Translations under genes and position numbers: made by a program | Shown here: piece by piece, positions 1 through 64,000 of the stretch | Numbering within the stretch: the stretch's first letter is position 1 | How the letters are laid out: the number at the start of each line of letters is the position of its first letter | Assembly (NCBI RefSeq): GCF_010894455.1 | Contig: NZ_JAAIXY010000009.1 | Span: 124,001 to 188,000 of the forward strand | Direction of reading: 5' to 3' | Length of the DNA: 64,000 nucleotides | From: Myxococcus eversor | GTDB taxonomy: Bacteria > Myxococcota > Myxococcia > Myxococcales > Myxococcaceae | The notes under the pieces: model-generated | The model's database searches: none | Told to the model about the DNA's origin: nothing | Seen by the model: only the letters and a program-made list of their open reading frames with translations

Positions 1-344
1 ACGTCCCACGGCGGCCCCACCCACAGCCGGCCCACGTGCACGGACTTGATGAGCGACTTCCACTCGTTGCTCCAGTCCTGCTGGGGCTGCTCGTCCAGGG
101 TGAGGCGGGAGGCGGGGTAGGACTCGGACACCTCGTCGCGGGCGGCTTCGGCCGTCTCGCGGTCCTCGAAGTAGGCGATGATGATGTTCTCGCCCGCCTG
201 CGGTGCCTTCACGCCGGGCATGGTGGGAGTCTCCCGGTCTCGTACCTCGAGGCCGAGCGCACCGGACTCGTGGAGGAGGTCCTGTACGGCCTCGGACGCT
301 TCCTCGGGCAACTCCACGGTGAGTGACAGATAGGTCTGGGACAT
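1..344 (-). CDS. prmA: Ribosomal protein L11 methyltransferase, N-terminal part (cut by window edge)
   Basis: Only the first 114 codons are present; the gene runs off the left edge. PrmA trimethylates ribosomal protein L11 in the cytoplasm using AdoMet. The visible part is the N-terminal L11-recognition domain, with the family pattern of an EDRETAEAARDEV helix followed by the conserved NEWKSLIKSVHVGRLWVGP strand-loop. The AdoMet-binding methyltransferase domain would lie outside the window. The start is the ATG opening MSQTYLSLTVELPEE, the usual PrmA beginning. It is transcribed away from the lipoprotein gene that starts about 40 bases away. Identification rests on the segment around residues 90-110 and is fairly secure. 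Confidence 0.85.
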   Translation of the reverse strand, partial: MSQTYLSLTVELPEEASEAVQDLLHESGALGLEVRDRETPTMPGVKAPQAGENIIIAYFEDRETAEAARDEVSESYPASRLTLDEQPQQDWSNEWKSLIKSVHVGRLWVGPPWD

Positions 345-384
345 GCGGGCCCTTTTACCGCGCCGTGCGTAGCGTGGGAGCGCC

Positions 385-747
385 GTGAGATACCTGTTCA
401 TCTTGTGGCCCGTGGCCTGGCTGACCGCCTGCTCCGGCCCCGAAGCGCCCGACGCAGCGGTTTGTCGGGATGTCGTCACCCGTCTCTGCCAGACGTCGGC
501 CTGTCCCGGCGTGGCCGAGCAGCTCCCGCCGGGCCTGGACTGTGAGGCGACCCTGCTGGAGCGGACCGGCTGCGGCGCGGAGGAGTTCACCTTCTCCTCG
601 CCCTCGCGGGAGCGCGTCCTGGACTGCCGGGAGCCGCTCATCCGGGTGGGGACCACCACGGAGCGCCCGCCGTCGTGTGAGGACACGCGCCAGTTCCTCG
701 TGGACTGTCCGGACGTGACGGCCTTTTTCAGGGGGGAGGAGCCATGA
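385..747 (+). CDS. Small Cys-containing lipoprotein, function unknown
   Basis: A 120-residue protein that I do not recognise. The GTG start gives a short hydrophobic signal (LFILWPVAWLTAC) ending in a lipobox-like LTAC, so a lipid-anchored envelope protein is likely. The mature part holds nine or so cysteines spread over about 90 residues (for example VCRDVVTRLCQTSAC and a later CGAEEF), which suggests disulfide bonding in the periplasm. Its stop overlaps the start of the next gene by four bases (ATGA), so the two are probably translated together and act together. No enzymatic motif is visible. Confidence 0.7.
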   Translation: MRYLFILWPVAWLTACSGPEAPDAAVCRDVVTRLCQTSACPGVAEQLPPGLDCEATLLERTGCGAEEFTFSSPSRERVLDCREPLIRVGTTTERPPSCEDTRQFLVDCPDVTAFFRGEEP

Positions 748-1721
748 AGCGGTGGGTGGCGTCGGTGTTGGTGCTGGCGGTGGGGTGCACGCCCATGGAC
801 ATGGAGCGGCGCACCGAGCGCGGGCCCGTCCTGCGGACCTACCTCCAGGAGTCGCAGTTGGGGGAGCGCATGCCGTTCGCGCGCACGGCGGTGAACTGGC
901 CCCAGCTCACCCTGCGCTTCTCCACGGCGGACATCTGCCGCACGGAGCAGCATGCCGAGTACGCCGAGGACATCATCACCACCCGCTCCGTCCCGGGCGC
1001 GGCGGGGGCGGTGAGCTCGGGGGGCGTTCTCACGGCGGTGGGCGGTTTCCTGGTGCTGGGGCGCACGCTCTTCTCCAACTCGCCGGACCGCGATGGCATC
1101 GACCGCGAGGGCCACTACGGCGCCTCCAGTCGGAAGGTGGCGACGACGTGGGGTGTGGTGCTGCTGTCGGTGGGTTTGCCCGCGCTGGTGGCGGGCATCG
1201 TGCAACTCCACCGGGGCGGCGAGACGAAGGAGACGCGCAAGGCGGATGAGATGCTGGCCCTGCGTGAGGTGCCTTGTCAGCCACAGCCCGCGGACGGAGT
1301 GGTGGAGCTGGCGGGCGGCAATGGCCCTCCGCCCGAGCCGCGCGCCACGGTGAATGGGACGCTGGTGCTGAGCGCCGAGGAGGCGCGGAGCCTGAGCTTC
1401 AAGGGGCTGCTGTTGGATGGCGCACCTGTGTTGCTCCAGGACGAGGACCTCTCGCGGATGGAGACCTTCCGGACCTGTGCCCAGTTGCTGGCGGCGCCGG
1501 TGGACCCGGAGGCGCTGGCTCGTGAGGCCAAGACACATCCGAACCAGCTGCGCACGAAGCGGGAGTTGGTCCGGGCCTGCACGACGCTGCCGGGAGCGCC
1601 CGCCGGTCCGTTGCTGGAGGCCATCGACTCCGCGCTGGCGGGGGGCATGGCGCCGGAGGCGAGTCCGACACCGCCGACACCACCGACTCCGCCCACGCCA
1701 CCGTCAGGTGCCGAGCTCTGA
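744..1721 (+). CDS. Putative membrane-attached lipoprotein with Pro-rich tail
   Basis: A 325-residue protein translationally coupled to the upstream lipoprotein. The N-terminus (RWVASVLVLAVGCTP) is a lipoprotein signal with the anchoring Cys near residue 15. Two hydrophobic stretches follow, around residues 85-105 (AAGAVSSGGVLTAVGGFLVLG) and 130-150 (TWGVVLLSVGLPALVAGIV), so it probably also spans or dips into the membrane. The C-terminus is a PTPPTPPTPPTPP repeat that may reach through peptidoglycan or be a linker. The family is unknown. The pair 385-1721 looks like a two-gene envelope unit; nothing points to a reaction. Confidence 0.7.
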   Translation: MKRWVASVLVLAVGCTPMDMERRTERGPVLRTYLQESQLGERMPFARTAVNWPQLTLRFSTADICRTEQHAEYAEDIITTRSVPGAAGAVSSGGVLTAVGGFLVLGRTLFSNSPDRDGIDREGHYGASSRKVATTWGVVLLSVGLPALVAGIVQLHRGGETKETRKADEMLALREVPCQPQPADGVVELAGGNGPPPEPRATVNGTLVLSAEEARSLSFKGLLLDGAPVLLQDEDLSRMETFRTCAQLLAAPVDPEALAREAKTHPNQLRTKRELVRACTTLPGAPAGPLLEAIDSALAGGMAPEASPTPPTPPTPPTPPSGAEL

Positions 1722-1897
1722 CTCGACGTCCATCGTGATGCTCACCGGTCAGAGTCCCAGGCCGTTCCAGCCTTCGGCGTTGTAGACCTTGAACAAGGGC
1801 CACCGGCGTGAAGCTCACACTCGTGTAGCCCCTGCGCCTCTCATGATTGGAAGAACGGCGAGCGCCTTCCTATCGGCGCCCGCCAATCCCTCTCACC

Positions 1898-4498
1898 TCA
1901 CGGCCCGACGACGGTGAGCACGCTCTTGTCGAAGTCGATGACCTGGCGCGCCACCTCGACGACCTGCTCCGACGTCACCGCGTCGATGTGCTTCGCGTAG
2001 TGCAGGAAGTTGTCCAGGTTCAGCCCATAGAGGGTGTCCATGGCCATCATCCCCGCGCGCGCGCCGTTTCGCTGGAGCGCGATTTCGTGCGTGCCGATGA
2101 GGTTCTGCTTCGCCCGCGCCAGCTCCTCCGCGGGGATGGGCTCGTCGCGGATGCGCTTGAGCTCCGCGCGAATCCCCTCCAGCGCCGCGTCCACCTTCTC
2201 CGGACTCGTGCCCATGTACACCGCGAAGTAGCCCGGCTCGATGCCCTCCACGCCGAAGCTGCTCACGCTGTACGCCATGGAGCGCTTGTCCCGCAGCTCC
2301 ACGAAGAGCCGCCCGCCCTGACCGGACAGCACGCCGGACAGCGCCTCCAACGCGTGGCGCTCCGGGTCGTTGATGCGCAGCCCCCGGAAGCCCATCACCA
2401 GGTGCGACTGCGCCTTGGCCAGCACGCGCTTCTCCTGGCGCGCGGCCTCCGGCGGAGCCTCGGGGAGCACCTTCGGCGCGGCGGCGGCCTTGCCTCGCGA
2501 AGTACCGAAGTACTCCCGCGCCAGCGCGAGCACCTCGTCCACCTTCACGTCACCCACCACGGTCAGTGTGAGCTGCGACGGGTCCATGTAGCGCGCGTGG
2601 TAGGCGAGCAGCGCCTCGGGCCCCAGGGCCTCCACCGACTCCTTCTCCCCGAGCGTCGGCAGCCGGTACGGATGCGTCTTGAACAACGTCCGGTTGAACA
2701 AATCGAACGCGAGACCGGACGGCTTGTCCTCCCGGGTGAGGATGTCCTGGAGCATCAGCGCGCGCTCGCGGGCCACCTCCACCTCGGGGAACGAGGGGTT
2801 GGACAGCGTGTCCGCGAACAGCCGGAACGCCGACTCGAAGTGACGCGAGAGGAACTCACCCCGCAGGTTCACCGAGTTGCGTCCGCTCATTCCTCCCATG
2901 CTGCCGGCGTAGATGTCGACGAGCTGCGAAATCTCCTCGGCGTCCCGCGTCGGCGTGCCTCGCGTGAGGCTGCGCGCCAGCAGTGTGGTGAGGCCGTTGT
3001 CGGCGGACGTCTCGTAGCGCAGGCCGCCCATGAAGGCCGCGCGCATCGCGAACAGCGGCACCGCGGGCTCCACGCGCACCATGATGGTGGCGCCCGAGGG
3101 CAGCTTCTCCGTGATGATTTCGCTGGGACCCTTCGTCTTGGCGCCCAGCCGCAGCGAAGGCTCACCCACGGAGACCTTGTTCGCCTTGCGCTCCGGAGGC
3201 GCGGCGACGGGCCCGCGCTCCACCCGGTCCAACACCGCGTGGACCTGCTCCTCCGTGAAGCTCGTGCCGTGCGGCAACAGCCCGGTGATGGTGGCGCGGT
3301 CGAAGCGCAGGTACTTCTCCGCCGCCGCGCGCAACTGCTCCGGCGTGAGCGAACGGATGCCCTCGTAGTAGCGCGCCTCCGCCTCCAGGCTGCCCATGCC
3401 GGACTGGTAGAAGCCCATCTTCCGGGCGATGCCCTGCACCGTCTCGCGCTGGTAGACGGCCTCCGCCTCCAAGAGCGCCTTCGCCGTGGACAGCTCGTCC
3501 GCGGACACCGGCGTCACGCGCAGCGTGGCCAGCGCCTTCGAGGACTCCTCCAGCGCCTTCTCCAGATTCCCCGGCTGCAGCGTCATCGACATCGAGAACA
3601 GGCCCGGGTCCTGCGGCGTGTAGGAGAACGCGTGGATGTCGTTGACCAGGTTGTGCTTGCGCTTCACCTCGCGCGTCAGGCGGGAGGCGTCACCCTGGCC
3701 CACAATCATCGCCAGCACGTCCAGCGCGGGCGTGTCCGGGTGCGAGGCCTGGGGGATGGGGAAGGCCAGGTGCAGCCAGGCCTCCTTCACCTCGTCCGGG
3801 CGCAAGAGCACGCGGCGGCCGGTGGGCGCGGGCTCCTGGGGGCGCTTCGCGGCGCCCTCGTACGGACGGCCCCAGTCCCCGCCGAAAATCTCGTCCACCC
3901 ACCCGCGCAGCTCCGCCTCGCTCAAGTCTCCCGAGACGGCGAGCACCAGGTTCTGGGGCGTGTAGTAGCGGTGGTAGAACTCGAGCACCTTCTCCCGCGT
4001 GAAGCTGCGCACGCTCTCCGCCGTGCCCAGGACGGGGAGCCGGTACGGATGCGTCTGGAACACGGTGGAGAACAAGTCGCGAGACGCGCGCCGGGAGGGC
4101 GTGTCCTGGCTGCGCTTGATTTCCTCGCACACCACCTCGATTTCGCGCGCCAGCTCGTCGGCGTCGAAGGCGGAGCGGCGCACCGCGTCCCCGAGGATGT
4201 CCAGGCCCGTCTTGGCGAACTGGCTGGCGATGACGATGTGGTAGACCGTCTGGTCGTAGGACGTCCAGGCGTTGATTTCGCCGCCATGGGCCTCCACGTC
4301 CCGGGCGATTTCGCCGGGGCCGCGTCGCTCGGTGCCCTTGAACAGCATGTGCTCGTGCAGGTGGGCCAGGCCCGCCTGGTCGGGGCGCTCGTCGGCGCTG
4401 CCGACCTTGACCCAGACCTGGAATGCCGCGACCTTGGCGGCGTGGTTTTCGTCGAAGACGACGGTGAGCCCGTTGGGTAGCGCGTAGCGGATGGCCAT
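1898..4498 (-). CDS. Double-length M16 family zinc metalloprotease
   Basis: An 866-residue peptidase made of two fused M16 halves. The first half carries the inverted zinc motif HXXEH as HLHEH at residues 46-50, and the distal zinc-ligand helix VVCEEIKRS downstream, so it should be active. The second half starts near residue 470 (FAMRAAFMGGLRYE) and lacks HXXEH, as in the inactive subunit of paired M16 enzymes such as the mitochondrial processing peptidase or PqqL-like pairs. I chose the ATG giving MAIRYALPNGLTVV, because M16 proteins begin with a strand of this kind; 22 further upstream codons are open but look non-coding. No signal peptide is visible, so the location is uncertain (cytoplasm or leaderless). 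Confidence 0.88.
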   Translation of the reverse strand: MAIRYALPNGLTVVFDENHAAKVAAFQVWVKVGSADERPDQAGLAHLHEHMLFKGTERRGPGEIARDVEAHGGEINAWTSYDQTVYHIVIASQFAKTGLDILGDAVRRSAFDADELAREIEVVCEEIKRSQDTPSRRASRDLFSTVFQTHPYRLPVLGTAESVRSFTREKVLEFYHRYYTPQNLVLAVSGDLSEAELRGWVDEIFGGDWGRPYEGAAKRPQEPAPTGRRVLLRPDEVKEAWLHLAFPIPQASHPDTPALDVLAMIVGQGDASRLTREVKRKHNLVNDIHAFSYTPQDPGLFSMSMTLQPGNLEKALEESSKALATLRVTPVSADELSTAKALLEAEAVYQRETVQGIARKMGFYQSGMGSLEAEARYYEGIRSLTPEQLRAAAEKYLRFDRATITGLLPHGTSFTEEQVHAVLDRVERGPVAAPPERKANKVSVGEPSLRLGAKTKGPSEIITEKLPSGATIMVRVEPAVPLFAMRAAFMGGLRYETSADNGLTTLLARSLTRGTPTRDAEEISQLVDIYAGSMGGMSGRNSVNLRGEFLSRHFESAFRLFADTLSNPSFPEVEVARERALMLQDILTREDKPSGLAFDLFNRTLFKTHPYRLPTLGEKESVEALGPEALLAYHARYMDPSQLTLTVVGDVKVDEVLALAREYFGTSRGKAAAAPKVLPEAPPEAARQEKRVLAKAQSHLVMGFRGLRINDPERHALEALSGVLSGQGGRLFVELRDKRSMAYSVSSFGVEGIEPGYFAVYMGTSPEKVDAALEGIRAELKRIRDEPIPAEELARAKQNLIGTHEIALQRNGARAGMMAMDTLYGLNLDNFLHYAKHIDAVTSEQVVEVARQVIDFDKSVLTVVGP

Positions 4499-4687
4499 AT
4501 AGGAGCGTCCGAAGCTGGCACTCGCCCCCCTGGAGGGCAAGGCGAGGTGTGATGTTTCCCCCACTGGCTAACGCCCAGGGGCCCTCACGTCGAGGGGTCC
4601 TTGCCGCCTCCCTGTGTCCGGAAGGCGGAACCGACCTCTCTCGTCACGCGTCCCTGGCAGGCAGCGCCGCCGGGCGGTAACCTGCGG

Positions 4688-7504
4688 ATGCCCATGCCGT
4701 CACCTCCGGAAGAGGTGGATCCGCTCGCGGACCTGCGCGACAGCCTGGACCTGGAGGACACTGGCGTCCAAGCGGCCCCCCCCGCCCCCACCGCCGCTGC
4801 CCCCTCCAGGCCCCAGCCCAAGCCCCCGCCCTCGGCGCCACCGCCCGCTGCTCCACCTCCTCTGCCCCCTCGCCGTCCGGCAGCGTCTCCGGTCTCCGCG
4901 CCGGTGGGCACGGGCGCGCCCAGGCCCGCGGCCACCCCGGCCCCCATCGGCGGGGCCCCCGCGTCCTCGGTGTCGAGGGCGGTGCGGGTGCCCGGCAATG
5001 ACCCCTTCAACGAGGTGGCCGAGCCCCGGATGCCCATGGGGGGCTCGCCGGAGGAGAAGCTGGAGTATTTCCGGACCGTCGTCCGCCAGAAGACGGAGAC
5101 CCTGGCCCGCGCCCGCACGCTGTACGCGGAGCGCGACGGCGAGGTGAACGGGCTGAAGCAGTCGCTCACCCAGCTTCGCAAGGAGGCGGCGGAGGCGAAG
5201 GCGCAGCTCCTGGCGGTGAAGGACTCGCCCGCGAAGCTGGTGCAGACGTCGGAGGCGCTGTCGGGCGCGGAGAAGCGCGCCGCGGAGGCCGAGGCGAAGC
5301 TCGCCGCCCTGGAGGCGGAGCTGGCCGCGGTGGAGGCGGACCGCAAGGACCTGTCGCGCGCGCTGGCGGAGGTGGAGTCGGAAGTCCCCCGGCTGTCGGC
5401 GGAGCTCCAGGAGGAGCGCGAGTCTCGGGGCGCGGTGGCCGAGGAGTTGGTGGGCGCCAAGGAGGCGCTGTCGCTGGCGCAGGACCGCGTGGCGGAGCTG
5501 GCGGCGGAGAAGTCCGAGTCGCAGGGCGCGCTGGAGGCCGTCCAGGAGCAGTACCAGCAAGTCGTCGCGGACGTGGAGCGGCTGGGCGGCGAGCTGGAGG
5601 TGATGACGGGCGAGCGGGACTCGCTGGGCCTGCGCGCGGGACAGCTGGAGACGGCGCTCGCGGAGGCGCAGGGCGCGCTGAGCGCGGTGGAGAGCGAGAG
5701 CGACTGGTCCAAGAGCTCGCTGGAGGAAGCGCAGGGGCGCGCGCAGACGCTGGAGCAGGAGCGGGACGAGGCGCGCCGTCAGCTCGCGGTGATGGAGGAG
5801 GGGCTGCGCGCGCTCCAGGGCCAGACGGCCGAGCTGGAGAAGGCGCTGGCGTTGAAGGACGCCGAGATTGTCGGGCTGCGCGCGGCCCTCACCGCGCGGA
5901 CCACCGAGGCGGCGGAGCTGCCCGTGCTGCGGCAGGCGCTGGAGGGCCGCACGGCGGAGCTGGCTCGGCTGACGTCGCGCCTGGAGGCGGAAGGCGCGCG
6001 CGCGGCGGAGCGGACGCAGGCGCTGGAGGAAGGGCTTTCGCAGGCGGGTGAGAGGGCGGCGGTGGCGGAAGGGGAGGCGGCGGCGCTGAAGGAGGCGCTG
6101 GAGGCGCTCGAAGTCGAGCAGGTGGCGCTGCGCGACAGGATGGAGGCGGACGCGGCGGCGCTGGGTGAGGCGGCGCACCAGGCCGAGGCGAAGGTGGGCG
6201 AGCTGACGGCGGCGGTGGAGGCCGCGCAGGTCGAGTACGAGGCGCTGAAGAAGCAGCTGGGCGTGGCGGAGATGAAGGCGGCGACGACGGACGCCGAGCG
6301 CGTGGGACTGGCCGCGCGCGTGTCCATGCTGGAGACCGCCTCCGGGCAGCGCGAGGCGGAGCTGGCGCGGGTGCAGGGCGTGCTGGCGCAGTCGAAGGAA
6401 GAGCTGTCGCTGGAGCGCGTGCGTCGCGAGGCGGCGGAGGCGGAGCGCGCGGACGCGCAGGTGCGGGCGGCGGAAGAAGAGGCGCGCGCGGACGCGCTGG
6501 CGGAAGGGAAGGGCGGCACCGAGGCGGAGCTGGCGGAGCTTCGCGATGAACTGGAGGCCACTCGCTCGGAGGCGGACAAGGCGGAGCGGCTCCAGCAGCG
6601 CTTGAAGATGCTGGAGGGCGCGCTGGAGGCGGCCAAGGCGGAGGCCAGCAAGGCGGCGCAGGCGGCCCAGGCCGCGCAGGCCAGCAATCAGAAGGAGGCC
6701 GAAGCGAAGCTCGCGCAGGTCGAGGCCGCGCAGGCGAGCGCGCTGAAGGATGCCGCCGAGAAGCTGGCGCAGGCCGAGGCCGCGCAGGCGAAGCTCAAGG
6801 ACCTCGAAGCGAAGCTCTCCCAGGCCGAGGCGACGCAAGCGGGCGCGCTGAAGGATGCCGCGGCGAAGCTGTCGCAGGCCGAGGCAGCGCAAGCGGGGAA
6901 GCTCAAGGACCTCGAAGCGAAGCTCTCCCAGACCGAGGCCTCGCACGCGAGCAAGCTCAAGGAGGCCGCGGACAAGCTCGCGAAGGCGGAGGCTGCCCAG
7001 GCCGCGAAGGTCAAGGACCTGGAGACAAAGCTCTCCCAGACCGAAGCGACGCAGGCGGGCAAGCTCAAGGACGCGGATGCCGCGCGGTCCGCGACGGAAG
7101 CGAAGCTGTCCCAGTCCGAGTCCGCGCAGGCGAGCAAGCTGAAGGACCTGGAGTCCAAGCTCGCGAAGGCGGAGGCCGCGCTGGAGGAGTCGCGCGGCGC
7201 GAAGGCGAAGGACGCGGACACGGCTCGCGCGGCGGTAGAGGCGAAGCTGACGCGCGCGGAGTCCTCGCTCAAGGCCGAGCAGGAGGCCCGCGTAGCGGCG
7301 GAGGCGAAGCTGTCGAAACTGGAGCAGGCGGGCGGGAAGCCGGCTGCCGCGTCCACCGACTGGGAGGCCGAGCGCGAGGGACTCAAGGCGGATGCCGCGA
7401 ACCTGAAGCGGAAGCTGATGGCGGCCGAGACGGCGCTCGAAGCGGCGGCTGGCTACAAGGCGAAAATCGCGAAGCTCGAAGCGCAATTGAAGGGCCGGAA
7501 GTAA
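4688..7504 (+). CDS. Large Ala/Glu-rich coiled-coil protein with Pro-rich N-terminus
   Basis: A 938-residue protein. Residues 1-110 are Pro/Ala-rich and disordered. From about residue 120 (EKLEYFRTVVRQ) to the end it is almost entirely charged coiled coil (E, A, K, L, R), ending in a short Lys-rich segment. No signal peptide, membrane segment or catalytic motif is seen, so a cytoplasmic scaffold or filament-like structural protein is the reasonable inference; myxobacteria use such proteins in motility and polarity, but I cannot link this one to a named protein. Within it is a run of 18-residue repeats. I preferred the ATG at MPMPSPPEEVDPLADL; an open TTG 87 bases upstream is possible. It lies divergently from the M16 protease, with hemW 13 bases downstream. 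Confidence 0.75.
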   Translation: MPMPSPPEEVDPLADLRDSLDLEDTGVQAAPPAPTAAAPSRPQPKPPPSAPPPAAPPPLPPRRPAASPVSAPVGTGAPRPAATPAPIGGAPASSVSRAVRVPGNDPFNEVAEPRMPMGGSPEEKLEYFRTVVRQKTETLARARTLYAERDGEVNGLKQSLTQLRKEAAEAKAQLLAVKDSPAKLVQTSEALSGAEKRAAEAEAKLAALEAELAAVEADRKDLSRALAEVESEVPRLSAELQEERESRGAVAEELVGAKEALSLAQDRVAELAAEKSESQGALEAVQEQYQQVVADVERLGGELEVMTGERDSLGLRAGQLETALAEAQGALSAVESESDWSKSSLEEAQGRAQTLEQERDEARRQLAVMEEGLRALQGQTAELEKALALKDAEIVGLRAALTARTTEAAELPVLRQALEGRTAELARLTSRLEAEGARAAERTQALEEGLSQAGERAAVAEGEAAALKEALEALEVEQVALRDRMEADAAALGEAAHQAEAKVGELTAAVEAAQVEYEALKKQLGVAEMKAATTDAERVGLAARVSMLETASGQREAELARVQGVLAQSKEELSLERVRREAAEAERADAQVRAAEEEARADALAEGKGGTEAELAELRDELEATRSEADKAERLQQRLKMLEGALEAAKAEASKAAQAAQAAQASNQKEAEAKLAQVEAAQASALKDAAEKLAQAEAAQAKLKDLEAKLSQAEATQAGALKDAAAKLSQAEAAQAGKLKDLEAKLSQTEASHASKLKEAADKLAKAEAAQAAKVKDLETKLSQTEATQAGKLKDADAARSATEAKLSQSESAQASKLKDLESKLAKAEAALEESRGAKAKDADTARAAVEAKLTRAESSLKAEQEARVAAEAKLSKLEQAGGKPAAASTDWEAEREGLKADAANLKRKLMAAETALEAAAGYKAKIAKLEAQLKGRK
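6704..7175 (+). repeat. Tandem 54-base (18-residue) repeats inside the coiled-coil gene
   Basis: About eight imperfect copies of an 18-residue unit of the form AKLSQAEAAQAGKLKDLE. Units alternate between ending in KDLE and KDAA, so the true period may be 36 residues. Eighteen residues equals a heptad plus a hendecad, a known way for a coiled coil to change handedness locally. The copies differ enough in DNA to be old rather than a recent slippage product. Confidence 0.8.
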
Positions 7505-7517
7505 AGGTTTGCCCCTC

Positions 7518-8723
7518 ATGCCGTTCGACGCACCAGTGGACCCGCTCACGGGGATGGCCGCGGCCCGCTTCGGGCTGTACCTGCATTTCCCCTACTGCCT
7601 CGCGAAGTGCCCGTACTGCGACTTCGCGGTGGCGGTCGCGAAGCAGGTGCCCGAGGAGCGCTATGCGAGCGCCGTGCTCTCGGAATTGGACGCACGGCTC
7701 GCGGTGTCACCCGCGCTGCGCTCGAAGCCGCTGGAGTCCATCTTCCTGGGCGGCGGCACACCCTCGCTGTGGCACCCCCGCTACGTGGCCCGCGTGCTGG
7801 AGGGCATCGCCGCGAGGATGACGGTGTCGTCCGGCGTGGAACTCTCGCTGGAGGGCAATCCCGAGCGCGCGGACGCGGAGCGCTTCGCGGGCTATCGAGC
7901 GGCGGGGGTGAACCGGCTGTCATTGGGCGTGCAGTCCTTCCAGCCGGAGACGCTCAAGGCGCTCGGGCGCGCGCACGACGCGGCGCAGGTGGAGCTCGCC
8001 GTGGAGCTGGCCCGGCGGGCGGGCTTCCCGGTGGTGTCCATGGACTTCATCTACGGCGTGCACGGACAGAGCGTCGCGCAGGTGGAGGAGGACGCGCGGC
8101 GGGCGGTGGCGCTCGCGCCGGAGCACCTGTCCACGTATGCGCTGACGGTGGAGCGCGAGGTGCTCGCGGAGGACACGCCCTTGTCCAAGCGCCTCAAGCG
8201 CGGCGAGCTGGAGCTGCCCTCCGACGACGACGTGGTGGAGATGGCGCGCGTGGTGCGCGAGGTGTATGGCGCGGCGGGCCTGCGACGCTATGAAGTGTCC
8301 AACCACGCACGCGAGGGCTTCAGCTCGCGGCACAACGCGCTCTATTGGACGGGTGGCGAGTACCTGGCGCTGGGCGTGGGCGCCACGGGCATGTTGCTGA
8401 CGCCCGAGCCCTCGCGCTACGTCAACCTGCGCAGCCCGGAGAAGTACCTGGGCGAGGTGGAGGCGGGCCGCCTGCCAGAGGAGGGGCGGGAGGCGCTGGG
8501 GACCCAGGAGCTGTTCGCGGAGCGGCTGGCGATGGGGCTGCGGCTGGTGTCGGGCGTGGACTGGGAAGCGGTGTGTGAGCGGTACGGGCAGTCGGTGGAG
8601 GCGCGGCGGGCGGAGGTGGCGAGGCTGGTGGAGCACGGCTTCGCGACGCTTAAGGGGGGACGACTGGCCTTGACGGAAAAGGGCGCGGACGTGCACAGCG
8701 CCGTCTGCGCGCGGCTGCTCTAG
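7518..8723 (+). CDS. hemW: HemW-like radical SAM protein (heme chaperone / CPO-like)
   Basis: A 401-residue radical SAM enzyme. The [4Fe-4S] motif CX3CX2C is at residues 27-34 (CLAKCPYC), followed by the family markers FLGGGTPSLW, SLEGNPE, RLSLGVQSF and DFIYGVHGQ. The CPO-like arrangement with the Cys motif close to the N-terminus and a C-terminal winged-helix-like region (around RLVEHGFATLKGGRLALTEKG) fits HemW, which binds heme and is not a true coproporphyrinogen dehydrogenase; HemN itself normally has one more Cys at the cluster motif (CX3CX2CXC). The start is the ATG at MPFDAP; a TTG nine bases upstream is less likely. It follows the coiled-coil gene by 13 bases and may be co-transcribed. 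Confidence 0.88.
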   Translation: MPFDAPVDPLTGMAAARFGLYLHFPYCLAKCPYCDFAVAVAKQVPEERYASAVLSELDARLAVSPALRSKPLESIFLGGGTPSLWHPRYVARVLEGIAARMTVSSGVELSLEGNPERADAERFAGYRAAGVNRLSLGVQSFQPETLKALGRAHDAAQVELAVELARRAGFPVVSMDFIYGVHGQSVAQVEEDARRAVALAPEHLSTYALTVEREVLAEDTPLSKRLKRGELELPSDDDVVEMARVVREVYGAAGLRRYEVSNHAREGFSSRHNALYWTGGEYLALGVGATGMLLTPEPSRYVNLRSPEKYLGEVEAGRLPEEGREALGTQELFAERLAMGLRLVSGVDWEAVCERYGQSVEARRAEVARLVEHGFATLKGGRLALTEKGADVHSAVCARLL

Positions 8724-8756
8724 GCAGCGGCCCGCGCGAGGGACTTCGAGGAGCTT

Positions 8757-9581
8757 ATGAGCAAGTGGATGCTGTGGATGTTCCTGACCCTGCTGACGGG
8801 CAGCCCGCTCTTGTCGCTGGGCCTGGTCATCGTCTTCATCTTCGTGGCGGACCGCTTCACGTGGCGGCTGTTGCCCAGCCCGGTGCGGATGTTCAAGCGC
8901 TTCCAGCGCGCGGGCGAACTGGCGGGGACCATCCTCACCAACCCCCACGAGCGACGCGCGCGCCACGAGCTGGCGGACATCCGCGTGGAGCAGAAGCGGT
9001 ACGACGAGGCCGTCGACATCCTCAAGCCCAACCTGGAGGCGGGCGACGAGGACGTGGACACCCTGTACCTGCTCGGCGTGGCGTACCTGGGCGCGAAGGA
9101 TGCGCGGCGCGGGGAGCTGCTCCTGGACGAGGCGGCGAAGCTGGACCCCGACTTCCGTCAGGGCGCCATCGACCTGGAGCGAGGCCGCTTCCGGCTGAAG
9201 CGCGGCGAAGTGAAGGGCGCGATTGAATCACTGGAGCGCTTCTGCGCGACGCGGCTGGGCTCGGTGGAGGGCCGCTACTTGCTGGCGAGCGCGCTGGCGA
9301 AGGACGGTCGCTCGGCGGACGCGAAGCGGATGCGAGAGCTGGCGTGGGGCGAGTACGTGGCGGCGCCGGGCTTCCAGCGTCGCCGCGAGCGCCGGTGGGC
9401 ATGGCTGTCGCGACCTGGTCGACCGCTCACCTACGCGGTGCTGCTCGCGCTGGTGCTGGGGACCGGCGCGGCGGTGGCGAACCAGGTGGGCCTGTTCGCC
9501 TCGCGCTCGCACGGCGGCAGTGTCCGCGGCTACGACCGGTATCCGCCCGCGGACACCGAGGCGTACGAGTACCTGGAGTAG
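8757..9581 (+). CDS. TPR-domain inner-membrane protein
   Basis: A 274-residue protein. Residues 5-32 (MLWMFLTLLTGSPLLSLGLVI and onward) form one long or two short membrane helices, followed by a soluble TPR region at about 70-200 with typical repeats (RARHELADIRVEQKRYDEAVD; TLYLLGVAYLGAKDARRGELL). A second hydrophobic helix near residue 222 (YAVLLALVLGTGAAVANQ) suggests two transmembrane anchors with the TPR region between them. Probably a scaffold for a protein complex; the partner is unknown. It sits 33 bases after hemW on the same strand. Confidence 0.75.
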   Translation: MSKWMLWMFLTLLTGSPLLSLGLVIVFIFVADRFTWRLLPSPVRMFKRFQRAGELAGTILTNPHERRARHELADIRVEQKRYDEAVDILKPNLEAGDEDVDTLYLLGVAYLGAKDARRGELLLDEAAKLDPDFRQGAIDLERGRFRLKRGEVKGAIESLERFCATRLGSVEGRYLLASALAKDGRSADAKRMRELAWGEYVAAPGFQRRRERRWAWLSRPGRPLTYAVLLALVLGTGAAVANQVGLFASRSHGGSVRGYDRYPPADTEAYEYLE

Positions 9582-9721
9582 CGCGGGTGGCCCGGTGCCC
9601 GCTCTGGGTGAATCCAGACCACGCCGCCGGGCTCCTTCCCGCTGTTCAAAGCGCTCGGTGAAAGAGCGTAGGCTTCGAGCGCCCCCTCTTCTCGTGTCCA
9701 CCGACAGCCGAGGCCCGCTCC

Positions 9722-11263
9722 ATGTTTCCCACCCCGTCGCAGGTGCTTCGCCAGCGCGAGGGATTGCTCGCCGACACGCCCTTCCCCCTGCTGCTCCAGG
9801 CGCTGATGGTGGAGGAGCGCACGTGCACGCTGGAGCTGAAGGTGCGGCAGCGTGAGAAGCGCATCGTCTTCGAGGAAGGCTCGCCGGTGGCGTGCCAGTC
9901 CAACCTGCTGCACGAGACGCTCGGCAAATATCTGGTGGAGAAGGGCCGGCTGACCGAGGCCGACTACCAGAAGTCGCTGGGGGAGAGCGTGTCCACGGGC
10001 ATGCAGATGGGCGGGCTCCTGGTGCAGAAGGGGCTCATCAGCCCCTTCGATTTGTACAAGCAGCTCCAGGCGAACCTGGCCCACAAGCTGCTCGATTGCT
10101 TCCGATGGGTGGATGCGAAGTACCGCCTCATCGCGGACGCGGAGACGCCGGACGCAAGCGTCCGCACCAACCCCGCACAGCTCATCCTGACGGGCGTGGA
10201 AGGGGTGATGCCCTTCGACGCGGTGGCCACCCACTTCACCTTCACGGACGAGCGCAGATTCGGGCAGATGCCCGGCGTGGAGTCCGGCCCCAAGCTGTCG
10301 TCCAAGGACGCGCGGCTGCTGCAACAGCTCCGGCAGCGCCCCACCTTCAACGAGCTCCAGGAGCGCACGGGCTTCGACACGGAGACGGTGCTGCGGCGGC
10401 TCTACGCGCTGTGCCTCCTGGGCGTGGCGGGCTTCGTGGAGGACGTGGACACGAAGGCGGCGGAGCTGGCCTCGCGCGTGGTGCCGGTGCCCGTGGCGCC
10501 GCCCCCGGAGCCCGTGGCCCCGGAGCCGGTGGCCGCGCGGGGCACGCCGTTCTCCGACGAGGACGTGGCCACGCGAGACGCCCTGGTGACGGCCTTCCTC
10601 GCGCACCGGAGCAAGGACCCGTTCGCCCTGCTGGAGGTCCCCGAGGACGTGCAGCCCCTGCCGCTGCGCCGGGCCTTCCTCGCGTGGGCGGAGCGCTACT
10701 CGCCCTTGCGCTTCCAGACACCCGAGCTGAAGGAGAAGGCGGAGGCGCTGCTGGCGGCGTACGCGAAGGCCTACGGCGTGCTGTCGGACGCGGAGCAGAA
10801 TCTCTTGTGGCGCAAGCGCCGCGCGGCGCACCGGGAGAAGGAGCGGGCCAGCACGGGCCGTCCCACCACCGCCGAGCAGTTCCGCATCCGCACCGACCTG
10901 CTGGATGCGACCACCCAGTTCGACGAAGCCCGGCGCAGGCTCGTCGCGAAGAACTACGCGGGCGCCTTCGAGTACTTCGAATACGCCTGCGACATCGAGC
11001 CCAAGCCGCTGCATCACGCCTGGCGCGCGTGGGCCCGCTACCTCATGAAGCCAGAGGCCCACGGTCGCCTGGCGCTCCAGGAGCTGCAGGAAGTCGTCCG
11101 TCAGGAGCCGGGCCTGGAGGAAGGCTGGGGGTTTCTGGGCGAGGTGGCCCAGGGCGAGAGCCAGTGGGCCCTGGCGGACGAGTCCTTCCGCAAGGCGTTC
11201 AAGCTCAACCCCAAGAACCGCCACTACGTGGAGCTCATCCAGGAGATTGCCCGGCGCCGCTGA
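9722..11263 (+). CDS. PATAN (DUF4388)-like protein with J-like and TPR domains
   Basis: A 513-residue cytoplasmic protein. Residues 1-140 match the DUF4388/PATAN pattern (FPLLLQALMVEERTCTLEL; EEGSPVACQSNLLHETLGKYLVEKGRLTEADY; GLLVQKGLISPFDLYKQLQ), a domain found in bacterial signalling proteins and often fused to receivers. Residues about 285-370 resemble a DnaJ J-domain (DPFALLEVPEDVQPLPLRRAF; AYAKAYGVLSDAEQNLLWRKRR) but the HPD tripeptide is absent (the equivalent position reads ERYSP). Residues 390-513 form TPR-like helices. It is probably an adaptor rather than an enzyme. No partner is visible; it stands alone between the TPR gene and the pilus cassette. Confidence 0.75.
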   Translation: MFPTPSQVLRQREGLLADTPFPLLLQALMVEERTCTLELKVRQREKRIVFEEGSPVACQSNLLHETLGKYLVEKGRLTEADYQKSLGESVSTGMQMGGLLVQKGLISPFDLYKQLQANLAHKLLDCFRWVDAKYRLIADAETPDASVRTNPAQLILTGVEGVMPFDAVATHFTFTDERRFGQMPGVESGPKLSSKDARLLQQLRQRPTFNELQERTGFDTETVLRRLYALCLLGVAGFVEDVDTKAAELASRVVPVPVAPPPEPVAPEPVAARGTPFSDEDVATRDALVTAFLAHRSKDPFALLEVPEDVQPLPLRRAFLAWAERYSPLRFQTPELKEKAEALLAAYAKAYGVLSDAEQNLLWRKRRAAHREKERASTGRPTTAEQFRIRTDLLDATTQFDEARRRLVAKNYAGAFEYFEYACDIEPKPLHHAWRAWARYLMKPEAHGRLALQELQEVVRQEPGLEEGWGFLGEVAQGESQWALADESFRKAFKLNPKNRHYVELIQEIARRR

Positions 11264-11559
11264 ACCCAAGGCCCGGGGCTCGCTCCTCTGCCTGCCTTGA
11301 TCCGCATGGCTCCGCGCGTCACTTGCTTTTGCAACTCCTGAGAGTTTCCGGGGGCGCCCCATCGGTCATCTGGCCGGTGGAGTCTTTCACGCGCGGATTT
11401 TTTCCCTGGGAGAGGGATGCTGGGTACAGACAACGGGGAATCGCGAGATTTTCGTCCCAGCGCGGGAAACATTAGGACCCTGATTCGCGAGATCAGATTG
11501 TCAGTGTAACTTTGGGTGCTCGGGGCGTGGAATCCCCTGGCGCCAATTCACGAGGCTGG
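11264..11559. other. Intergenic region upstream of pilus cassette 1
   Basis: About 300 bases with noticeably lower GC than the flanking genes, including a T-run (GGATTTTTTCCC). No open frame here looks coding. It should hold the promoter of the first pilus cassette. TCGCGAGAT occurs twice, at 11441-11449 and 11485-11493, and the second lies within an inverted repeat listed separately. I could not identify -35/-10 or -24/-12 boxes with confidence. Confidence 0.6.
11480..11496. promoter_or_regulatory. Inverted repeat CTGAT-N7-ATCAG, possible operator
   Basis: A perfect 5-base inverted repeat with a 7-base centre (TCGCGAG), 64 bases before the first cassette gene. The centre is part of a direct repeat (TCGCGAGAT) also present 44 bases upstream, which is close to four helical turns and would suit a dimeric activator. 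This is inference from symmetry only. Confidence 0.35.
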
Positions 11560-12348
11560 ATGCGCTCCCTCACCACAGCGACCCAATCAGGCCAGGCCGC
11601 GGTGGAGTCCGCCATCGTCCTGCCGCTCTTCGTGTTCCTCATCCTGGGCACGCTGCAGCTCGGGCTGATGCACCAGGCGCGGCTGTTGACGAAGTACGCC
11701 GCGTACAAGGCGGTCCGGGCCGGCTCGCTCCACAACGCCAAGGTGGAGACGATGGAGGCCGCCGCGCTCGCGGTGCTGCTGCCCATCCTCAGCAGCCGCG
11801 CGGGTGGCGCGGGCGGCATCGAGTACACCCGCCCGGTGGGCAGCGCGCAGGACTTCGAGACCAAGTTCAACGAGCTGAAGAGCAACGAGATGCCCGGGGT
11901 GAACCTCAAGTACGCCGAGGTCACCGTCTGCGGGCCGACGCAGGAGGAGGTCTCCGGCAGCGGGGAGTTCGACTTCGACGACCCGGCGAACATCCACCCG
12001 GACGGCTGGAAGGAGAACCACCGCACCAAGCTGCGCATCCAGCTCACGCTCAACTACCGGCTGCTGATTCCCTTCGCGGACTGGGTCATCTACCAGGCCG
12101 CGCGTGGCCGGGAGATGCCCATGCTGATGCGCATGGGGAAGGTGAAGGCGGAGGAGCAGTCCAAGGTGTCCACCCGCAAGTTCGGGGGCGCCGCCACAGG
12201 CGAGGGCCCCTACGAGAGCGCCGCCGGGCAGGGCATCTACATCATGCCCATCCGCGCCACGTACACCATGCGGATGCAGTCCAATCTCTATCTCGGCGCC
12301 AACGCCCTGCCCGCGAGCAACGCATGCATGTTCCCGTTCTCCTACTGA
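11560..12348 (+). CDS. TadE-like pseudopilin, cassette copy 1
   Basis: A 262-residue protein of the TadE/Flp pseudopilin type. Near the N-terminus is a prepilin-like cleavage motif, SGQAAVES, with Gly before the cut and Glu at +5, followed by a 20-residue membrane helix (IVLPLFVFLILGTLQLGLM). TadE-type proteins are minor pilins processed by the TadV/CpaA peptidase and help to assemble Flp pili. The start is the ATG at MRSLTTATQSG, preceded by GAGG; an upstream in-frame GTG at 11512 gives an unlikely 16-residue extension. Its end overlaps the next gene by 25 bases. The paralogue in copy 2 is at 16515-17327. Secretion ATPase, secretin and peptidase genes are absent from the window. Confidence 0.82.
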   Translation: MRSLTTATQSGQAAVESAIVLPLFVFLILGTLQLGLMHQARLLTKYAAYKAVRAGSLHNAKVETMEAAALAVLLPILSSRAGGAGGIEYTRPVGSAQDFETKFNELKSNEMPGVNLKYAEVTVCGPTQEEVSGSGEFDFDDPANIHPDGWKENHRTKLRIQLTLNYRLLIPFADWVIYQAARGREMPMLMRMGKVKAEEQSKVSTRKFGGAATGEGPYESAAGQGIYIMPIRATYTMRMQSNLYLGANALPASNACMFPFSY

Positions 12349-13886
12349 GCCGGACGCGCCGCCGCATCCAGCGAGGCCAGGCCATCGTCCTGGGCTCGCT
12401 GTCGTTCCTGGTGCTGGCGCTGATGGTGACGCTGAGCTTCAACCTGAGCCACGCGCTGCGCCAGAAGATGAGCCTGCAGCAGCACAGCGACACCCTGTCG
12501 TTCTCCATGGCCGTCCTGGAGGCGCGCGCGCTCAACTACTACGCGGTGAGCAACCGGGCCATCGCCACCTCCTACGTGGCGATGAACAGCCTCCACGCGT
12601 ACATGTCCGCCGCCAGCCTCACCGGGCAGATCATGCGGGCCTCCTCCAAGAACTTCACCATCATCGCCGTGCAGGAGATGGTGCTGTGCATCGCCTGCGA
12701 GTTCATGTGCGACCACTGCGAGCACGCGGTGGAGGCGTTTCAAATCTCCAGCGACTTCAGCGACTCGGGGGACGACTACGACGACAAGGTCTCCGCCTTC
12801 GAGTCGAACTTCAACACCGCCATGGAGGGCCTGGACCTGATGGTGGACAACATCCACAAGGCCCAGAGCTCCGTGCATGAGCAGACGCTGAAGGCGGTGA
12901 AGGACGGCAAGAGCCACGGTCTGGGCCAGCTCAAGGACTACACCGCGCCCAACGCGAGCGAGTTGAACTCGTCGGTGGGCTCCATCAACGCCAACGAGTT
13001 CAACTGCGCCGTGGATGGCATGGAGTGCCAGGGCAGCGAGGCGAACACCTCTCCGGAGGCCCGCGCGCGGGTGATGACTGAGATTGCCAACGCGACGCGC
13101 TCCGGCTGGCCGGCGACCCGCAAGAGCCCGGGTGGGATGTCCATGAACATGCCCAAGTACCTCAACTCCCAGTTCTTCCAGGAGCTGGAGGACATCCCCG
13201 GGGAGGGCACGAAAATCATCTCCGGCACCAAGGGCACCGCGAAGACGGTGAACAGCAAGGGCCAGCTCACCTCGGGAGGCCGGAGCGGCGGCAACGACGG
13301 CGCCATGATTGCCGCGCAGGACGAGGGCCGCATCTTCCACCAGTGGAAGGACGGCCTCATGACGAACAGCTTCAAGTCGGAGGTCTGGAGCGACGACGGC
13401 GGCGGCGGCCACGAGAATGACGGCGCGCACTCCGGCCAGCACCGGTTCGAGGGCGTCAATGTCCGCGCGCTCACCGGCTGCGCGGGCTCCGGCAACTGCT
13501 TCATGAAGTTCCGCGCCAACCCGGACCCGGACCGCGACTGGGGTCAGCCGCGCGTCTACAGCTACGTGTCCATGCCCTTCCGCGTGGGTGACACCAAGCG
13601 GGCGCCCTGGGAGCTGAACTCGTCGGCGCAGGTGAAGCTCACCCACGGTCAGCAGGGGGATGGCACCCTCACCGTCGCGGCGACGGAGGGCATGGCCATG
13701 TCCAAGTCGCTCGTCTACTACCACCGCTTCGGCGAGGACGGCTGGAAGGAAGCCCCCAACCTCTTCGCGCCGTACTGGCGCGCCAAGCTGCACCCCTTCA
13801 CCAAGGGGGACGCGCAATCGGTGTTGGATGCCGCGGGCAACTCGGAGGCGGCGCAGATGTCGCAGGTCGAGGGGGTGGCGCTGTGA
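12324..13886 (+). CDS. TadG-like large pilus-associated protein, cassette copy 1
   Basis: A 520-residue protein with one N-terminal membrane anchor (residues about 20-42: GQAIVLGSLSFLVLALMVTLS) preceded by basic residues, then a large exported domain. This is the architecture of TadG-type Flp proteins, although the usual Glu at +5 is absent and I see no von Willebrand A motif. A four-cysteine cluster C122-X2-C125-X3-C129-X2-C132 and later Cys (NEFNCAVDGMECQG; CAGSGNCFMK) are conserved in copy 2, arguing for disulfides or a bound metal. It overlaps the TadE-like gene by 25 bases and the following gene by 4, so the cassette is a coupled operon. The exact role is unknown. Confidence 0.75.
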   Translation: MHVPVLLLSRTRRRIQRGQAIVLGSLSFLVLALMVTLSFNLSHALRQKMSLQQHSDTLSFSMAVLEARALNYYAVSNRAIATSYVAMNSLHAYMSAASLTGQIMRASSKNFTIIAVQEMVLCIACEFMCDHCEHAVEAFQISSDFSDSGDDYDDKVSAFESNFNTAMEGLDLMVDNIHKAQSSVHEQTLKAVKDGKSHGLGQLKDYTAPNASELNSSVGSINANEFNCAVDGMECQGSEANTSPEARARVMTEIANATRSGWPATRKSPGGMSMNMPKYLNSQFFQELEDIPGEGTKIISGTKGTAKTVNSKGQLTSGGRSGGNDGAMIAAQDEGRIFHQWKDGLMTNSFKSEVWSDDGGGGHENDGAHSGQHRFEGVNVRALTGCAGSGNCFMKFRANPDPDRDWGQPRVYSYVSMPFRVGDTKRAPWELNSSAQVKLTHGQQGDGTLTVAATEGMAMSKSLVYYHRFGEDGWKEAPNLFAPYWRAKLHPFTKGDAQSVLDAAGNSEAAQMSQVEGVAL

Positions 13887-15013
13887 AGACTTCCGGACAT
13901 CGAGCCGCCAGGGGCGCCGCCGCCGTGGAGACGGCGCTGTGCATGTTGGTCATCATCCCGGTGTTCATGTACGCGCTCTTCCTGGATGACCTGCTGAGGC
14001 ACACGCTGGACTCGCAGGAGACGGCCCTGTCCACTGTCTGGGATTACGCCGTGCAGGACTATCCGACCAAGCCGAAGAACCCTCCCCCCGAGGGCGGCGC
14101 GGAGGAGCCCTTCTACGGCTTCAATGGCGCGCAGTACTACGCGCGGCTCCAGTACTGCGACCACGAGTCGGGCCTGGACAGCTTCGGTCCCGGCAAGGGC
14201 CCCGAGTGCGAGAATGACGAGGGCCACCACGCGGAGGTGTCCGCGCATGCGTGCTGGCTCAACCCGGGAGCGCAGCAGGTGCAGTGCACGCTGAACCAGG
14301 CGGACCCCAATGGCGGTGGTGGTGGCGGTCCCGCGGGCGCGTACAACGTGGACCTGCACCAGTCGTACATGGACCAGTTCGGCAAGGGCGGCGTCATCCG
14401 CTGCTCGGCGCGCCTGGGCGTGCAGAACTACCTGTTGCCCAAGTCCTTCCTCCAGGACTTCAGCCAGGTGGGCCTGGCGCGGCAGACGAAGAAGCGCGGT
14501 GCCGGCATCCACACCAACGCGCAGGGGGGCGACTTGCAGGACGACCCGCGCGGGCTCGAGGGCGACGTCTACCTCTTGCCCTGGGAGCGCATCGCCATCG
14601 TCACGGACACGTGGGCGCTCACCAAGGTGGCGAACACGGAGCCGGGGAAGGCGGACGGCGACGAGGAGGGCCTCTACGTGCGCCTGGCGCAGATCTACAA
14701 GAACGAGGACAACTCCGGGTACACCCAGATGACCTCGGCCGCCGAGGCGTTTGTCAGCGCGGCCACGCAGGAGGTGCTCAGCAGCGACATCCGCCTGGAC
14801 GACATGCCGCCCGGCGATGACCCGCGCGAGCCCAGCCTCTCGGTCAAACCCTTCCCGTCGAGCGGTGGGCCGGTGCAGCAACTGCAGCAGAACGGCGGGA
14901 GCGCCAGCTACTTCAACAGCGAGTGGAAGGACTGGGACAAGGACAACAACGAGGCCACGCACAACGCCCGAGGGAACAACTACCTGGGCTGTGCCCAGGC
15001 GGAGCAGTGCTGA
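13883..15013 (+). CDS. Second TadE-like pseudopilin, cassette copy 1
   Basis: A 376-residue protein with a pseudopilin-type N-terminus: RGAAAVETALCML (Gly, then Glu at +5) followed by a membrane helix to about residue 35 (VIIPVFMYALFLDDLL). The exported portion has conserved Cys (CDHESGLDS; HACWLNPGAQQVQC; C-terminal YLGCAQAEQC) and conserved WDYAV and LLPWE segments shared with copy 2. Gly-rich and Asn-rich loops between these are the variable parts. It begins with an ATGA overlap with the TadG-like gene and ends with TGATG overlapping the next start, so translation is coupled on both sides. The function is inferred only from the N-terminal signature and the operon. Confidence 0.75.
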   Translation: MKTSGHRAARGAAAVETALCMLVIIPVFMYALFLDDLLRHTLDSQETALSTVWDYAVQDYPTKPKNPPPEGGAEEPFYGFNGAQYYARLQYCDHESGLDSFGPGKGPECENDEGHHAEVSAHACWLNPGAQQVQCTLNQADPNGGGGGGPAGAYNVDLHQSYMDQFGKGGVIRCSARLGVQNYLLPKSFLQDFSQVGLARQTKKRGAGIHTNAQGGDLQDDPRGLEGDVYLLPWERIAIVTDTWALTKVANTEPGKADGDEEGLYVRLAQIYKNEDNSGYTQMTSAAEAFVSAATQEVLSSDIRLDDMPPGDDPREPSLSVKPFPSSGGPVQQLQQNGGSASYFNSEWKDWDKDNNEATHNARGNNYLGCAQAEQC

Positions 15014-15867
15014 TGCCTCGTGCCTCGAGCCTGGTCATCCGCGTGCCCGCGTTGCTGTTCTCCGTGGCCGTGGTGGGCTCGTTGATTGGCTTTGCCTGGG
15101 AGGGCGCCGTCTACGGACGGCGCGACGTCACGGAGGAGTGGTCTCCTCCGCCTTCGCTCGATGACGCGCCTCCCACGAAGCCCTCGGGGAGCCGCTCGCC
15201 CGCGGAGGAAGCGGCGCTGAAGCGCGCGCTGGTGCACTTCCCGGCGTATCCCAAGGCGAGCCGCGCGGAGCTGCTCGCCGTGGACTACCTGGGCCCCGAC
15301 GTGCCCATCGCCGTGGCGTGGTTCTCCACGACGGACACGCCGGAGCAGGTGCTGTCCCACTACCGGCAGGTGCTGTTGGACAACGGGCTGCCGGTGCTCG
15401 GGGAGCGCCATGGGGAGAACGGGGGCTGGGTGGGGTACTGGAGCCCGGCCACGGAGGAGATGCGGCTGGTCTCCGTGCTGGCGCAGGGTGGAGAGACGCT
15501 GGGCTTCGTGTCGGCGGGGCAGGTGGCGCCGCTGTTGAAGCGGGCCTCGCGCGTGCCGCCGTGGATTCCGCTGCCGCCCGAGCTGAGCGAGCCGGTGACG
15601 CTCTCGTTCGCGCTGGAGGGAGCCTCGCACCACGTCGTCTCCGGCCAGCTTCCGGAGGCGGCTCCCTCCGCCGTTGGTGAGCGGTACCGGGCCCTGCTGG
15701 TGGAGAAGGGCTGGGACGTGGGGGCGGTGGAGCCGGTGGATGCGAATGGCATCGCGTTCGAGTTGATGAAGGGCACCACGCTGGGACGGGCCACCTTGCG
15801 CACGCGGGCGGAGGAGCACGGCGTCGAGCTTCAGCTCTCGCTGCTCCAGCGAGGGGCGGCGCCGTGA
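15013..15867 (+). CDS. Single-pass exported protein found only in cassette copy 1
   Basis: A 284-residue protein I cannot assign. An N-terminal anchor (residues 6-27: SLVIRVPALLFSVAVVGSLIG) precedes an exported domain made of two similar halves: residues about 75-160 (DVPIAVAWFSTTDTPEQVLSHYRQVL) and 200-284 (ALEGASHHVVSGQLPEAAPSAV). The first half resembles small domains in which a stability-type score is computed by threshold, but I cannot name it. It lies between the second TadE-like gene and the pilin in copy 1; copy 2 lacks it and joins those two genes directly. It was either inserted into copy 1 or lost from copy 2. Confidence 0.7.
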   Translation: MPRASSLVIRVPALLFSVAVVGSLIGFAWEGAVYGRRDVTEEWSPPPSLDDAPPTKPSGSRSPAEEAALKRALVHFPAYPKASRAELLAVDYLGPDVPIAVAWFSTTDTPEQVLSHYRQVLLDNGLPVLGERHGENGGWVGYWSPATEEMRLVSVLAQGGETLGFVSAGQVAPLLKRASRVPPWIPLPPELSEPVTLSFALEGASHHVVSGQLPEAAPSAVGERYRALLVEKGWDVGAVEPVDANGIAFELMKGTTLGRATLRTRAEEHGVELQLSLLQRGAAP

Positions 15868-15890
15868 ATGACGACAGGAAGGATGCGGCG

Positions 15891-16079
15891 ATGGCGAAGT
15901 CACCCCGGAGGCTGGGGCTTGCTCGGGTGCGCGGTCAGTCGATGGTGGAGTACGCCGTCGTCACGGCGGCGCTGATGGGCTTCACGGTGATGGGCTGGCC
16001 GTTCCTGGTGCAGTTGCTCAACGCGCTCCAGCGGTACTTCGGCTCCATCTACTACGTCATCCAGTCCCCGATTCCGTAG
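15891..16079 (+). CDS. Flp-type small pilin, cassette copy 1
   Basis: A 62-residue Flp/Fap-family pilin. The processing motif is RG-QSMVEYAVV: Gly at the cut, Glu and Tyr at +5/+6, the hallmark of Flp pilins, followed by the hydrophobic helix VTAALMGFTVMGWPFLVQLL. The mature peptide would be about 45 residues. I chose the ATG at MAKSPRR because an AGGAAGGA ribosome site lies eight bases upstream and the copy-2 pilin starts similarly; an overlapping GTG 27 bases upstream is the alternative. The mature part is nearly identical to the copy-2 pilin (differences around GSI/SSV only). Flp pilins polymerise into thin adhesive pili. Confidence 0.82.
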   Translation: MAKSPRRLGLARVRGQSMVEYAVVTAALMGFTVMGWPFLVQLLNALQRYFGSIYYVIQSPIP

Positions 16080-16514
16080 GGGCGCAGGACGGCTCCCGGC
16101 GAAGCCGGGACCGCGGGCCCCGTGAGCAGGTTCGTGCGGGTTTCCGCACGTGAGCACCGGGCCCGTGTTTCCTCGTAGGTGTTTTCCTTTAGACATCCTG
16201 TTGTTTGTTCCGGCGCGTGAGCCGCACGCCTGACTGCTCCACGTGCGAGCGGGCTCTCGTGCGGGCCCGCGCGCCTCCTGGGGGTGTCTGGTGTCTGTCA
16301 TCTCTACATGTCGTGGGTTTCCGCCATGGGCCGTGGCTGTATTTGTTTGATGTCCGTGAGGGCAGGCAGCCAGGTGTGGCTTTGTGGCGAAGGCAACGCC
16401 TTGCCGGGAATGTTTGCCATTCGTGTGTACGGGGCAACATTGCGGGTTTGGAATGGAAGTTTTGAGTCCCGGGGATTTTGAGGGTCTCCATGTGGGCGTG
16501 GTAGTGATTGGTGT
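16080..16514. other. 435-base spacer between the two pilus cassettes
   Basis: The spacer begins with the hairpin cluster noted above. The remainder is clearly less GC-rich than the genes around it, with TTTGTT, TTTGATG and TTTTGAG stretches. It contains an inverted repeat GGCAA-CGCC-TTGCC at 16392-16405. No convincing gene is present; short open frames lack GC3 bias and ribosome sites. It probably carries the cassette 2 promoter. I saw little similarity to the region upstream of cassette 1 by eye. Confidence 0.55.
16094..16164 (+). terminator. Clustered hairpins after cassette 1, probable terminator
   Basis: Three structures in 70 bases: TCCCGGC-GAA-GCCGGGA (16094-16110, 7-bp stem, three-base loop), GTGCGG-GTTT-CCGCAC (16134-16149), and outer GGGCCC arms at 16115-16120 and 16159-16164 that could enclose the second. 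T-rich stretches (GTGTTTCC, GTTTTCCTTTAG) follow. It would end transcription of cassette 1, making cassette 2 a separate unit. Confidence 0.6.
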
Positions 16515-17327
16515 ATGCGATGTCGCCTCTGCTTCCACCTCGCAAGGGCCCAGTCAGGACAGGTCGCGGTGGAGACCGCGATTGTCCTGCCGCTCTTCGT
16601 CTTCCTCATCCTGGGCATCCTGCAGTTGGGGCTGATGCACCAGGCCCGGCTGCTGACGAAGTACGCCGCCTACAAAGCGGTGCGGGCCGGCTCCATCCAC
16701 AACGCGAGCGTGAAGGAGATGGAGAAGGCGGCGGTCGCCGTACTCCTGCCGGTGCTGGCCAAGCGCTCCTCCGGGTCAGACGGCATCGAGTACGTCCGCC
16801 CGGTGAGCAGCGGGCAGGAATTCACAACGAAGTGGAATGAGATGATGGGCAACGAGATGGGGGACACGGACTTGAAGTACGCCGAGGTCACCATCTGCGG
16901 GCCGACGAAGAAGGAGGTGGGAGGCAGCGGCGGTGAGCTGGACTTCGATGACCCGGACAACGCGGCTTCCGAGGACTGGAAGGGGAGCCATCGCACCAAG
17001 CTGCGTGTGCAGGTGACGTTCAACTACCGGCTCATCATCCCGTTCGCGGACTGGGTCATCTTCCAGTCCACGCGTGCTCGCGACCTGCCGATGTTGATGC
17101 GGATGAAGGTGCGCGACGAAGACCGCAGAGCGGAAGCTCCCCGCAGATTCGGCAGTGCCTCCACGGGCGAAGGTCCGTATGACGCCGCCGCCTCCAAGCG
17201 CATCTACATCGCGCCCATCCGCGCCACGTACACCATGCGGATGCAGTCGAATCTCTATCTCAACACCGACGACCTACCTGAGAGCAACGAATGTCTCCTC
17301 CCGTTCTCCTACAAGAAATCGCCTTGA
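16515..17327 (+). CDS. TadE-like pseudopilin, cassette copy 2
   Basis: A 270-residue paralogue of the gene at 11560. It shares the cleavage motif SGQVAVET with Glu at +5, the membrane helix, and long identical stretches (LMHQARLLTKYAAYKAVRAG; IRATYTMRMQSNLYL). It begins at ATG (MRCRLCFHLARAQ), which places two extra Cys ahead of the processing site that copy 1 lacks; these would be removed on processing. The C-terminus overlaps the next gene by 37 bases, as in copy 1. A minor pilin role is inferred. Confidence 0.82.
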   Translation: MRCRLCFHLARAQSGQVAVETAIVLPLFVFLILGILQLGLMHQARLLTKYAAYKAVRAGSIHNASVKEMEKAAVAVLLPVLAKRSSGSDGIEYVRPVSSGQEFTTKWNEMMGNEMGDTDLKYAEVTICGPTKKEVGGSGGELDFDDPDNAASEDWKGSHRTKLRVQVTFNYRLIIPFADWVIFQSTRARDLPMLMRMKVRDEDRRAEAPRRFGSASTGEGPYDAAASKRIYIAPIRATYTMRMQSNLYLNTDDLPESNECLLPFSYKKSP

Positions 17328-18868
17328 GGCGTCGGTTCGCTCGCCGCTCCCAGCGGGGCCAGGCCATTGTCCTGGGCTCGTTGTCCTTCCTGGTGCTCGC
17401 GCTGATGGTGACGCTGAGCTTCAACCTGAGCCACGCGCTGCGCCGGAAGATGACCCTCCAGCAGCACGGCGATGCCATGTCGTTCTCCATGGGGGTGTTG
17501 GAGGCACGCGCGCTCAACTACTACGCGGTCACCAACCGGGCCATCGCGGGCTCCTACGTGGCGATGAACAGCCTGCACGCGTACATGGCGGCGGCGACCA
17601 TCACCGGTGAGATGCTGCGGTCAGGGGAGACGAACTTCACACAAATCGCCGTCACGGAAGGACTCAGGTGCGTCGCTTGCCGGGGGATGTGCTCTTGTTG
17701 CAAGCACGCGATTGAAGCCGGGAAGGTCGCGAGCAAGTTCGGGAAGACCGCCAAGATGTATGACCGGGATGTGAGGGGCCTGGAGGGGAACTTCAGGACC
17801 GCCATGCAGGGGCTGGACCTCATGGTGGACAACGTCCACACCTCGCAACGGGGCGTCCACGACAAGACCGTGCAGGCGGTGAAGGACGGTTCGAGCCATG
17901 GCCTGTCCCAACTCAAGAGCGAGGCCGCGCCTGAAGTGAGCGACTTGTCTTCGGGAGTGGGGGCGCTCAATGCCAACGAGTTCAACTGCGCCGTGGATGG
18001 GATGCAGTGCCAGGGCAGTGTGGCGAACTCCGCACCCGAGGCCCGTGCACGTGTCATGACGGAGATTGGCAATGCGAGTCGTTCGGGGTGGCCCGCGAAC
18101 CGCAACGGCAGCGGGATGCCTCCGAAGCAACTTCACCCTCAATTCCTCAAGGAGTTCATGGACATCCCCGGCAACAAGGGGACGTATTCCATCCTGGGAC
18201 ACAAAGGCTCGTCCAAGACGGTGCAGAGCAAGAGCAAGATCTATGAAGGCGGGCAGAAGGGCGGCAACCAGGGGTCCACCGTGGCCGCCACGGAGTCGGG
18301 GAGGCTCGCGCAGCTGACGTGGGAGGACGCCATCCCCCCGATTCCCTCGGGCTACGAGGCCTTCATCTGGAGCGACTCCAACGGTGGGAGGCACTCGGTC
18401 AATGGGGCGCACCAGGGCCAGCACCGCTTCGAGGGCACCAATGCGAAGGCGCTCACGGCGTGCGCGGGCTCGGGCAACTGCTTCATGAAGTACCGCGCCA
18501 ACCCGGATGCCGGACGGGACTGGGGCCAGCCGCGCGTCTACAGCTACTACACGATGAAGCTGAACGTGGGGGACCCGAAGAAGGCTCCGTGGGAGCTCAA
18601 CAACTCCCGGAGCGTGAAGTTCGAACACGGCGCCCAGGGCTCCGGGAGCCTGACGTTGTCCGCCGCCGATGGCATGAGCCTGTCGAAGTCCCTGGTCTAC
18701 TACCACCGCTTCAAGCAGGGCGGCTGGTCCGAGCCCCCCAACCTCTTCGCACCCTACTGGCGCGTGAAGCTGCATCCCTTCAAGCCCGATGAGGCGAAGA
18801 AGGTGCTGGAGGAAGCGGGCAACTCCGACGCGGCCACCATCGCCGAGGCACCGGGGGTGTCACTGTGA
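17291..18868 (+). CDS. TadG-like large pilus-associated protein, cassette copy 2
   Basis: A 525-residue paralogue of the 12324 gene with the same anchor (GQAIVLGSLSFLVLALMVTL) and colinear conserved blocks (NYYAVTNRAIAGSYVAMNSLHAY cut short here: NYYAV, RAIA, SYVAMNSLHAY). The Cys cluster is C127-X2-C130-X3-C134 followed by C136 and C137, so the fourth ligand position of copy 1 is kept with one extra Cys. Later Cys (NEFNCAVDGMQCQG; CAGSGNCFMK) are also conserved. Differences concentrate in the middle (around residues 270-360), where copy 2 has unrelated insertions. Coupled to the next gene by ATGA-type overlap (GTGA). Confidence 0.75.
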   Translation: MSPPVLLQEIALRRRFARRSQRGQAIVLGSLSFLVLALMVTLSFNLSHALRRKMTLQQHGDAMSFSMGVLEARALNYYAVTNRAIAGSYVAMNSLHAYMAAATITGEMLRSGETNFTQIAVTEGLRCVACRGMCSCCKHAIEAGKVASKFGKTAKMYDRDVRGLEGNFRTAMQGLDLMVDNVHTSQRGVHDKTVQAVKDGSSHGLSQLKSEAAPEVSDLSSGVGALNANEFNCAVDGMQCQGSVANSAPEARARVMTEIGNASRSGWPANRNGSGMPPKQLHPQFLKEFMDIPGNKGTYSILGHKGSSKTVQSKSKIYEGGQKGGNQGSTVAATESGRLAQLTWEDAIPPIPSGYEAFIWSDSNGGRHSVNGAHQGQHRFEGTNAKALTACAGSGNCFMKYRANPDAGRDWGQPRVYSYYTMKLNVGDPKKAPWELNNSRSVKFEHGAQGSGSLTLSAADGMSLSKSLVYYHRFKQGGWSEPPNLFAPYWRVKLHPFKPDEAKKVLEEAGNSDAATIAEAPGVSL

Positions 18869-19923
18869 AAGCCATGCGGAAAGCTGGGACGCGAGTTGCT
18901 CGGGGCGCCGCCGCGGTGGAGATGGCGCTGTGCATGCTCGTCATCATCCCCGTGTTCATGTACGCCATCTTCCTGGACGACCTCTTGCGCCACATGCTGG
19001 ACGCGCAGGAGACCGTGGTGTCCACCGTCTGGGATTATGCGGTGTCTGACTACGCGGCCAAGCCGAAGGGCGGCGAATCCTTCGCGGGCTTCGGTCAGAC
19101 CCAGGGGCTCTCAAGGCAGATGTTCTGCGACCATGAGTCGGGCCTGGACAGCTACGAGTCCCCCGCGCCCGAATGTGAAGATGACGAGAGCCACCACCAG
19201 GAAGTGGTGGCGCATGCCTGCTGGCTGAACCCGGGTGCCAAGCAGGTGTATTGCTCCGTGGACCAGAACGCCGTTGGGAGCTACGGCGTCACGTTGCACA
19301 GCTCCTACATGGGGCAGTTCAACAAAGGGGGGCTCATCCGCTGCTCCGCTCGGATTGGCGTCCAGAACTACCTGCTCCAGAAGACGTTCTATTCGCAGTT
19401 CAGCGATGTCGACCTGGCGAAGGAGAAACAGGAAGGAGGAATCCACAACAACGCCAAGGGAGGCTCGGACTCGAACACCTATCTACTCCCCTGGGAGTAC
19501 GTCGCCCTGGTGACGGACACGTGGGCCCTCACGAAGAGCCAGAGTTTCGAGCCCGGCGAGGAACAGAAGGAAGAGGGCGACCTCTACGCACGCGTGGCCC
19601 AGGTCTACACGAACGGCGAGAACTCCGGGTACACGCAGATGCAGACCGCAGCCCAGACGCTCGTCACGCAGGCCATCAGCAACAAGCTGCTGTCTCCCAC
19701 GCTCGCGCTTGCCGGAGCCAAGCCTGGCGACGACCCGACCCGCGTCAGCATGTCCATCAAGCCCCAGAACGGCGGCGCGCCGACCCAGCGAATCGACCAG
19801 GGCCAGGGCAGCGGCACCTACTTCAACAACGAGTGGCGCGACTGGGAAGCGAACAACAACGAGAAGACGCAGCAGAAGCGCGGCGAGTACTACATGGGCT
19901 GCAAACAACCGGGGAAGTGCTGA
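18865..19923 (+). CDS. Second TadE-like pseudopilin, cassette copy 2
   Basis: A 352-residue paralogue of 13883-15013. The pseudopilin motif is RGAAAVEMALCML, then the membrane helix VIIPVFMYAIFLDDLL. Conserved Cys blocks (CDHESGLDS; HACWLNPGAKQVYC; YYMGCKQPGKC) match copy 1, while the Gly-rich loop of copy 1 is shorter here. The start is GTG overlapping the previous stop. Its stop TGA overlaps the ATG of the pilin by one base; the extra gene of copy 1 is missing at this junction. Confidence 0.75.
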   Translation: MKAMRKAGTRVARGAAAVEMALCMLVIIPVFMYAIFLDDLLRHMLDAQETVVSTVWDYAVSDYAAKPKGGESFAGFGQTQGLSRQMFCDHESGLDSYESPAPECEDDESHHQEVVAHACWLNPGAKQVYCSVDQNAVGSYGVTLHSSYMGQFNKGGLIRCSARIGVQNYLLQKTFYSQFSDVDLAKEKQEGGIHNNAKGGSDSNTYLLPWEYVALVTDTWALTKSQSFEPGEEQKEEGDLYARVAQVYTNGENSGYTQMQTAAQTLVTQAISNKLLSPTLALAGAKPGDDPTRVSMSIKPQNGGAPTQRIDQGQGSGTYFNNEWRDWEANNNEKTQQKRGEYYMGCKQPGKC

Positions 19924-20099
19924 TGGCTTCGTTGCAACGTCGCAAGCCGCGCGGCCAGTCCATGGTCGAGTACGCCGTCGTCACGGCCGCGCTGATGGGC
20001 TTCACGGTGATGGGCTGGCCGTTCCTGGTGCAACTGCTCAACGCGCTCCAGCGGTACTTCAGCTCCGTCTACTACGTCATCCAATCCCCCATCCCGTGA
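19923..20099 (+). CDS. Flp-type small pilin, cassette copy 2
   Basis: A 58-residue Flp pilin, almost identical in its mature region to the copy-1 pilin: cleavage motif RG-QSMVEYAVV, helix VTAALMGFTVMGWPFL, ending VIQSPIP. The leader (MASLQRRKP) differs from copy 1. The near identity of the pilins, in contrast to the divergence of the large proteins, suggests either strong constraint or recent gene conversion. It ends 24 bases before the convergent ABC-binding-protein gene. Confidence 0.82.
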   Translation: MASLQRRKPRGQSMVEYAVVTAALMGFTVMGWPFLVQLLNALQRYFSSVYYVIQSPIP

Positions 20100-20123
20100 G
20101 GACGGGGGACCGGGCACGCACCG

Positions 20124-21353
20124 CTACGGCTTCACGGTGGTGACGAACTCCGCCTTGCCGCCGGCGACCTTCAGGACGACGGCTTCCTTCACCGCGTCGC
20201 GGTTCGCATCCAGGGTGATTCGCCCCGCCACGCCCGGGAAGTCCTTCGTCGCGGCAATCGCATCGCGCAGCGCCGGGCCGCTCGTGTCCGGGGCGCGCTT
20301 GAGCGCCTCCACCAGCACGCGCGCCGCGTCGTACGACAGCGCCGCCACGCTGTCCGGCACGCTGCCGTACTTCTCCTTGTAGCGCGCGAGGAACGACTGG
20401 AGCACCGGGTCCGGGTTGCCCGGCGAGTAGTGGTTGGAGAAGTAGCTGCCCTCCAGCGCGGACCCGCCCAGCTCGAACAGCTTGTCGGAGTCCCAGCCGT
20501 CACCCCCGAGCAGCGGCACCTTCAGGCCCACCTCACGCGCCTGCCGCGCGATGATGCCCACGTCCGTGTAGTACCCTGGCACGAACACCGCCTCCGGCTT
20601 CACCTGCTTGAGCGCCGTGAGCTGCGCTCGGAAGTCCGTGTCCCCCTTCGAGTAGCTCTCCGTGCCGACAATCTTCCCGCCGAACTCCTGGAACTTCGCG
20701 GTGAAGACGTCCGCCAGTCCCATCGAGAAGGCGCTCTTGTTGTCCGTCAGCACCGCGACCTTCGACAGCTTCAGGTTCTCCCGGGCGAACTTCGCCATCA
20801 CCAGGCCCTGGAACTCGTCGATGAAGCAGACGCGGAAGATGTAGTCGCCCTTCTTCGTCACCTCGGCGCTCGTGGAGGTGGGCGTAATCATCGGCACCTT
20901 GCCCACCTGCGCCTTCTCCGCCATCGCCATGGACACGGACGAAGCCGCCTCGCCGAGAATCGCCACCACCCTGTCTTGAGTGATGAGCCGCGTCGCCGCC
21001 TGCGCCCCTTCCTCCGGACGCCCCTGGCTGTCGTACACGCGCACCGCCAGCTGGCGGCCCCGCACCCCTCCCGCGGCGTTCGCCTCGTTGAGCGCCAGTT
21101 CAATTCCGTTGCGCGCGGAGACGCCGAACGTCGCCTCGCTGCCCGTCAGGCTGCCTACCTCGCCAATCAGGATGGCGCCCTTCTCGTCGGGAGCCACCGC
21201 CGGACCACCAGGAGCGGCGGGCGCTTGAGCGGCCGTGCCGGCCTTGGACGGGTCGGCGGCCTGCCCGGTGGGAGGAGCCTCGGTGGGGGCGGACTTCTTC
21301 TCGCAGCCCGCCAGGGCCAGGGCGAGCGTGGCGAGCAGCAGCAGTGGACGCAT
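20124..21353 (-). CDS. Branched-chain amino acid-type ABC substrate-binding lipoprotein
   Basis: A 409-residue periplasmic binding protein of the LivJ/LivK class (peripla_BP type 1 fold). The N-terminus MRPLLLLATLALALAGCEK is a lipoprotein signal with Cys at 17. After a Pro/Ala linker, the binding domain begins near residue 60 (AILIGEVGSLTGSEATFG) and shows family blocks NEANAAGGVRGRQL, VYDSQGRPEEGAQAATRL, AILGEAASSVSMAMA and ALSYDAARVLVEALKRA. No permease or ATPase genes are adjacent, so it may share a transporter encoded elsewhere or act as a sensor. Start chosen at the signal peptide; a longer upstream open frame overlaps the divergent regulator and is not real. Confidence 0.88.
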   Translation of the reverse strand: MRPLLLLATLALALAGCEKKSAPTEAPPTGQAADPSKAGTAAQAPAAPGGPAVAPDEKGAILIGEVGSLTGSEATFGVSARNGIELALNEANAAGGVRGRQLAVRVYDSQGRPEEGAQAATRLITQDRVVAILGEAASSVSMAMAEKAQVGKVPMITPTSTSAEVTKKGDYIFRVCFIDEFQGLVMAKFARENLKLSKVAVLTDNKSAFSMGLADVFTAKFQEFGGKIVGTESYSKGDTDFRAQLTALKQVKPEAVFVPGYYTDVGIIARQAREVGLKVPLLGGDGWDSDKLFELGGSALEGSYFSNHYSPGNPDPVLQSFLARYKEKYGSVPDSVAALSYDAARVLVEALKRAPDTSGPALRDAIAATKDFPGVAGRITLDANRDAVKEAVVLKVAGGKAEFVTTVKP

Positions 21354-21449
21354 CAGCGGATTCCCTCCGGATAGCAGGAATCCCACCCTAGCCCTCTCCC
21401 ACCTGCCCTCCAACCGGGGGCCTTGAAGGGTCGCCCTCGAAATGCAATG

Positions 21450-21466
21450 TGGACTAAATCGGTCCA
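21450..21466. promoter_or_regulatory. Putative Rrf2-family operator upstream of the suf operon
   Basis: TGGAC-N7-GTCCA, a perfect 5-base inverted repeat with AT-rich centre (TAAATCG), 70 bases before the regulator gene. The core GACTAAATCGGTC resembles the GACTA-N3-TAGTC-like boxes bound by IscR-type Rrf2 proteins. A weak -10-like CATATG follows 16 bases after TGGACT, so the box may overlap the -35 element, consistent with repression of the operon by its own first gene product. Confidence 0.5.
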
Positions 21467-21536
21467 GATTACATATGACGCGCCCGGAGGCCCTGAGGCC
21501 CCGTGGGAATGGACCCAGAGAGGAGAAGCGTCCCGC

Positions 21537-22048
21537 ATGCTCCGGATGAGCAAGATGACCGACTACGGCATCGTGCTGATGACCGAGCTGGCTCGCGCGG
21601 AGGGTGGCACCCGCACCACTCGCGAGCTGGCGGCACGCACCCGTGTGCCACTGCCCTCGGCCAGCAAGGTGCTCAAGGGCCTGCTTCAGGCGGGGCTGGT
21701 GGTGTCCCACCGGGGCGCCAACGGTGGCTATGGCCTGTCGCGCCCCGCCGCCTCGCTCTCCCTGGCGGAGCTGGTGGCCTCGCTGGAGGGGCCCGTCGCG
21801 CTCACGGAGTGTGGCGTGCACACCTCTGGAGGCGCGCCCTGTGAGCTGGAGGCCGTGTGCCAGATACGCGGGCACTGGCGGCTCATCAATCACGCCATCC
21901 AGGACGCGCTGGGGCGCCTGACGCTGGCGGACCTCATCGCCCCGGCGCCGCGCATGCCCGAGCGACTGGTGGGCCTGAGCACCCCCAGGGCCGCCCCGGC
22001 CGCCGCCGCCAACACCTCGATACCTTCCGCCACGACAGGAGTCCGCTC

Positions 22049-22052
<4 letters not shown>
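21537..22052 (+). CDS. Rrf2-family iron-sulfur transcription regulator of the suf operon
   Basis: A 171-residue Rrf2 protein. Residues 1-80 form the winged helix ([47 protein letters not shown]). Cys92, Cys102 and Cys108 ([18 protein letters not shown]) are in the cluster-binding position of IscR/SufR-like members, which sense [2Fe-2S] or [4Fe-4S] status. A C-terminal Pro/Ala tail is extra. The ATG at [13 protein letters not shown] has an AGAGAGGAGAA ribosome site; an upstream open stretch back to 21423 contains the promoter and operator. Its stop overlaps the sufB start (ATGA). It probably represses the operon when clusters are plentiful; it could equally be called SufR- or IscR-like. Confidence 0.87.
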
Positions 22053-23485
<1,433 letters not shown>

Positions 23486-23487
23486 GT

Positions 23488-24279
23488 ATGGCTTTGCTGT
23501 CCGTTCGGAATCTGCACGCCCGTGTGGGCGACAAGGACATCCTCAAGGGTATCGACCTGGAGGTGGGCGCCGGAGAGGTGCACGCCATCATGGGGCCCAA
23601 CGGCTCCGGGAAGAGCACCCTGGCGAGCGTGCTCGCGGGGAGGGATGCCTACGAAGTGACGAAGGGCGAGGTCCTGCTCGACGGGAAGTCGCTCTTGGAG
23701 CTGGCTCCCGAGGCGCGCGCCGCCGAAGGCGTGTTCCTCGCGTTCCAGTACCCGGTGGAGATTCCGGGCGTCGGCAACCTGCACTTCCTGCGCACCGCGC
23801 TCAACGCGCAGCGCCGGGTGAAGGGGCTGGAGGAGCTGGATGCGATGGACTTCCTCCAGATGGCCAAGGAGAAGTCGAAGCTGGTGCAGCTCGACGCGGC
23901 CTTCATGAACCGCTCGGTGAACGAGGGCTTCTCCGGCGGAGAGAAGAAGCGCAACGAAATCTTCCAGATGGCGGTGCTGGAGCCGCGGCTGGCCATCCTC
24001 GACGAGACGGACTCGGGCCTGGACATCGACGCCTTGCGCACGGTGGCGGGTGGCGTGAATGGGCTGCGCTCGCCCCAGCGCGCCATGGTGGTGATTACGC
24101 ACTACCAGCGGCTGTTGGACTACATCGTCCCGGACAAGGTCCACGTCATGGCGAGCGGGCGCATCATCCGCTCCGGTGGGCGCGAGCTGGCGCTGGAGCT
24201 GGAGGAGAAGGGCTACGGCTGGCTGGGGCTTCAGGACGGCAAGGGTGCCGCGACGAAGGGCGGGGAGGCACGGCGATGA
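23488..24279 (+). CDS. sufC: SufC ATPase of the Fe-S assembly complex
   Basis: A 263-residue ABC-type ATPase of SufBCD. Walker A is GPNGSGKST (residues 35-43), the Q-loop is LAFQYPVEIPG, the signature is FSGGEKKRNE (family form, not LSGGQ) and Walker B is LAILDETDSGLDID. ATP hydrolysis drives conformational change in the SufB-SufD dimer for cluster assembly. It starts two bases after the sufB stop and its stop overlaps the sufD start by ATGA. Confidence 0.96.
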   Translation: MALLSVRNLHARVGDKDILKGIDLEVGAGEVHAIMGPNGSGKSTLASVLAGRDAYEVTKGEVLLDGKSLLELAPEARAAEGVFLAFQYPVEIPGVGNLHFLRTALNAQRRVKGLEELDAMDFLQMAKEKSKLVQLDAAFMNRSVNEGFSGGEKKRNEIFQMAVLEPRLAILDETDSGLDIDALRTVAGGVNGLRSPQRAMVVITHYQRLLDYIVPDKVHVMASGRIIRSGGRELALELEEKGYGWLGLQDGKGAATKGGEARR

Positions 24280-25604
24280 CGCCGGGCGTGACTCGCTATG
24301 TGGACGTGGCCTCGCGCTTCCAGGCGCGGGACGCGACGACGCCCGCGTGGCTCCAGCGCGTGCGTCAGGAGGGGCTCGCGCACTTCGCGCGGCTGGGCCT
24401 GCCCACGACGCGTGACGAGGCGTGGAAGTACACCAACCTCGCGCCCATCGCGGACGGGGCCTTCGCGCCTGTCGTGACGGCGGGGAGCACGGCGGAGCTG
24501 TCGGCGGTGGTGGCGCGGCTCGCGCTGCCCGGACCTCGATTGGTGTTCGTGGATGGGCGGCTGTCTCAGGAGTTGTCGTCGGTGGCGGGCCTGCCGCGGG
24601 GCCTGACGCTGAAGCCGCTGCGCGACGCGCTGGTGGAGGACGGGGCGCTGCTGGAGGCGGAGCTGGGCCAGCGGGCCCTCGCGGCGGAGCATGCCTTCAC
24701 GGCGCTCAACGCGGCGCTGCTGGAGGACGGGGCCGTGCTGCGCCTGGCGCCTGGCGCGCTGAGCGAAGTGCCCGTGCAGCTCATCTTCCTGACCCGGGGC
24801 GACGCGCCGGTGCTGGCCAGTCCGCGCATCCTCGTGGTGGCGGGAGAGGGCAGCGAGGCGACGCTGGTGGAGACGTACGCCAGCGCGACGGGCGTCAGTG
24901 GCCAGGGCTTCACCAACGCGGTGACGGAGGTGACGCTGGGCGACAACGCCAGCTTGAAGCACTACCGGCTCCAGGCGGAGGGTGACGCGGCGGTGCACGT
25001 GGGCGGGCTTCACGTGCGGCAGGGGCGTGACAGCCGCTTCGTGTCTCACAACTTCGCCTTCGGCGGCGTGCTGGCTCGCAACGAGGTGCATGTCACCTTC
25101 GCGGGCGAGGGCGGTGACGCCACCCTCAATGGCCTGTACGTGGGGCGGGGGACGCAGCACCTGGACCAGTGGACGGCGCTGGACCACGCGGTGCCCCGCT
25201 GCACCAGCCGCGAGCTGTACAAGGGCGTGCTGGATGACCGGGCGCGCGGCACCTTCCACGGACTGGTGAAGGTGCGGCAGGACGCGCAGCGCACGGACTC
25301 GCGGCAGCAGAACCGCAACCTGCTCCTGTCGGAGCACGCGCAGGCGGACACCCGGCCGCAGCTCGAAATCCTGGCGGACGACGTGAAGTGCGCGCACGGC
25401 GCGGTGGTGGGGCGGCTGGATGCGCAGGCACTGTTCTATCTGCGCTCGCGAGGCATTCCCCGCGCGGAGGCGGAGCGGTTGCTCACGTATGCCTTTGCTC
25501 GGGAGCTGGTGGATGCGGTGCCGGAAGGGCCGGTGCGCGCGAGCGTGGAGGGGCTGCTCGCCCCGAAGCTTCCGGGTGCGCCCCGGACGGAGGTGACGGC
25601 ATGA
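24276..25604 (+). CDS. sufD: Fe-S assembly protein SufD
   Basis: A 442-residue SufD, the paralogous partner of SufB. Family features: RDEAWKYTNLAPI near residue 47, the beta-helix core with VETYASATG and the C-terminal KCAHGAVVGRLDAQALFYLRSRGI region containing the His that SufD proteins keep (residue near 370). It lacks the SufB cluster-Cys pattern, as expected. Translation is coupled to sufC and sufS by ATGA overlaps. Confidence 0.94.
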   Translation: MTPGVTRYVDVASRFQARDATTPAWLQRVRQEGLAHFARLGLPTTRDEAWKYTNLAPIADGAFAPVVTAGSTAELSAVVARLALPGPRLVFVDGRLSQELSSVAGLPRGLTLKPLRDALVEDGALLEAELGQRALAAEHAFTALNAALLEDGAVLRLAPGALSEVPVQLIFLTRGDAPVLASPRILVVAGEGSEATLVETYASATGVSGQGFTNAVTEVTLGDNASLKHYRLQAEGDAAVHVGGLHVRQGRDSRFVSHNFAFGGVLARNEVHVTFAGEGGDATLNGLYVGRGTQHLDQWTALDHAVPRCTSRELYKGVLDDRARGTFHGLVKVRQDAQRTDSRQQNRNLLLSEHAQADTRPQLEILADDVKCAHGAVVGRLDAQALFYLRSRGIPRAEAERLLTYAFARELVDAVPEGPVRASVEGLLAPKLPGAPRTEVTA

Positions 25605-26824
25605 GCTCGTTTGACGTGCAGCGCGTCCGTCAGGACTTCCCCCTGCTTCACCAGGAGGTGCGGGGCCGGCCCCTGGTGTACCTGGACAGCGCGGCGACGG
25701 CGCAGAAACCGCAGGCCGTCCTCGACGCCATCGTCCGCTTCTACCAGCACGACAACGCCAACGTGCACCGTGGCGTCCACGTCCTCTCCGAGCGCGCCAC
25801 CGAGGCGTACGAGGGCGCGCGCGAGACGGTGCGCGGCTTCCTCAACGCGCGGGACGCTCGGGAAATCATCTTCGTGCGCGGCACCACCGAGGCCATCAAC
25901 CTGGTGGCACAGACGTATGGCCGCAAGCATGTGGGGCCCGGGGATGAAATCCTCATCACCCAGATGGAGCACCACGCGAACATCATCCCCTGGAAGATGC
26001 TCTGCGAGCAGACGGGCGCGACGCTGCGGGTGATTCCGGTGGATGACCGGGGCGAGCTGGTGCTCGACGCGGTGGACGCGCTGCTGACGGAGAAGACGCG
26101 CATCCTCGCGGTGACACACGTGTCCAACGCGTTGGGCACGGTGAACCCGGTGAAGGAGCTGACGCGCCGGGCGCACGCCAAGGGCATCCCCGTGCTGGTG
26201 GACGGGGCGCAGTCGGTGACGCACTTCCCGGTGGATGTGCAGGATCTGGGCTGCGACTTCTATGCGCTGAGCGGGCACAAGCTGTTCGGCCCCACGGGCA
26301 TTGGAGTGCTGTACGGACGCCTGGAGCGCCTGGAGCCGATGCCGCCGTATCAGGGTGGCGGCGACATGATTCTCTCCGTGACGATGGAGAAGATTACGTA
26401 CAACCGCGTGCCGCACCGGTTCGAGGCGGGGACGCCGAACCTGGAGGGCGCGGTGGGGCTGGCCGCGGCCATCCGTTATCTGCAGGCACTGGGGCTGGAC
26501 GCCATCGCCGAGCATGACCGGGCGCTGATGGCCTACGCCACGCAGGCGCTGGAGTCGGTGCCGGGGCTGCGGCTGGTGGGCACCGCGCGCGAGAAGGCGG
26601 GCGTGCTGTCCTTCACACTGGAGGACATCCACCCGCACGACGTGGGGACGATTCTGGACCGCGAGGGCATCTGCATCCGCACGGGCCACCACTGCGCGCA
26701 GCCGGTGATGCAGCACTTCAAGCTGCCGGCGACGGCGCGGGCGTCCCTGGCGCTCTACAACACGCGCGAGGACGTGGACGCGCTCGTGCGGGGACTGCAC
26801 AAGGTGAGGGAGGTGTTCCGATGA
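25601..26824 (+). CDS. sufS: Cysteine desulfurase SufS
   Basis: A 407-residue PLP enzyme that takes sulfur from cysteine as a protein-bound persulfide. Markers: YLDSAATAQKP near residue 27, NANVHRGVHVLS, the PLP lysine in ALSGHKLFGPTGIG, and the catalytic Cys in RTGHHCAQPVM near residue 365, the short-loop form typical of group II (SufS/CsdA) enzymes. The start ATG (MSSFDVQRVRQDFPLL) overlaps the sufD stop. The sulfur acceptor is likely the SufU encoded next. Confidence 0.95.
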   Translation: MSSFDVQRVRQDFPLLHQEVRGRPLVYLDSAATAQKPQAVLDAIVRFYQHDNANVHRGVHVLSERATEAYEGARETVRGFLNARDAREIIFVRGTTEAINLVAQTYGRKHVGPGDEILITQMEHHANIIPWKMLCEQTGATLRVIPVDDRGELVLDAVDALLTEKTRILAVTHVSNALGTVNPVKELTRRAHAKGIPVLVDGAQSVTHFPVDVQDLGCDFYALSGHKLFGPTGIGVLYGRLERLEPMPPYQGGGDMILSVTMEKITYNRVPHRFEAGTPNLEGAVGLAAAIRYLQALGLDAIAEHDRALMAYATQALESVPGLRLVGTAREKAGVLSFTLEDIHPHDVGTILDREGICIRTGHHCAQPVMQHFKLPATARASLALYNTREDVDALVRGLHKVREVFR

Positions 26825-27282
26825 GCTCGGGCTCGGACGACTTGAAGGACCTCTACCAGGAGGTGGTGCTGGAGCACTCCAAGAGGCCGCGCAACTACCG
26901 CGTGGTGGAGGGCGCCAACCACGAGGCGGCGGGGCACAACCCGCTGTGCGGAGACCAGCTCTCCGTGACGATGAAGGTGGACGGAGACGTCATCCGCGAC
27001 ATCGGCTTCCAGGGACAGGGTTGCGCCATCTCCCGCGCGTCGGCTTCGCTCATGACTGGCGTGGTGAAGGACAAGACGCGCGCGGAGGCGGAGGCCCTCT
27101 TCGAGAAGGTGCACAAGCTGGTGACGGAGGGGCCCGAGTCGGTGGACGTGGAGTCGCTGGGCAAGCTCGCGGTGCTGTCCGGCGTCAGCGAGTTCCCCGC
27201 ACGGGTGAAGTGCGCCAGCCTCGCGTGGCACACGATGCGCGCGGCACTGGAAGGGCGAGATGAAGCGATTTCCACGGAGTAG
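26821..27282 (+). CDS. sufU: SufU-type sulfur acceptor
   Basis: A 153-residue IscU-fold protein. The three conserved Cys are C43 (NPLCGDQL), C68 (GQGCAISRAS) and C131 (RVKCASLAWH), with Asp45, and the GCAISRASASLMT block with an insert before the third Cys is characteristic of SufU rather than IscU. In Bacillus-type systems SufU is the zinc-dependent sulfur relay for SufS. It begins within an ATGA overlap with sufS. It replaces SufE, which is absent here. Confidence 0.93.
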   Translation: MSSGSDDLKDLYQEVVLEHSKRPRNYRVVEGANHEAAGHNPLCGDQLSVTMKVDGDVIRDIGFQGQGCAISRASASLMTGVVKDKTRAEAEALFEKVHKLVTEGPESVDVESLGKLAVLSGVSEFPARVKCASLAWHTMRAALEGRDEAISTE

Positions 27283-27300
27283 GGAAGGAGGGAGCGGACG

Positions 27301-27843
27301 ATGCGAGGCGTGACGGCGATGCTGGAGCGGGAGGTTCCCGCGACCATCATTCCCAGTGGTGACAGGGTGGTGCTGCCGGAGGGCGCGGAGCTGCGGGTGA
27401 TGCAGACCCTGGGCGGCAACATCACGGTGCAGGACCCCTACGGACAGCTCTTCCGCATCGACGAGAAGGACGGCGCGGCGCTGGGCGCGGAGTACGCGCC
27501 GCAAGAGAAGGCCGCGGGGGACCCGAGCACCTTCCACGAGGAGCAGGTCTGGGAGCAGCTGCGCACGGTGTATGACCCGGAGATTCCGGTGAACATCGTG
27601 GAGCTGGGGCTGGTGTACGCGTGCAAGTCGGAGCCACTGCCGGAAGGTGGCCAGCGCGTGGACATCCAGATGACGCTGACGGCGCCCGGCTGCGGCATGG
27701 GCCCGGTGTTGGTGGACGACGTGCGCACCAAGGTCGGCTCGGTGCCCGGCGTGAAGGAAGCCAACGTCGAGCTGGTGTGGGACCCGCCCTGGGACCAGGG
27801 CCGGATGACGGACGTCGCGCGGCTCCAGCTCGGCTGGATGTGA
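27301..27843 (+). CDS. sufT: SufT-like Fe-S assembly/maturation factor (MIP18/DUF59 domain)
   Basis: A 180-residue protein. The C-terminal two thirds is the MIP18 (DUF59) domain with VYDPEIPVNIVELGLVY and the conserved TLTAPGCGMGPVLVDDV containing the key Cys. The N-terminal 75 residues (PSGDRVVLPEGAELRV; GGNITV) form the SufT-specific extension. SufT helps maturation of Fe-S proteins under high demand. It is separated from sufU by 18 bases and is the last gene of the operon, followed by a strong hairpin. Confidence 0.9.
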   Translation: MRGVTAMLEREVPATIIPSGDRVVLPEGAELRVMQTLGGNITVQDPYGQLFRIDEKDGAALGAEYAPQEKAAGDPSTFHEEQVWEQLRTVYDPEIPVNIVELGLVYACKSEPLPEGGQRVDIQMTLTAPGCGMGPVLVDDVRTKVGSVPGVKEANVELVWDPPWDQGRMTDVARLQLGWM

Positions 27844-27865
27844 CGCACGCGGGGCCCCGGGCCTC

Positions 27866-27896
27866 GGACGCTTCGCGAAGGTTCCGCGAGGCGTCC
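27866..27896. terminator. Strong bidirectional hairpin after the suf operon
   Basis: Arms GGACGCTTCGCG and CGCGAGGCGTCC pair over 12 bp with one G-T wobble and a 7-base loop. It lies 23 bases after the sufT stop and before the convergent DJ-1 gene. There is no clear U-tract, as is common at high GC, so termination is inferred from stem strength and position. Confidence 0.7.
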
Positions 27897-28002
27897 CGTC
27901 CATGGGACTCATGGGTGTGGTGAGCAGGGAAGTCGCTCCCGCTCGAGGTCGCCCCGGGCACGCGGTCGTCGCGAAGTCCTCGCCCGCTGTGCCTGAGGCC
28001 GC

Positions 28003-28701
28003 TCAGCGCGCCGCGAGTCTGCGGACGCCGAAGCTCAGGGCCGCGGTGGCCAGGCTTCCCGCGAGCAGCCGAGGCCAGCGACGCGTGGCTTCCGTCGGCG
28101 CATGGTAGCGCGCGGGCGCGGGGTGTTCCTCGGCGTGGCGGATGCGCTCGCGCACCTCTGGCATCTTCTCCTCGAACAGCTCCACCATGGCCCGCTCGAA
28201 GACGGGCAGGTCCTGAGGCCCCCGGCTGGAGACCCAGTTGTCGTCGCGCACCATCGCCTCGTCGCGCCACTGCGCGCCGGAGTTCTTCACGTCGTCGCGG
28301 ATGCCCGGCCACGAGGTGAGGGTGCGGCCCTCGGTGAGCCCCGCGGAGATGAGCAGCCAGGGCGCGTGACAGATGATGGCGATGGGCAGGTTGAGCGAGT
28401 CCGCGTCGTGGACGAAGTCCTTCGCGAGCGCGCTCTGCCGCAACGTGTCCGGGTTGATGAGGCCGCCAGGCAGGAGCACCGCGTCGAAGTCCGCCGCCTT
28501 CACGTCCTTCAGCATCGCGTCCACGCGGACCTTCTTGCCGGGGAGCATGTGGTTCATGCCGCGGATGTGGCCGGGCAGCAGCGACACAATCGTCACCTCC
28601 GCGCCCTGGCGCTCCAGCTTCTTGACGGGCCGCGTCAGCTCCACCTGCTCGAAGCCGCTCGTCGCCAACACCGCCACCCGCAACCCCTTCAGCTTCTTCA
28701 T
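28003..28701 (-). CDS. DJ-1/PfpI family protein with C-terminal tail
   Basis: A 232-residue DJ-1/PfpI superfamily protein. The nucleophile elbow is AIICHAPW with Cys111 and His112, and Glu18 (SGFEQVE) is the expected acid partner. Length to residue 180 matches YhbO/PfpI-like members, reported as stress-related glyoxalase/deglycase or chaperone proteins; their exact activity is disputed. After residue 185 there is an extra tail with a weak hydrophobic helix (LLAGSLATAALSFGVRRL) that could touch the membrane, which is unusual. Start at MKKLKGLRVAVL with GGAGCGC ahead. Convergent with the suf operon across the terminator. Confidence 0.87.
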   Translation of the reverse strand: MKKLKGLRVAVLATSGFEQVELTRPVKKLERQGAEVTIVSLLPGHIRGMNHMLPGKKVRVDAMLKDVKAADFDAVLLPGGLINPDTLRQSALAKDFVHDADSLNLPIAIICHAPWLLISAGLTEGRTLTSWPGIRDDVKNSGAQWRDEAMVRDDNWVSSRGPQDLPVFERAMVELFEEKMPEVRERIRHAEEHPAPARYHAPTEATRRWPRLLAGSLATAALSFGVRRLAAR

Positions 28702-28940
28702 CGCGCGCTCCTGTCCCTGAACGCTCCCGACTCTGTGCACGGTGCTTCGTCCGTGCACGGGGGATGTGGCGATCAACCAGGCTCTCTGCCCATGTCCCGC
28801 CAGTGGTCTGGGGAGCAGGCGAGCTGCCGTCGTTGTGCCTGTCTGGTCGCCGTGCTACCGACCCGACACCCTGGCCGGGACTCGGGGTGTCGATGCCGCA
28901 CACGCTTCGTCTCCCGGTCGCCGCCGCTGGAGGTCGCCGA

Positions 28941-30065
28941 ATGTTCGCTTCGCTCCCTTCTCTTCCCCGGGGCCTCGTCGCGGGGACCGCGCTGCTGCTC
29001 ATCCCCATGGGCTGCGCCAGCACGGAGTCCGCGCGCGTCGATGATGCGCGGCTCACGCAGGAAGGCTCCGCCGCGCGCAAGCCCCGCTGGGGGCTGGTCA
29101 TCCACGGAGGTGCCGGCGTCATCTCCCGGGCGAACCTCTCTCCGGAGCGCGAGGCGGAGGTCCGTGCCGTGCTCCAGCAGGCACTCCAGGCTGGCCACGC
29201 GGTGCTGGCCCAGGGCGGCAGCAGCCTGGACGCGGTGACGGCGGCCATCCGCATCCTGGAGGACTCGCCCCACTTCAACGCGGGCAAGGGCGCGGTCTTC
29301 AACCATGACGGCATCAACGAGTTGGACGCGGCCATCATGGACGGGACGACGCGCGCGGCGGGCGCGGTGGCTGGCCTGCGCCACGTGAAGAACCCCATCG
29401 AGCTGGCGCGCAAGGTGATGGAGAAGTCGCCGCACGTGATGATGATTGGCGAGGGCGCGGAGTCCTTCGCCAAGGCCCAGGGGGTGGAGCTGGTCGACGC
29501 GAAGTACTTCTTCACGGAGGAGCGGTGGCAGGGCCTCCAGCGCGCGCTGGAGAAGGAGCGCGCCACGCCCGCGCCGGGACAGCCCTCGTCGTCGCTGACT
29601 CCCGGCTACGACCCGGTGACGGGTGACCACAAGTTCGGCACCGTGGGCGCGGTGGCCCTGGACCAGGCCGGCAACCTCGCGGCGGGGACGTCCACCGGAG
29701 GCATGACGAACAAGCGCTACGGCCGCGTGGGCGACGCGCCCATCATCGGCGCCGGCACCTACGCGGACCCGCGCTGCGCGGTCTCCGCCACCGGTCACGG
29801 TGAGTTCTTCATCCGCTACACGGTGGCGCGCGACATCTGCGCGCGCGTCGAGTACCAGGAACTCCCGCTGCCCGAAGCCGCCAACGTCGTCGTCAATGAC
29901 GTGCTGGTGAAGGCCGGAGGCGAGGGCGGTGTCATCGCCATGGACCGGGAGGGCAACGTGGCCATGCCCTTCAACTCCGCGGGCATGTACCGGGGCTACG
30001 TGGGTCAGGACGGCCTGCCGCACGTGGCCATCTTCAAGGACCCGGAGTCCCCCACGGGGAAGTAG
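28941..30065 (+). CDS. Isoaspartyl peptidase/L-asparaginase, lipoprotein
   Basis: A 374-residue Ntn-hydrolase of the plant-type asparaginase/isoaspartyl peptidase family. The active-site Thr, exposed by autocleavage, is Thr234 in HKFGTVGAVALD; other markers are WGLVIHGGAG, FNAGKGAVFNHDG, DGTTRAAGAVAG, STGGMTNKRYGRVGD and SATGHGEFFIR. The N-terminus (LVAGTALLLIPMGCAS) is a signal with lipobox MGCA, so the enzyme is probably lipid-anchored outside the cytoplasm, which is not the usual place for this family. A GGAGG ribosome site lies eight bases before the chosen ATG. It would degrade isoaspartyl dipeptides or asparagine. Confidence 0.9.
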   Translation: MFASLPSLPRGLVAGTALLLIPMGCASTESARVDDARLTQEGSAARKPRWGLVIHGGAGVISRANLSPEREAEVRAVLQQALQAGHAVLAQGGSSLDAVTAAIRILEDSPHFNAGKGAVFNHDGINELDAAIMDGTTRAAGAVAGLRHVKNPIELARKVMEKSPHVMMIGEGAESFAKAQGVELVDAKYFFTEERWQGLQRALEKERATPAPGQPSSSLTPGYDPVTGDHKFGTVGAVALDQAGNLAAGTSTGGMTNKRYGRVGDAPIIGAGTYADPRCAVSATGHGEFFIRYTVARDICARVEYQELPLPEAANVVVNDVLVKAGGEGGVIAMDREGNVAMPFNSAGMYRGYVGQDGLPHVAIFKDPESPTGK

Positions 30066-30115
30066 TCCCTCGTTGTCGGTCCGAGTGGGCGTGTGGCGGA
30101 GAGGCGCGCCTGGAT

Positions 30116-30140
30116 TGCAATCGAATTGCTCCTGTAGACT
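30116..30140 (+). promoter_or_regulatory. Shared promoter-like element, Cys-rich gene A
   Basis: TGCAATCG followed at fixed spacing by GCTCC and TAGACT, ending 57 bases before the ATG. The same element, with TATGCT or TAGTCT as the last hexamer, precedes the other two Cys-rich paralogues at almost the same distance. The last hexamer resembles a -10 box. This supports co-regulation of the three genes by one sigma factor or activator, whose identity is unknown. Confidence 0.55.
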
Positions 30141-30196
30141 GTGTCCGGGATTGTGCACCGCCGCGCGGTCCCCTTTCAGTCGAAAGGAGCATCCTC

Positions 30197-30574
30197 ATGC
30201 TGTCACTTCGCAGGTGCCTGCCGTGGAGTGTCGTCGCCCTTCTCACCCTCTTCGCGGGGGTCTTCTCCGCGCAGCCCGCCCGCGCGGAATCCACGGGAGA
30301 GGCTGTCTGTATTGGCGGTGAACAGGACGCGGAGAGTGCGTCGCTCGCCATCTGTCACCAGGCCTTCTGTTCCGAGGTGAGTGACTGCTGGCAGGCGTGT
30401 TCGAGTGCGCTGACGGCGGCCTGTGTCGACAACGCCTGCGAATACACCTACCGGACCGGCGGTGGCGGTGGCGGCGGCCCCTTCTGCCACCAGCAATTCT
30501 GCTTCGAGGATTCCCAGTGCGTGTGCCGCGATGCCCAGGGCTTCTGCGGCGCGGACAACACCTGCTACTACTGA
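30197..30574 (+). CDS. Secreted Cys-rich protein A (two 6-Cys modules)
   Basis: A 125-residue secreted protein. A signal peptide (WSVVALLTLFAGVFSAQPARA) is cut after residue 30. The mature part has 13 Cys: one alone at 38, a module at 53-81 with spacing C4C5C3C7C4C, a Gly-rich linker (88-94) and a second module at 97-123 with spacing C4C5C1C6C5C. The two modules align with each other, so the protein arose by internal duplication. I recognise no known family. Disulfide-bonded extracellular roles such as toxin, inhibitor or coat protein are possible but unsupported. The ribosome site AAAGGAGCAT is identical in all three paralogues. Confidence 0.82.
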   Translation: MLSLRRCLPWSVVALLTLFAGVFSAQPARAESTGEAVCIGGEQDAESASLAICHQAFCSEVSDCWQACSSALTAACVDNACEYTYRTGGGGGGGPFCHQQFCFEDSQCVCRDAQGFCGADNTCYY

Positions 30575-30678
30575 CGCGCTCCGCTTCCTGTGCTCGTTTC
30601 CTCCCGGGAGGCCTGCTGCTCGAGGCAGGTCGCCGCTGTCGGTGCGGGTGGGCTCGTGGCGGGGAAACACGCCTGGAG

Positions 30679-30704
30679 TGAAAGTGGAGGGGCTCCGATA
30701 GTCT
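30679..30704 (+). promoter_or_regulatory. Shared promoter-like element, Cys-rich gene B
   Basis: The element reads TGAAAGTG, then GCTCCGATAGTCT, one base longer than at gene A and with the last hexamer TAGTCT 58 bases before the ATG. The match to gene A extends upstream (CGCCTGGA) and it lies in a longer stretch similar to the upstream region of gene A, showing that the promoter was duplicated together with the gene. Confidence 0.5.
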
Positions 30705-30761
30705 GCCGCCGGCGCCGCGCACCCCCGCGCGGCTCCGTGTGAGCCGAAAAGGAGCATCCGC

Positions 30762-31145
30762 ATGCTGTCACTTCGCAAGCGCCTGCCGTGGACTGTCGTG
30801 GCCCTCCTCGCCCTCTTCGCTGGAGTCTTCTCCGCGCGGCCCGCACGCGCGGAGTCCTCCGAGGAGCCTGTCTGCGTCGGTGCCGAGAAGGAGGCTGACC
30901 CCCAGGCGCTCTCCGACTCCGCCTGCTACCAGTCCTTCTGTGTCGACGAGAGTCATTGCTGGGACGCGTGTCCGTCCGCGCAGTCGGTGGCTTGCGTCGG
31001 CGGTATCTGCCATTACACGCAGCAGCCCGGTGGCGGCGGAGGCGGCCCCTCCTGCCCCATGAGCTTCTGCTCCGACGACTACCATTGCTCGTGCAAGGAA
31101 GCCCAGGGCTACTGCGGTTCCGATAACATCTGTCACTACAACTGA
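30762..31145 (+). CDS. Secreted Cys-rich protein B (two 6-Cys modules)
   Basis: A 127-residue paralogue of protein A with nearly the same signal peptide (MLSLRKRLPWTVVALLALF). It keeps all 13 Cys in the same modular spacing (C4C5C3C7C4C, Gly6 linker, C4C5C1C6C5C), while non-Cys residues vary widely, as expected for proteins held by disulfides. Both modules end in C-[HE]-Y or C-x-Y like those of protein A. The hydrolase gene follows 85 bases later on the same strand and may be co-transcribed. Confidence 0.82.
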   Translation: MLSLRKRLPWTVVALLALFAGVFSARPARAESSEEPVCVGAEKEADPQALSDSACYQSFCVDESHCWDACPSAQSVACVGGICHYTQQPGGGGGGPSCPMSFCSDDYHCSCKEAQGYCGSDNICHYN

Positions 31146-31230
31146 AGCGTTGAGTGTCGGTTGTCGGGTCCGCGACGGAAAAGTCGCGGACCCCCTTTCA
31201 GAAAATCCCCAGCACGGTGTCTTGGGGCAC

Positions 31231-32601
31231 ATGCGCACTTCTCGATGGCTGTTCCTCGTCTGGGCCCTGCTGGGCTGCTCCGCCGCCGCCTCGGACTCCG
31301 AGGGCATTTCCCCCGAAGCTTCCGAGCTGGCGAATCCCGCGTTGTCGGTGACGGTGCTGGGCTCCGGGCAGGCGGAGGCCGGAGGTCAGGTCTGGCAGTA
31401 CCACCTGCTGCGGCTCCAGGAGGCCGGCAAGGCTCCCGCCTACGCCCAGTGGTTCCCGCCCCGGAACCCGGGCATCTGGCCCACGATGATGCTCACCCGT
31501 CCCTATGACGGAATCACGTGGACGGGCGAGGGGGTGGACCAGAAGTGGGCCCTGCGAGGGCCCGGGATTCATCCCGACGACAGCGAGCCCCACCACCACG
31601 CGGGCTCGTCCGCCATCGCCTTCTCCATCAGCTCGCCCGAGTTCATCACCGCGGAGTCCTTCTTCTATCTGTTCCACGACTTCGGCGTGCTCAACGTCTT
31701 CGGTCGCTTCTACGCGGGGGGCGACATCCAGAATGACCGGGACGACATGCACGCGGGACTGCGCTTCCTCGCGCAGACCCCCGGAGTGGACCGCTCGCGC
31801 ATCGGCATCCTGGGAGGTTCATGGGGCGGCTTCGAGGCGCTCTATGCCGCCGCGGATGCTCCGGCGGAGGTCCGGCCCAAGGTGGGCGTGGCGCTCTTCC
31901 CGCTGTCCGACTTCGCGCGCCAGTACGACTACCTCACGTCCGTCGTCCCCTCGCGGGTGGCGGACCCGGTGCTGCGCGGCCAGTACACCACCTTCTTCGA
32001 GCCCTACCGGCGCCGCATCGACGCCACCACGGGCGGTCCTCCGGGCACGCCGGGCGCGGACTACAGCCGGTGGACGCGCGAGCACCTGGCGCCGAAGCTG
32101 ACCACGCCGTTCCTCGTCATCCACGAGGACTGGGACACGCTCGTCCCGGTGGAGCAGACGCAGACGCTGGCGTCCCTGGTGGGCCCGCGCATGACACCGC
32201 TGTCCCTCTTGCACCTGAACGCGCCGGACTGGAACACGCGCGGGTTGGACCACGGGCTGCTGGTGGGCCAGTACGGCCACTCGGTCAACACGGTGACGCT
32301 GGGGCACCTGCTGACGACCCTGGGCGGTCCTTCCCAGGTCCTCTTCGTGCCCTTCGTGCAGGACAACCTGGTGAACTGGTTGTGGGAGGTGCGCGTGCTC
32401 CAGTACTACGGCCGGGACATGTCCGCGGTGGCCCCCCTGCTGCGTGAGCTGGCGGACCCGCGCGTGGGACTCTTCGAGCTGACCACGGGCGGAGTCGTGC
32501 TCGGCGCGGAGTGGGTGGCCCTGGCGGTGAACGCCCTCTGGGGAACGCAGTACACGGCCGCCAACATCCGCGAGGCGTTGTCCGCCGGCCTGCCTCCCTG
32601 A
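31231..32601 (+). CDS. Secreted alpha/beta hydrolase (S9-peptidase-like) lipoprotein
   Basis: A 456-residue protein with a lipoprotein-type signal (SRWLFLVWALLGCSAAAS). The nucleophile elbow is GILGGSWGG near residue 195; the Asp candidate is HEDWDTLVPVEQT, and the His candidate lies in LDHGLLVGQYGHS. The order and the DYSRWTREHLAPKLTTPFLVIHEDWDTLVP block match the S9-type peptidase/acyl-hydrolase fold. An unusual EPHHHAGSS cluster precedes the core. It lies between Cys-rich genes B and C, so it may act on the same extracellular target or simply share their regulation. ATG chosen at MRTSRWLF; upstream codons to 31150 are not convincing. Confidence 0.82.
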   Translation: MRTSRWLFLVWALLGCSAAASDSEGISPEASELANPALSVTVLGSGQAEAGGQVWQYHLLRLQEAGKAPAYAQWFPPRNPGIWPTMMLTRPYDGITWTGEGVDQKWALRGPGIHPDDSEPHHHAGSSAIAFSISSPEFITAESFFYLFHDFGVLNVFGRFYAGGDIQNDRDDMHAGLRFLAQTPGVDRSRIGILGGSWGGFEALYAAADAPAEVRPKVGVALFPLSDFARQYDYLTSVVPSRVADPVLRGQYTTFFEPYRRRIDATTGGPPGTPGADYSRWTREHLAPKLTTPFLVIHEDWDTLVPVEQTQTLASLVGPRMTPLSLLHLNAPDWNTRGLDHGLLVGQYGHSVNTVTLGHLLTTLGGPSQVLFVPFVQDNLVNWLWEVRVLQYYGRDMSAVAPLLRELADPRVGLFELTTGGVVLGAEWVALAVNALWGTQYTAANIREALSAGLPP

Positions 32602-32608
32602 GGGCGCG

Positions 32609-32633
32609 TGCAATCGGGCTGCTTCTGTATGCT
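32609..32633 (+). promoter_or_regulatory. Shared promoter-like element, Cys-rich gene C
   Basis: TGCAATCG then GCTTCTGTATGCT, with the same 19-base offset from TGCAATCG to the last hexamer as in gene A, and 58 bases before the ATG. It begins eight bases after the hydrolase stop, so gene C can be transcribed independently. Confidence 0.55.
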
Positions 32634-32690
32634 GCATGGCACTCGTGCGCTCTCGCGCCCGGGCCTGCCCGCCGTGAAAGGAGCATTCCC

Positions 32691-33071
32691 ATGACGTTTC
32701 TTCGGTTGCCCAGGTCGTGGAGCACCGTGGTCTGTCTTGTCCTCGGGACGTTGGTCCTCGCCGTGAGTCCCGCTCGCGCGGAGTCGAGCAGTGAAGCCGT
32801 CTGTGAAGGTGCCCCCCAGCAGGCGGAAGCCGGTGGAGGCTGGTGTTACCAGGCGGACTGCACCTGGGAGGGGGACTGCTGGAATGCGTGTCCCGCCGCT
32901 CGGAGCGTGGTCTGCAACAGCGGCAATGTCTGCGAATACGACCTGCCGGGAGGGGGCGGTGGTGGAGGCGGTGGGCCCACGTGCCCGGCGATGGACTGCA
33001 TCCCGGACCTGCCGTGCGGCTGTGATGGACAGTGGGGTTTCTGCGGCGAGGACTCCAAATGCTACCTCTGA
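32691..33071 (+). CDS. Secreted Cys-rich protein C (two 6-Cys modules)
   Basis: A 126-residue paralogue, more diverged than A and B. The signal is TVVCLVLGTLVLAVSPARA. It keeps the 13 Cys: one at AVCEG, module 1 spaced C4C5C3C7C5C, a Gly9 linker and module 2 spaced C4C5C1C6C5C. Its first module is one residue longer before the last Cys than in A and B. It shares the ribosome site AAAGGAGCAT and the promoter-like element with A and B. It is followed by a very strong hairpin. The function is unknown. Confidence 0.8.
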   Translation: MTFLRLPRSWSTVVCLVLGTLVLAVSPARAESSSEAVCEGAPQQAEAGGGWCYQADCTWEGDCWNACPAARSVVCNSGNVCEYDLPGGGGGGGGGPTCPAMDCIPDLPCGCDGQWGFCGEDSKCYL

Positions 33072-33083
33072 GCCGCTGAGGCT

Positions 33084-33119
33084 GGCGCGGAGCCGCGAGT
33101 CAAGCTCGCGGCCCGCGCC
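33084..33119. terminator. Long hairpin between convergent genes
   Basis: GCCGCGAG-TCAAG-CTCGCGGC (8 bp, 5-base loop) extended by GGCGCGG and CCGCGCC arms (7 bp) with a single bulged A: 15 bp in total. A further CTGAGGC/GCCTCAG pair (33076-33082 and 33128-33134) could enclose it, reaching the last codon of the minus-strand dehydrogenase gene. It serves both converging genes. Confidence 0.75.
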
Positions 33120-33130
33120 GTGGGAGCGCC

Positions 33131-35320
33131 TCAGGGGGCCGTGTCGCCTTGCCAGCCATTGACGGCCTGGAAGGTGGCGACGAGGCTGGAGTGGGAGGCG
33201 GGTGTCAGGTAGCCGTGGACCCTCGCCCCGCTGTCGGACCAGGAGGTCCACACGTGCCAGACGCTCTGCTCATCGAGCTGCGGGGGCGCGGCGACGTTGA
33301 GCGTGTAGTGCTCCCACGACTTGATGACGGTGGGCGTGGTGAAGCGGGTTCCATTGACGTCCAGGCTCAGCCCGGAGGGGGCGGTGGCCAGGGCCACGTC
33401 GACGATGCGAGGCAGCACGTCGCGTGACACGGTGGTGGTCCGGCCCCAGGAGTCCCTCGCGGTGAGCAGCACCTCCACGTAGTTCTCCATCACCGCGTCC
33501 AAATCTTCGGGCTCGGGCGCGACGAGGAGGAGGTTGTTGCCGGAGGTGGCCGACATCAGCGGATGGGTGTGCTCGTTGTGGTGCAGCACCGCGCGCCAGG
33601 TGAGCTGGTTGTCCGGCAGCGTGCCGTCCTCCGCGTCGGTGGCCTGGCCCGTGAGCACCAGGACCTGTCCCACGCGGAAGCGCAGGCTCATCGCCGGGGA
33701 GGTGATGGTGACGGTGGGAGCGGTGTTGCCCGCGTCGACGCGAACGGTGGCGGCCTGGACGGAGGTGGCCCCATTCGAGTCCCTCACCCGGAGCGCGGCC
33801 ATGAAGACGCCGCTCGTGGTGTAGACGTGGCTCGTGGTGGCGGAGGAGGTCTGCACCGCGGGACTTCCGTCTCCGAAGTTCCACAGATAGGTCAGCGCGT
33901 CACCATCGGGGTCGCTGCTGGCGCCGCCGTTGAAGGCGACGTTCAGCGGGGTAGCGCCCTGGGTGGGAAACGCGGAGAGGGCCGCCATGGGCAGGCGATT
34001 GCGCGTCCCGGTGTAGCTGATGCGGTGGACCTCACCTCCGCCCACATACGTCGTGTAGTAGAGCGACTGGCCGGTGCCCGCGGGGCCGAAGCGCAGCGTC
34101 ACCGCGGAGCTGTTGCCCAGGCCGGTGGCGAACGCTTCCACCGCCACGGCGCCCCCCGAGCCCTGCGTCAGCTTGAACACCTTGCCGCAGACGTAGTCGC
34201 TGAAGAAGTAGGCGTCATCGTCCTCGGGAGCCCAGGCGCCTTCAGGTGCGAACGCGCCACCGGTGATGGAGTCGCAGCCCTGGAAGGGCGAGCTCGAGGG
34301 GTTGGTGCCGTGCTTGTAGTCGAAGAGGGGGTTGGCCATCCCCGAGGGAGGAGGCCCGCAGTCGGTGGTGGAGCCGTTGGCGCAGTGCCCCTCGCGCGTA
34401 TTCCAGCCGTAGTCCGCGCCCAGGACTCCCTCGTTGATCTCCTCCCAGAGGCCCTGGCCCACGTCGTTGATGAGGAAGCTGCTGGTGCCAGGCCTCATGG
34501 CGAAGCGGAACGGGTTGCGCAGGCCGGTGGCGAAGATTTCCTGGCAGGGCCCCGTGCCCGGGGGAACGCCCGTGGGGTTGGCGCAGCGGCGGCTTCCGGG
34601 GGCCGAGGCCCAGGGGTTTTCCGGAGGGATTTCGCCGTTCTTGCGGATGCGGAGAATCTTCCCCAGCGGCACGTCGAGGCGGCGCGCGGTGGTGTTCTGG
34701 CCCGCGCAGCGGCTCGGGTCTCCGAGCTGGCAGCCGCCGTCACCCACGCTGACGTAGAGATACCCGTTCGTACCGAAGTGCAAATCACCGCCGTTGTGGT
34801 TGCTCGCCGTGGACGGAAGGTTGTCCAGGAGGATTTTCTCGCTGGCCGGGTCCACCGTGTTCGCGTCCGACAGCGTGAAGCGCGAGACGCGGTTGACGGG
34901 CACGTTGGGGATGTTCGACGCGCACGTGTTGAACTTGTTGAACGTGTAATAGAGGAAGACGTGGCGGGTGATGGTGAACACCGGGTCCACCGCGATGCCC
35001 AGGAGGCCGCGCTCACCGTTGGAGCACAGCTTGGAGGCGAGGTTCAGCGCCGGGGTCGGCAGCAGGACGCCCCCACTGAAGACGCGAAGCTGTCCCGGCT
35101 GGGTGGTGATGAGCAGCCGCCCATCCGGCGTGAAGGCGAGCGCGGTGGGGCGCTCGACGCGCGTCACCAATACCTCGGAATAGGCGGGTGGCAGGGTGAT
35201 GGCGGCGCTCGTGACTCCGAGGTCGTCCGGTACCTGTGCTGCTTCTTCCGAAGGGGCACAGGCCGTGCTCAGGAGGAGCAGGGGGAACAGTCGCGTGAGT
35301 AGACGGGACCATGACGTCAT
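33131..35320 (-). CDS. PQQ-type soluble sugar dehydrogenase-like lipoprotein with PKD domain
   Basis: A 729-residue secreted protein. The signal (LLTRLFPLLLLSTACAPS) carries a lipobox-like STAC. Residues 45-430 form a six-bladed propeller of the glucose/sorbosone dehydrogenase family: RPTALAFTPDGRLLI, NHNGGDLHFGTNGYLYVSVGDGG (shortened here to NHNGGDLHFG, YVSVGDGG), ATGLRNPFRFA and DVGQGLWEEIN. The His in SNHNGG matches the PQQ-oxidation base. Residues about 455-530 are a PKD domain (SDPDGDALTYLWNFGDGS), and the C-terminal 200 residues look like further Ig-like domains (RDSWGRTTTV). It could oxidise extracellular aldoses or be a binding protein. A CAGGAG ribosome site precedes the ATG. Confidence 0.85.
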   Translation of the reverse strand: MTSWSRLLTRLFPLLLLSTACAPSEEAAQVPDDLGVTSAAITLPPAYSEVLVTRVERPTALAFTPDGRLLITTQPGQLRVFSGGVLLPTPALNLASKLCSNGERGLLGIAVDPVFTITRHVFLYYTFNKFNTCASNIPNVPVNRVSRFTLSDANTVDPASEKILLDNLPSTASNHNGGDLHFGTNGYLYVSVGDGGCQLGDPSRCAGQNTTARRLDVPLGKILRIRKNGEIPPENPWASAPGSRRCANPTGVPPGTGPCQEIFATGLRNPFRFAMRPGTSSFLINDVGQGLWEEINEGVLGADYGWNTREGHCANGSTTDCGPPPSGMANPLFDYKHGTNPSSSPFQGCDSITGGAFAPEGAWAPEDDDAYFFSDYVCGKVFKLTQGSGGAVAVEAFATGLGNSSAVTLRFGPAGTGQSLYYTTYVGGGEVHRISYTGTRNRLPMAALSAFPTQGATPLNVAFNGGASSDPDGDALTYLWNFGDGSPAVQTSSATTSHVYTTSGVFMAALRVRDSNGATSVQAATVRVDAGNTAPTVTITSPAMSLRFRVGQVLVLTGQATDAEDGTLPDNQLTWRAVLHHNEHTHPLMSATSGNNLLLVAPEPEDLDAVMENYVEVLLTARDSWGRTTTVSRDVLPRIVDVALATAPSGLSLDVNGTRFTTPTVIKSWEHYTLNVAAPPQLDEQSVWHVWTSWSDSGARVHGYLTPASHSSLVATFQAVNGWQGDTAP

Positions 35321-35569
35321 GGGAACTCCTGAAAAATAGGAAGCCCCCCTGGCTTTGGCTGTTTGGCTTTCTCCTGGCGAGGATTGTCTTTGGACTTGTG
35401 CGCGGGCGGACGGCGCAAGCTCGGGCCCTGGGCGTGTCTGTCCAATGGCGCCCAGGGATGACAGCCTTTCGCCGCGACGACTGTCCTGTGCGCGCGATGG
35501 CCGAACGCACCGACGGCGGAGACCCGAGGGGCCCCCGCCGTCGATGACCAGCTCACGCCGCGACTTCAA

Positions 35570-36631
35570 TCAGTGGTGGCGGTCGCCCCGGCCACGGCCC
35601 CGGCCATGGTTGCCACCGCCGACGGGCGTCGCGTCATGGGTCCGCGAGCGGTTGCTGGGGCCACTGCGCCAGCGGTCATTGCGCCCCCCTCCAGACGGCT
35701 GGCCCTTCCAGCGGTCATCGCGGTGGGAGCCGTTGCGGTAGCCATCGTGGTGGCTGGGGGGCGAGGCGGTGCGGTTGCGCCAGTAGCTGTTGTAGGTCGG
35801 CGAGCGCCAGACGCGGTCATTCCGGTAGTAGTGGCCGGAGGTCCGCCACGGGCGGTGGTAGTAGTAGCGGACGGCGGGCGCGCGGTACCACGTGTGGGCG
35901 AAGTAGTTGGGGTGGCCCCAGCCCACGGTGACGCGCGCGTGGCGGAAGACGGGGATGGTGACATTCACCGAGCCGCGCGGGGCCCAGCCGCCGCCGACGA
36001 AGTGCCACGACAGTCCGCGCTGCACCCAGCGGGGCGAGACGAAGACCAGGTCGGCACGCGGCGGCGCGGCCCAGGTGCCATCCACCCAGTCCCAGTTGTT
36101 GCCGGACCAGTACCAGTAGCCGGGCTCCCAGGTGAGGTTGGAGGCGGGCGCGGCCGGGCGGACCTCCTGGCGCGGCGCGGGAGGGGCCTGCTGGGTGGAG
36201 AGGGCCTCCGCGGACACGGCGATGGGAATCTCCACCTCCGTCGAGCCCTGGCGCGCCCAGCCACCGGAGACCCAGTACCAGTTGCCCCGGTCCTCTTCCC
36301 AATAGCCGTTGACGAACTGGTAGCCCGCCATGGGCGCCACCCAGGTGCCGGGGTTGAAGCGCCACTCACCGCCATCCCAGTACCAGTGTCCGGAGGCCCA
36401 CACCGCGCCGGCATAGGGCCGCCGCGACGGGCGCTCGGTGGGCAGCGACGGAGGCGGCTGGGGGGCCATGGGCGCCAGCTCCTCGTCGGAGTCCTCGTCG
36501 TAGTCGCCGTTTGCGTACTCGCGGCCGTCGTCGGAATAACCCGGGTCCTCCGAGGGCACCGGGGCCGTCTGCGCCTGAACCACCGGGGCCGACAGCAGGG
36601 CCACCATCCAGAGCCAGCTTCGAGGACTCAT
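35570..36631 (-). CDS. YXWGXW-type repeat protein, exported
   Basis: A 353-residue exported protein. The signal peptide is SWLWMVALLSAPVVQAQ. An acidic segment (DDGREYANGDYDEDSDEE) follows, then Trp/Tyr-rich repeats of the YXWGXW kind: VWASGHWYWDGGEWRFNPGTW, VNGYWEEDRGNWYWVSGGW and WEPGYWYWSGNNWDWVDGTW. The last third is His/Arg/Ser/Gly-rich and basic (SHHDGYRN; DDRWKG). Proteins of this type occur in cell-envelope or spore contexts in proteobacteria; the function is unclear. It begins just downstream of a 10-bp hairpin that separates it from the TPR lipoprotein gene. The stretch before 35570 (to 35321) contains no gene I support. Confidence 0.75.
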   Translation of the reverse strand: MSPRSWLWMVALLSAPVVQAQTAPVPSEDPGYSDDGREYANGDYDEDSDEELAPMAPQPPPSLPTERPSRRPYAGAVWASGHWYWDGGEWRFNPGTWVAPMAGYQFVNGYWEEDRGNWYWVSGGWARQGSTEVEIPIAVSAEALSTQQAPPAPRQEVRPAAPASNLTWEPGYWYWSGNNWDWVDGTWAAPPRADLVFVSPRWVQRGLSWHFVGGGWAPRGSVNVTIPVFRHARVTVGWGHPNYFAHTWYRAPAVRYYYHRPWRTSGHYYRNDRVWRSPTYNSYWRNRTASPPSHHDGYRNGSHRDDRWKGQPSGGGRNDRWRSGPSNRSRTHDATPVGGGNHGRGRGRGDRHH

Positions 36632-36698
36632 GACGTCTTCTCCTGTTGAAAATGCCATCCCCCTCGCGAGGGACGTCGATGGGCCTTCAGACGCGAGC

Positions 36699-36727
36699 GG
36701 GCCTCCCGTATTCAACCCGGGAGGCCC
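36699..36727 (-). terminator. 10-bp perfect hairpin
   Basis: GGGCCTCCCG and CGGGAGGCCC pair perfectly around a 9-base loop (TATTCAACC). It is about 90 bases past the stop of the large minus-strand lipoprotein gene and ahead of the YXWGXW gene, so it probably ends the former transcript and insulates the latter. Confidence 0.65.
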
Positions 36728-36816
36728 TCCGAAGTCGCGAGGCGGGGGTGGGACGCCGGGGGGCCAGGCGGGTGCCGGAGCGCCCGTCTCCCACCCCGCC
36801 CCCCACGCGAGGGCGC

Positions 36817-39800
36817 CTACGGCTTCACGAGGAACATCTCACGCGTCTGGATGAGGTCCACGTCGCCGGTGAAGCCGGAGAACTGCTCGTACTGACGCGG
36901 AGAGACGCGCGCGCGGGGCAGGCGCAGGGACTCCGTGATTGTGAGCGTGGAGCCCTCCTGCTTCTCCGTGCGGGTGAAGTGGCCGAACGGGTTCTTCACG
37001 TCGAGCGCCGGCTGCGGGTCCGGCAGCTTCCAGCCGGAGGGCAGGGACACCGTCACCTGCGTGTTGCTGGCCTCCGTGTTGTCGATGTACAGCGGCGTGC
37101 GACGCGAGCTGAGCTGCACGTAGCGCCGGCCGAGCTGCGCGGGGAAGGTGAGGGGCCCCAGCGCCATGCGCCTGTCGCCCTCCAGCCGCCCGAAGCGCGG
37201 CACGGTGAACTCGTAGCGCAGCACGAAGGGCGCGCCCACCGCGTCCTCGTGGTCCAGCTTCACGCTGGAGAGCGCCGCGCCGCCGAAGTACCGCGCCACC
37301 GCGCCCTGGAGCGCCTGGTTGCGGCTCTCCGCGGAGAGCTGGTTGAAGGCCTCGGCGAGCTGCGCCGCCTCGAACCCCAGGTACGTCTCCTCGCCCTTGC
37401 CGCTGAGCTTGCCCTCCGCGTCGAGCGACAGCGTCAGCCGCACCTGCTTGCCCGCGGACTCCTTCACCTGGGGCGTCTTCACCACCTCCAGCTTGCGGCC
37501 CGGCTCCGGCAGCAGGTACGCGTCCCGCCCGCCCATGGCGAACTCCGGCAGCTCGCCGAAGGGGCCGAAGCGCACCGACGTGTCCACCCACACCGGCTCT
37601 GAGCCCGGCACCTCCACGCGCAGCGCCGCGTACGGCAGCAGGCTGTCGTTGGGGAAGAGGTAGTCGTTGGGGTCCACGTTGAAGGTGCGCACCGCCGCCA
37701 CGCGCGAGGGGATGCCCAACTCCTCCAGGCCCGCCTTCACCATCGCCAGCCGGCTGCCCCGGTCCTGTGCCACCGTGGACGCCGCGGACTGGCCCAGCCC
37801 GTTGTCCCGTCCGGAGAAGCGCTGCATCACCGCCGCGTGCAGCGCCTTCACCGCGTCCAGGCCCTGCTTGCCCTGGGTGGCCTTGCGCGTGAAGTCGACG
37901 ACTTCCGCCGTGCGCAGCCAGCGGTCCTGGAAGGCGTCGCCGTAGACGCGAATCAGGCCCTCGTTGCCCGTGGCGCCCGCGCCCACCATGACGAAGGGCA
38001 GGTACTCGTTGCCAGAGGGAGGGGAGTCCGGCTCGGGGATGAACGGCGGCACGCGGCGCGCCTCGTAGTGGAAGACCTCCTCGTCGCCCTTCACCGTCGG
38101 CGCGGGCGCCTTCATCCCGTGCGCGTCCACCTTCATGCCGGAGCCCTTGGGCGCCACCACCGTGTACGTGGTCCACGCGTTGGGCTGGTTCGCGATTTGA
38201 AAGTAGAAGGCGGACGCCGTGAAGCCCGGCTGCGCGGGGCCGCGCGGGCTCTCCGCCAGCAGATACTCGACCTCCACGCTGTCGCCCACCTGCACGCCGG
38301 GCAGGCTCACCGTGTCCTTGCCCTCGATGTTCTCCGGCTCCAGCACGCGCCCGTCCGCCTTCACCGTGCGCAGCGCCAGCACCTGCGCGCCGCGGGGCAC
38401 GTTCACCTCCGCGATTTCCTGCACGCCCGACTGCTCCAGCGCCCGCTGGATGGTGTGGATGCGGTTGATGATGCTGCCGTCCGCGTACACGCGCACCGCC
38501 GCGGCATCCAGGACGAACACGGCCGAGCCGCCGGTGACCGGCTCCGCGTCAAAGGCGCGCATCGCCTCGCGGCCGTCGATGGCGTGCTCCTGGAGCAGCT
38601 CCTTGCCCGTCTTCGCGCGCTCCACCGCGCGGCGCAGCGACAGGTCATCGCCCTCCAGCGCCAGCGCCTTCTCGCGCAGCGCGAGCGCCTCCGCCGTCTG
38701 TCCCGCGTACTCGCGCACGTCCGCCATGCGCTTGAGCAGCTCCGCGTTGCGCGGCCACGTCACCGTCAACGCCTGGAGCACCGCCATCGCCTCGTCGTGA
38801 CGGCGCAGCCCCACGTACAGGGTGGCCAGCGACGTGCCCGCGCTCACGCTGGTGGGGTCGCGGGCGAGCATCTCCGCGTAGGCGCGCGCGGCCGTCTCCA
38901 AATCCCCGCGCGTGCGCGCATGGTCTGCCTGTCGCGCCTGGACGCCGGGGCAGTTCCGCTGCGCCGCCACCAGCGAGTCGGAGCGCTCCACCGCGTCGCG
39001 CCGCCGCGCCAGGTTGTACTGGAGGCCCAGCGCCTCGCAGAGGTTCGGCTGGATTTGCAGCGCCGCCGCCAGCGACTCCTCCGCCAGCGCGTCCACGTCC
39101 AGCGTCAGCGCCGCGCGAGCGCGCATCAGGAACAGCGGGAAGCCGGGGGGCTGCACGGCCTCGCTCGCCGTCTTCAGCGTCTCCAGCGCGGAGGCCGGCT
39201 GACCGTCGTCCATGAAGAGGTCCGCGCGCAGGAGCAGCGCGGCCACGTTGCCCGGGTCCTTGGGCAGGAGCGCTTCCAAATCCCGGGTGGCCCGGCCGCG
39301 CGCCACCTTGGCGGGCACCGTGCGGTCCGCCGCGGCCACCTCCGCGCGCAGCGACAGGAGCGCGGGCGAGGTGGCCTCGACTTCCGCCATCAGCCGGCGC
39401 GCCCCGTCCGCGTCGCGCGACAGCCCGTCACGCGCCGCCAGCACGGTGGCCAAGAGGTCTCCGGCCTCGCCGGCCAGCGCGTCCTTCAGGCTCTGCGTCG
39501 TGGGGTACACGCCCGTGGCCTCGGACGTCTTCGGCGCGCTGCCCCACGTCCCAGGGGCCGCGCCCGTGGCGGCGGTGAAGCGCACATTGGAGGGCTTGCC
39601 GTCGGCGCGCATCAGCGAGAAGGACAGCACGCCGGAAGTCGCGCCCTTGAGCAGGCGGGCGATGAAGCGGTGCTTGCCCGCGGGCAGCTCCACGGCGCGG
39701 GTGGTGATGGTGCTGGTGGCACGCTCCCAGCCCCGGCGCTCCAAAAGCGGCGCGCCGTCCACGAGGACCTGGTGCGTCGCGGCGCTCACCGAGCGCGCCA

Positions 39801-40596
39801 CGTAGCGGGCCGCCTCGGGGACTTCCGCGTCGAAGGCCATGAGGTAGACGTCTCCCTCGCCGGGCTCACCAGCCAGGTCCAGCCGTCCGTCCGGCGCCCA
39901 CAGCTTGCGCGGCGGCATCGTCCCGAAGGCGCCGGTGAAGGGGCCCGCGAGCGAGCCGCTCTGCTTCGCCGGGAACGCCTCGTCCCAGGACAGGACGTGG
40001 AAGGCGGAGAGGGGACCCACGAGCGTCGCCTCGGACACGCCGCCCAGCTCGCGCAGCACCGCGTCGCGCGCCTGGGTGTCTCCGCGCCCCACGGCGATGG
40101 ACAGCCGCGCGCCGCGCAAGAGGTAGGCCGTCTCTCCGGTGGCGCCCGCGCCGAGCGCCTGCTGCGTGGCCTTCAGGATGGCGTCATCCAGCGGCGGCGC
40201 GGTGCCCACGGAGTCCAGCGCGTAGCGCGCGGCGATGAGGGCCAGCGGGTGGGTGGGCGCGCGCGTCACCAGCTCCAGCGCGGCGGTGAGGGCCCGGTCC
40301 GGACGCCCCGCGCGGCGCGCGAGCAGGTGTTGGCCGATGAGCGCGTACGGGTCCCCGGGGTCCTTGGCGATGGCCGCGTCGAAGCGCTGCTGCGCCTGGA
40401 CGGAGTCCCCCTCGAGCAGGTGCGCGTGGAAGCCGGCGAACGCGAGCGTGCGCGCCTCGTCCGTACCGGCCCGGGCTTTCTCCGCGGCGGACTCCAGCAC
40501 GCGGGGCGCGGCGCTGGGGGTGGGGGAGGAGTGCGAGCAGCCCGAGAGGCCGGCGACGAGGGCGAGCGCGGTCAGGCCGCGGCGGAAGGTGCGCAT
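36817..40596 (-). CDS. Large TPR + DUF3857 + transglutaminase-like lipoprotein
   Basis: A 1259-residue lipoprotein. The signal is LTALALVAGLSGC with Cys at 20. Residues about 40-140 and 430-680 are TPR-rich (AGFHAHLLEGDSVQAQQRFD; LYVGLRRHDEAMAVLQAL). Residues about 690-900 are a DUF3857 domain (VRVYADGSIINRIHTIQRAL; DGRVLEPENIEGKDTVSLPG). A transglutaminase-like part follows (LDAVKALHAAVMQRF; LEELGIPSRVAAVRTFNVDP), but the catalytic Cys is not obvious, so it may be inactive. The C-terminal part is a beta-rich DUF2569-free region ending in LTITESLRLPRARV. This architecture is seen in exported proteins of Bacteroidetes and myxobacteria; the role is unknown. The middle (residues 180-420) has a PA14-like feel (AVELPAGKHRFIARLLKG). 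Confidence 0.8.
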   Translation of the reverse strand: MRTFRRGLTALALVAGLSGCSHSSPTPSAAPRVLESAAEKARAGTDEARTLAFAGFHAHLLEGDSVQAQQRFDAAIAKDPGDPYALIGQHLLARRAGRPDRALTAALELVTRAPTHPLALIAARYALDSVGTAPPLDDAILKATQQALGAGATGETAYLLRGARLSIAVGRGDTQARDAVLRELGGVSEATLVGPLSAFHVLSWDEAFPAKQSGSLAGPFTGAFGTMPPRKLWAPDGRLDLAGEPGEGDVYLMAFDAEVPEAARYVARSVSAATHQVLVDGAPLLERRGWERATSTITTRAVELPAGKHRFIARLLKGATSGVLSFSLMRADGKPSNVRFTAATGAAPGTWGSAPKTSEATGVYPTTQSLKDALAGEAGDLLATVLAARDGLSRDADGARRLMAEVEATSPALLSLRAEVAAADRTVPAKVARGRATRDLEALLPKDPGNVAALLLRADLFMDDGQPASALETLKTASEAVQPPGFPLFLMRARAALTLDVDALAEESLAAALQIQPNLCEALGLQYNLARRRDAVERSDSLVAAQRNCPGVQARQADHARTRGDLETAARAYAEMLARDPTSVSAGTSLATLYVGLRRHDEAMAVLQALTVTWPRNAELLKRMADVREYAGQTAEALALREKALALEGDDLSLRRAVERAKTGKELLQEHAIDGREAMRAFDAEPVTGGSAVFVLDAAAVRVYADGSIINRIHTIQRALEQSGVQEIAEVNVPRGAQVLALRTVKADGRVLEPENIEGKDTVSLPGVQVGDSVEVEYLLAESPRGPAQPGFTASAFYFQIANQPNAWTTYTVVAPKGSGMKVDAHGMKAPAPTVKGDEEVFHYEARRVPPFIPEPDSPPSGNEYLPFVMVGAGATGNEGLIRVYGDAFQDRWLRTAEVVDFTRKATQGKQGLDAVKALHAAVMQRFSGRDNGLGQSAASTVAQDRGSRLAMVKAGLEELGIPSRVAAVRTFNVDPNDYLFPNDSLLPYAALRVEVPGSEPVWVDTSVRFGPFGELPEFAMGGRDAYLLPEPGRKLEVVKTPQVKESAGKQVRLTLSLDAEGKLSGKGEETYLGFEAAQLAEAFNQLSAESRNQALQGAVARYFGGAALSSVKLDHEDAVGAPFVLRYEFTVPRFGRLEGDRRMALGPLTFPAQLGRRYVQLSSRRTPLYIDNTEASNTQVTVSLPSGWKLPDPQPALDVKNPFGHFTRTEKQEGSTLTITESLRLPRARVSPRQYEQFSGFTGDVDLIQTREMFLVKP

Positions 40597-40681
40597 AGGA
40601 GGGTCGAGGGATAATGCAATCCCCCGTCACTGGCCATATTCCCCTGCGAGTCTCTGTCCGCTTCGAGTGCTCGGCAGGGGG

Positions 40682-42589
40682 CTAGCGGCGCTTTCCGTTC
40701 TTCGGCGCGGGCTTGGCGGGCTGCTTCTTGGGGGGAGGGGGCGGCGCCTTCTTGGGCACCACCGCCTTGGCGGGCACCGCGACGGCCACCGTCTTCACCG
40801 GCGGGGGCAGCGGGGTGGCCACCGTGGGCACTGGCGCCGTGGTCCCCCCGGGCGGGGACTGCTTCATCACGAAGGTGATGCCGGAGACGCGGCAGATGGC
40901 GTCCATGCAGCCGAAGCCGGGGAAGGGCGCGTCGCCGAACTGATCCACCCAGCCGGTGCCGAGCACCAACGGCTCGAAGAGGGCCCGGCGGTCCTTGCCG
41001 GTGCCGATGAAGGCCTCCAGGCGGCCCTCGGCGTCCACCGCCAGCTCCAGCGCCACCGCGTCCGCCTTGGGCGGCTCCACGTCAAGCGCCACGGCGTCCG
41101 CCTTGGGCATGGGCGACTCCATGCCGAGCATCGTGCCCCGGCGCTCGCCCAGCACCCATTCCAGGCGCAGGGGCTCGCCCACGCCGTTGTGCACCAGCGC
41201 CACGTAACGGCCGGAGGTGCCCATCAACATCATGGCCACGGAGGGCGATGGCGAGGGCTGGTACAGCTTGGTCATGTCGCTCAGGCGGCGCTTCCACGTG
41301 GGAGGTGGTTCCTCCACGAACAGCTTGCCCTTCAGGCTGAGGATGTCCCCGTCCCGGCGCGTGACGTCCACCTGCACACGACCCACGGTCGCGGTGTCGT
41401 CCTCCCAGGGGAACACAAGGGTCTTGTCCTCGAAGCTCGCGATCCTGCCGTTGACCAGGAGGTTCTGGTGGTCGAGCCCCTCGCCCAGCGTCACGTTCCG
41501 GTGCGAGGGGTTGGTTTCCTCTCGGCCCGGCACGCGCAGGTCTGTCTTCCCGGCCAGATTGTTCGCCATGATGGCGACGCCCGGCGGGATGGGCGTCTTC
41601 CGCTCGCCATGCAGGTAGAACGCGGTGCCCAGCACGAAGCTCGCCGCCAGCACCATCAGCACCGCGGCCGTCTGTGCCGTGAAGCGCACCACCTTGCGCA
41701 CGCCGGCCTTGAAGCGCTGCATGCGCGTGAACTTCACCGGCAACATCGACGGCAGGCTGCCCGGAACGAGCTGCTCCAGGTCCGCGATGAGCGCCGTCAC
41801 CGACGGGTAGCGGTCATCGGGGTCCGGCTTGAGGCACCGGGTGACGATGGCGTCCAGGCGCTTGTCCAGCCCGGGCTTGCGCTGGGACGGGGGGTCGAAC
41901 GTGCCCATCGGCACTTCGCCGGTGAGCCACTCGTAGAGGATGACGCCCAGCGAGAAGATGTCCGCGCGCGCGTCCGCGTTCTTCGCGTCCACCCGCTGCT
42001 CCGGCGCCATGTACGACAGCGTGCCCATGGACACGTGCGTGGACGTCAGCGCGTAGCGCGAGGAGGGACTGGCGTCCTCCAGGAACGAGGCGAGCCCGAA
42101 GTCGGACACCTTGGCGATGCCACCGGCCTGCTGGTCCAGCAGGATGTTCTCCGGCTTCAAGTCCCGGTGGATGACGCCGCGGCCGTGCGCGTACTCAATC
42201 GCCCGGCAGATTTCGAGCATCCGCCGCAGCGCGCCGAAGACGTCGAACTGGGCCGCGCGGATCAACTCACGCAGCGACGGCCCGTCCACGAACTCCATCA
42301 CCAGGTAGTAGGTGATGTCCGTCTTCCCCTTGTCGACGATGGAGACGACGTTGGGATGGCTCAGCGCGGCGAGGGCCGCGGCCTCCTTCTGGAAGCGCGC
42401 GATGAAGGACGGGTCCTTGGCCAGCTCGGCGTTGAGCAGCTTCACCGCGACCGTGCGGCCCAGCGACAGTTGGGTGGCCTTGTGGACCTCTCCCATGCCT
42501 CCGGTGCCCACGAGTTTTTCGAGGCGGTAGCCGCTGATGAGATCCGGGGAACGGGTCCGGCTGATCGCCGTCGGGTCAATGGAGGACAT
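40682..42589 (-). CDS. Membrane-anchored Hanks-type Ser/Thr protein kinase
   Basis: A 635-residue kinase. The N-terminal kinase domain (residues 20-290) has the Gly loop GTGGMGEV, VAIb-like HRDLKPENILL, DFG as VSDFGLASF and the activation/APE block MGTLSYMAPEQR, so it should be active. A membrane helix is at about 315-335 (VLMVLAASFVLGTAFYL), and the remaining 300 residues are outside: a beta-rich unknown domain with DGDILSLKGKLFVEE, a short duplicated segment (PKADAVAL) and a Pro/Lys-rich tail. Myxobacterial kinases of this form act in development and stress signalling; the substrate is unknown. It is 118 bases from the next minus-strand gene upstream. Confidence 0.9.
   Translation of the reverse strand: MSSIDPTAISRTRSPDLISGYRLEKLVGTGGMGEVHKATQLSLGRTVAVKLLNAELAKDPSFIARFQKEAAALAALSHPNVVSIVDKGKTDITYYLVMEFVDGPSLRELIRAAQFDVFGALRRMLEICRAIEYAHGRGVIHRDLKPENILLDQQAGGIAKVSDFGLASFLEDASPSSRYALTSTHVSMGTLSYMAPEQRVDAKNADARADIFSLGVILYEWLTGEVPMGTFDPPSQRKPGLDKRLDAIVTRCLKPDPDDRYPSVTALIADLEQLVPGSLPSMLPVKFTRMQRFKAGVRKVVRFTAQTAAVLMVLAASFVLGTAFYLHGERKTPIPPGVAIMANNLAGKTDLRVPGREETNPSHRNVTLGEGLDHQNLLVNGRIASFEDKTLVFPWEDDTATVGRVQVDVTRRDGDILSLKGKLFVEEPPPTWKRRLSDMTKLYQPSPSPSVAMMLMGTSGRYVALVHNGVGEPLRLEWVLGERRGTMLGMESPMPKADAVALDVEPPKADAVALELAVDAEGRLEAFIGTGKDRRALFEPLVLGTGWVDQFGDAPFPGFGCMDAICRVSGITFVMKQSPPGGTTAPVPTVATPLPPPVKTVAVAVPAKAVVPKKAPPPPPKKQPAKPAPKNGKRR
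41049..41108 (-). repeat. 36-base direct repeat in the kinase sensor region
   Basis: The 24-base block beginning AGCGCCAC occurs at 41049-41072 and 41085-41108, differing at one base (C versus G at the ninth position), giving the duplicated PKADAVAL segment in the protein (12-residue period). It is a small, fairly recent in-frame duplication. Confidence 0.7.
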
Positions 42590-42658
42590 GGCGGTAGGGC
42601 AGGGGGCCGCCAGGGTAGCAGAAACGCTCGGCGGAGGTGTCCACGCGCGAGGGTGGGG

Positions 42659-42686
42659 GTCGCCGGTGCCCGGGCTGCCCGGCGAC
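42659..42686 (-). terminator. Hairpin downstream of the GAF gene
   Basis: Arms GTCGCCGG and CCGGCGAC (8 bp, perfect) enclose a 12-base loop that itself contains CCCGGG. It lies 21 bases after the GAF-gene stop on the minus strand and before the kinase start. Confidence 0.6.
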
Positions 42687-42707
42687 CAGGGGAGCGACTT
42701 CCGGCCT

Positions 42708-43298
42708 TCAGTGCCCCGAAGCCGGCGTGCGACCCACGGCGGCGCGGAGGTTGTTGCGGACCTGATCCAACGACGAGCGCATCTGCCCGTGGCGCACCGA
42801 CGCCGCCACCGCCCGCGCCAGCGACTTCAGCAGCGACACCTCTTCGGGCTTCCACGCCCGGGCGCCGCGGCAGTCCTCGAAGACCGCCACGCCCCACCAC
42901 TGCTGCCGGGAGGGGTTGATGGGGCTCAGCAAAATCGACTGCGTCCCCTGGCGCTCCAGCAAGTCCCGCATCATCGGAGGCGCGTCGCGGGTGGGGCATG
43001 CCACCACCATTCCCGCCTCCAGCATGTCCACCCAGCCCGGCGCGAAGTCCCGGAACGAGAAGGCGCGCAGCACGGGGTTCGCCAGCGCCGACGCGGTGGG
43101 CGGCTCCGCCCAGGCGTAGCGCAGGTCCGTGACGAACCGGCCATACGTCTGCTGCGTGCGGTTCTCGAAGATGTACGCCCGGTTCACGCCCAGCGCATGG
43201 CCCACCATCCCGAGAGACTCGACGCCGGTGCTCGCATTGAGCCCCTTCTCCAGCAAGAGCTTCGAGGCTTCCGACACCTTCGAGAAGGCTTCCACCAT
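42708..43298 (-). CDS. GAF-domain protein
   Basis: A 196-residue single-domain GAF protein with no membrane segment, so a cytoplasmic small-molecule sensor or regulator. The GAF fold is visible as VGHALGVNRAYIFENR (near residue 35), SILLSPINPSRQQWWGVAVFEDCRG (core strands, shortened to SILLSPIN and WWGVAVFEDC) and EVSLLKSLARAVAASVRHGQM. I chose ATG at MVEAFSKVSEASKLLLEKG because a GGAG site lies eight bases upstream; an in-frame start 63 bases further upstream is possible. It precedes the kinase on the same strand but is separated by a hairpin. GAF-only proteins of this kind usually join two-component relays. Confidence 0.8.
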   Translation of the reverse strand: MVEAFSKVSEASKLLLEKGLNASTGVESLGMVGHALGVNRAYIFENRTQQTYGRFVTDLRYAWAEPPTASALANPVLRAFSFRDFAPGWVDMLEAGMVVACPTRDAPPMMRDLLERQGTQSILLSPINPSRQQWWGVAVFEDCRGARAWKPEEVSLLKSLARAVAASVRHGQMRSSLDQVRNNLRAAVGRTPASGH

Positions 43299-43538
43299 GG
43301 GGTGACTCCAGGAAAAGACGAATTGCAACGGGTTCCGCAAGTATCCGGAACGGACTGTCATCCGCTGAAGTCACATTAAGCGTGATTACTGTGTTTCTGT
43401 CAAATCCCAGGTTTACTGAAAGTCAAGAGTTCGTGCCGGAGACAATGACCCAGGCGGGGTGTAAGTGACACAGGTGCTTTTCCGGGCAGGCCCTATCAGC
43501 CACGAAGTGTCCGGGGCAAGACAGACCCCTGAAATGCC

Positions 43539-43570
43539 ACGAGGGCGCCCCCTTGGAAGGGCACCCTCGT
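43539..43570 (-). terminator. Hairpin downstream of the small Lys/Ala/Pro gene
   Basis: Arms ACGAGGGCGCCC and GGGCACCCTCGT pair over 12 bases with one mismatch, around the 8-base loop CCTTGGAA. It sits 30 bases past the stop of the 43600 gene on the minus strand. No strong U-tract is seen. Confidence 0.65.
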
Positions 43571-43599
43571 ATGGATTCCTCGAAACGAGGAAATCGAGA

Positions 43600-43854
43600 C
43601 TACTTGGTCTCGGCGGCGGTCTCGGCCTTGGGGGCCTTCTTGGCCTTCTTGCCGGCCTTCGCGGGCTTGGCCTCGGCGGCGGGCTTGGCCTCGGCGGCGG
43701 GGGCCTCGGCGGCGGGAGCCGGCTGCGCGGTGGGGGCGGCGGCGGGAGCCTCGACGGCCGGCTTGGCCTCGGCGGCGGGGGCGGCGGCCGGAGCCGGGGT
43801 GTTGGCAAACGCGGTGGCGGCGGCGAGCAGGGCGGCGGCGAACACGGTCTTCAT
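43600..43854 (-). CDS. Small secreted Ala/Pro/Lys-rich repeat protein
   Basis: An 84-residue protein: signal peptide MKTVFAAALLAAATAFA, then a mature region made of AEAKPA- and APAAE-type repeats, ending in a basic KAGKKAKKAPKAETAAETK tail. The tail resembles histone H1-like repeats, but a signal peptide argues for export. Function unknown; a cell-surface linker or a polyanion-binding peptide are possible. It has its own hairpin downstream. The start is the ATG giving the signal peptide; a GGAAAGCTCC ribosome-like stretch precedes it. Confidence 0.75.
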   Translation of the reverse strand: MKTVFAAALLAAATAFANTPAPAAAPAAEAKPAVEAPAAAPTAQPAPAAEAPAAEAKPAAEAKPAKAGKKAKKAPKAETAAETK

Positions 43855-44156
43855 GGAAAGCTCCGTTGAGGGGGCACGACGCGAGATTGCGCCGTATCAG
43901 CGAGCAGGCGCTTGAGCAGCGCGCGTGCCAGCGGCCTTCTCAGAGTGAGGCGCGGCGCGCGCGAGGCGAGGGCTGGGGAGAAACTCCTCAGTTGAAGCTC
44001 CAACATTGGGGGCCTGCTCCACAGACAAGCGCTTGTCGCTTTGACGACACCGGGGCACTTGAGCAAGCTGCGTGCGCGTTCCCGGCTGGGGAGCGCGAGC
44101 CCGTGGCAGCTCGTCGTCGCGAATCTCTCGCGACCGCGGCGCGGGAGAGACGGTGT
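43855..44156. other. Divergent promoter region with a 14-base palindrome
   Basis: About 300 bases between the small minus-strand gene and the plus-strand lipoprotein operon. It contains a perfect palindrome GACAAGCGCTTGTC at 44024-44037 (listed separately) and no convincing gene; the only long open frame reads into the lipoprotein gene in the same frame but lacks a ribosome site upstream of 44157. Confidence 0.55.
44024..44037. promoter_or_regulatory. Perfect 14-base palindrome GACAAGCGCTTGTC
   Basis: A fully symmetric site in the shared upstream region of the 43600 and 44157 genes, about 120 bases before the lipoprotein start. Its position and symmetry suggest an operator for a dimeric regulator, possibly the adjacent NtrC-family protein, but no consensus is known to me. 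Confidence 0.4.
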
Positions 44157-44609
44157 ATGCGGTTCCTGTGGTGCGCGACTGCGGCGGTGGCGTGGCTGGC
44201 GACGGGGTGCGCGCGAATCACGCCTGAGCGCCTGGAGGCGCAGGTCCAGGAGACGATGCGCTGGCAGCGTGAGTACCAGTTGGAGCGGGAGCGCTCCGAA
44301 GCGGTGGCGGTGAGGCTGGCGGCGCTGGAGGCGACCATCGAGCGGCTGGTGGCCGAGCGCGCGGAGGTGGAGCAGGGCCGCGTGGCGCTCCTGGAGGAGT
44401 TGGTGCGCACGGAGGCGGACCGGCACGCGCTGGAGGAGCACAACACGCAGTTGCTCGCGCGCGAGCGGGAGCTGAACGAGCTGCGGGAGATGCACGAGCA
44501 GCTCTCCGACGTCTTCTATGAGTCGGCGTTGGAGCGGGCGCGGCGGCGGTTGCCGTCGGCGCGGCAGCCGGACGCCTCCGTGGCAGGCGACGGGACGGCG
44601 GTGCCTTGA
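44157..44609 (+). CDS. Coiled-coil lipoprotein upstream of the sensor kinase
   Basis: A 150-residue protein: signal MRFLWCATAAVAWLATGC with lipobox ATGC at residue 18, then a continuous coiled coil from about residue 22 to 125 (LEAQVQETMRWQREYQLERE; LLEELVRTEADRHALEEHN). Glu/Arg-rich with no catalytic motif; probably a periplasmic envelope lipoprotein. The ATG has GGGAGAGA ahead. It precedes the histidine kinase gene by about 50 bases on the same strand, so a sensory or scaffolding partner for the kinase is a reasonable guess. Confidence 0.78.
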   Translation: MRFLWCATAAVAWLATGCARITPERLEAQVQETMRWQREYQLERERSEAVAVRLAALEATIERLVAERAEVEQGRVALLEELVRTEADRHALEEHNTQLLARERELNELREMHEQLSDVFYESALERARRRLPSARQPDASVAGDGTAVP

Positions 44610-44661
44610 CGGAAGCGTGGGTCCTCGGGGCCCGTGCCTCCGTGGTAGAGGTCGGACCCTG

Positions 44662-46092
44662 GTGAGCTCCCGCACGTCCATTCGCGGTTATCGCGCAGGC
44701 TTCTTCTTCGTGGTGGCCCTGCTGTCGGCCGTCACGGGCTTCACGCTGTGGACGGAGGTCCGCACGAGCGCGCAGGTGGATGCGCTGGTGCAGGAGGCGC
44801 TCGAGCGCGCCAGCCTCATCGGCCGCATCCGCGTGGACGCGCTGTCATTGGAGTCGGCCATCGAGGCGCACATCCGCGCCACGGACGACGGTGAGCGCAA
44901 GGCGGCGGACGTGGTGATGGAGGAGATTCTCACCGACATCCGCTTCGCCTCGGAGGCGTACACGCGCAACCTGCCGCCGGGAGACAAGGCGGCGTGGGAG
45001 CGCTTCAACGCGGCCTGTCAGGGGCTGGCGGACCAGGTGCGCGCGGCGGCGGTCTTCTCCCAGCGACGGGAGGCGGACCGCGCGCGCCGGCACCTGGCCG
45101 AGCGCATCCGTCCGGTGGCCGCGCAGCTCGACGCGCTGGGCGGCTCGCTGTCGGAGGAGAACGCGAACGAGGCGCGGCGTCTGGTGGGGAGGCTGGCGGA
45201 CCTGCGCGTGCGCAATACGGCATTGGGCGCGGGCACCACGCTGCTGGCGATGCTGCTGTCGATGCTGGTGGGGTGGCACATCACCTCGCTGCTCAAGCGC
45301 CAGGAGACGACGATTCAGGGGCAGCTCGAGGAGCTGGGCCGGCACAACCAGGAGCTGGATGCCTTCACGCGTCGCGTGGCGCATGACCTCATCAGTCCGC
45401 TGGCGCCGCTCAGGGGCTACCTGACGCTCATCCGTCGCACGGGCGGGGTGACGGACGCGGGCGCGCTGGAGATGCTGGCGCAGTGCGAGTCCAGCGCGGT
45501 GCGCATGGGCGAGCTGATTGAAGCCCTGCTGCGCTTCTGTCGCGCGGGCACTCGCGGGGAGCGCACCGTGGGCGAACTGGACACGGCGGTGACGACGGTG
45601 CTGCTGGAGGTGGCGCAGACGGCGTCGGCGCAGGGCGTGGCGCTGGAGCGGACGCTTCAAGCGGGCGTCGCGGTGGACTGCCCGGGGCAGCTGCTGCAGG
45701 TCACCGCGCGCAACCTGCTGACGAACGCGGTGAAGTACACGGCGGGGCGGCCGGAGCCTCGGGTGACGGTGAGCGTCTCCGTGGAAGGGACGGACGCGGT
45801 GCTGGAGGTGGTGGACAACGGCATCGGCATGGGGCCCGTGGCGATGGCCTCGCTGTTCCAGCCGTTCTTCCGCGCGCCGGAGGTGCGCTCGTTGCCGGGG
45901 CATGGGTTGGGCATGGCCACCACGAAGCGCGTGGTGGAGGCGCATGGCGGGACGTTGACGGTGCGCTCGGAAGAGGGGAAGGGCACGCGCGTGGTGGTCC
46001 GCTTCGCGCGCGTGACGCGGCCGACGGTGGGGAGCACCGTCGACTCCGCGGAGTCGTCCACAGCTTCCGGAATCCGCAAGGTGGCCTCGTGA
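44662..46092 (+). CDS. Sensor histidine kinase
   Basis: A 476-residue membrane histidine kinase. TM1 is about residues 11-32 (AGFFFVVALLSAVTGFTLW) and TM2 about 195-216 (GAGTTLLAMLLSMLVGW), enclosing a helical periplasmic sensor (CHASE3-like: EALERASLIGRIRVDALSLES). The H-box is RRVAHDLISPLAPLRG with His241; the N-box NLLTNAVKY, G1 VDNGIGMG and G2 GHGLGMA follow. Start is GTG with no strong ribosome site, chosen because it begins the TM1 signal. Its stop overlaps the response regulator start by 4 bases (GTGA), so the two form a pair that likely phosphorylates the NtrC-type partner. Confidence 0.92.
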   Translation: MSSRTSIRGYRAGFFFVVALLSAVTGFTLWTEVRTSAQVDALVQEALERASLIGRIRVDALSLESAIEAHIRATDDGERKAADVVMEEILTDIRFASEAYTRNLPPGDKAAWERFNAACQGLADQVRAAAVFSQRREADRARRHLAERIRPVAAQLDALGGSLSEENANEARRLVGRLADLRVRNTALGAGTTLLAMLLSMLVGWHITSLLKRQETTIQGQLEELGRHNQELDAFTRRVAHDLISPLAPLRGYLTLIRRTGGVTDAGALEMLAQCESSAVRMGELIEALLRFCRAGTRGERTVGELDTAVTTVLLEVAQTASAQGVALERTLQAGVAVDCPGQLLQVTARNLLTNAVKYTAGRPEPRVTVSVSVEGTDAVLEVVDNGIGMGPVAMASLFQPFFRAPEVRSLPGHGLGMATTKRVVEAHGGTLTVRSEEGKGTRVVVRFARVTRPTVGSTVDSAESSTASGIRKVAS

Positions 46093-47423
46093 GTGCTTCC
46101 CGCATCCTCGTCGTGGACGATGACCCTCAGGCGAGGGATTTGCTCCAGCGGTTGCTGGGACCGCTGGGCACGGTGTCGCAGGCGGCGCACCCGAAGGCGG
46201 CGCAGGAGAAGCTGGCGGAGGGCTCGTTCGACCTGGTGCTGACGGACATGGCCATGCCCGAGCCGGGGGATGGGCTCAAGGTGTTGCAGGAGGTGAAGGC
46301 GCACCTTCCGGACACGCCGGTGATTGTGGTGACGGCGTTCGGCAACATCGAGGGCGCGCTGGACAGCATCCAACTGGGGGCCTTCGACTACCTGGCCAAG
46401 CCCTTCGACGTGGACGCGATTCTCCGCGTGGCCCGGCGGGCGCTGGAGCAGAAGCGGCTGGTGGAGGAGAACCGCTCGCTGCGCCAGCAGGTGGACCGCA
46501 GCGCGCTGGTGGGGCGAAGCCCGGCGTTGCTGGAGGTGTACAAGCAGGTGGCCCGCGCGGCGGCGAGCAACGTGCCGGTGTTGATTACGGGCGAGACGGG
46601 CACGGGCAAGGAGATGGTGGCGCGGGCGCTGCACAAGCGCTCGCCTCGTGCTTCCGGCCCGTTCATCCCCGTGGACTGCGGCGCCATCACCGAGTCGTTG
46701 ATGGAGAGCGAGCTGTTCGGCCACGCGAAGGGCAGCTTCACGGGCGCGTCGGGCGCTCGGCGGGGCGTGTTCGAGGAGGCGAACGGCGGGACGCTGTTCC
46801 TCGACGAGATTGGCGACGTGGGGATGAAGGTGCAGTCGCAGCTCCTGCGGGTGTTGCAGGAGGGTGAGATTCGCCGCGTGGGCGAGAGCGTGCCGGTGAA
46901 GGTGGACGCGCGCGTCGTCGCGGCGACGAACCGCAACTTGAAGGAGCGGGTGGCGGAGGGCGCGTTCCGCGAGGACCTGCTGTACCGCCTGGACGTGGTG
47001 CACCTGCACCTGCCGCCCCTGCGCGAGCGGCGCGAGGACATCCCGGCGCTGGTGGTGCACTTCGCGTCGCGACATGCGCGGGGCGGGGTGAGTCCGGTGG
47101 TGACGTCGGAGGCGATGTCGCGGCTGACGGCCTACGACTGGCCGGGCAATGTGCGGCAACTGGAGAACGTGGTGGCGCGCGCGCTGGCGCTCAACGTGAC
47201 GGGCGTCCTGGGGCCCCAGGACTTCCCGGAGCCGATTGGGGATGCGCCCAAGCGGCTGACCGGGCTCGCGGGTGACATGCCCAGCCTCGCGGAGCTGTCG
47301 CGCCGGTATGCGGCGCATGTGCTCCATGCGGTGGGTGGCAACAAGAGCGAGGCGGCCCGGCTGCTCGATGTGGACCGCAAGACGCTCTACAAGCTGCTGG
47401 AGGCGACTGAAGCGGAGGGTTGA
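46089..47423 (+). CDS. NtrC-family sigma-54 response regulator
   Basis: A 444-residue regulator. Receiver: phospho-acceptor Asp53 (LTDMAMP), DDD at 10-12 and Lys109 (FDYLAKPF). AAA+ domain: Walker A GETGTGKE near residue 166, the sigma-54 contact loop GSFTGA (the usual GAFTGA with Ser for Ala) and Walker B GTLFLDEIGD, R-finger region FREDLLYRLDV. C-terminal Fis-type HTH (SEAARLLDVDRKTLYKLLEA). It should activate sigma-54 promoters on phosphorylation by the upstream kinase. The GSFTGA variant is known in working EBPs, so loss of function should not be assumed. Confidence 0.94.
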   Translation: MSASRILVVDDDPQARDLLQRLLGPLGTVSQAAHPKAAQEKLAEGSFDLVLTDMAMPEPGDGLKVLQEVKAHLPDTPVIVVTAFGNIEGALDSIQLGAFDYLAKPFDVDAILRVARRALEQKRLVEENRSLRQQVDRSALVGRSPALLEVYKQVARAAASNVPVLITGETGTGKEMVARALHKRSPRASGPFIPVDCGAITESLMESELFGHAKGSFTGASGARRGVFEEANGGTLFLDEIGDVGMKVQSQLLRVLQEGEIRRVGESVPVKVDARVVAATNRNLKERVAEGAFREDLLYRLDVVHLHLPPLRERREDIPALVVHFASRHARGGVSPVVTSEAMSRLTAYDWPGNVRQLENVVARALALNVTGVLGPQDFPEPIGDAPKRLTGLAGDMPSLAELSRRYAAHVLHAVGGNKSEAARLLDVDRKTLYKLLEATEAEG

Positions 47424-47502
47424 CCCGACTCCAGGCGTTGACTGGTTTTGTCCAGGGGCCCCGGGGCCCTTGGGGGGCCTTCAATACGACGGGCTCACCT
47501 CG

Positions 47503-47700
47503 TCAGTCGTCATCGTCAGCGTGTTTGAACTGCTGGAACGTCTTGCAGTGCTTCTTGACGACTGCGCCGATCTGCTCTTCGGTGGGTGCTGTCTTTGCTG
47601 AAACGAAGAGCTCGATGAGCTCCGGCTCGATGGCCTTCACCTGCTCTGGGGTGGGCTCTTGGGGTGAGAGGCCAGACCTCTGTCTGGGTTTGTCTTCCAT
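47503..47700 (-). CDS. Small acidic protein, function unknown
   Basis: A 65-residue protein (MEDKPRQRSGL start; later EPELIELFVSAKTAPTEEQI and KKHCKTFQQFKHADDDD). It has no signal or membrane segment, a single Cys and a very acidic end. I chose the ATG at MEDKP, with AGGAG 13 bases upstream, over a longer frame from 47772. It lies on the opposite strand to its neighbours. Coding potential is moderate; it could be a small regulatory or anti-sigma-like protein, but nothing supports a specific role. Confidence 0.55.
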   Translation of the reverse strand: MEDKPRQRSGLSPQEPTPEQVKAIEPELIELFVSAKTAPTEEQIGAVVKKHCKTFQQFKHADDDD

Positions 47701-47862
47701 GCCAAACAATTCAGGTCTCCTTCGCGCTTGTTTCACACACTGAACGTTCAATGACGTCCGTGGGTGACACATTGAAGGTGGAATTTTCGAGCAAGAGGCA
47801 TGCGGCCGGATGAGCCCTTACGGTGGTTGCCGACTGCATCGGGTTCTCACAGACTCCACTCC

Positions 47863-49119
47863 GTGAACGCTCGCTCCCTGTCGACGCTTGCCCTCCTCCT
47901 GGCCTCCACGCAGACGGCCTGTGTCTCGCAGCAGAAAGGTCGTGAGGATGCTCCCGCGGGTGAGCCGGGGACTCCGGCGAAGCTGTGGCGACGCAGCGCG
48001 GTGGAGCGCGACTTCGAGCGCTTCACGCGCGAGGGCCTCTCAGTCACCAGTGACGGCGCGCTGGTTCTGGACGCGTCGGCGCGGACGGACAGCGTGCCCG
48101 TTCCCACGGGACGCAACGAGGAGGGTGGTACGCGCTACCACGAGGCGACCTACCGACTGGGGAGCGCCGTCTCCGAGGTCCAGCTCGTGCCGGGTGGCTT
48201 CACCAGCGTGGTGCCCTCGTTCGATGCGCTGACGCCTCCGGGCACCTGGGTGAAGGTGACGCTCGCGGCGCGCATTGAAGGCACCTGGACCAAGGACTAC
48301 GAGCTGGGCGTGTGGGCCTTCGACAATGAGCCCGTGGCCCGGCACAGCGTGGACGGGCAGGGGGACGCGGATGGTCAGGTGTACACGGACACGCTCAACC
48401 TCAAGCGTCGCGCGGACGCGCTGCGGATGACGGTGTGGCTGTTCTCTTCACAGCCGGAGGCCACGCCCCGGGTTCGCGCGCTGTCGGCGGCGGTGAGCGA
48501 CAAGCAGGGTGTCGTCGCGGATGCCACGTCCGACCGGACGGCCTGGGGCACGGTGCTGGAGGTCCCCGGCCACTCGCAGATGCTCTACCCGGACGGCGGC
48601 CCCGTGTGGTGTTCGCCCACGTCCACGACGATGTTGCTCGGGTACTGGGGACAGAAGCTGGGGCGGCCGGAGCTGACCACGACGGTGCCTTCGTCGGCGG
48701 ACCGGACCTATGACTGGGTCTACAAGGGCACGGGCAACTGGGCCTTCAATACGGCGTATGCCTCCGCCATCGGTGACGGCGCGTTGCATGGCGCGGTGCT
48801 GCGCCTGGATGGCTTCGCGCAGGTGGAGCGCCTCATCGCCGCGGGAATCCCCGTCAGCATCAGCATCGCCTACGAGGAAGGGGAGCTCACCGGCTCGCCC
48901 GTGCGCAGCTCGGATGGACACCTCATCGTGCTGAGGGGCTTCACGCCCGACGGTGACGTCGTGTGCAATGACCCCGCGTTCAAGACCGACGAGACGGTGG
49001 GGGTGACTTACAAGCGCGACGAACTCTGGCGCGCATGGCAGCACTCGCGCGGCGCGGCCTATGTGCTCTGGCCCTCGGGGACGGCGTTCCCCGCCGAGGT
49101 CATCGGGCTGCTGCGCTGA
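47863..49119 (+). CDS. Exported papain-like C39-type peptidase domain protein
   Basis: A 418-residue exported protein. Signal: LSTLALLLASTQTACVS, lipobox-like TAC. Residues about 30-210 are a beta-sandwich-like region (VTLAARIEGTWTKDYELGVWA). From residue 240 the C39-like (peptidase_C39_2) domain has nucleophile Cys250 (GGPVWCSPTSTTMLLGYWG), His in SSDGHLIVLRGFTPDG and Asp in VCNDPAF, the complete papain-like triad order. Such domains act on cell-wall or secreted peptides. The GTG start is chosen for the signal; ATG at 47800 with a weak GAGGC site is an alternative, giving 21 extra residues. Confidence 0.82.
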   Translation: MNARSLSTLALLLASTQTACVSQQKGREDAPAGEPGTPAKLWRRSAVERDFERFTREGLSVTSDGALVLDASARTDSVPVPTGRNEEGGTRYHEATYRLGSAVSEVQLVPGGFTSVVPSFDALTPPGTWVKVTLAARIEGTWTKDYELGVWAFDNEPVARHSVDGQGDADGQVYTDTLNLKRRADALRMTVWLFSSQPEATPRVRALSAAVSDKQGVVADATSDRTAWGTVLEVPGHSQMLYPDGGPVWCSPTSTTMLLGYWGQKLGRPELTTTVPSSADRTYDWVYKGTGNWAFNTAYASAIGDGALHGAVLRLDGFAQVERLIAAGIPVSISIAYEEGELTGSPVRSSDGHLIVLRGFTPDGDVVCNDPAFKTDETVGVTYKRDELWRAWQHSRGAAYVLWPSGTAFPAEVIGLLR

Positions 49120-49201
49120 ACCGGCGCCCGGAGTCGGTCAACGCAGCGGCCCGGGGTACCGAGGGTTCAGCGCGCGTTGCTCGCGCTCGGCACGACTCCT
49201 G

Positions 49202-50119
49202 TCATGCGGGTGCCACGGACTCGAAGTAGTGGCGATCGGCGAGGTCCGCGAGCAGCCCCGGATGCGTCGGCTTCCAGCCCAGGAGGTCTTGCGTGTGCGC
49301 GCTGGACGTGGGGTTGTCGAGCTGGGTGAAGGCGGAGAGGAATCCGAGGTACTTGTTCGCCTCCTCGGCGGAGACGCTCCTGGCCGGCAGTCCGAGGCCA
49401 CGGCCGATGGCTTCAGCGATGTCGCGAAAAGGGATGCCCTCCTCGGCGACGCCGTGGATGCGAGAGCCCGCTGGCGCTCCCTCCAACGCCAGTCGGTAGA
49501 GTCTCGCCGTGTCGAGCGTGTGCACCGCTGGCCAGCGGTTGGCGCCGTCCCCGACGTAGGCGGCGAAGCCGTTCTTTCGCGCCATCGTGATGAGCGACGG
49601 GACGAAGCCCTGGTGGTCGAGTGAGCTGTGCACCGTCGGCGCGAGGCGGATGACGGAGGACCGGACGCCGCGCTTGCCGAGGGATATCACCGCGTTCTCC
49701 GCGTCGATGCGGGGGCCGCCCGCGAGCACGTCGTGTTCGGTGCCAGGGCGACCGCGTACCGCATGAGCCAGCGCGAGCGTTCCCGCCGTGCCCACGAACG
49801 GCTTTCCGGAGCCCTCGAGCACGGCGCTCATCGCTTCGATGGCGCGGAGGTCGGCCGCCACCGCGCCCGCGTAGTCGCCAGTGAAGGCCACGTCATGCTT
49901 GAACGCGAGGTGGATGACTCCATCCGCGGTGGCGGCGGCCTCTCGCAGGCCCGCGAGGTCATCGAGGTGGCCTCGCCGCACCTCCGCGCCAGCGGACTTC
50001 AGCGCGGCGACCGAGGAGTCGGAGCGGGCGAGCCCGACGACCCGGTGCCCGGCCTCGTGCAACTCGCGGACGACGGCGGAACCGATGTGCCCCGATGCAC
50101 CCGTGACAAAGACGCGCAT
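49202..50119 (-). CDS. SDR-type NAD(P)-dependent epimerase/reductase
   Basis: A 305-residue extended/atypical SDR. The Rossmann motif VTGASGHIGSAVV (GXXGXXG) is at residues 5-17; later SSVIRLAPTVHSS and ALAHAVRGRPG lie in the active region, but I see no canonical YXXXK, as in NmrA-like or atypical SDRs. The C-terminal half (LDTARLYRLALEGAPAGSRIHGV) fits NAD(P)-dependent epimerase/dehydratase-like family members often called SDR oxidoreductases. It is divergent from the TetR gene with operators between, so the TetR protein probably controls it and responds to its substrate. Start ATG with GGAGG ribosome site 6 bases upstream. Confidence 0.85.
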   Translation of the reverse strand: MRVFVTGASGHIGSAVVRELHEAGHRVVGLARSDSSVAALKSAGAEVRRGHLDDLAGLREAAATADGVIHLAFKHDVAFTGDYAGAVAADLRAIEAMSAVLEGSGKPFVGTAGTLALAHAVRGRPGTEHDVLAGGPRIDAENAVISLGKRGVRSSVIRLAPTVHSSLDHQGFVPSLITMARKNGFAAYVGDGANRWPAVHTLDTARLYRLALEGAPAGSRIHGVAEEGIPFRDIAEAIGRGLGLPARSVSAEEANKYLGFLSAFTQLDNPTSSAHTQDLLGWKPTHPGLLADLADRHYFESVAPA

Positions 50120-50130
50120 GTGAACCTCCG

Positions 50131-50179
50131 ATGTCAGAAGCTGACATGACTCCTAGCACGTGATGTCAGTCGCTGCAAT
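50131..50179. promoter_or_regulatory. Two TetR operator palindromes between SDR and TetR genes
   Basis: ATGTCAG-AAG-CTGACAT (50131-50147) is a perfect 7-base inverted repeat. A degenerate second copy ATGTCAG-TCG-CTGCAAT (50163-50179) has its centre 32 bases away, about three helical turns. Both lie in the short divergent intergenic region, as expected for autorepression by a TetR dimer pair. The second copy covers the GTG/ATG codons at 50160-50163, which argues against those as TetR starts. Confidence 0.7.
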
Positions 50180-50195
50180 CAGGTACAGTGGTGCG

Positions 50196-50825
50196 ATGGG
50201 TCGTTGGGAACCGAACGCGCTCGAACGCCTGCAGGACGCCGCGATGTCGTTGTTCCAGGAGCGCGGGTACGACCGCACGACGGTGGAGGAGATCGCCGCG
50301 CGTGCGGGGCTCACCGAGCGGACCTTCTTCCGCTACTTCTCCGACAAGAGAGAGGTGCTGTTCTCGGGCTCGAAGGGCCTGGAGGCGCTCATGGTCAGCA
50401 CCATCGCCGATGCGCCGAAGGCAATGGCTCCCATCGACGTCGTCGCCGCCGCGCTGGAGGCCACCTCGCCGGGATTCGAGGAGCGCCGTGCGCATGCATG
50501 CAAGCGGCAACCCCTCATCATGGCGCACGCGGAGCTTCGGGAGCGCGAGCTCATCAAGCTGGCATCACTCGCCTCGGCGATGGCGGAGAGCCTCCGGGGA
50601 CGCGGCGTCGAGAAGACGGTGGCCCACCTCGTCGCCGAAGCGGGTATCGCCATCTTCAAGAGTGCGTTCGAGCGTTGGATCGAGGACACGAAGAAGCACG
50701 AGCTCGCGCATCATGTGCGCGTGGCGCTCGCGGAGCTGCGGCTCATCACCGCCGGAGCGAGCGCGGCTTCTTCCACGCCGCCCCCGACCAAGGCACCACG
50801 ACGCAGCCGTCTCGGCCCCCGGTAG
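50196..50825 (+). CDS. TetR-family transcription regulator
   Basis: A 209-residue TetR repressor. The HTH is at residues 25-48 (RTTVEEIAARAGLTERTFFRYFSDKREV), preceded by the helix AAMSLFQERGY. The ligand-binding part carries SLASAMAESLRGRGVEKTV; the effector is unknown. A C-terminal Pro/Arg tail is added. ATG at MGRWEPNALERLQ was chosen because the operator covers the upstream start codons. Divergent from the SDR gene. Confidence 0.87.
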   Translation: MGRWEPNALERLQDAAMSLFQERGYDRTTVEEIAARAGLTERTFFRYFSDKREVLFSGSKGLEALMVSTIADAPKAMAPIDVVAAALEATSPGFEERRAHACKRQPLIMAHAELRERELIKLASLASAMAESLRGRGVEKTVAHLVAEAGIAIFKSAFERWIEDTKKHELAHHVRVALAELRLITAGASAASSTPPPTKAPRRSRLGPR

Positions 50826-50860
50826 GCCCGAGGCGCACGGAGTCGAGTGGCGTGGGGCGT

Positions 50861-50874
50861 GTCTCGCGTGAGAC
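50861..50874 (+). terminator. Small hairpin after the TetR gene
   Basis: GTCTC-GCGT-GAGAC, a perfect 5-bp stem with 4-base loop 36 bases past the TetR stop, followed by a second small hairpin (CTCCC-ATGA-GGGAG, 50908-50921). No U-tract, so only a weak terminator or RNA structure can be proposed. The rest of 50826-51065 shows no gene. Confidence 0.4.
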
Positions 50875-51065
50875 ATGTCTCGGGGTATCCGGGGCCATAC
50901 GGGATTCCTCCCATGAGGGAGTGGGGCAGGGTGCCTCCATTCCGTTGCATGTGACATCCACCGTCAGGACCGCACGGATTACGCACCCGCGCGGAGTCGC
51001 GCGCAGGCGGCCCCACCTCGGACGACGTTGAGCAAGCGGGCGAGCCCTCGTACCGTGTCATCCAC

Positions 51066-53327
51066 ATGCGACGTTGGCTTCAGCTCGCCCTTCTCCTGCC
51101 TGGAATCGCCTGCACGCCTTCGTCGAAGACGGAGGATTCCCCCTCTCCCGTGGGTGTAGCGCCGAGCCCGTCCCAGCCCACCACGGCCATTCCCCCCGCG
51201 CCCTCGGGCCCGAATCTCCAAAGGAGCGCGGCGGCCTCCTCGGCCGAGCCTCGGCCTGATGGGGCGTCACCGTCCACGGGGGCGGCGGTGGTGAATGGGT
51301 CTTCGCCTTCCGGCGACAGCGCGGCGGTGCCTTCCGGAGCAGACGCGACGGCCGTCGGAGCTGGGGCAGTGGTGCCTGCTGGAACTGGCGCGACGGCCGT
51401 CGGAGCTGGGGCAGTGGTGCCTGCTGAAACTGGTACGACGGCCCTTGCCGGAGCTGGCGCGGGTATTCCTTCCGGAGCTGGCACGCCGGTGTCTGTTGGA
51501 GCCAGCGCGACGGCCCCTGCCGGAGCTGACGCGACGGTGCCCGCAGGAGACAGTGCCCTGTTGGGTCACGGCTCCATGGAGCATGGGCTTACCGCAGCCG
51601 GCACGGTCCCCTCGGATGACGGTGGCACCCCATCCGCGGGTTCAGCCGGAATCCACGCACCCTCGGCCTCCACGTCGGGAGACCTGCTCGCCGCCTGGAA
51701 TCGGACCGCGCCAGTGCCCGACACGGACGGCGGGCCCTCGCGTACGTCTTCCGCCGCGCGTCCCTCCACGGACTCTCGCGACTCGGATGATGGCTCCTCT
51801 GCTCACGACGAGCCCTCGCTCGCCATCGACCCCGCGCTCAGCGCCATGCCCAAGCCCGAGCGCCGCGAGGAACTCCCCGTCGAGGACCCCGAGGAATCAC
51901 CCCCACCTCCCGCCGAGCAGCTCGTCGTCATCCCCGACAAGCGCAACCCCGGCCTGGAGCTGGTGCTCGGTCCGGACGGCGAGCCGCTGGAAGACACGAG
52001 CCTCGTGCTCGACGACCCGTCCCTGGAGCCCGACGAGGACACTCCCAATTCCGCGACGGCCAGCAGCGCGGACGCGGGCACCGAGCCCGTCGCCATTCCC
52101 TACCAGCCCGACGCGGGCTCGCTGCGCGTGCGTCGCTCCATCGCGGTCCGCTCGGCGCCTCGACAAGACGCCCCGCCCCTGGGCACGGTGGCCCAGGACA
52201 TGCGCGTGCTCTGGAAGGGAGAGACCGCCATGCGCAATCCCGAGTGCGAGGCCTGGGTCGAAATCCAGCCTCGCGGCTGGGTCTGCGAGCGCTACCTGGA
52301 GCGCAACTTCCGCGAGCCCCGCGTCCGGGATTTGCCCCGCCTGCGTGAAGGCGAGCTGACCCCCGGCACCTATGCCCGCGTCGTGGGCAAGCGCGTGCGC
52401 GCCTACCCGAGCCTCGCCCTGGCCCGCTCGAGGAGGAAGGGCGTCCTGCTGAAGGGCTCGGTGACGGTGCAACTGCGCGGACAGGTGCGCGTGGGCCGGC
52501 GCACCTTCTGGCGCACCACGGATGGCCAATACCTGGAGGCCCGCGTCCTGCGCGAGTACCGGCCCTCCGCCTTCGTCGGCGTGGACGCGGAGCAACTGTC
52601 GGAGCTGTCCTCGCCCTTCGCCTGGGCCCAGTCGCGCGTGAAGCCCACCGCCTCCGTGGAGGTCAAGGTCGCCCCGGACGCGAAGGCCGCCCGGGAGACG
52701 GTGCTGCCCGCGAGGACCCTGGTCGCCGTGCGCGAGCTGTCTCCCGATGGCAACTGGGTGCTCATCGCGGAGGACCACTGGGTGGCGCGCCAGGACCTGC
52801 ACGTCGCCTGGTTCACCCACGCGCCCCCCGGCGTGGAGCCGGGTGCACGCTGGCTCGACGTGGACCTGGAGGCCCAGGTGCTCGTCGCCTACGAGGGCGA
52901 GCGCCCCGTCTACGCCACGCTCATCTCCTCCGGGAAGCCCGGCACGGACACGCCCGAGGGCCTCTACCGCGTGTGGATCAAGTTCGCGGAGGCCGACATG
53001 ACGGGCAACGGCACCGCGGGCAATGACACCTACCGCGTGGCCACCGTGCCGTGGACCATGTTCTTCGAGCAGGACTACGCGCTGCACACCGCCTACTGGC
53101 ATGACCGCTTCGGCGAGCCGATGAGCCACGGCTGCGTCAACCTGGCGCCTCGGGATGCCCGGGCCCTCTACGGCTGGTCCGCTCCAGAGGTCCCCACCGG
53201 CTGGTCCATGGTGCACGCCACGCCCGAGTCGCCCGGCTCGTGGGTGCGCATCCGCGGGCAGGCGCGCATCCCCACCAAGATGAAGGAGCGCAAGGTCCGC
53301 GTCGTCGCCAGCACGCGCGGACTGTGA
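51066..53327 (+). CDS. L,D-transpeptidase (YkuD) lipoprotein with repeat-rich linker
   Basis: A 753-residue envelope enzyme. Lipoprotein signal MRRWLQLALLLPGIAC with Cys at 16. Residues 20-330 are a low-complexity Ala/Gly/Pro/Ser/Glu linker with 15-residue repeats (ATAVGAGAVVPAGTG). Residues about 350-580 hold SH3-like strands (RVRRSIAVRSAPRQDAPPLG; VKPTASVEVKVAPDAK). The YkuD domain is at about 600-740, catalytic motif SHGCVNL with Cys690 and His-containing HTAYWHDRFGEPMSH. It crosslinks peptidoglycan or attaches proteins to it. The GTG/ATG start has no alternative upstream. Confidence 0.92.
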   Translation: MRRWLQLALLLPGIACTPSSKTEDSPSPVGVAPSPSQPTTAIPPAPSGPNLQRSAAASSAEPRPDGASPSTGAAVVNGSSPSGDSAAVPSGADATAVGAGAVVPAGTGATAVGAGAVVPAETGTTALAGAGAGIPSGAGTPVSVGASATAPAGADATVPAGDSALLGHGSMEHGLTAAGTVPSDDGGTPSAGSAGIHAPSASTSGDLLAAWNRTAPVPDTDGGPSRTSSAARPSTDSRDSDDGSSAHDEPSLAIDPALSAMPKPERREELPVEDPEESPPPPAEQLVVIPDKRNPGLELVLGPDGEPLEDTSLVLDDPSLEPDEDTPNSATASSADAGTEPVAIPYQPDAGSLRVRRSIAVRSAPRQDAPPLGTVAQDMRVLWKGETAMRNPECEAWVEIQPRGWVCERYLERNFREPRVRDLPRLREGELTPGTYARVVGKRVRAYPSLALARSRRKGVLLKGSVTVQLRGQVRVGRRTFWRTTDGQYLEARVLREYRPSAFVGVDAEQLSELSSPFAWAQSRVKPTASVEVKVAPDAKAARETVLPARTLVAVRELSPDGNWVLIAEDHWVARQDLHVAWFTHAPPGVEPGARWLDVDLEAQVLVAYEGERPVYATLISSGKPGTDTPEGLYRVWIKFAEADMTGNGTAGNDTYRVATVPWTMFFEQDYALHTAYWHDRFGEPMSHGCVNLAPRDARALYGWSAPEVPTGWSMVHATPESPGSWVRIRGQARIPTKMKERKVRVVASTRGL
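51346..51434 (+). repeat. Near-identical 45-base direct repeat in the transpeptidase linker
   Basis: A 44-base block starting GCGACGGCCGTC occurs at 51346-51389 and again at 51391-51434 with one substitution (G to A), on a 45-base period; more degenerate copies flank it. Near identity in a fast-evolving linker marks a recent slippage expansion, so linker length may vary between strains. Confidence 0.8.
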
Positions 53328-53330
53328 CGC

Positions 53331-53744
53331 TCAGCCCACCACCGACACGGTGACGCGTCGGCGGTGGGGCGCGGCGCGGTGCTCCCAGACGTAGACGCCC
53401 TGCCACGTCCCCAGGTTCGCCGCGCCGTCCTTCACGGGGATGCTCAGCGAGTTCTGCGTGAGCACCGTGCGCACGTGCGCGGGCATGTCGTCGGGCCCCT
53501 CCGCGTCGTGCACGAAGAGGGGGTCTCCGTCCTTCACCAGCCGCGCGAAGAAGGACTCCAAATCCCGGCGCACGTCGGGGTCCGCGTTCTCACACAGAAT
53601 CAGGGACGCGCTCGTGTGGTGCAGGAACACGGTGCACAGCCCCTGCCGCGCACCGCTGTCCGCCACCGCCCGCTGCACGTCCCCGGTGATGTCCGTGAAG
53701 CCGCGCCCCCGGGTGGGCACCGTGAGCTCCTTCGCGTGGTACAT
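53331..53744 (-). CDS. yjbQ: YjbQ/UPF0047 family protein
   Basis: A 137-residue YjbQ-family protein. Hallmarks: FLHHTSASLILCENADPDVRRDLESF near residue 40 with His, and GTWQGVYVWEHRAAPHRRRVTVSVVG at the end, where the His-containing WEHR segment binds a metal or phosphate. E. coli YjbQ has weak thiamine-phosphate synthase activity; the physiological role is unsettled. It is the last gene of a three-gene minus-strand unit, 3 bases after the esterase gene. Confidence 0.88.
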   Translation of the reverse strand: MYHAKELTVPTRGRGFTDITGDVQRAVADSGARQGLCTVFLHHTSASLILCENADPDVRRDLESFFARLVKDGDPLFVHDAEGPDDMPAHVRTVLTQNSLSIPVKDGAANLGTWQGVYVWEHRAAPHRRRVTVSVVG

Positions 53745-53747
53745 GCC

Positions 53748-54494
53748 TCAGCCTTCCAGTCGCGCCTTCAGGAACGCGGCCATCCGCTCCAACTCCTCGG
53801 CGTCAATCGTGTGCGGCCCGTCGAAGGGGAGGAAGTCCACGGACAGTCCCGCCTGCACCAGCGCGTCGCGCAGGCGCTCGCCCGTCACGAAGGGCAGCAC
53901 GTCGTCATGGCGGCCGTGGCCCTGGAACACCGGCAGCCCTTGCCGGGCCTGGGCCTTCTGCTTCCACTCCTCCTCCGCGATGAGCGTGCCGGAGAGGATG
54001 CACAGCCCGGCCGGTCGCTCCTCCAGCCGCAGGGCCACATCCGTCGTCACCATGCCTCCCTGGCTGAAGCCGCCCAGGACGATGCGTCCATAGGGCAGCT
54101 TCGACGAGGTCGACAGTGCGTCCACCGTGGACATCAGGGCGCGACGCGCGGCGGGAAGTCCCTCGGGCACCTGCTTCGAATAGGCCTCCCAGTCCCGCAT
54201 CTGCCCGCGCATGAATGCCTCGGGCAGATGGAACCAGGCACGTCCCTGGGGCATGCCCCACTGCGCCATCGTCAGCGGACCGCCGGGCATCACGAAGCGC
54301 ACGCGCTCCGCCAATGCGGGCTCCACCGCCATCAGCTCCGGCACCAGCGATACCAGGTCGGTCGCCGAGGCGCCCAGGCCGTGACAGAGCACCACCGCCA
54401 GCTCCGGCACGGCGCCTTCGGCGAGCCCGTCCACCACCTGGCAGTCCAGCTCGCCCAGGCGCGTGGCCACGCGTCGGAGGTTGCGTCGCTCCAT
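53748..54494 (-). CDS. Phospholipase/carboxylesterase family alpha/beta hydrolase
   Basis: A 248-residue hydrolase. Nucleophile Ser in VLGGFSQGGMVTTDVAL; Asp in GRHDDVLPF and His in FDGPHTIDAEELE complete the triad; the N-terminal VVLCHGLGASATDLVSLVPEL contains the oxyanion HG. This is the acyl-protein-thioesterase-like YpfH/EstB family. Start: ATG overlapping the TGA of the upstream cyclophilin gene by one base (TGATG); a GTG just upstream is possible. Likely cytoplasmic, acting on short acyl esters. Confidence 0.88.
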   Translation of the reverse strand: MERRNLRRVATRLGELDCQVVDGLAEGAVPELAVVLCHGLGASATDLVSLVPELMAVEPALAERVRFVMPGGPLTMAQWGMPQGRAWFHLPEAFMRGQMRDWEAYSKQVPEGLPAARRALMSTVDALSTSSKLPYGRIVLGGFSQGGMVTTDVALRLEERPAGLCILSGTLIAEEEWKQKAQARQGLPVFQGHGRHDDVLPFVTGERLRDALVQAGLSVDFLPFDGPHTIDAEELERMAAFLKARLEG

Positions 54495-55192
54495 CACTGC
54501 GCGTCCGCGAGCGAAATCTTCTGGATGACGACGGGGTCCACCGGCCGGTCGCCCGGGCTCGTCGCCACCTTGGAAATCTTCTCCACGACGTCGTAGCCCT
54601 TCACCACCTCACCGAAGATGGTGTGCTTGTTGTTGAGGTAGGCCGGCGTGGACGTGGTGATGAAGAACTGGCTGCCATTGGTGCCCGGGCCCGCGTTGGC
54701 CATGGCCAGCAGGCCCGGCTTGTCGAACGTGCGGCCGCTCTTGAACTCGTCGCCGAAGCGGTAGCCCGGGTCACCCCGGCCGGTACCCGTCGGGTCTCCG
54801 CCCTGAATCATGAAGCCCGGAATCACGCGGTGGAAGATGACGCCGTCGTACAGCGCCTTGCCCGTCACGCGCTCGCCGCTGCGAGGGTCCGTCCACGACT
54901 TCTCGCCCGTGGCCAGGCCCACGAAGTTGGACACCGTGTTGGGCGCGTCCTTCGAGAACAGTCGCACGACGATGGGGCCCTGGTTCGTCTCCAGCGTGGC
55001 CTGGATGTCCTGGCCGGCCTGGACCTTCTTCATCCACTCGCCCGGGGCTTCCTCGGAGGGCCTCGGGGCCGAGGGCTGGGCCGGCGCCGGCGTGGAACTG
55101 CCCGTGGACTCCTTCTTCTCGGTGGAGTCCTTGCAGGCGGTGGCGGTGAAGGTGAGGCACAGGAGGAGGGCGCTCAGGATTCTGGTGGTCAT
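54494..55192 (-). CDS. Exported cyclophilin-type peptidyl-prolyl isomerase lipoprotein
   Basis: A 232-residue PPIase. Lipoprotein signal: SALLLCLTFTATAC with Cys at 20; a Pro/Ser linker; then the cyclophilin core with NFVGLATGEKSW, YDGVIFHRVIPGFMIQGGDP (catalytic Arg in FHRV), GPGTNGSQFFITTSTPAYL (Gln in SQFFI) and HTIFGEVVKGYDVV. It helps periplasmic protein folding. It heads the operon with the esterase and yjbQ genes, coupled by a one-base overlap. Confidence 0.93.
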   Translation of the reverse strand: MTTRILSALLLCLTFTATACKDSTEKKESTGSSTPAPAQPSAPRPSEEAPGEWMKKVQAGQDIQATLETNQGPIVVRLFSKDAPNTVSNFVGLATGEKSWTDPRSGERVTGKALYDGVIFHRVIPGFMIQGGDPTGTGRGDPGYRFGDEFKSGRTFDKPGLLAMANAGPGTNGSQFFITTSTPAYLNNKHTIFGEVVKGYDVVEKISKVATSPGDRPVDPVVIQKISLADAQ

Positions 55193-55367
55193 GGGGCGCG
55201 CAGATTAACCGACCTTCGACGAATTACAGGGGGTTACGTCGTCCCGCGTGGACCCGGAGTTCTCCGGGAGGCAAAATCGCCCGCCAGCGGCCCCTCTCGA
55301 CGCAACATTCGGAACCAGGGCACGATGATTCCCCTGGAGCACCCCGAATCTCGTCCGGAGTCCCGAG

Positions 55368-56333
55368 TTGGCGCCCATCGAGCCGCGTACCACCCCGAGT
55401 CCTGTTCCCACCTCCCGGCCTTCACAGCCCACGGCCGCGCCGCTTCCGGTGTGCCGGGCTGAAACCCCGGCCGCGCCCGCGGGACGGACGCCGGACCGCT
55501 GGGAGGAGGGCGCCAACGAGGTGGCCCGGGCCACCAACGGGGTGCGGCAGTTCTCCGACGCGGTCGGCGCCACCCAGGTGAACCGCGCTCAGGGCCCCAT
55601 CCGCTTCGGGCGTATCGACACGGGCCTGCTCGGCACCACCGTGACGGGCGCGAACACCCAGCCCGCTCGCCTGGCTGGCGGCGTGTCCACGGCGGCCAGC
55701 GTGGCGCAGCTCCCCGGCGCGGCCTACCTGGCGTTCCGCGATGTGCGCGACGCCTTCCGCGCTCCGTCCGCTGACTCCGCCAACAGGGCGGCCGGCTCCA
55801 CGGCGAGCCTGGCGTCCACCGGCCTCAACGTGGCCAAGGGCGGCCTGGACCTCGCGGGCAACGTGAGCAACTACCGCGCGGCGGCCGACGCTGCTCGCGC
55901 CGCCTTCACGCAGGCGGCGCCGGAGGCCTCGGCCGCGGCGGCGAACCGCGTGGCGACCGCCGCCGCTTCCGAGGGCGTGCTGGGCGGGTCCCGTCAGGTG
56001 ATGCGCAACGCCGCCGCTCGCGCCGCGGGCGAGGGCCTGGAGGACGCGGGCCGTCTGGGCGCGAACGCCGCCCGCACCGCGCTGCGGGATGGTGGCACGG
56101 CCGTGGCCAGGGCCGCGGGTCGCTTCGCGCCGGGCCTCAACGTCGCCATCGCCGCCGCGGACACCGCCGCCGCCGCGAGCACGCTGGCCGACCCCAACGC
56201 GTCGGTGGGCCGAAGGGTCACCGCCAGCGTCACCGCGCTGGGCTCCGTCGCCGCCGCCACCAACATCCCGCTGGTCAGCCAGACAGGCGCTGTCGTCTCG
56301 ACGGCGTCCAGCTTCGTCGGCGCGTTCTTCTAG
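55368..56333 (+). CDS. Ala-rich amphipathic protein, function unknown
   Basis: A 321-residue protein dominated by Ala, Gly, Thr, Val and Arg (RAAGEGLEDAGRLGANAARTALRDGGTAVARA, shown in part). Pro-rich residues 1-45 precede it. Several segments could be amphipathic or membrane helices (for example LNVAIAAADTAAAASTLA), and it ends in TASSFVGAFF. No signal peptide is visible. This composition is seen in secreted effector-like or contact-dependent proteins of myxobacteria, but no motif supports that. The start is TTG with weak support; an alternative GTG lies at 55449. Upstream 175 bases is the divergent promoter region with the cyclophilin operon. Confidence 0.6.
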   Translation: MAPIEPRTTPSPVPTSRPSQPTAAPLPVCRAETPAAPAGRTPDRWEEGANEVARATNGVRQFSDAVGATQVNRAQGPIRFGRIDTGLLGTTVTGANTQPARLAGGVSTAASVAQLPGAAYLAFRDVRDAFRAPSADSANRAAGSTASLASTGLNVAKGGLDLAGNVSNYRAAADAARAAFTQAAPEASAAAANRVATAAASEGVLGGSRQVMRNAAARAAGEGLEDAGRLGANAARTALRDGGTAVARAAGRFAPGLNVAIAAADTAAAASTLADPNASVGRRVTASVTALGSVAAATNIPLVSQTGAVVSTASSFVGAFF

Positions 56334-56389
56334 GCGCCGCGCCGCCTCCTCCGCTCTGTGGTATCCGGACCTCCCGGAGCGGAGGAAGC

Positions 56390-57478
56390 ATGACGTCCCA
56401 GAACGACTCGAAGGGTGGCGGTGCGCGCTCGCTGGCCGAGCTTCATGCGCTCGGCATCATGAAGCGCATGCCCGCGTCGATGTCGCTGGGCAGCACCGAG
56501 CCCGTCTCCCTCCCCACCGTGCAGGCGCCTTCCCTCGAAGGGCTGACGGTGGCCCTGCGCGCCCCTGGCCCCATCGACGAGCAGTCCCTGGTGGCGCGCT
56601 TCGATGTGCTGCGCCGCCAGCACGCCGACCGCCGGGTGCGCCTCGCGGGCGAGGTCGTGGGGCTCGGCGACGAGGTGCTGCTGGAAGTGCTCGGCTTCGC
56701 CAACGGCCGGCTCATCCCCTTCTCCGCGCGGGAGAACTGGCGGGCGGAGGTGGCCCCCGACGCGCTGCTGCCCGGCTTCTTCGAGGCGCTGGTGGGCGCG
56801 AAGGTGGGCCAGTCCTTCGGCATCGAGCTGACGCTGCCGGACACCTACGTGGTGGAGTCGCTGCGCGGCGCGACGGCGCGCTTCCTGCTCGACGTGAAGG
56901 CCGCCTCCGAGATGAAGCTGCTGGAGGATGACTCGCCGGTGCTGCTCGAGCGCCTGGGGCTGGGCACCCTCACCGACGTGATGGCCCACCTGGGCGACAC
57001 GCTCGCCCGCGAGCGCACCGCGGAGATGGACCGGCTCACCCAGGAGCGCGTGCTGGACGAAGTGGTGGCGCGCACGAAGGTGACGCTGACGCCGGCACTG
57101 GTGGACGAGGAGATTCGTCGCCGCTGGGCGGAGGTCGAGCGGCCCATGTTGATTCGCAAGGACTTCCAGCCGAACGAACTCCAGGAGGCGCTGGAGGGCT
57201 GGTTGAGGGAGCCGCTCACCCGCGCGGACGCGGAGCGGCGGCTGACGCTGGCGCTGGCGCTGCGGGCCATCGCCGCGCGCGACGGCGTGAAGCTGGCGAA
57301 GGGCGCGGTGGACGCGCTGGTGGATGACCTGGCCGCGCTGTCGGGTGTCTCCCGTCAGGACCTCATCCGCGCGATGAAGGAAGACACCTTGCTGGCGAAG
57401 CGGGTGGAGGACCTGGCGCTGCACTTCGCCACCATCGACAGCGTCATGCGGCGCGTGTCGCTGACGCCGCCGACCTGA
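56390..57478 (+). CDS. Trigger-factor-like protein with FKBP-like domain
   Basis: A 362-residue protein. Residues about 95-170 form an FKBP-like domain (VAPDALLPGFFEALVGAKVGQSF; GIELTLPDTYVVESLRGATARFLL), and residues 195-340 resemble the trigger-factor C-terminal chaperone arms (RTAEMDRLTQERVLDEVVARTKVTLTPALVDEEI; ALALRAIAARDGV). The N-terminal ribosome-binding signature GFRXGXXP is missing, so it is not the housekeeping trigger factor but a divergent paralogue that may serve another client. ATG has GGAGGAAGC upstream. It follows the Ala-rich gene by 57 bases; whether the pair is functional together is unknown. Confidence 0.82.
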   Translation: MTSQNDSKGGGARSLAELHALGIMKRMPASMSLGSTEPVSLPTVQAPSLEGLTVALRAPGPIDEQSLVARFDVLRRQHADRRVRLAGEVVGLGDEVLLEVLGFANGRLIPFSARENWRAEVAPDALLPGFFEALVGAKVGQSFGIELTLPDTYVVESLRGATARFLLDVKAASEMKLLEDDSPVLLERLGLGTLTDVMAHLGDTLARERTAEMDRLTQERVLDEVVARTKVTLTPALVDEEIRRRWAEVERPMLIRKDFQPNELQEALEGWLREPLTRADAERRLTLALALRAIAARDGVKLAKGAVDALVDDLAALSGVSRQDLIRAMKEDTLLAKRVEDLALHFATIDSVMRRVSLTPPT

Positions 57479-57490
57479 CGCCACGACGGC

Positions 57491-58489
57491 TCACGGCGTC
57501 TCCAGCGCCAGCGTCACCATCACCTCGGTGAGGTCTCCAGGGTGGTAGCGGCCCAGTCCCGGCAAGGCGCGCAGCGCGGCCTCCGCGTGGTCCAGGTCGT
57601 CCAGCCTCACCACGCGCGCGCCAGGCACCTCCGCGTCCACCGCCGTCACCATGCCGTCGGACGCGTAGCGGTAACGCTCGTCCAGATATCGCTGGAGCGG
57701 ATAGAGCGAGGACAGGCGCGACAGCCTCGAGGTGGCCAGCGACACGGTGGGGATGTCCGCCGGGTAGGGGTGCCGGGCGATGAACGCCATGCGCTGGGAA
57801 TAGGACAGCTCCTCCACCGAGCGCGACACGCCGTGGAACAGCAGCGGGAAGGCGAAGTCGATGAGCCGCCGCATGTCCGGCGTGGTGGCCAGGTCGTGGG
57901 CGATGGACGAGCCGCCATAGGGCGCCTGGAGCGTCACCACCGCGCGCACCACCCGGCGCAGCTCCGGGTACAGGGCGAGCACGGCGGTGCACTCGACGCC
58001 GCCCTTGCTGTGGCCCACCAGCACCACCGAGCGACCGAAGTGCTCCGCGTCCAGCAGCGCCTCGCGCAGCACCGCGACGTTGTCGAGCAGCAACCCCTCC
58101 GTGTCGACCGATGCCTCCAGTACGTCCAGGCCCCGGCGCTCCAGCCGCTGCACGTTGTCCAGCAGGTAGCCGGGCAATTCGTCCCCGAGCATGCCGCGCA
58201 CCAGCACGTACTGATGGCGCCGTGCCTCGGCGGGCAGCACGGGCTCTCCCTCGCGCACGCTCCGCAGCAGGTGATGGAAGCGAGGAGTCAGGTCCACCGT
58301 GGCCGGTGTCGTGCCCGCTGGCATGCGCTGGAGCCAGCCGGCCATGCCGCCACAGCCGGGGCCCCACCAGCGCGGCGCGGCGGGCAGTCCGCGCAGGCCC
58401 CGCGTCAGCCGGGCGATGGCGCCGGGCTCGCGGGTGGGGGAGGGCGTGGGAACGGGCGCGGAGGCGTCAACGTCGGACTGCTGCGTCAT
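57491..58489 (-). CDS. Lipase-like alpha/beta hydrolase
   Basis: A 332-residue cytoplasmic-looking protein with no clear signal. Nucleophile Ser in VLVGHSKGGVECTAVLA, preceded by VLVRGMLGDELPGYLLDNVQRLERRGLDV; Asp and His candidates are in DDLDHAEAALRAL. The Ser-His-Asp arrangement and the LQAPYGGSSIA loop recall triacylglycerol lipase and PGAP1-like hydrolases. An acyl chain or lipid substrate is likely. It is convergent with the trigger-factor-like gene and divergent from the polyamine operon. Confidence 0.82.
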   Translation of the reverse strand: MTQQSDVDASAPVPTPSPTREPGAIARLTRGLRGLPAAPRWWGPGCGGMAGWLQRMPAGTTPATVDLTPRFHHLLRSVREGEPVLPAEARRHQYVLVRGMLGDELPGYLLDNVQRLERRGLDVLEASVDTEGLLLDNVAVLREALLDAEHFGRSVVLVGHSKGGVECTAVLALYPELRRVVRAVVTLQAPYGGSSIAHDLATTPDMRRLIDFAFPLLFHGVSRSVEELSYSQRMAFIARHPYPADIPTVSLATSRLSRLSSLYPLQRYLDERYRYASDGMVTAVDAEVPGARVVRLDDLDHAEAALRALPGLGRYHPGDLTEVMVTLALETP

Positions 58490-58596
58490 TTCACGCGGAA
58501 GCGTACCGGCAAGGGGTGGCGCGGCGCCAACGCGAGGCCCCGAGCGCGAGCGGCTTTCGTGCGTCGGGTCTCGTGCTAAGTAGTCCCAGCAGAGGC

Positions 58597-58614
58597 GGGA
58601 GGACTTCGAAGCTG
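58597..58614 (+). promoter_or_regulatory. Shine-Dalgarno GGGAGG with CTG start of speD
   Basis: A strong GGGAGG (58597-58602) is nine bases from an in-frame CTG at 58612. No ATG, and only a distant GTG (58573), precede the conserved SpeD sequence TTGQEWLVDASG. The spacing is ideal for initiation at CTG, a rare start codon, which may limit AdoMet decarboxylase synthesis. Confidence 0.65.
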
Positions 58615-58962
58615 ACCACCGGACAGGAATGGCTGGTTGACGCGAGCGGCTGCTCGCCTGGACTGCTCAAGGACGCGGCGGCGTTGGCGGCGCTCTTCGA
58701 GGAGCTGCTCGTCCTGCTCGACCTGAAGGTCGTGGGCCAGCCGCAGTGGCACGTGTTTCCAGAGCCTGGTGGCATCACCGGGCTGACGCTGCTGGCGGAG
58801 AGTCACCTGGCCATCCACACCTTCCCGGAGCATGGCTTCGCCGCGCTCAATGTCTACTGCTGCCGCCCTCGCGCGCGCCCCGACTTCGAGTCGCTGCTGA
58901 CGCGCCACCTGAAGGCGGCCTCGTGCGAGGTGCGTGAGCTGAAGCGGGGGGTGAAGGCGTGA
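58612..58962 (+). CDS. speD: S-adenosylmethionine decarboxylase (pyruvoyl type)
   Basis: A 116-residue proenzyme of the short bacterial/archaeal SpeD class. Autocleavage occurs between Glu63 and Ser64 (LLAESHLAIHT); His69 and Cys84 (VYCC) are the other active-site residues, spaced as in Thermotoga SpeD (Ser63, His68, Cys83). It makes decarboxylated AdoMet, the aminopropyl donor for polyamine synthesis. The start is CTG, since MTTGQEWLVDASG-like N-termini are conserved; if GTG 58573 were used the protein would have 13 more residues. Its stop overlaps the DUF4178 gene start (GTGA), heading a five- or six-gene operon. Confidence 0.9.
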   Translation: MTTGQEWLVDASGCSPGLLKDAAALAALFEELLVLLDLKVVGQPQWHVFPEPGGITGLTLLAESHLAIHTFPEHGFAALNVYCCRPRARPDFESLLTRHLKAASCEVRELKRGVKA

Positions 58963-60857
58963 GCTTGGGGAGGTGTCCGTCGTGCGGCGCGGATGTGGAG
59001 TTCACCGCCGGCTCGGCGCAGGTGATTGTGTGCGGCCACTGCCAGACGGTGGTGGCTCGCAAGGGCGACAACTTCGAGTCGCGCGGGAAGATTGGCCGCA
59101 TCCTCGTCACCGACTCGCCGCTCCAACTGGGCGCGGAGGGTCGCTACGCGCGCACCGCGTTCCAGGTGGTGGGCCACCTCCAGAAGGACCATGGCGCGGG
59201 CCCCTGGGACGAGTGGTACGTGGAGTTCTCCGACGGGCGCTCCGCGTGGGTGAGCGAGTCCGAGGGCGCCTTCCACATGGTCCTCGACGCGGGCGTGGAG
59301 GAGGGCGTGTCGCTCTCCGACCTGCACCCCGGCGAGCGCCTGCGCCTGCGCAACCGCGCCTGGGTGGTGGAGGAGCGCGGCCACGGCAAGGTGGTGGCCG
59401 CCGAAGGCCAGCTCCCCAGCGACGTGGACCCCACGCAGGACTCCTATTACGTCGACGCCACCGGCTCCAAGGGCGCCTTCATCACGCTCGACTTCGGCAC
59501 GCGCGACAGGGACCCCGAGGTCTTCATCGGCGAGCGGCTCAAGCTGGAGCAGCTCGGGATTCCCGTCGACCAGCTCCGCCCCCGCGCCCAGCGCAAGGTG
59601 GACCTCCAGCAGGCTCGCTGCACCGAGTGCAACGGCCCCCTGGAGCTGCGCGCCCCGGACAAGTCCCTGCGCGTGGGCTGCCCGTTCTGCGGCGCGCTCC
59701 TGGACGTCAGCAAGGGCAAGCTGTCCTTCCTGCGGCTGTTGGAGAAGCCGGACCACGCGCCCATCATCCCGCTGGGGGCCAAGGGCACGCTGAAGGGCAC
59801 CGAGTGGATGTGCATCGGCTTCCTGGTGCGCTCCTGCACGGTGGAGGGCGTGCGCTATCCGTGGGAGGAGTACCTGCTCTTCCACCGGGCGAAGGGCTTC
59901 GTCTGGCTGATGCTCTCCAACGGCCACTGGGTGTTCCTGGAGCCGCTGGCCGCCGGTGACGTGGAGCTGGTGCCCCTGAGGTCCGCCTTCCACGACGGCC
60001 GCCGCTACAAGGCCTTCCAGAACGTGCACGCCGTCACGGAGAACGTGCAGGGCGAGTTCTACTGGGAGGTGACGGCGGGCGAGTACGCCGAGGCCACCGA
60101 GTACGTGTCCCCCCCGTACTCCATCAACGTGGACGCCACCGAGGACGAGGTGACGTACACGTTCGGCGAGTACCTGGATCCCCAGGTGGTGAAGGACGCG
60201 TTCAAGCTGAAGGAGGTCGGGCCGACGTACGGCATCGTCCCCAGCCAGCCCAATCCCCTCTCGGCGGGGATGCGCTCCACCATGCTGTGGTCCTTCCTCT
60301 GGATTCTGGGGCTGCTGCTCCTGGCGGGCCTCTTCTCCGGCTTCGCGCGGGAGCAGGTGGTGCTCGAGGAGAGCGTCACGGTGCCCCCTGACGCCGCGTC
60401 CGGCACGCCCGCCGCGATGAAGTTCAGCGCGCCCTTCGAGCTGACCAAGCGCGGCAACATGAAGGTGGAGCTGGCCGCGGGCCTCAGCAACGACTGGATG
60501 GGCGTGCAGGGCGACCTGGTGAACCAGGAGACGGGCGACGTGAGGAGCTTCTATCAGGAGCTCAGTTTCTACCAGGGCAGTGACAGCGACGGCTCCTGGA
60601 GCGAGGGCAGCCCGAGCGAGAGCCTGTATCTGTCCGTGCTTCCGGCGGGCAAGTACGTGCTGCGCACCACGGCGTCCTACGACGCGTCGCCCCGACCGTC
60701 CGCGCGCAACTACAGCGTGAAGCTGGTGCACGACACGCCCAACGGCAGTTGGTTCTGCGTGGCGCTGGGGCTGCTGCTGCTGGCGCCGGCGTTCTCCTTC
60801 TTCCGCTCGCACGGCTTCGAGACGCGCCGGTGGGCGGACAGCAATCTGACGGAATAG
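58959..60857 (+). CDS. Double DUF4178 zinc-ribbon membrane protein
   Basis: A 632-residue protein. Two zinc-ribbon Cys sets: residues 6-29 (CPSCGADV, CGHCQ) and about 221-247 (CTEC, CPFCG). Two DUF4178 units follow the ribbons: about 50-190 (ARTAFQVVGHLQ, WDEWYVEFSDG) and 275-400 (EWMCIGFLVRSC, WEEYLLFHRAKG). TM helices are near 443-463 (TMLWSFLWILGLLLLAGLFS) and 608-625 (WFCVALGLLLLAPAFSF), with a beta-rich domain between. DUF4178 is commonly encoded next to DUF350 and polyamine enzymes. The GTG start overlaps the speD stop. Possibly a membrane platform for the operon; no catalytic residues are recognised. Confidence 0.85.
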   Translation: MSLGRCPSCGADVEFTAGSAQVIVCGHCQTVVARKGDNFESRGKIGRILVTDSPLQLGAEGRYARTAFQVVGHLQKDHGAGPWDEWYVEFSDGRSAWVSESEGAFHMVLDAGVEEGVSLSDLHPGERLRLRNRAWVVEERGHGKVVAAEGQLPSDVDPTQDSYYVDATGSKGAFITLDFGTRDRDPEVFIGERLKLEQLGIPVDQLRPRAQRKVDLQQARCTECNGPLELRAPDKSLRVGCPFCGALLDVSKGKLSFLRLLEKPDHAPIIPLGAKGTLKGTEWMCIGFLVRSCTVEGVRYPWEEYLLFHRAKGFVWLMLSNGHWVFLEPLAAGDVELVPLRSAFHDGRRYKAFQNVHAVTENVQGEFYWEVTAGEYAEATEYVSPPYSINVDATEDEVTYTFGEYLDPQVVKDAFKLKEVGPTYGIVPSQPNPLSAGMRSTMLWSFLWILGLLLLAGLFSGFAREQVVLEESVTVPPDAASGTPAAMKFSAPFELTKRGNMKVELAAGLSNDWMGVQGDLVNQETGDVRSFYQELSFYQGSDSDGSWSEGSPSESLYLSVLPAGKYVLRTTASYDASPRPSARNYSVKLVHDTPNGSWFCVALGLLLLAPAFSFFRSHGFETRRWADSNLTE

Positions 60858-60886
60858 ACGCGCATGGCACGACACGGAGGCGCGGC

Positions 60887-61048
60887 ATGAAGTGGTTCGG
60901 TGGGCTGGTGCTGCTGGGGTACGCGGCCATGATGGTGTCCGGGTGGTCGCCCTTCACCCGGGAGGAGAAGGACCGCGTGCCGGGCAACGTGCGTCGAGGC
61001 CCGGGTGGCATCCTGCTGTGGACCGGTGGTTTTCAGGGAGGGAAGTGA
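60887..61048 (+). CDS. 53-residue single-pass membrane peptide
   Basis: A short protein with one N-terminal hydrophobic segment (FGGLVLLGYAAMMVSGW) and a basic/polar tail ending in WTGGFQGGK. The ATG has ACGGAGG about six bases upstream, and the stop overlaps the next ATG by one base (TGATG), which supports translation. It sits between the DUF4178 and DUF350 genes, so a small subunit of that membrane complex is a plausible role. Confidence 0.65.
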   Translation: MKWFGGLVLLGYAAMMVSGWSPFTREEKDRVPGNVRRGPGGILLWTGGFQGGK

Positions 61049-61275
61049 TGCTGTTACTCGGCGTCGTCGTGAGCTGGCAGGGTGTGCTGGCGAGCGTCAT
61101 CTATTCGCTCATTGGCCTGGCGGTGTTCGTGGCGGGCTTCTTCGTCATCCGCCTCATCATGCCGTTCGACGTGCACAAGGAGCTGGAGGTCGACCAGAAC
61201 ACCGCCGTCGGCATCGTCATCGGCTCCTTCATCCTCGGCCTGTCCATCATCGTGGCCGCGGCCATCGGTGGTTGA
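61048..61275 (+). CDS. DUF350-family membrane protein
   Basis: A 75-residue protein with two membrane helices: residues 10-34 (QGVLASVIYSLIGLAVFVAGF) and 52-72 (AVGIVIGSFILGLSIIVAAA). The loop NTAVG and ends match DUF350 (YjfL-type), which is often found with SpeD-, SpeE- or ATP-grasp-type genes. It starts with a one-base overlap with the small peptide gene and precedes the synthase gene by 40 bases. Function of the family is unknown; a channel-like or subunit role is inferred. Confidence 0.82.
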   Translation: MLLLGVVVSWQGVLASVIYSLIGLAVFVAGFFVIRLIMPFDVHKELEVDQNTAVGIVIGSFILGLSIIVAAAIGG

Positions 61276-61315
61276 GGACCCGGACTCCCGCTCGAAGAAG
61301 AAGTGAAGTGACGAC

Positions 61316-62812
61316 GTGAACAAGACGCTGCTGTACATCACCGTCATCGTCATCGCGACGTGCGGGCTCGTCTACGAGCTCGTCGTCGGGGCGCTCGCCA
61401 GCTATCTGCTGGGTGACTCGATTACCCAGTTCTCCACCGTCATCGGTGGCTACCTCTTCGCGATGGGCATCGGCAGCTACCTGTCGCGCTACATCGACAA
61501 GGGGGTGGCCCAGCGGTTCGTGGAGGTGGAGCTGGCGGTGGCGCTGCTGGGCGGACTGTGCGCCCCGGTGTTGTTCCTCACCTTCACGCTGACGGACCTG
61601 TTCCAGGTGGCGCTGTACGGCAGCGTCATCATCATCGGCACGCTGGTGGGGCTGGAGATTCCCCTCCTGCTGCGCATCCTCAAGGACCAGCTCAAGTTCA
61701 AGGACCTGGTCAGTCAGGTGCTGTCGCTCGACTACCTGGGCGCGCTCGCCGCGAGCGTCGCCTTCCCGCTGCTCCTCGTCCCCAAGCTGGGGCTGGTGCG
61801 CACCTCGCTTTTGTTCGGCGTGCTGAACGCGGCGGTGGGTCTGTGGAGCACGTGGCTGCTCGCGCCGCTGTTGGGCAACCCGCTGCGCCTGCGCGTCAAG
61901 GCGGTGATGCTCACGGTGCTGCTGATGGTGGGCTTCGTGCTGGGAGACCGGCTCACGACGTTCTACGAGGACCAGCTCTACGCGGACGACGTGGTGCACG
62001 CGTCCAGCTCCCCCTACCAGCGCATCGTCCTGACGCGCGGCAAGCGGGGCTTCTCGCTGTTCCTCAACGGCAACCTCCAGTTCGCCAGCGTGGACGAGTA
62101 CCGCTACCACGAGTCGCTCGTGCACCCGGCGATGGTGCGCGCGGGCCGCGCGGAGCATGTGCTCATCCTCGGCGGTGGAGACGGGCTCGCCGCGCGCGAG
62201 GTGCTGCGCTACCCGGAGGTCCGCTCCGTCACGCTGGTGGACCTGGACCCGGCGATAACCGGGCTGGCCATGGGCTACGGGGAGCTTTCGAAGCTCAACG
62301 AGAACGCGCTGAAGGATTCGCGCATGCGCGTCATCAACGCGGACGCCATGCAGTTCCTGATGGAGGGAGACCAGCGCTATGACGTGGTGGTGGTCGACTT
62401 CCCGGACCCGAACAACTTCGCGCTGGGCAAGCTGTACACCACGGGCTTCTACAAGCTCCTGAAGAAGCGGGTGGCGCCGGACGGCGTGGCGGTGGTGCAG
62501 AGCACCAGCCCCCTGTTCGCCCGGCGTTCATTCTGGTGCGTGGAGACGACGCTGAAGGCCGCGGGCTTCTGGACGCAGCCGTACCACGCGCTGGTACCCT
62601 CGTTCGGTGAGTGGGGCTACGTGCTGGTGGCCCATGAGGCGCCGGGCCACCACCGGCCGCTGCCGGAGGGCCTGCGCTTCCTGGACATGCCCACGCTGGA
62701 GTCGCTGACGCTGTTCCCTCCGGACATGAGTCCCCTGCCCACCGAGGTGAACCGGCTCAACAACCAGGTGCTGGTGCACTACTACGAGGAGGAGTGGCGG
62801 CGGTGGAACTGA
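61316..62812 (+). CDS. Membrane-fused spermidine synthase-like aminopropyltransferase
   Basis: A 498-residue protein. Residues 1-215 hold about seven membrane helices (YITVIVIATCGLVYELVVGAL; VVGAL to LLGNPLRL). Residues 225-460 are a SpeE-type domain: DEYRYHESLVHPAM (substrate Tyr/His), VLILGGGDGLAAREVLRYPEV (AdoMet/dcAdoMet site), VDLDPA, and VVVDFPDPNNF with the catalytic Asp. It is predicted to transfer an aminopropyl group from dcAdoMet, made by the neighbouring SpeD, to an amine or other acceptor at the membrane. GTG start; RBS region AAGAAGTGAAGTGA is weak. It overlaps the oxidase gene by 10 bases. Confidence 0.92.
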   Translation: MNKTLLYITVIVIATCGLVYELVVGALASYLLGDSITQFSTVIGGYLFAMGIGSYLSRYIDKGVAQRFVEVELAVALLGGLCAPVLFLTFTLTDLFQVALYGSVIIIGTLVGLEIPLLLRILKDQLKFKDLVSQVLSLDYLGALAASVAFPLLLVPKLGLVRTSLLFGVLNAAVGLWSTWLLAPLLGNPLRLRVKAVMLTVLLMVGFVLGDRLTTFYEDQLYADDVVHASSSPYQRIVLTRGKRGFSLFLNGNLQFASVDEYRYHESLVHPAMVRAGRAEHVLILGGGDGLAAREVLRYPEVRSVTLVDLDPAITGLAMGYGELSKLNENALKDSRMRVINADAMQFLMEGDQRYDVVVVDFPDPNNFALGKLYTTGFYKLLKKRVAPDGVAVVQSTSPLFARRSFWCVETTLKAAGFWTQPYHALVPSFGEWGYVLVAHEAPGHHRPLPEGLRFLDMPTLESLTLFPPDMSPLPTEVNRLNNQVLVHYYEEEWRRWN

Positions 62813-64000
62813 CGCGGCGGGAGCTGGTCGCCGCGTTCCTCGGCTCGGCGGTGGCAAGCGGCTGCAAGCGCGAGCAGCCCCGGGCCCCCATTCCGGGCGC
62901 CATCGTCGACCGCGCGGTGGAGGTGGGGCACCGGCTGCGCGGTGGGCCGCTGCCTCGCGCCCAGACGCTGGAGACAGTGGACGTGCTGGTGGTGGGCGCG
63001 GGCGTCGCGGGCCTGTCCGCCGCGTGGCGCCTGGCGAGCGCGGGCGTGAAGGACGTCCGCGTGGTGGAGCTGGAGGCGGAGCCTGGGGGCACGTCGCGCT
63101 CCGGGAAGAACGCCGTGTCCGCCTTCCCGTGGGGTGCGCACTACCTGCCGGCGCCGACGGAGGACCGGGGGCCGGTGGTGCGGCTGCTGCGGGAGATGGG
63201 CGCGGTGTCCGGCGTGGACGCGCAGGGGCTGCCGACGTTCGAGGAGGAGCTGCTCATCCAGGAGCCGGAGGAGCGCCACTTCTACCGGGGCCACTGGTAC
63301 GACGGGCTCTACCTGCGCGTGGGCGCGACGGCGGAGGACCTGGCGGAGCTGGAGCGCTTCGACGCGAAGATGAATGCCTTCGCCGCGGCCCGGGACGCGA
63401 AGGGACGCAAGGCCTTCGCGGTGCCCACGGCGCGCTCCAGCGACGACGCCGAGTGGACGGCGCTGGATGCGCTGAGCATGGCGGCCTGGCTGACGCGCGA
63501 GGGCTTCCGCTCCACGCGCCTGAAGTGGCTGGTGGACTACGCGTGCCGCGACGACTACGGCGCCACGTCCGAGCACGTGTCCGCGTGGGCCGGCATCTGG
63601 TACTTCGCCGCGCGCCAGGACGGACAGGGCGAGCGCAGCGAGGGCTTCCTGAGCTGGCCCGAGGGCAATGGCCGCCTGGTGCATCAGCTCCTCTCCGCGC
63701 TGCCGCCCCGCGCGGTGGAGCGCGACGTGCTGGTGCACACGGTGGAGCCGGGCGAGCAGGGCTGCCGGGTGGACGCGTTGGATTCACGCACGGGCAAGCC
63801 CCGCTCCTTCCAGGCGCGACAGGTGGTGCTGGCGTGTCCGCGCTTCCTCGCGGCGCACCTGGTGGCGCCGTGGCGGACGGCGCGGCCCGCGTTCCTGGAT
63901 GCCTTCACCTACGCGCCGTGGGTGGTGGCCAACCTGACGCTGTCGTCGCTGCCCGAGTCGCGGGGCTTCCCGCTGGCGTGGGACAACGTGTTCCAGGAGA
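62803..64000 (+). CDS. FAD-dependent amine-oxidase-like protein, Tat lipoprotein (cut by window edge)
   Basis: Only the first 399 codons are present. The N-terminus has a twin-arginine start (LTRRELVAAFLGSAVASGC), with Cys near residue 20, suggesting Tat export and lipid anchoring of a folded, FAD-loaded enzyme. The Rossmann motif VLVVGAGVAGLSAAWRL is near residue 60, with GGTSRSG following, as in amine oxidases. The closest named class is flavin amine/protoporphyrinogen-type oxidase; the substrate is unknown, but the operon suggests a polyamine-like product. GTG start, with a GGAGGAGTGG ribosome site inside the previous gene. Confidence 0.87.
   Translation, partial: MELTRRELVAAFLGSAVASGCKREQPRAPIPGAIVDRAVEVGHRLRGGPLPRAQTLETVDVLVVGAGVAGLSAAWRLASAGVKDVRVVELEAEPGGTSRSGKNAVSAFPWGAHYLPAPTEDRGPVVRLLREMGAVSGVDAQGLPTFEEELLIQEPEERHFYRGHWYDGLYLRVGATAEDLAELERFDAKMNAFAAARDAKGRKAFAVPTARSSDDAEWTALDALSMAAWLTREGFRSTRLKWLVDYACRDDYGATSEHVSAWAGIWYFAARQDGQGERSEGFLSWPEGNGRLVHQLLSALPPRAVERDVLVHTVEPGEQGCRVDALDSRTGKPRSFQARQVVLACPRFLAAHLVAPWRTARPAFLDAFTYAPWVVANLTLSSLPESRGFPLAWDNVFQE

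Follow-up and report, generated by a model that had tools for sequence, protein, structure and literature searches.

A lysine-ended small membrane protein as candidate acceptor of a membrane-fused aminopropyltransferase in Myxococcus eversor and other bacteria

Spermidine synthases that are fused to a membrane domain occur in many bacterial phyla, and we know of no acceptor for this family. Li et al. reportedly described in 2019 an S-adenosylmethionine decarboxylase (AdoMetDC) together with an MFS-like/SpdSyn fusion and a DUF350 protein, and are said to have inferred an acceptor other than putrescine, naming none. A different enzyme type is found in E. coli, where Pederick et al. in 2023 reportedly characterized the peptide-spermidine ligases YgiC and YjfC, which go with the DUF1190 proteins YgiB and YjfM and with the DUF350 protein YjfL. 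In deoxyhypusine on eIF5A, the side-chain amine of a lysine carries an aminoalkyl group that stems from a polyamine. The accessible text of a recent study describes PspA-CesT/Tir operons that encode a 7TM-spermidine synthase, DUF350, DUF4178 and the lipoprotein 'Ctha_1186', links this system with envelope stress and proposes that other substrates are aminopropylated (Ravi et al., 2024; PMC11237479). PMC12803844, citing Li et al. (2019), states that relatives of the membrane-fused synthases in bacteria have been shown to have no part in spermidine or spermine synthesis. A preliminary description of the locus studied here had proposed both a substrate other than putrescine and a link to envelope stress, and these accounts, as far as their accessible text goes, support the two proposals. 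The idea of a non-putrescine substrate is hence already published and not new here.

The window, a stretch of 64,000 nucleotides of the Myxococcus eversor genome, carries close to its end an operon with all genes on the plus strand:

58612..58962, plus strand: speD, S-adenosylmethionine decarboxylase, 116 aa (PF02675, E=1.1e-26; CTG start)
58959..60857, plus strand: double-DUF4178 protein (PF13785, E=8.6e-35, two stretches)
60887..61048, plus strand: tail gene, encoding a 53-aa one-helix membrane protein ending GGFQGGK (from the sequence; position conserved across loci)
61048..61275, plus strand: DUF350 membrane protein, 75 aa (PF03994, E=1.5e-12; start overlaps the tail-gene stop)
61316..62812, plus strand: SpeE-7TM, with a membrane domain (about residues 1-210) and an aminopropyltransferase domain (about 221-498; PF01564, E=3e-36)
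62794..64434, plus strand, running beyond the window end at 64000: Tat-type exported, lipoprotein-like FAD amine oxidase, 546 aa (PF01593, E=7.7e-14)

All operon genes named in the preliminary description were found on the plus strand and are confirmed by family matches, whereas the small conserved gene at 60887-61048 had been overlooked. SpeD, the sole speD match in the whole genome, scores 79.8 bits against the TIGR03330 cut-off of 75.65 (NCBIfam). Its CTG start at 58612 is preceded by the Shine-Dalgarno-like GGGAGGA, and CTG or GTG occupies this position in 17 of 18 Myxococcaceae loci examined. The genome has two DUF4178 matches, both inside the 58959..60857 gene, whose product displays two Cys4 zinc-ribbon-like motifs and, near the C-terminus, two hydrophobic helices. 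The true start of DUF350 is most likely the ATG at 61048 and not the ORF start at 60892. The preliminary description suggested looking for partners of the ATP-grasp or PspA type past position 64000; the five larger downstream ORFs scanned contain no such family. Family scans of the operon and of flanking ORFs revealed no ATP-grasp ligase, the single PspA match of the genome lies on another contig, away from the operon and flanking genes scanned, and general Pfam scans of the neighbouring genes revealed no CesT/Tir-type family. A second DUF350 locus of this genome, on contig 44, has by eye no synthase, ligase, or Lys or Gly-Gly tail in its printed ORFs.

SpeE-7TM matches NF002956 with 676 bits, a family that NCBIfam names polyamine aminopropyltransferase. 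In the AlphaFold model (pLDDT 91.1) the catalytic domain aligns with the Thermus polyamine aminopropyltransferase 1uir over 268 residues (Z 36.0, rmsd 1.8 A), and GGxDG (two invariant Gly, one nearly invariant Gly, Asp, Gly), DExRYH and PDP are invariant among 56 SpeE-7TM sequences. Both the SpeE fold and the dcAdoMet motifs of polyamine aminopropyltransferases are present. Catalytic motifs of this type, like the NCBIfam label, are what one would expect of a membrane-bound synthase that makes ordinary spermidine or another free polyamine, with the small protein as a regulatory subunit. The gene content points the same way: speA (biosynthetic arginine decarboxylase) and one speD are present, and among the seven PF01564 matches of the genome, of which the operon copy scores highest, no protein exceeds the speE cut-off of TIGR00417. 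Four other proteins of the genome score above the threshold of the NCBIfam model 'fused MFS/spermidine synthase', a broad one, so SpeE-7TM is not the sole candidate partner of SpeD, a point against the mechanism favoured below. We nevertheless regard synthesis of a free polyamine as improbable, because it leaves the conserved C-terminal lysine described below without a role and because bacterial relatives are stated in PMC12803844 to have no part in spermidine/spermine synthesis.

Hydropathy agrees with the seven membrane helices assigned to SpeE-7TM by the preliminary description; the model, however, contains an unbroken 54-residue helix (128-181) and is compatible with six or seven helices, an even or an odd number. 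Lys and Arg residues of the membrane domain lie at the N-terminus and in the loops 57-68, 117-136 and 177-196, which would place the catalytic domain outside on condition of seven helices. With this number, the charge pattern favours an aminopropyl transfer on the outer side of the membrane. No match to the membrane domain by itself was among those listed by structure comparison, a result that says nothing about its fold.

Across Myxococcota, SpeE-7TM is encoded in 79 of 146 genomes (match E<=5.3e-69). DUF4178 is present in 77 of these 79 genomes compared to 8 of the 67 others (counted by hand), a co-occurrence that exceeds chance. A match in Rhodovulum turned out to be a synthase fragment only, and no actinobacterial DUF4247 operon was among the plasmid-search matches listed.

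The tail protein (60887-61048) has no Pfam or NCBIfam match. It is not a frame artefact, since the median dN/dS is 0.40 in 209 pairs of 21 Myxococcaceae copies even with the last three codons left out. For a census of 129 loci the tail candidate was chosen blind to its last residue. This gave 96 picks, and 93 of them end in Lys (codons AAG 57, AAA 36). The three others include two (L056 and L147) at which a decoy ORF had been chosen and a Lys-ended gene adjoins. Eight more loci carry the tail as a fusion with DUF4178, and there it ends in FGK or HK. Altogether, the conserved position and the C-terminal lysine are found, separate or fused (8 loci), in 101 of 107 analysed loci; about 26 of these 101 tails are from Myxococcaceae, and the counts are not independent because many loci are close relatives. 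Chance can be rejected as a source of this ending, as Lys is last in only 8 of 368 neighbouring genes and in 145 of 4134 all-frame ORFs of at least 150 aa. Lysine also closes unrelated carriers, namely a 510-aa lipoprotein-like protein of Alteromonas (GPSSGK) and an annotated 48-aa protein of Novosphingobium (GPSHK). At L062 and L093, Lys-ended proteins turned up when they were specifically sought, and only then.

Of 74 GK-type loci, 64 have no more than 6 nt between the stop of the tail and the start of DUF350, so that the last codons of this type could double as the DUF350 Shine-Dalgarno site. This overlap is real, yet GGK is not an artefact of it: 2 of 16 HK-type tails are adjacent, and the HK type, fused tails and distant loci retain the lysine.

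A short C-terminal signal can be invariant without being modified, and the lysine might simply serve recognition or sorting, being read by DUF350, by DUF4178 or by an insertion factor, with SpeE-7TM acting on another molecule. In line with this, the tail gene stays with DUF4178, and mostly with DUF350, even where SpeE-7TM is not adjacent. Where DUF4178 is not beside the synthase, the Lys-ended gene is found in 16 of 17 genomes that are not cut at DUF4178. A forecast for such sites held in six of six Myxococcaceae of a first batch, all of which carry the Lys-ended gene. In a second batch all 12 genomes possess DUF4178; contig ends interrupt two of the sites, and the 10 uncut sites all have a Lys-ended tail, one as second-ranked pick and one fused. 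No Lys-ended tail was found in genome G031, in which the DUF4178 site (L186) is without DUF350 and the flank of its DUF350 elsewhere (L055) ends with the contig. No tail was found at L190 either, a DUF4178 locus without a strong SpeE-7TM match. Against an unmodified signal, the genomes that lack SpeE-7TM beside the tail still encode it elsewhere. The pick at L186, with no DUF350 near, is the only one that ends in Arg, and Arg replaces Lys in none of the 101 Lys-type tails; positive charge alone thus does not account for the ending. Moreover, in ATP-grasp DUF350 systems Gly is last (DUF1190 proteins end Gly-Gly in five of five cases, five sequences only), indicating that the residue follows the enzyme chemistry and not DUF350. 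We consider a pure sorting signal unlikely.

The membrane fusion of the synthase is also compatible with aminopropylation of a lipid or of the cell wall at the membrane, the modification proposed by the preliminary description, and the envelope-stress link and the other substrates suggested in the accessible text of PMC11237479 would fit it. We found nothing that supports this proposal. The gene of unknown role that recurs between DUF4178 and DUF350, in the mapped gap and operon genes, codes for the small Lys-ended membrane protein, and no recurrent gene of lipid or peptidoglycan synthesis was seen in flanks that were inspected unsystematically. Hence, a lipid or cell-wall substrate appears quite unlikely to us.

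The last gene of the operon encodes an Amino_oxidase fold of the MAO / polyamine oxidase type with an N-terminal FAD motif. Matching structures include 8p84 (Z 29.4), putrescine oxidase 2yg7 (28.6) and spermidine dehydrogenase 7d9i (27.6), values that are close together. In 78 of 85 homologues an RR motif, sought with a loose pattern, lies upstream of the FAD motif. Export motif and fold are in line with the earlier suggestion of an oxidation outside the cytoplasm, a reaction that we infer from them. Since this exported amine-oxidase fold adjoins a Lys-ended tail, the oxidase alone could convert the lysine to allysine in the manner of a lysyl oxidase, while SpeE-7TM makes a different product. 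This is very improbable: the oxidase was not found in 43 of 129 loci (some cut short) and the lysine is kept in those with a tail, and such a reaction does not use dcAdoMet. Counted over the same 129 loci, the oxidase was found in 86 and SpeD in 68, so neither is always a neighbour.

We slightly favour a mechanism in which SpeE-7TM aminopropylates the C-terminal lysine of the tail, so that an envelope protein acquires a spermidine-like cap, on which the oxidase then acts. SpeD would produce decarboxylated AdoMet in the cytoplasm, and SpeE-7TM would transfer its aminopropyl group to the side-chain amine of the last lysine instead of free putrescine. With four CH2 groups and an amine, the lysine side chain is putrescine-like, and the product would therefore be spermidine-like, a C-terminal N-epsilon-(3-aminopropyl)lysine that caps an envelope tail rich in Gly. 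Standing partners are DUF350 and the DUF4178 protein, which probably present or sense the tail. Outside, the Tat-exported FAD oxidase would oxidise the capped amine to an aldehyde for cross-linking or turnover. The single speD of the genome and the lack of any nspC match above cut-off speak for this mechanism. Gene set, conservation, the near-invariant lysine and the two enzyme folds are established, whereas we infer the transfer, its membrane side and any physiological role. A point against this acceptor is that dcAdoMet is cytoplasmic, whereas the tail and the oxidase, as well as the synthase domain to judge from its charge pattern, appear to lie outside the cytoplasm.

Whether this is a new modification, made by the membrane aminopropyltransferase, widespread across bacterial phyla and twin to the ATP-grasp route, with the last residue of the tail following the enzyme, seems to us an even question. 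The ATP-grasp route attaches ready-made spermidine to peptides (in DUF1190 systems, to Gly-ended tails), and both routes would lead to tails that bear a polyamine cap and have DUF350 as their helper. If true, this would add a protein modification, explain why DUF350 stands alongside both aminopropyltransferases and peptide-spermidine ligases, and correct the database name 'polyamine aminopropyltransferase' for the SpeE-7TM family. The tail protein may be the missing molecule that is modified by the membrane enzyme, and the question of the acceptor becomes testable once it is reduced to a particular gene, residue and mass shift, as it is here.

Compared to the operons in the accessible text of PMC11237479, the membrane synthase, DUF350 and DUF4178 are common to both, while here SpeD and the FAD oxidase are present and PspA is missing from the genes scanned. 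A further small lipoprotein (Ctha_1186) is noted there; the operon here contains a small membrane protein that lacks a Pfam or NCBIfam match. The main text of that study makes no mention of a C-terminal lysine. Our literature search returned no aminopropyl-lysine or C-terminal lysine in such a context, which does not establish absence from print, and listed nothing useful on myxobacterial polyamines. With the system attributed to Li et al. our locus shares the enzyme pair and the inference of a substrate other than putrescine; what is proposed here in addition is an acceptor. Deoxyhypusine on eIF5A differs in that an aminobutyl group from spermidine is placed on an internal lysine by an unrelated enzyme. 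The E. coli YgiC/YjfC system resembles the present one in its DUF350 partner (yjf operon), in a tail that is rich in Gly and closes with a short conserved motif, and in its peptide polyamine chemistry. Unlike there, an aminopropyltransferase takes the place of the ATP-grasp ligase, and the tail ends in Gly/His-Lys, here GGK, instead of the Gly-Gly of DUF1190 proteins.

The genes named in the preliminary description (speD, DUF4178, DUF350, a SpeE-like membrane fusion and an FAD oxidase) are all present on the plus strand of this 11.4-Mb genome (contig 124), and a small gene overlooked there, encoding a one-helix membrane protein with C-terminal lysine (the tail), lies among them.

58612-58962, plus strand: speD (open reading frame and domain match)
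58959-60857, plus strand: protein with two DUF4178 domains (open reading frame and domain match)
60887-61048, plus strand: small one-helix tail gene (ATG-started open reading frame, 53 residues)
61048-61275, plus strand: DUF350 (open reading frame and domain match)
61316-62812, plus strand: SpeE-7TM, a synthase domain fused to membrane helices (open reading frame and domain match)
ending at 64434, beyond the window end, plus strand: FAD amine oxidase (open reading frame and domain match)

The operon itself is already known. The association of DUF350 and DUF4178 with synthase genes in comparative genomics of envelope stress, named in the preliminary description, is covered by PMC11237479, which describes this class of operon together with its connection to PspA and polyamines and mentions "aminopropylation of other substrates" (citing Li et al. 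2019). According to PMC12803844 (citing Li et al. 2019), experiments on the bacterial relatives of a fungal membrane-fused synthase showed them to be uninvolved in spermidine/spermine synthesis. A lysine-ended partner as acceptor is, to present knowledge, new; neither such an acceptor nor aminopropyl-lysine was found mentioned in the open-licence literature searched, outside which the main papers lie. Gene order is conserved in most of the mapped family loci, and the nearest synthases among the matches listed for named genomes are from Myxococcaceae (Pyxidicoccus 90%, Corallococcus 83-84%). Among 146 Myxococcota genomes, SpeE-7TM occurs in 79, DUF4178 in 85 and both in 77; in eight (G100, G026, G040, G044, G055, G057, G065, G127), DUF4178 is present but no strong match to SpeE-7TM. 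The speD start (58612 here), compared over 18 Myxococcaceae loci, is CTG in 13/18 and GTG in 4/18, a conserved non-standard start codon with which gene callers would misplace or miss speD. Past the oxidase, a family scan of open reading frames shows genes for a sulfatase and an acyl-CoA dehydrogenase, among others; a hydrolase-like gene on the opposite strand and a trigger-factor-like gene lie 5' of the operon, where a small foldase cluster (cyclophilin-type isomerase and trigger-factor C-domain protein, 54494-57478) is seen.

The tail protein consists of a single hydrophobic helix and a short tail with the C-terminus GGILLWTGGFQGGK, and had no match in Pfam and NCBIfam scans. Open reading frames of the DUF4178-DUF350 gap of related loci contain the same gene, ending GK among the loci listed. 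A SpeE-7TM profile built from 20 sequences was run on named genomes, and the best 80 of 568 confirmed stretches, which span many phyla, were used as loci. Endings are mostly GGK, RGK, IGK or similar in Acidobacteria, Gemmatimonadetes, Planctomycetes and myxobacteria, and HK in Bacteroidetes, Leptospiraceae and several Proteobacteria. Comamonadaceae have no gap; there the tail is the DUF4178 protein's own C-terminus behind a helix (GGSHK, GGGHK or similar), a fusion also found in L063 (Myxococcota, ending FGK). One record titled Comamonas sp. KCTC 72670 (L087, BNCN01000002.1) carries a synthase 89% identical to that of Myxococcus eversor in the Myxococcus gene order and is probably mislabelled or contaminated. 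By sequence comparison, the tail gene is under purifying selection, the last three codons aside (median dN/dS 0.40 with these left out; 209 pairs, 21 copies).

So that genes were not selected by C-terminal residue, the most hydrophobic small open reading frame from DUF4178 to DUF350 was picked in each locus regardless of its ending (up to the synthase where no DUF350 was found, or within 700 bases if both were missing). From 129 loci, 22 without DUF4178 were left out; 96 of the 107 analysed gave a pick, and 93/96 picks end in lysine. Two exceptions (L056, L147) are decoys adjoining a Lys-ended gene, and the third, L186, ends in Arg with no DUF350 nearby. Eight of the 11 loci without a pick have a Lys-ended tail fused to DUF4178; in L062 and L093 a Lys-ended protein came to light only when that ending was searched for, and L190 (genome G100, without a SpeE-7TM match of comparable strength) has no Lys-ended tail. 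The penultimate residue is Gly in 75 and His in 26 of 101 Lys-ended tails, about 26 of which are from Myxococcaceae, so that locus counts are not independent. As background, lysine is last in 8/368 neighbouring operon genes and 145/4134 long open reading frames, and GK or HK in 2/368 and 40/4134. In 64/74 GK loci the tail gene stops at most 6 nt from where DUF350 begins, so that GGN-GGN-AAR could double as a ribosome-binding site; against this as the cause of the lysine ending speak the HK loci, just 2/16 of which have so close a stop, and the lysine kept in fused and distant tails.

The lysine ending was also forecast for genomes in which DUF4178 was not found beside SpeE-7TM (encoded elsewhere, or at a contig end), with sites fetched unseen. 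In the first batch, DUF4178 was present in 8 of 10 genomes searched, with a Lys-ended gene in 6/6 Myxococcaceae; G031 has none at its DUF4178 site (L186), the flank of its DUF350 (L055, another contig) being cut off, and G100 (L190) lacks both the tail and a strong SpeE-7TM match. In the second batch (DUF4178 in 12/12), two sites were cut by contig ends; each of the 10 uncut sites showed a Lys-ended tail, which was the first pick or a fusion in 9 and the second pick in one (L221). Over both batches, 16/17 genomes having SpeE-7TM and an uncut DUF4178 site carry the tail. A Novosphingobium plasmid operon includes an annotated 48-aa protein ending GPSHK; on this plasmid, p1 (L193), an SPFH-domain protein precedes the operon, which may connect the system with membrane organisers of the flotillin type. 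In an Alteromonas plasmid operon, where the genes are ordered differently, a lipoprotein-like protein of 510 aa ends GPSSGK; this A. mediterranea locus (L191) comprises SpeE-7TM, speD, a toxic anion resistance protein, a single DUF4178, the 510-aa protein and a 289-aa DUF350. Operons on Ensifer, Burkholderia and Tritonibacter plasmids yielded Lys-ended candidates, that of Tritonibacter ending VK; all three came from a search for this ending.

Most likely, SpeE-7TM adds an aminopropyl group to the lysine at the end of the tail, and the capped tail is then a substrate of the exported oxidase; the lysine side chain would mimic putrescine and the capped one spermidine. SpeE-7TM scores above the cut-off of NF002956, the NCBIfam model of polyamine aminopropyltransferase. 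Among solved aminopropyltransferases, the best match of its modelled catalytic domain is Thermus 1uir (Z 36.0, rmsd 1.8 A over 268 aligned residues). Across 56 sequences the motifs GGxDG, DExRYH and PDP do not vary. In the position of IPTYPSG of B. subtilis SpeE, SpeE-7TM carries a PSFGEWGF-like motif, whose invariant Phe is also present in the Thermus enzyme. In fold, the oxidase matches monoamine, putrescine and spermidine oxidases (Z 27-29). A twin-arginine motif, in keeping with predicted export, precedes the FAD motif in 78/85 homologues (loose pattern). Some tail versions, read by eye, are lipoprotein-like or signal-peptide-like, which argues for a tail outside. If there are seven helices, the synthase domain too would be outside, judging by the charges of the loops; a structure model fits the earlier count of seven and a count of six alike. 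Transfer outside would, speculatively, require the membrane domain to carry decarboxylated AdoMet across. The genome has one speD and the arginine decarboxylase speA; an nspC search gave nothing over the cut-off. Of its seven PF01564 matches, the six other than SpeE-7TM all stay below the speE cut-off (TIGR00417), but four of these score above the cut-off, a low one, of the broad "fused MFS/spermidine synthase" model. In three very long open reading frames of this genome (L005, L006, L010; 850 to 989 aa) there is a synthase-like domain, and two of the three match the fused model. A second DUF350 protein (contig 44, 141302-141757) lies beside a lipoprotein-like gene, with no synthase or ligase recognised around it by eye.

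A related arrangement is found in E. coli, where the DUF1190 genes yjfM and ygiB adjoin yjfC and ygiC (RefSeq name: peptide-spermidine ligases) and the yjfM operon also contains a DUF350 gene, yjfL. For YgiC and YjfC, ligase activity is cited by PMC12568646 and PMC10948618. DUF1190, present in 3/185 genomes searched, ends in Gly-Gly in 5/5 proteins (both from E. coli and three others fetched), preceded by an SRGGFG-like motif that resembles SRGGFLGGK in L056 and L060. A peptide-spermidine-type ligase needs a C-terminal carboxylate on its acceptor, an aminopropyltransferase an amine. From five DUF1190 sequences we hypothesize that the tail's last residue follows the enzyme type, Gly with a ligase and lysine with an aminopropyltransferase.
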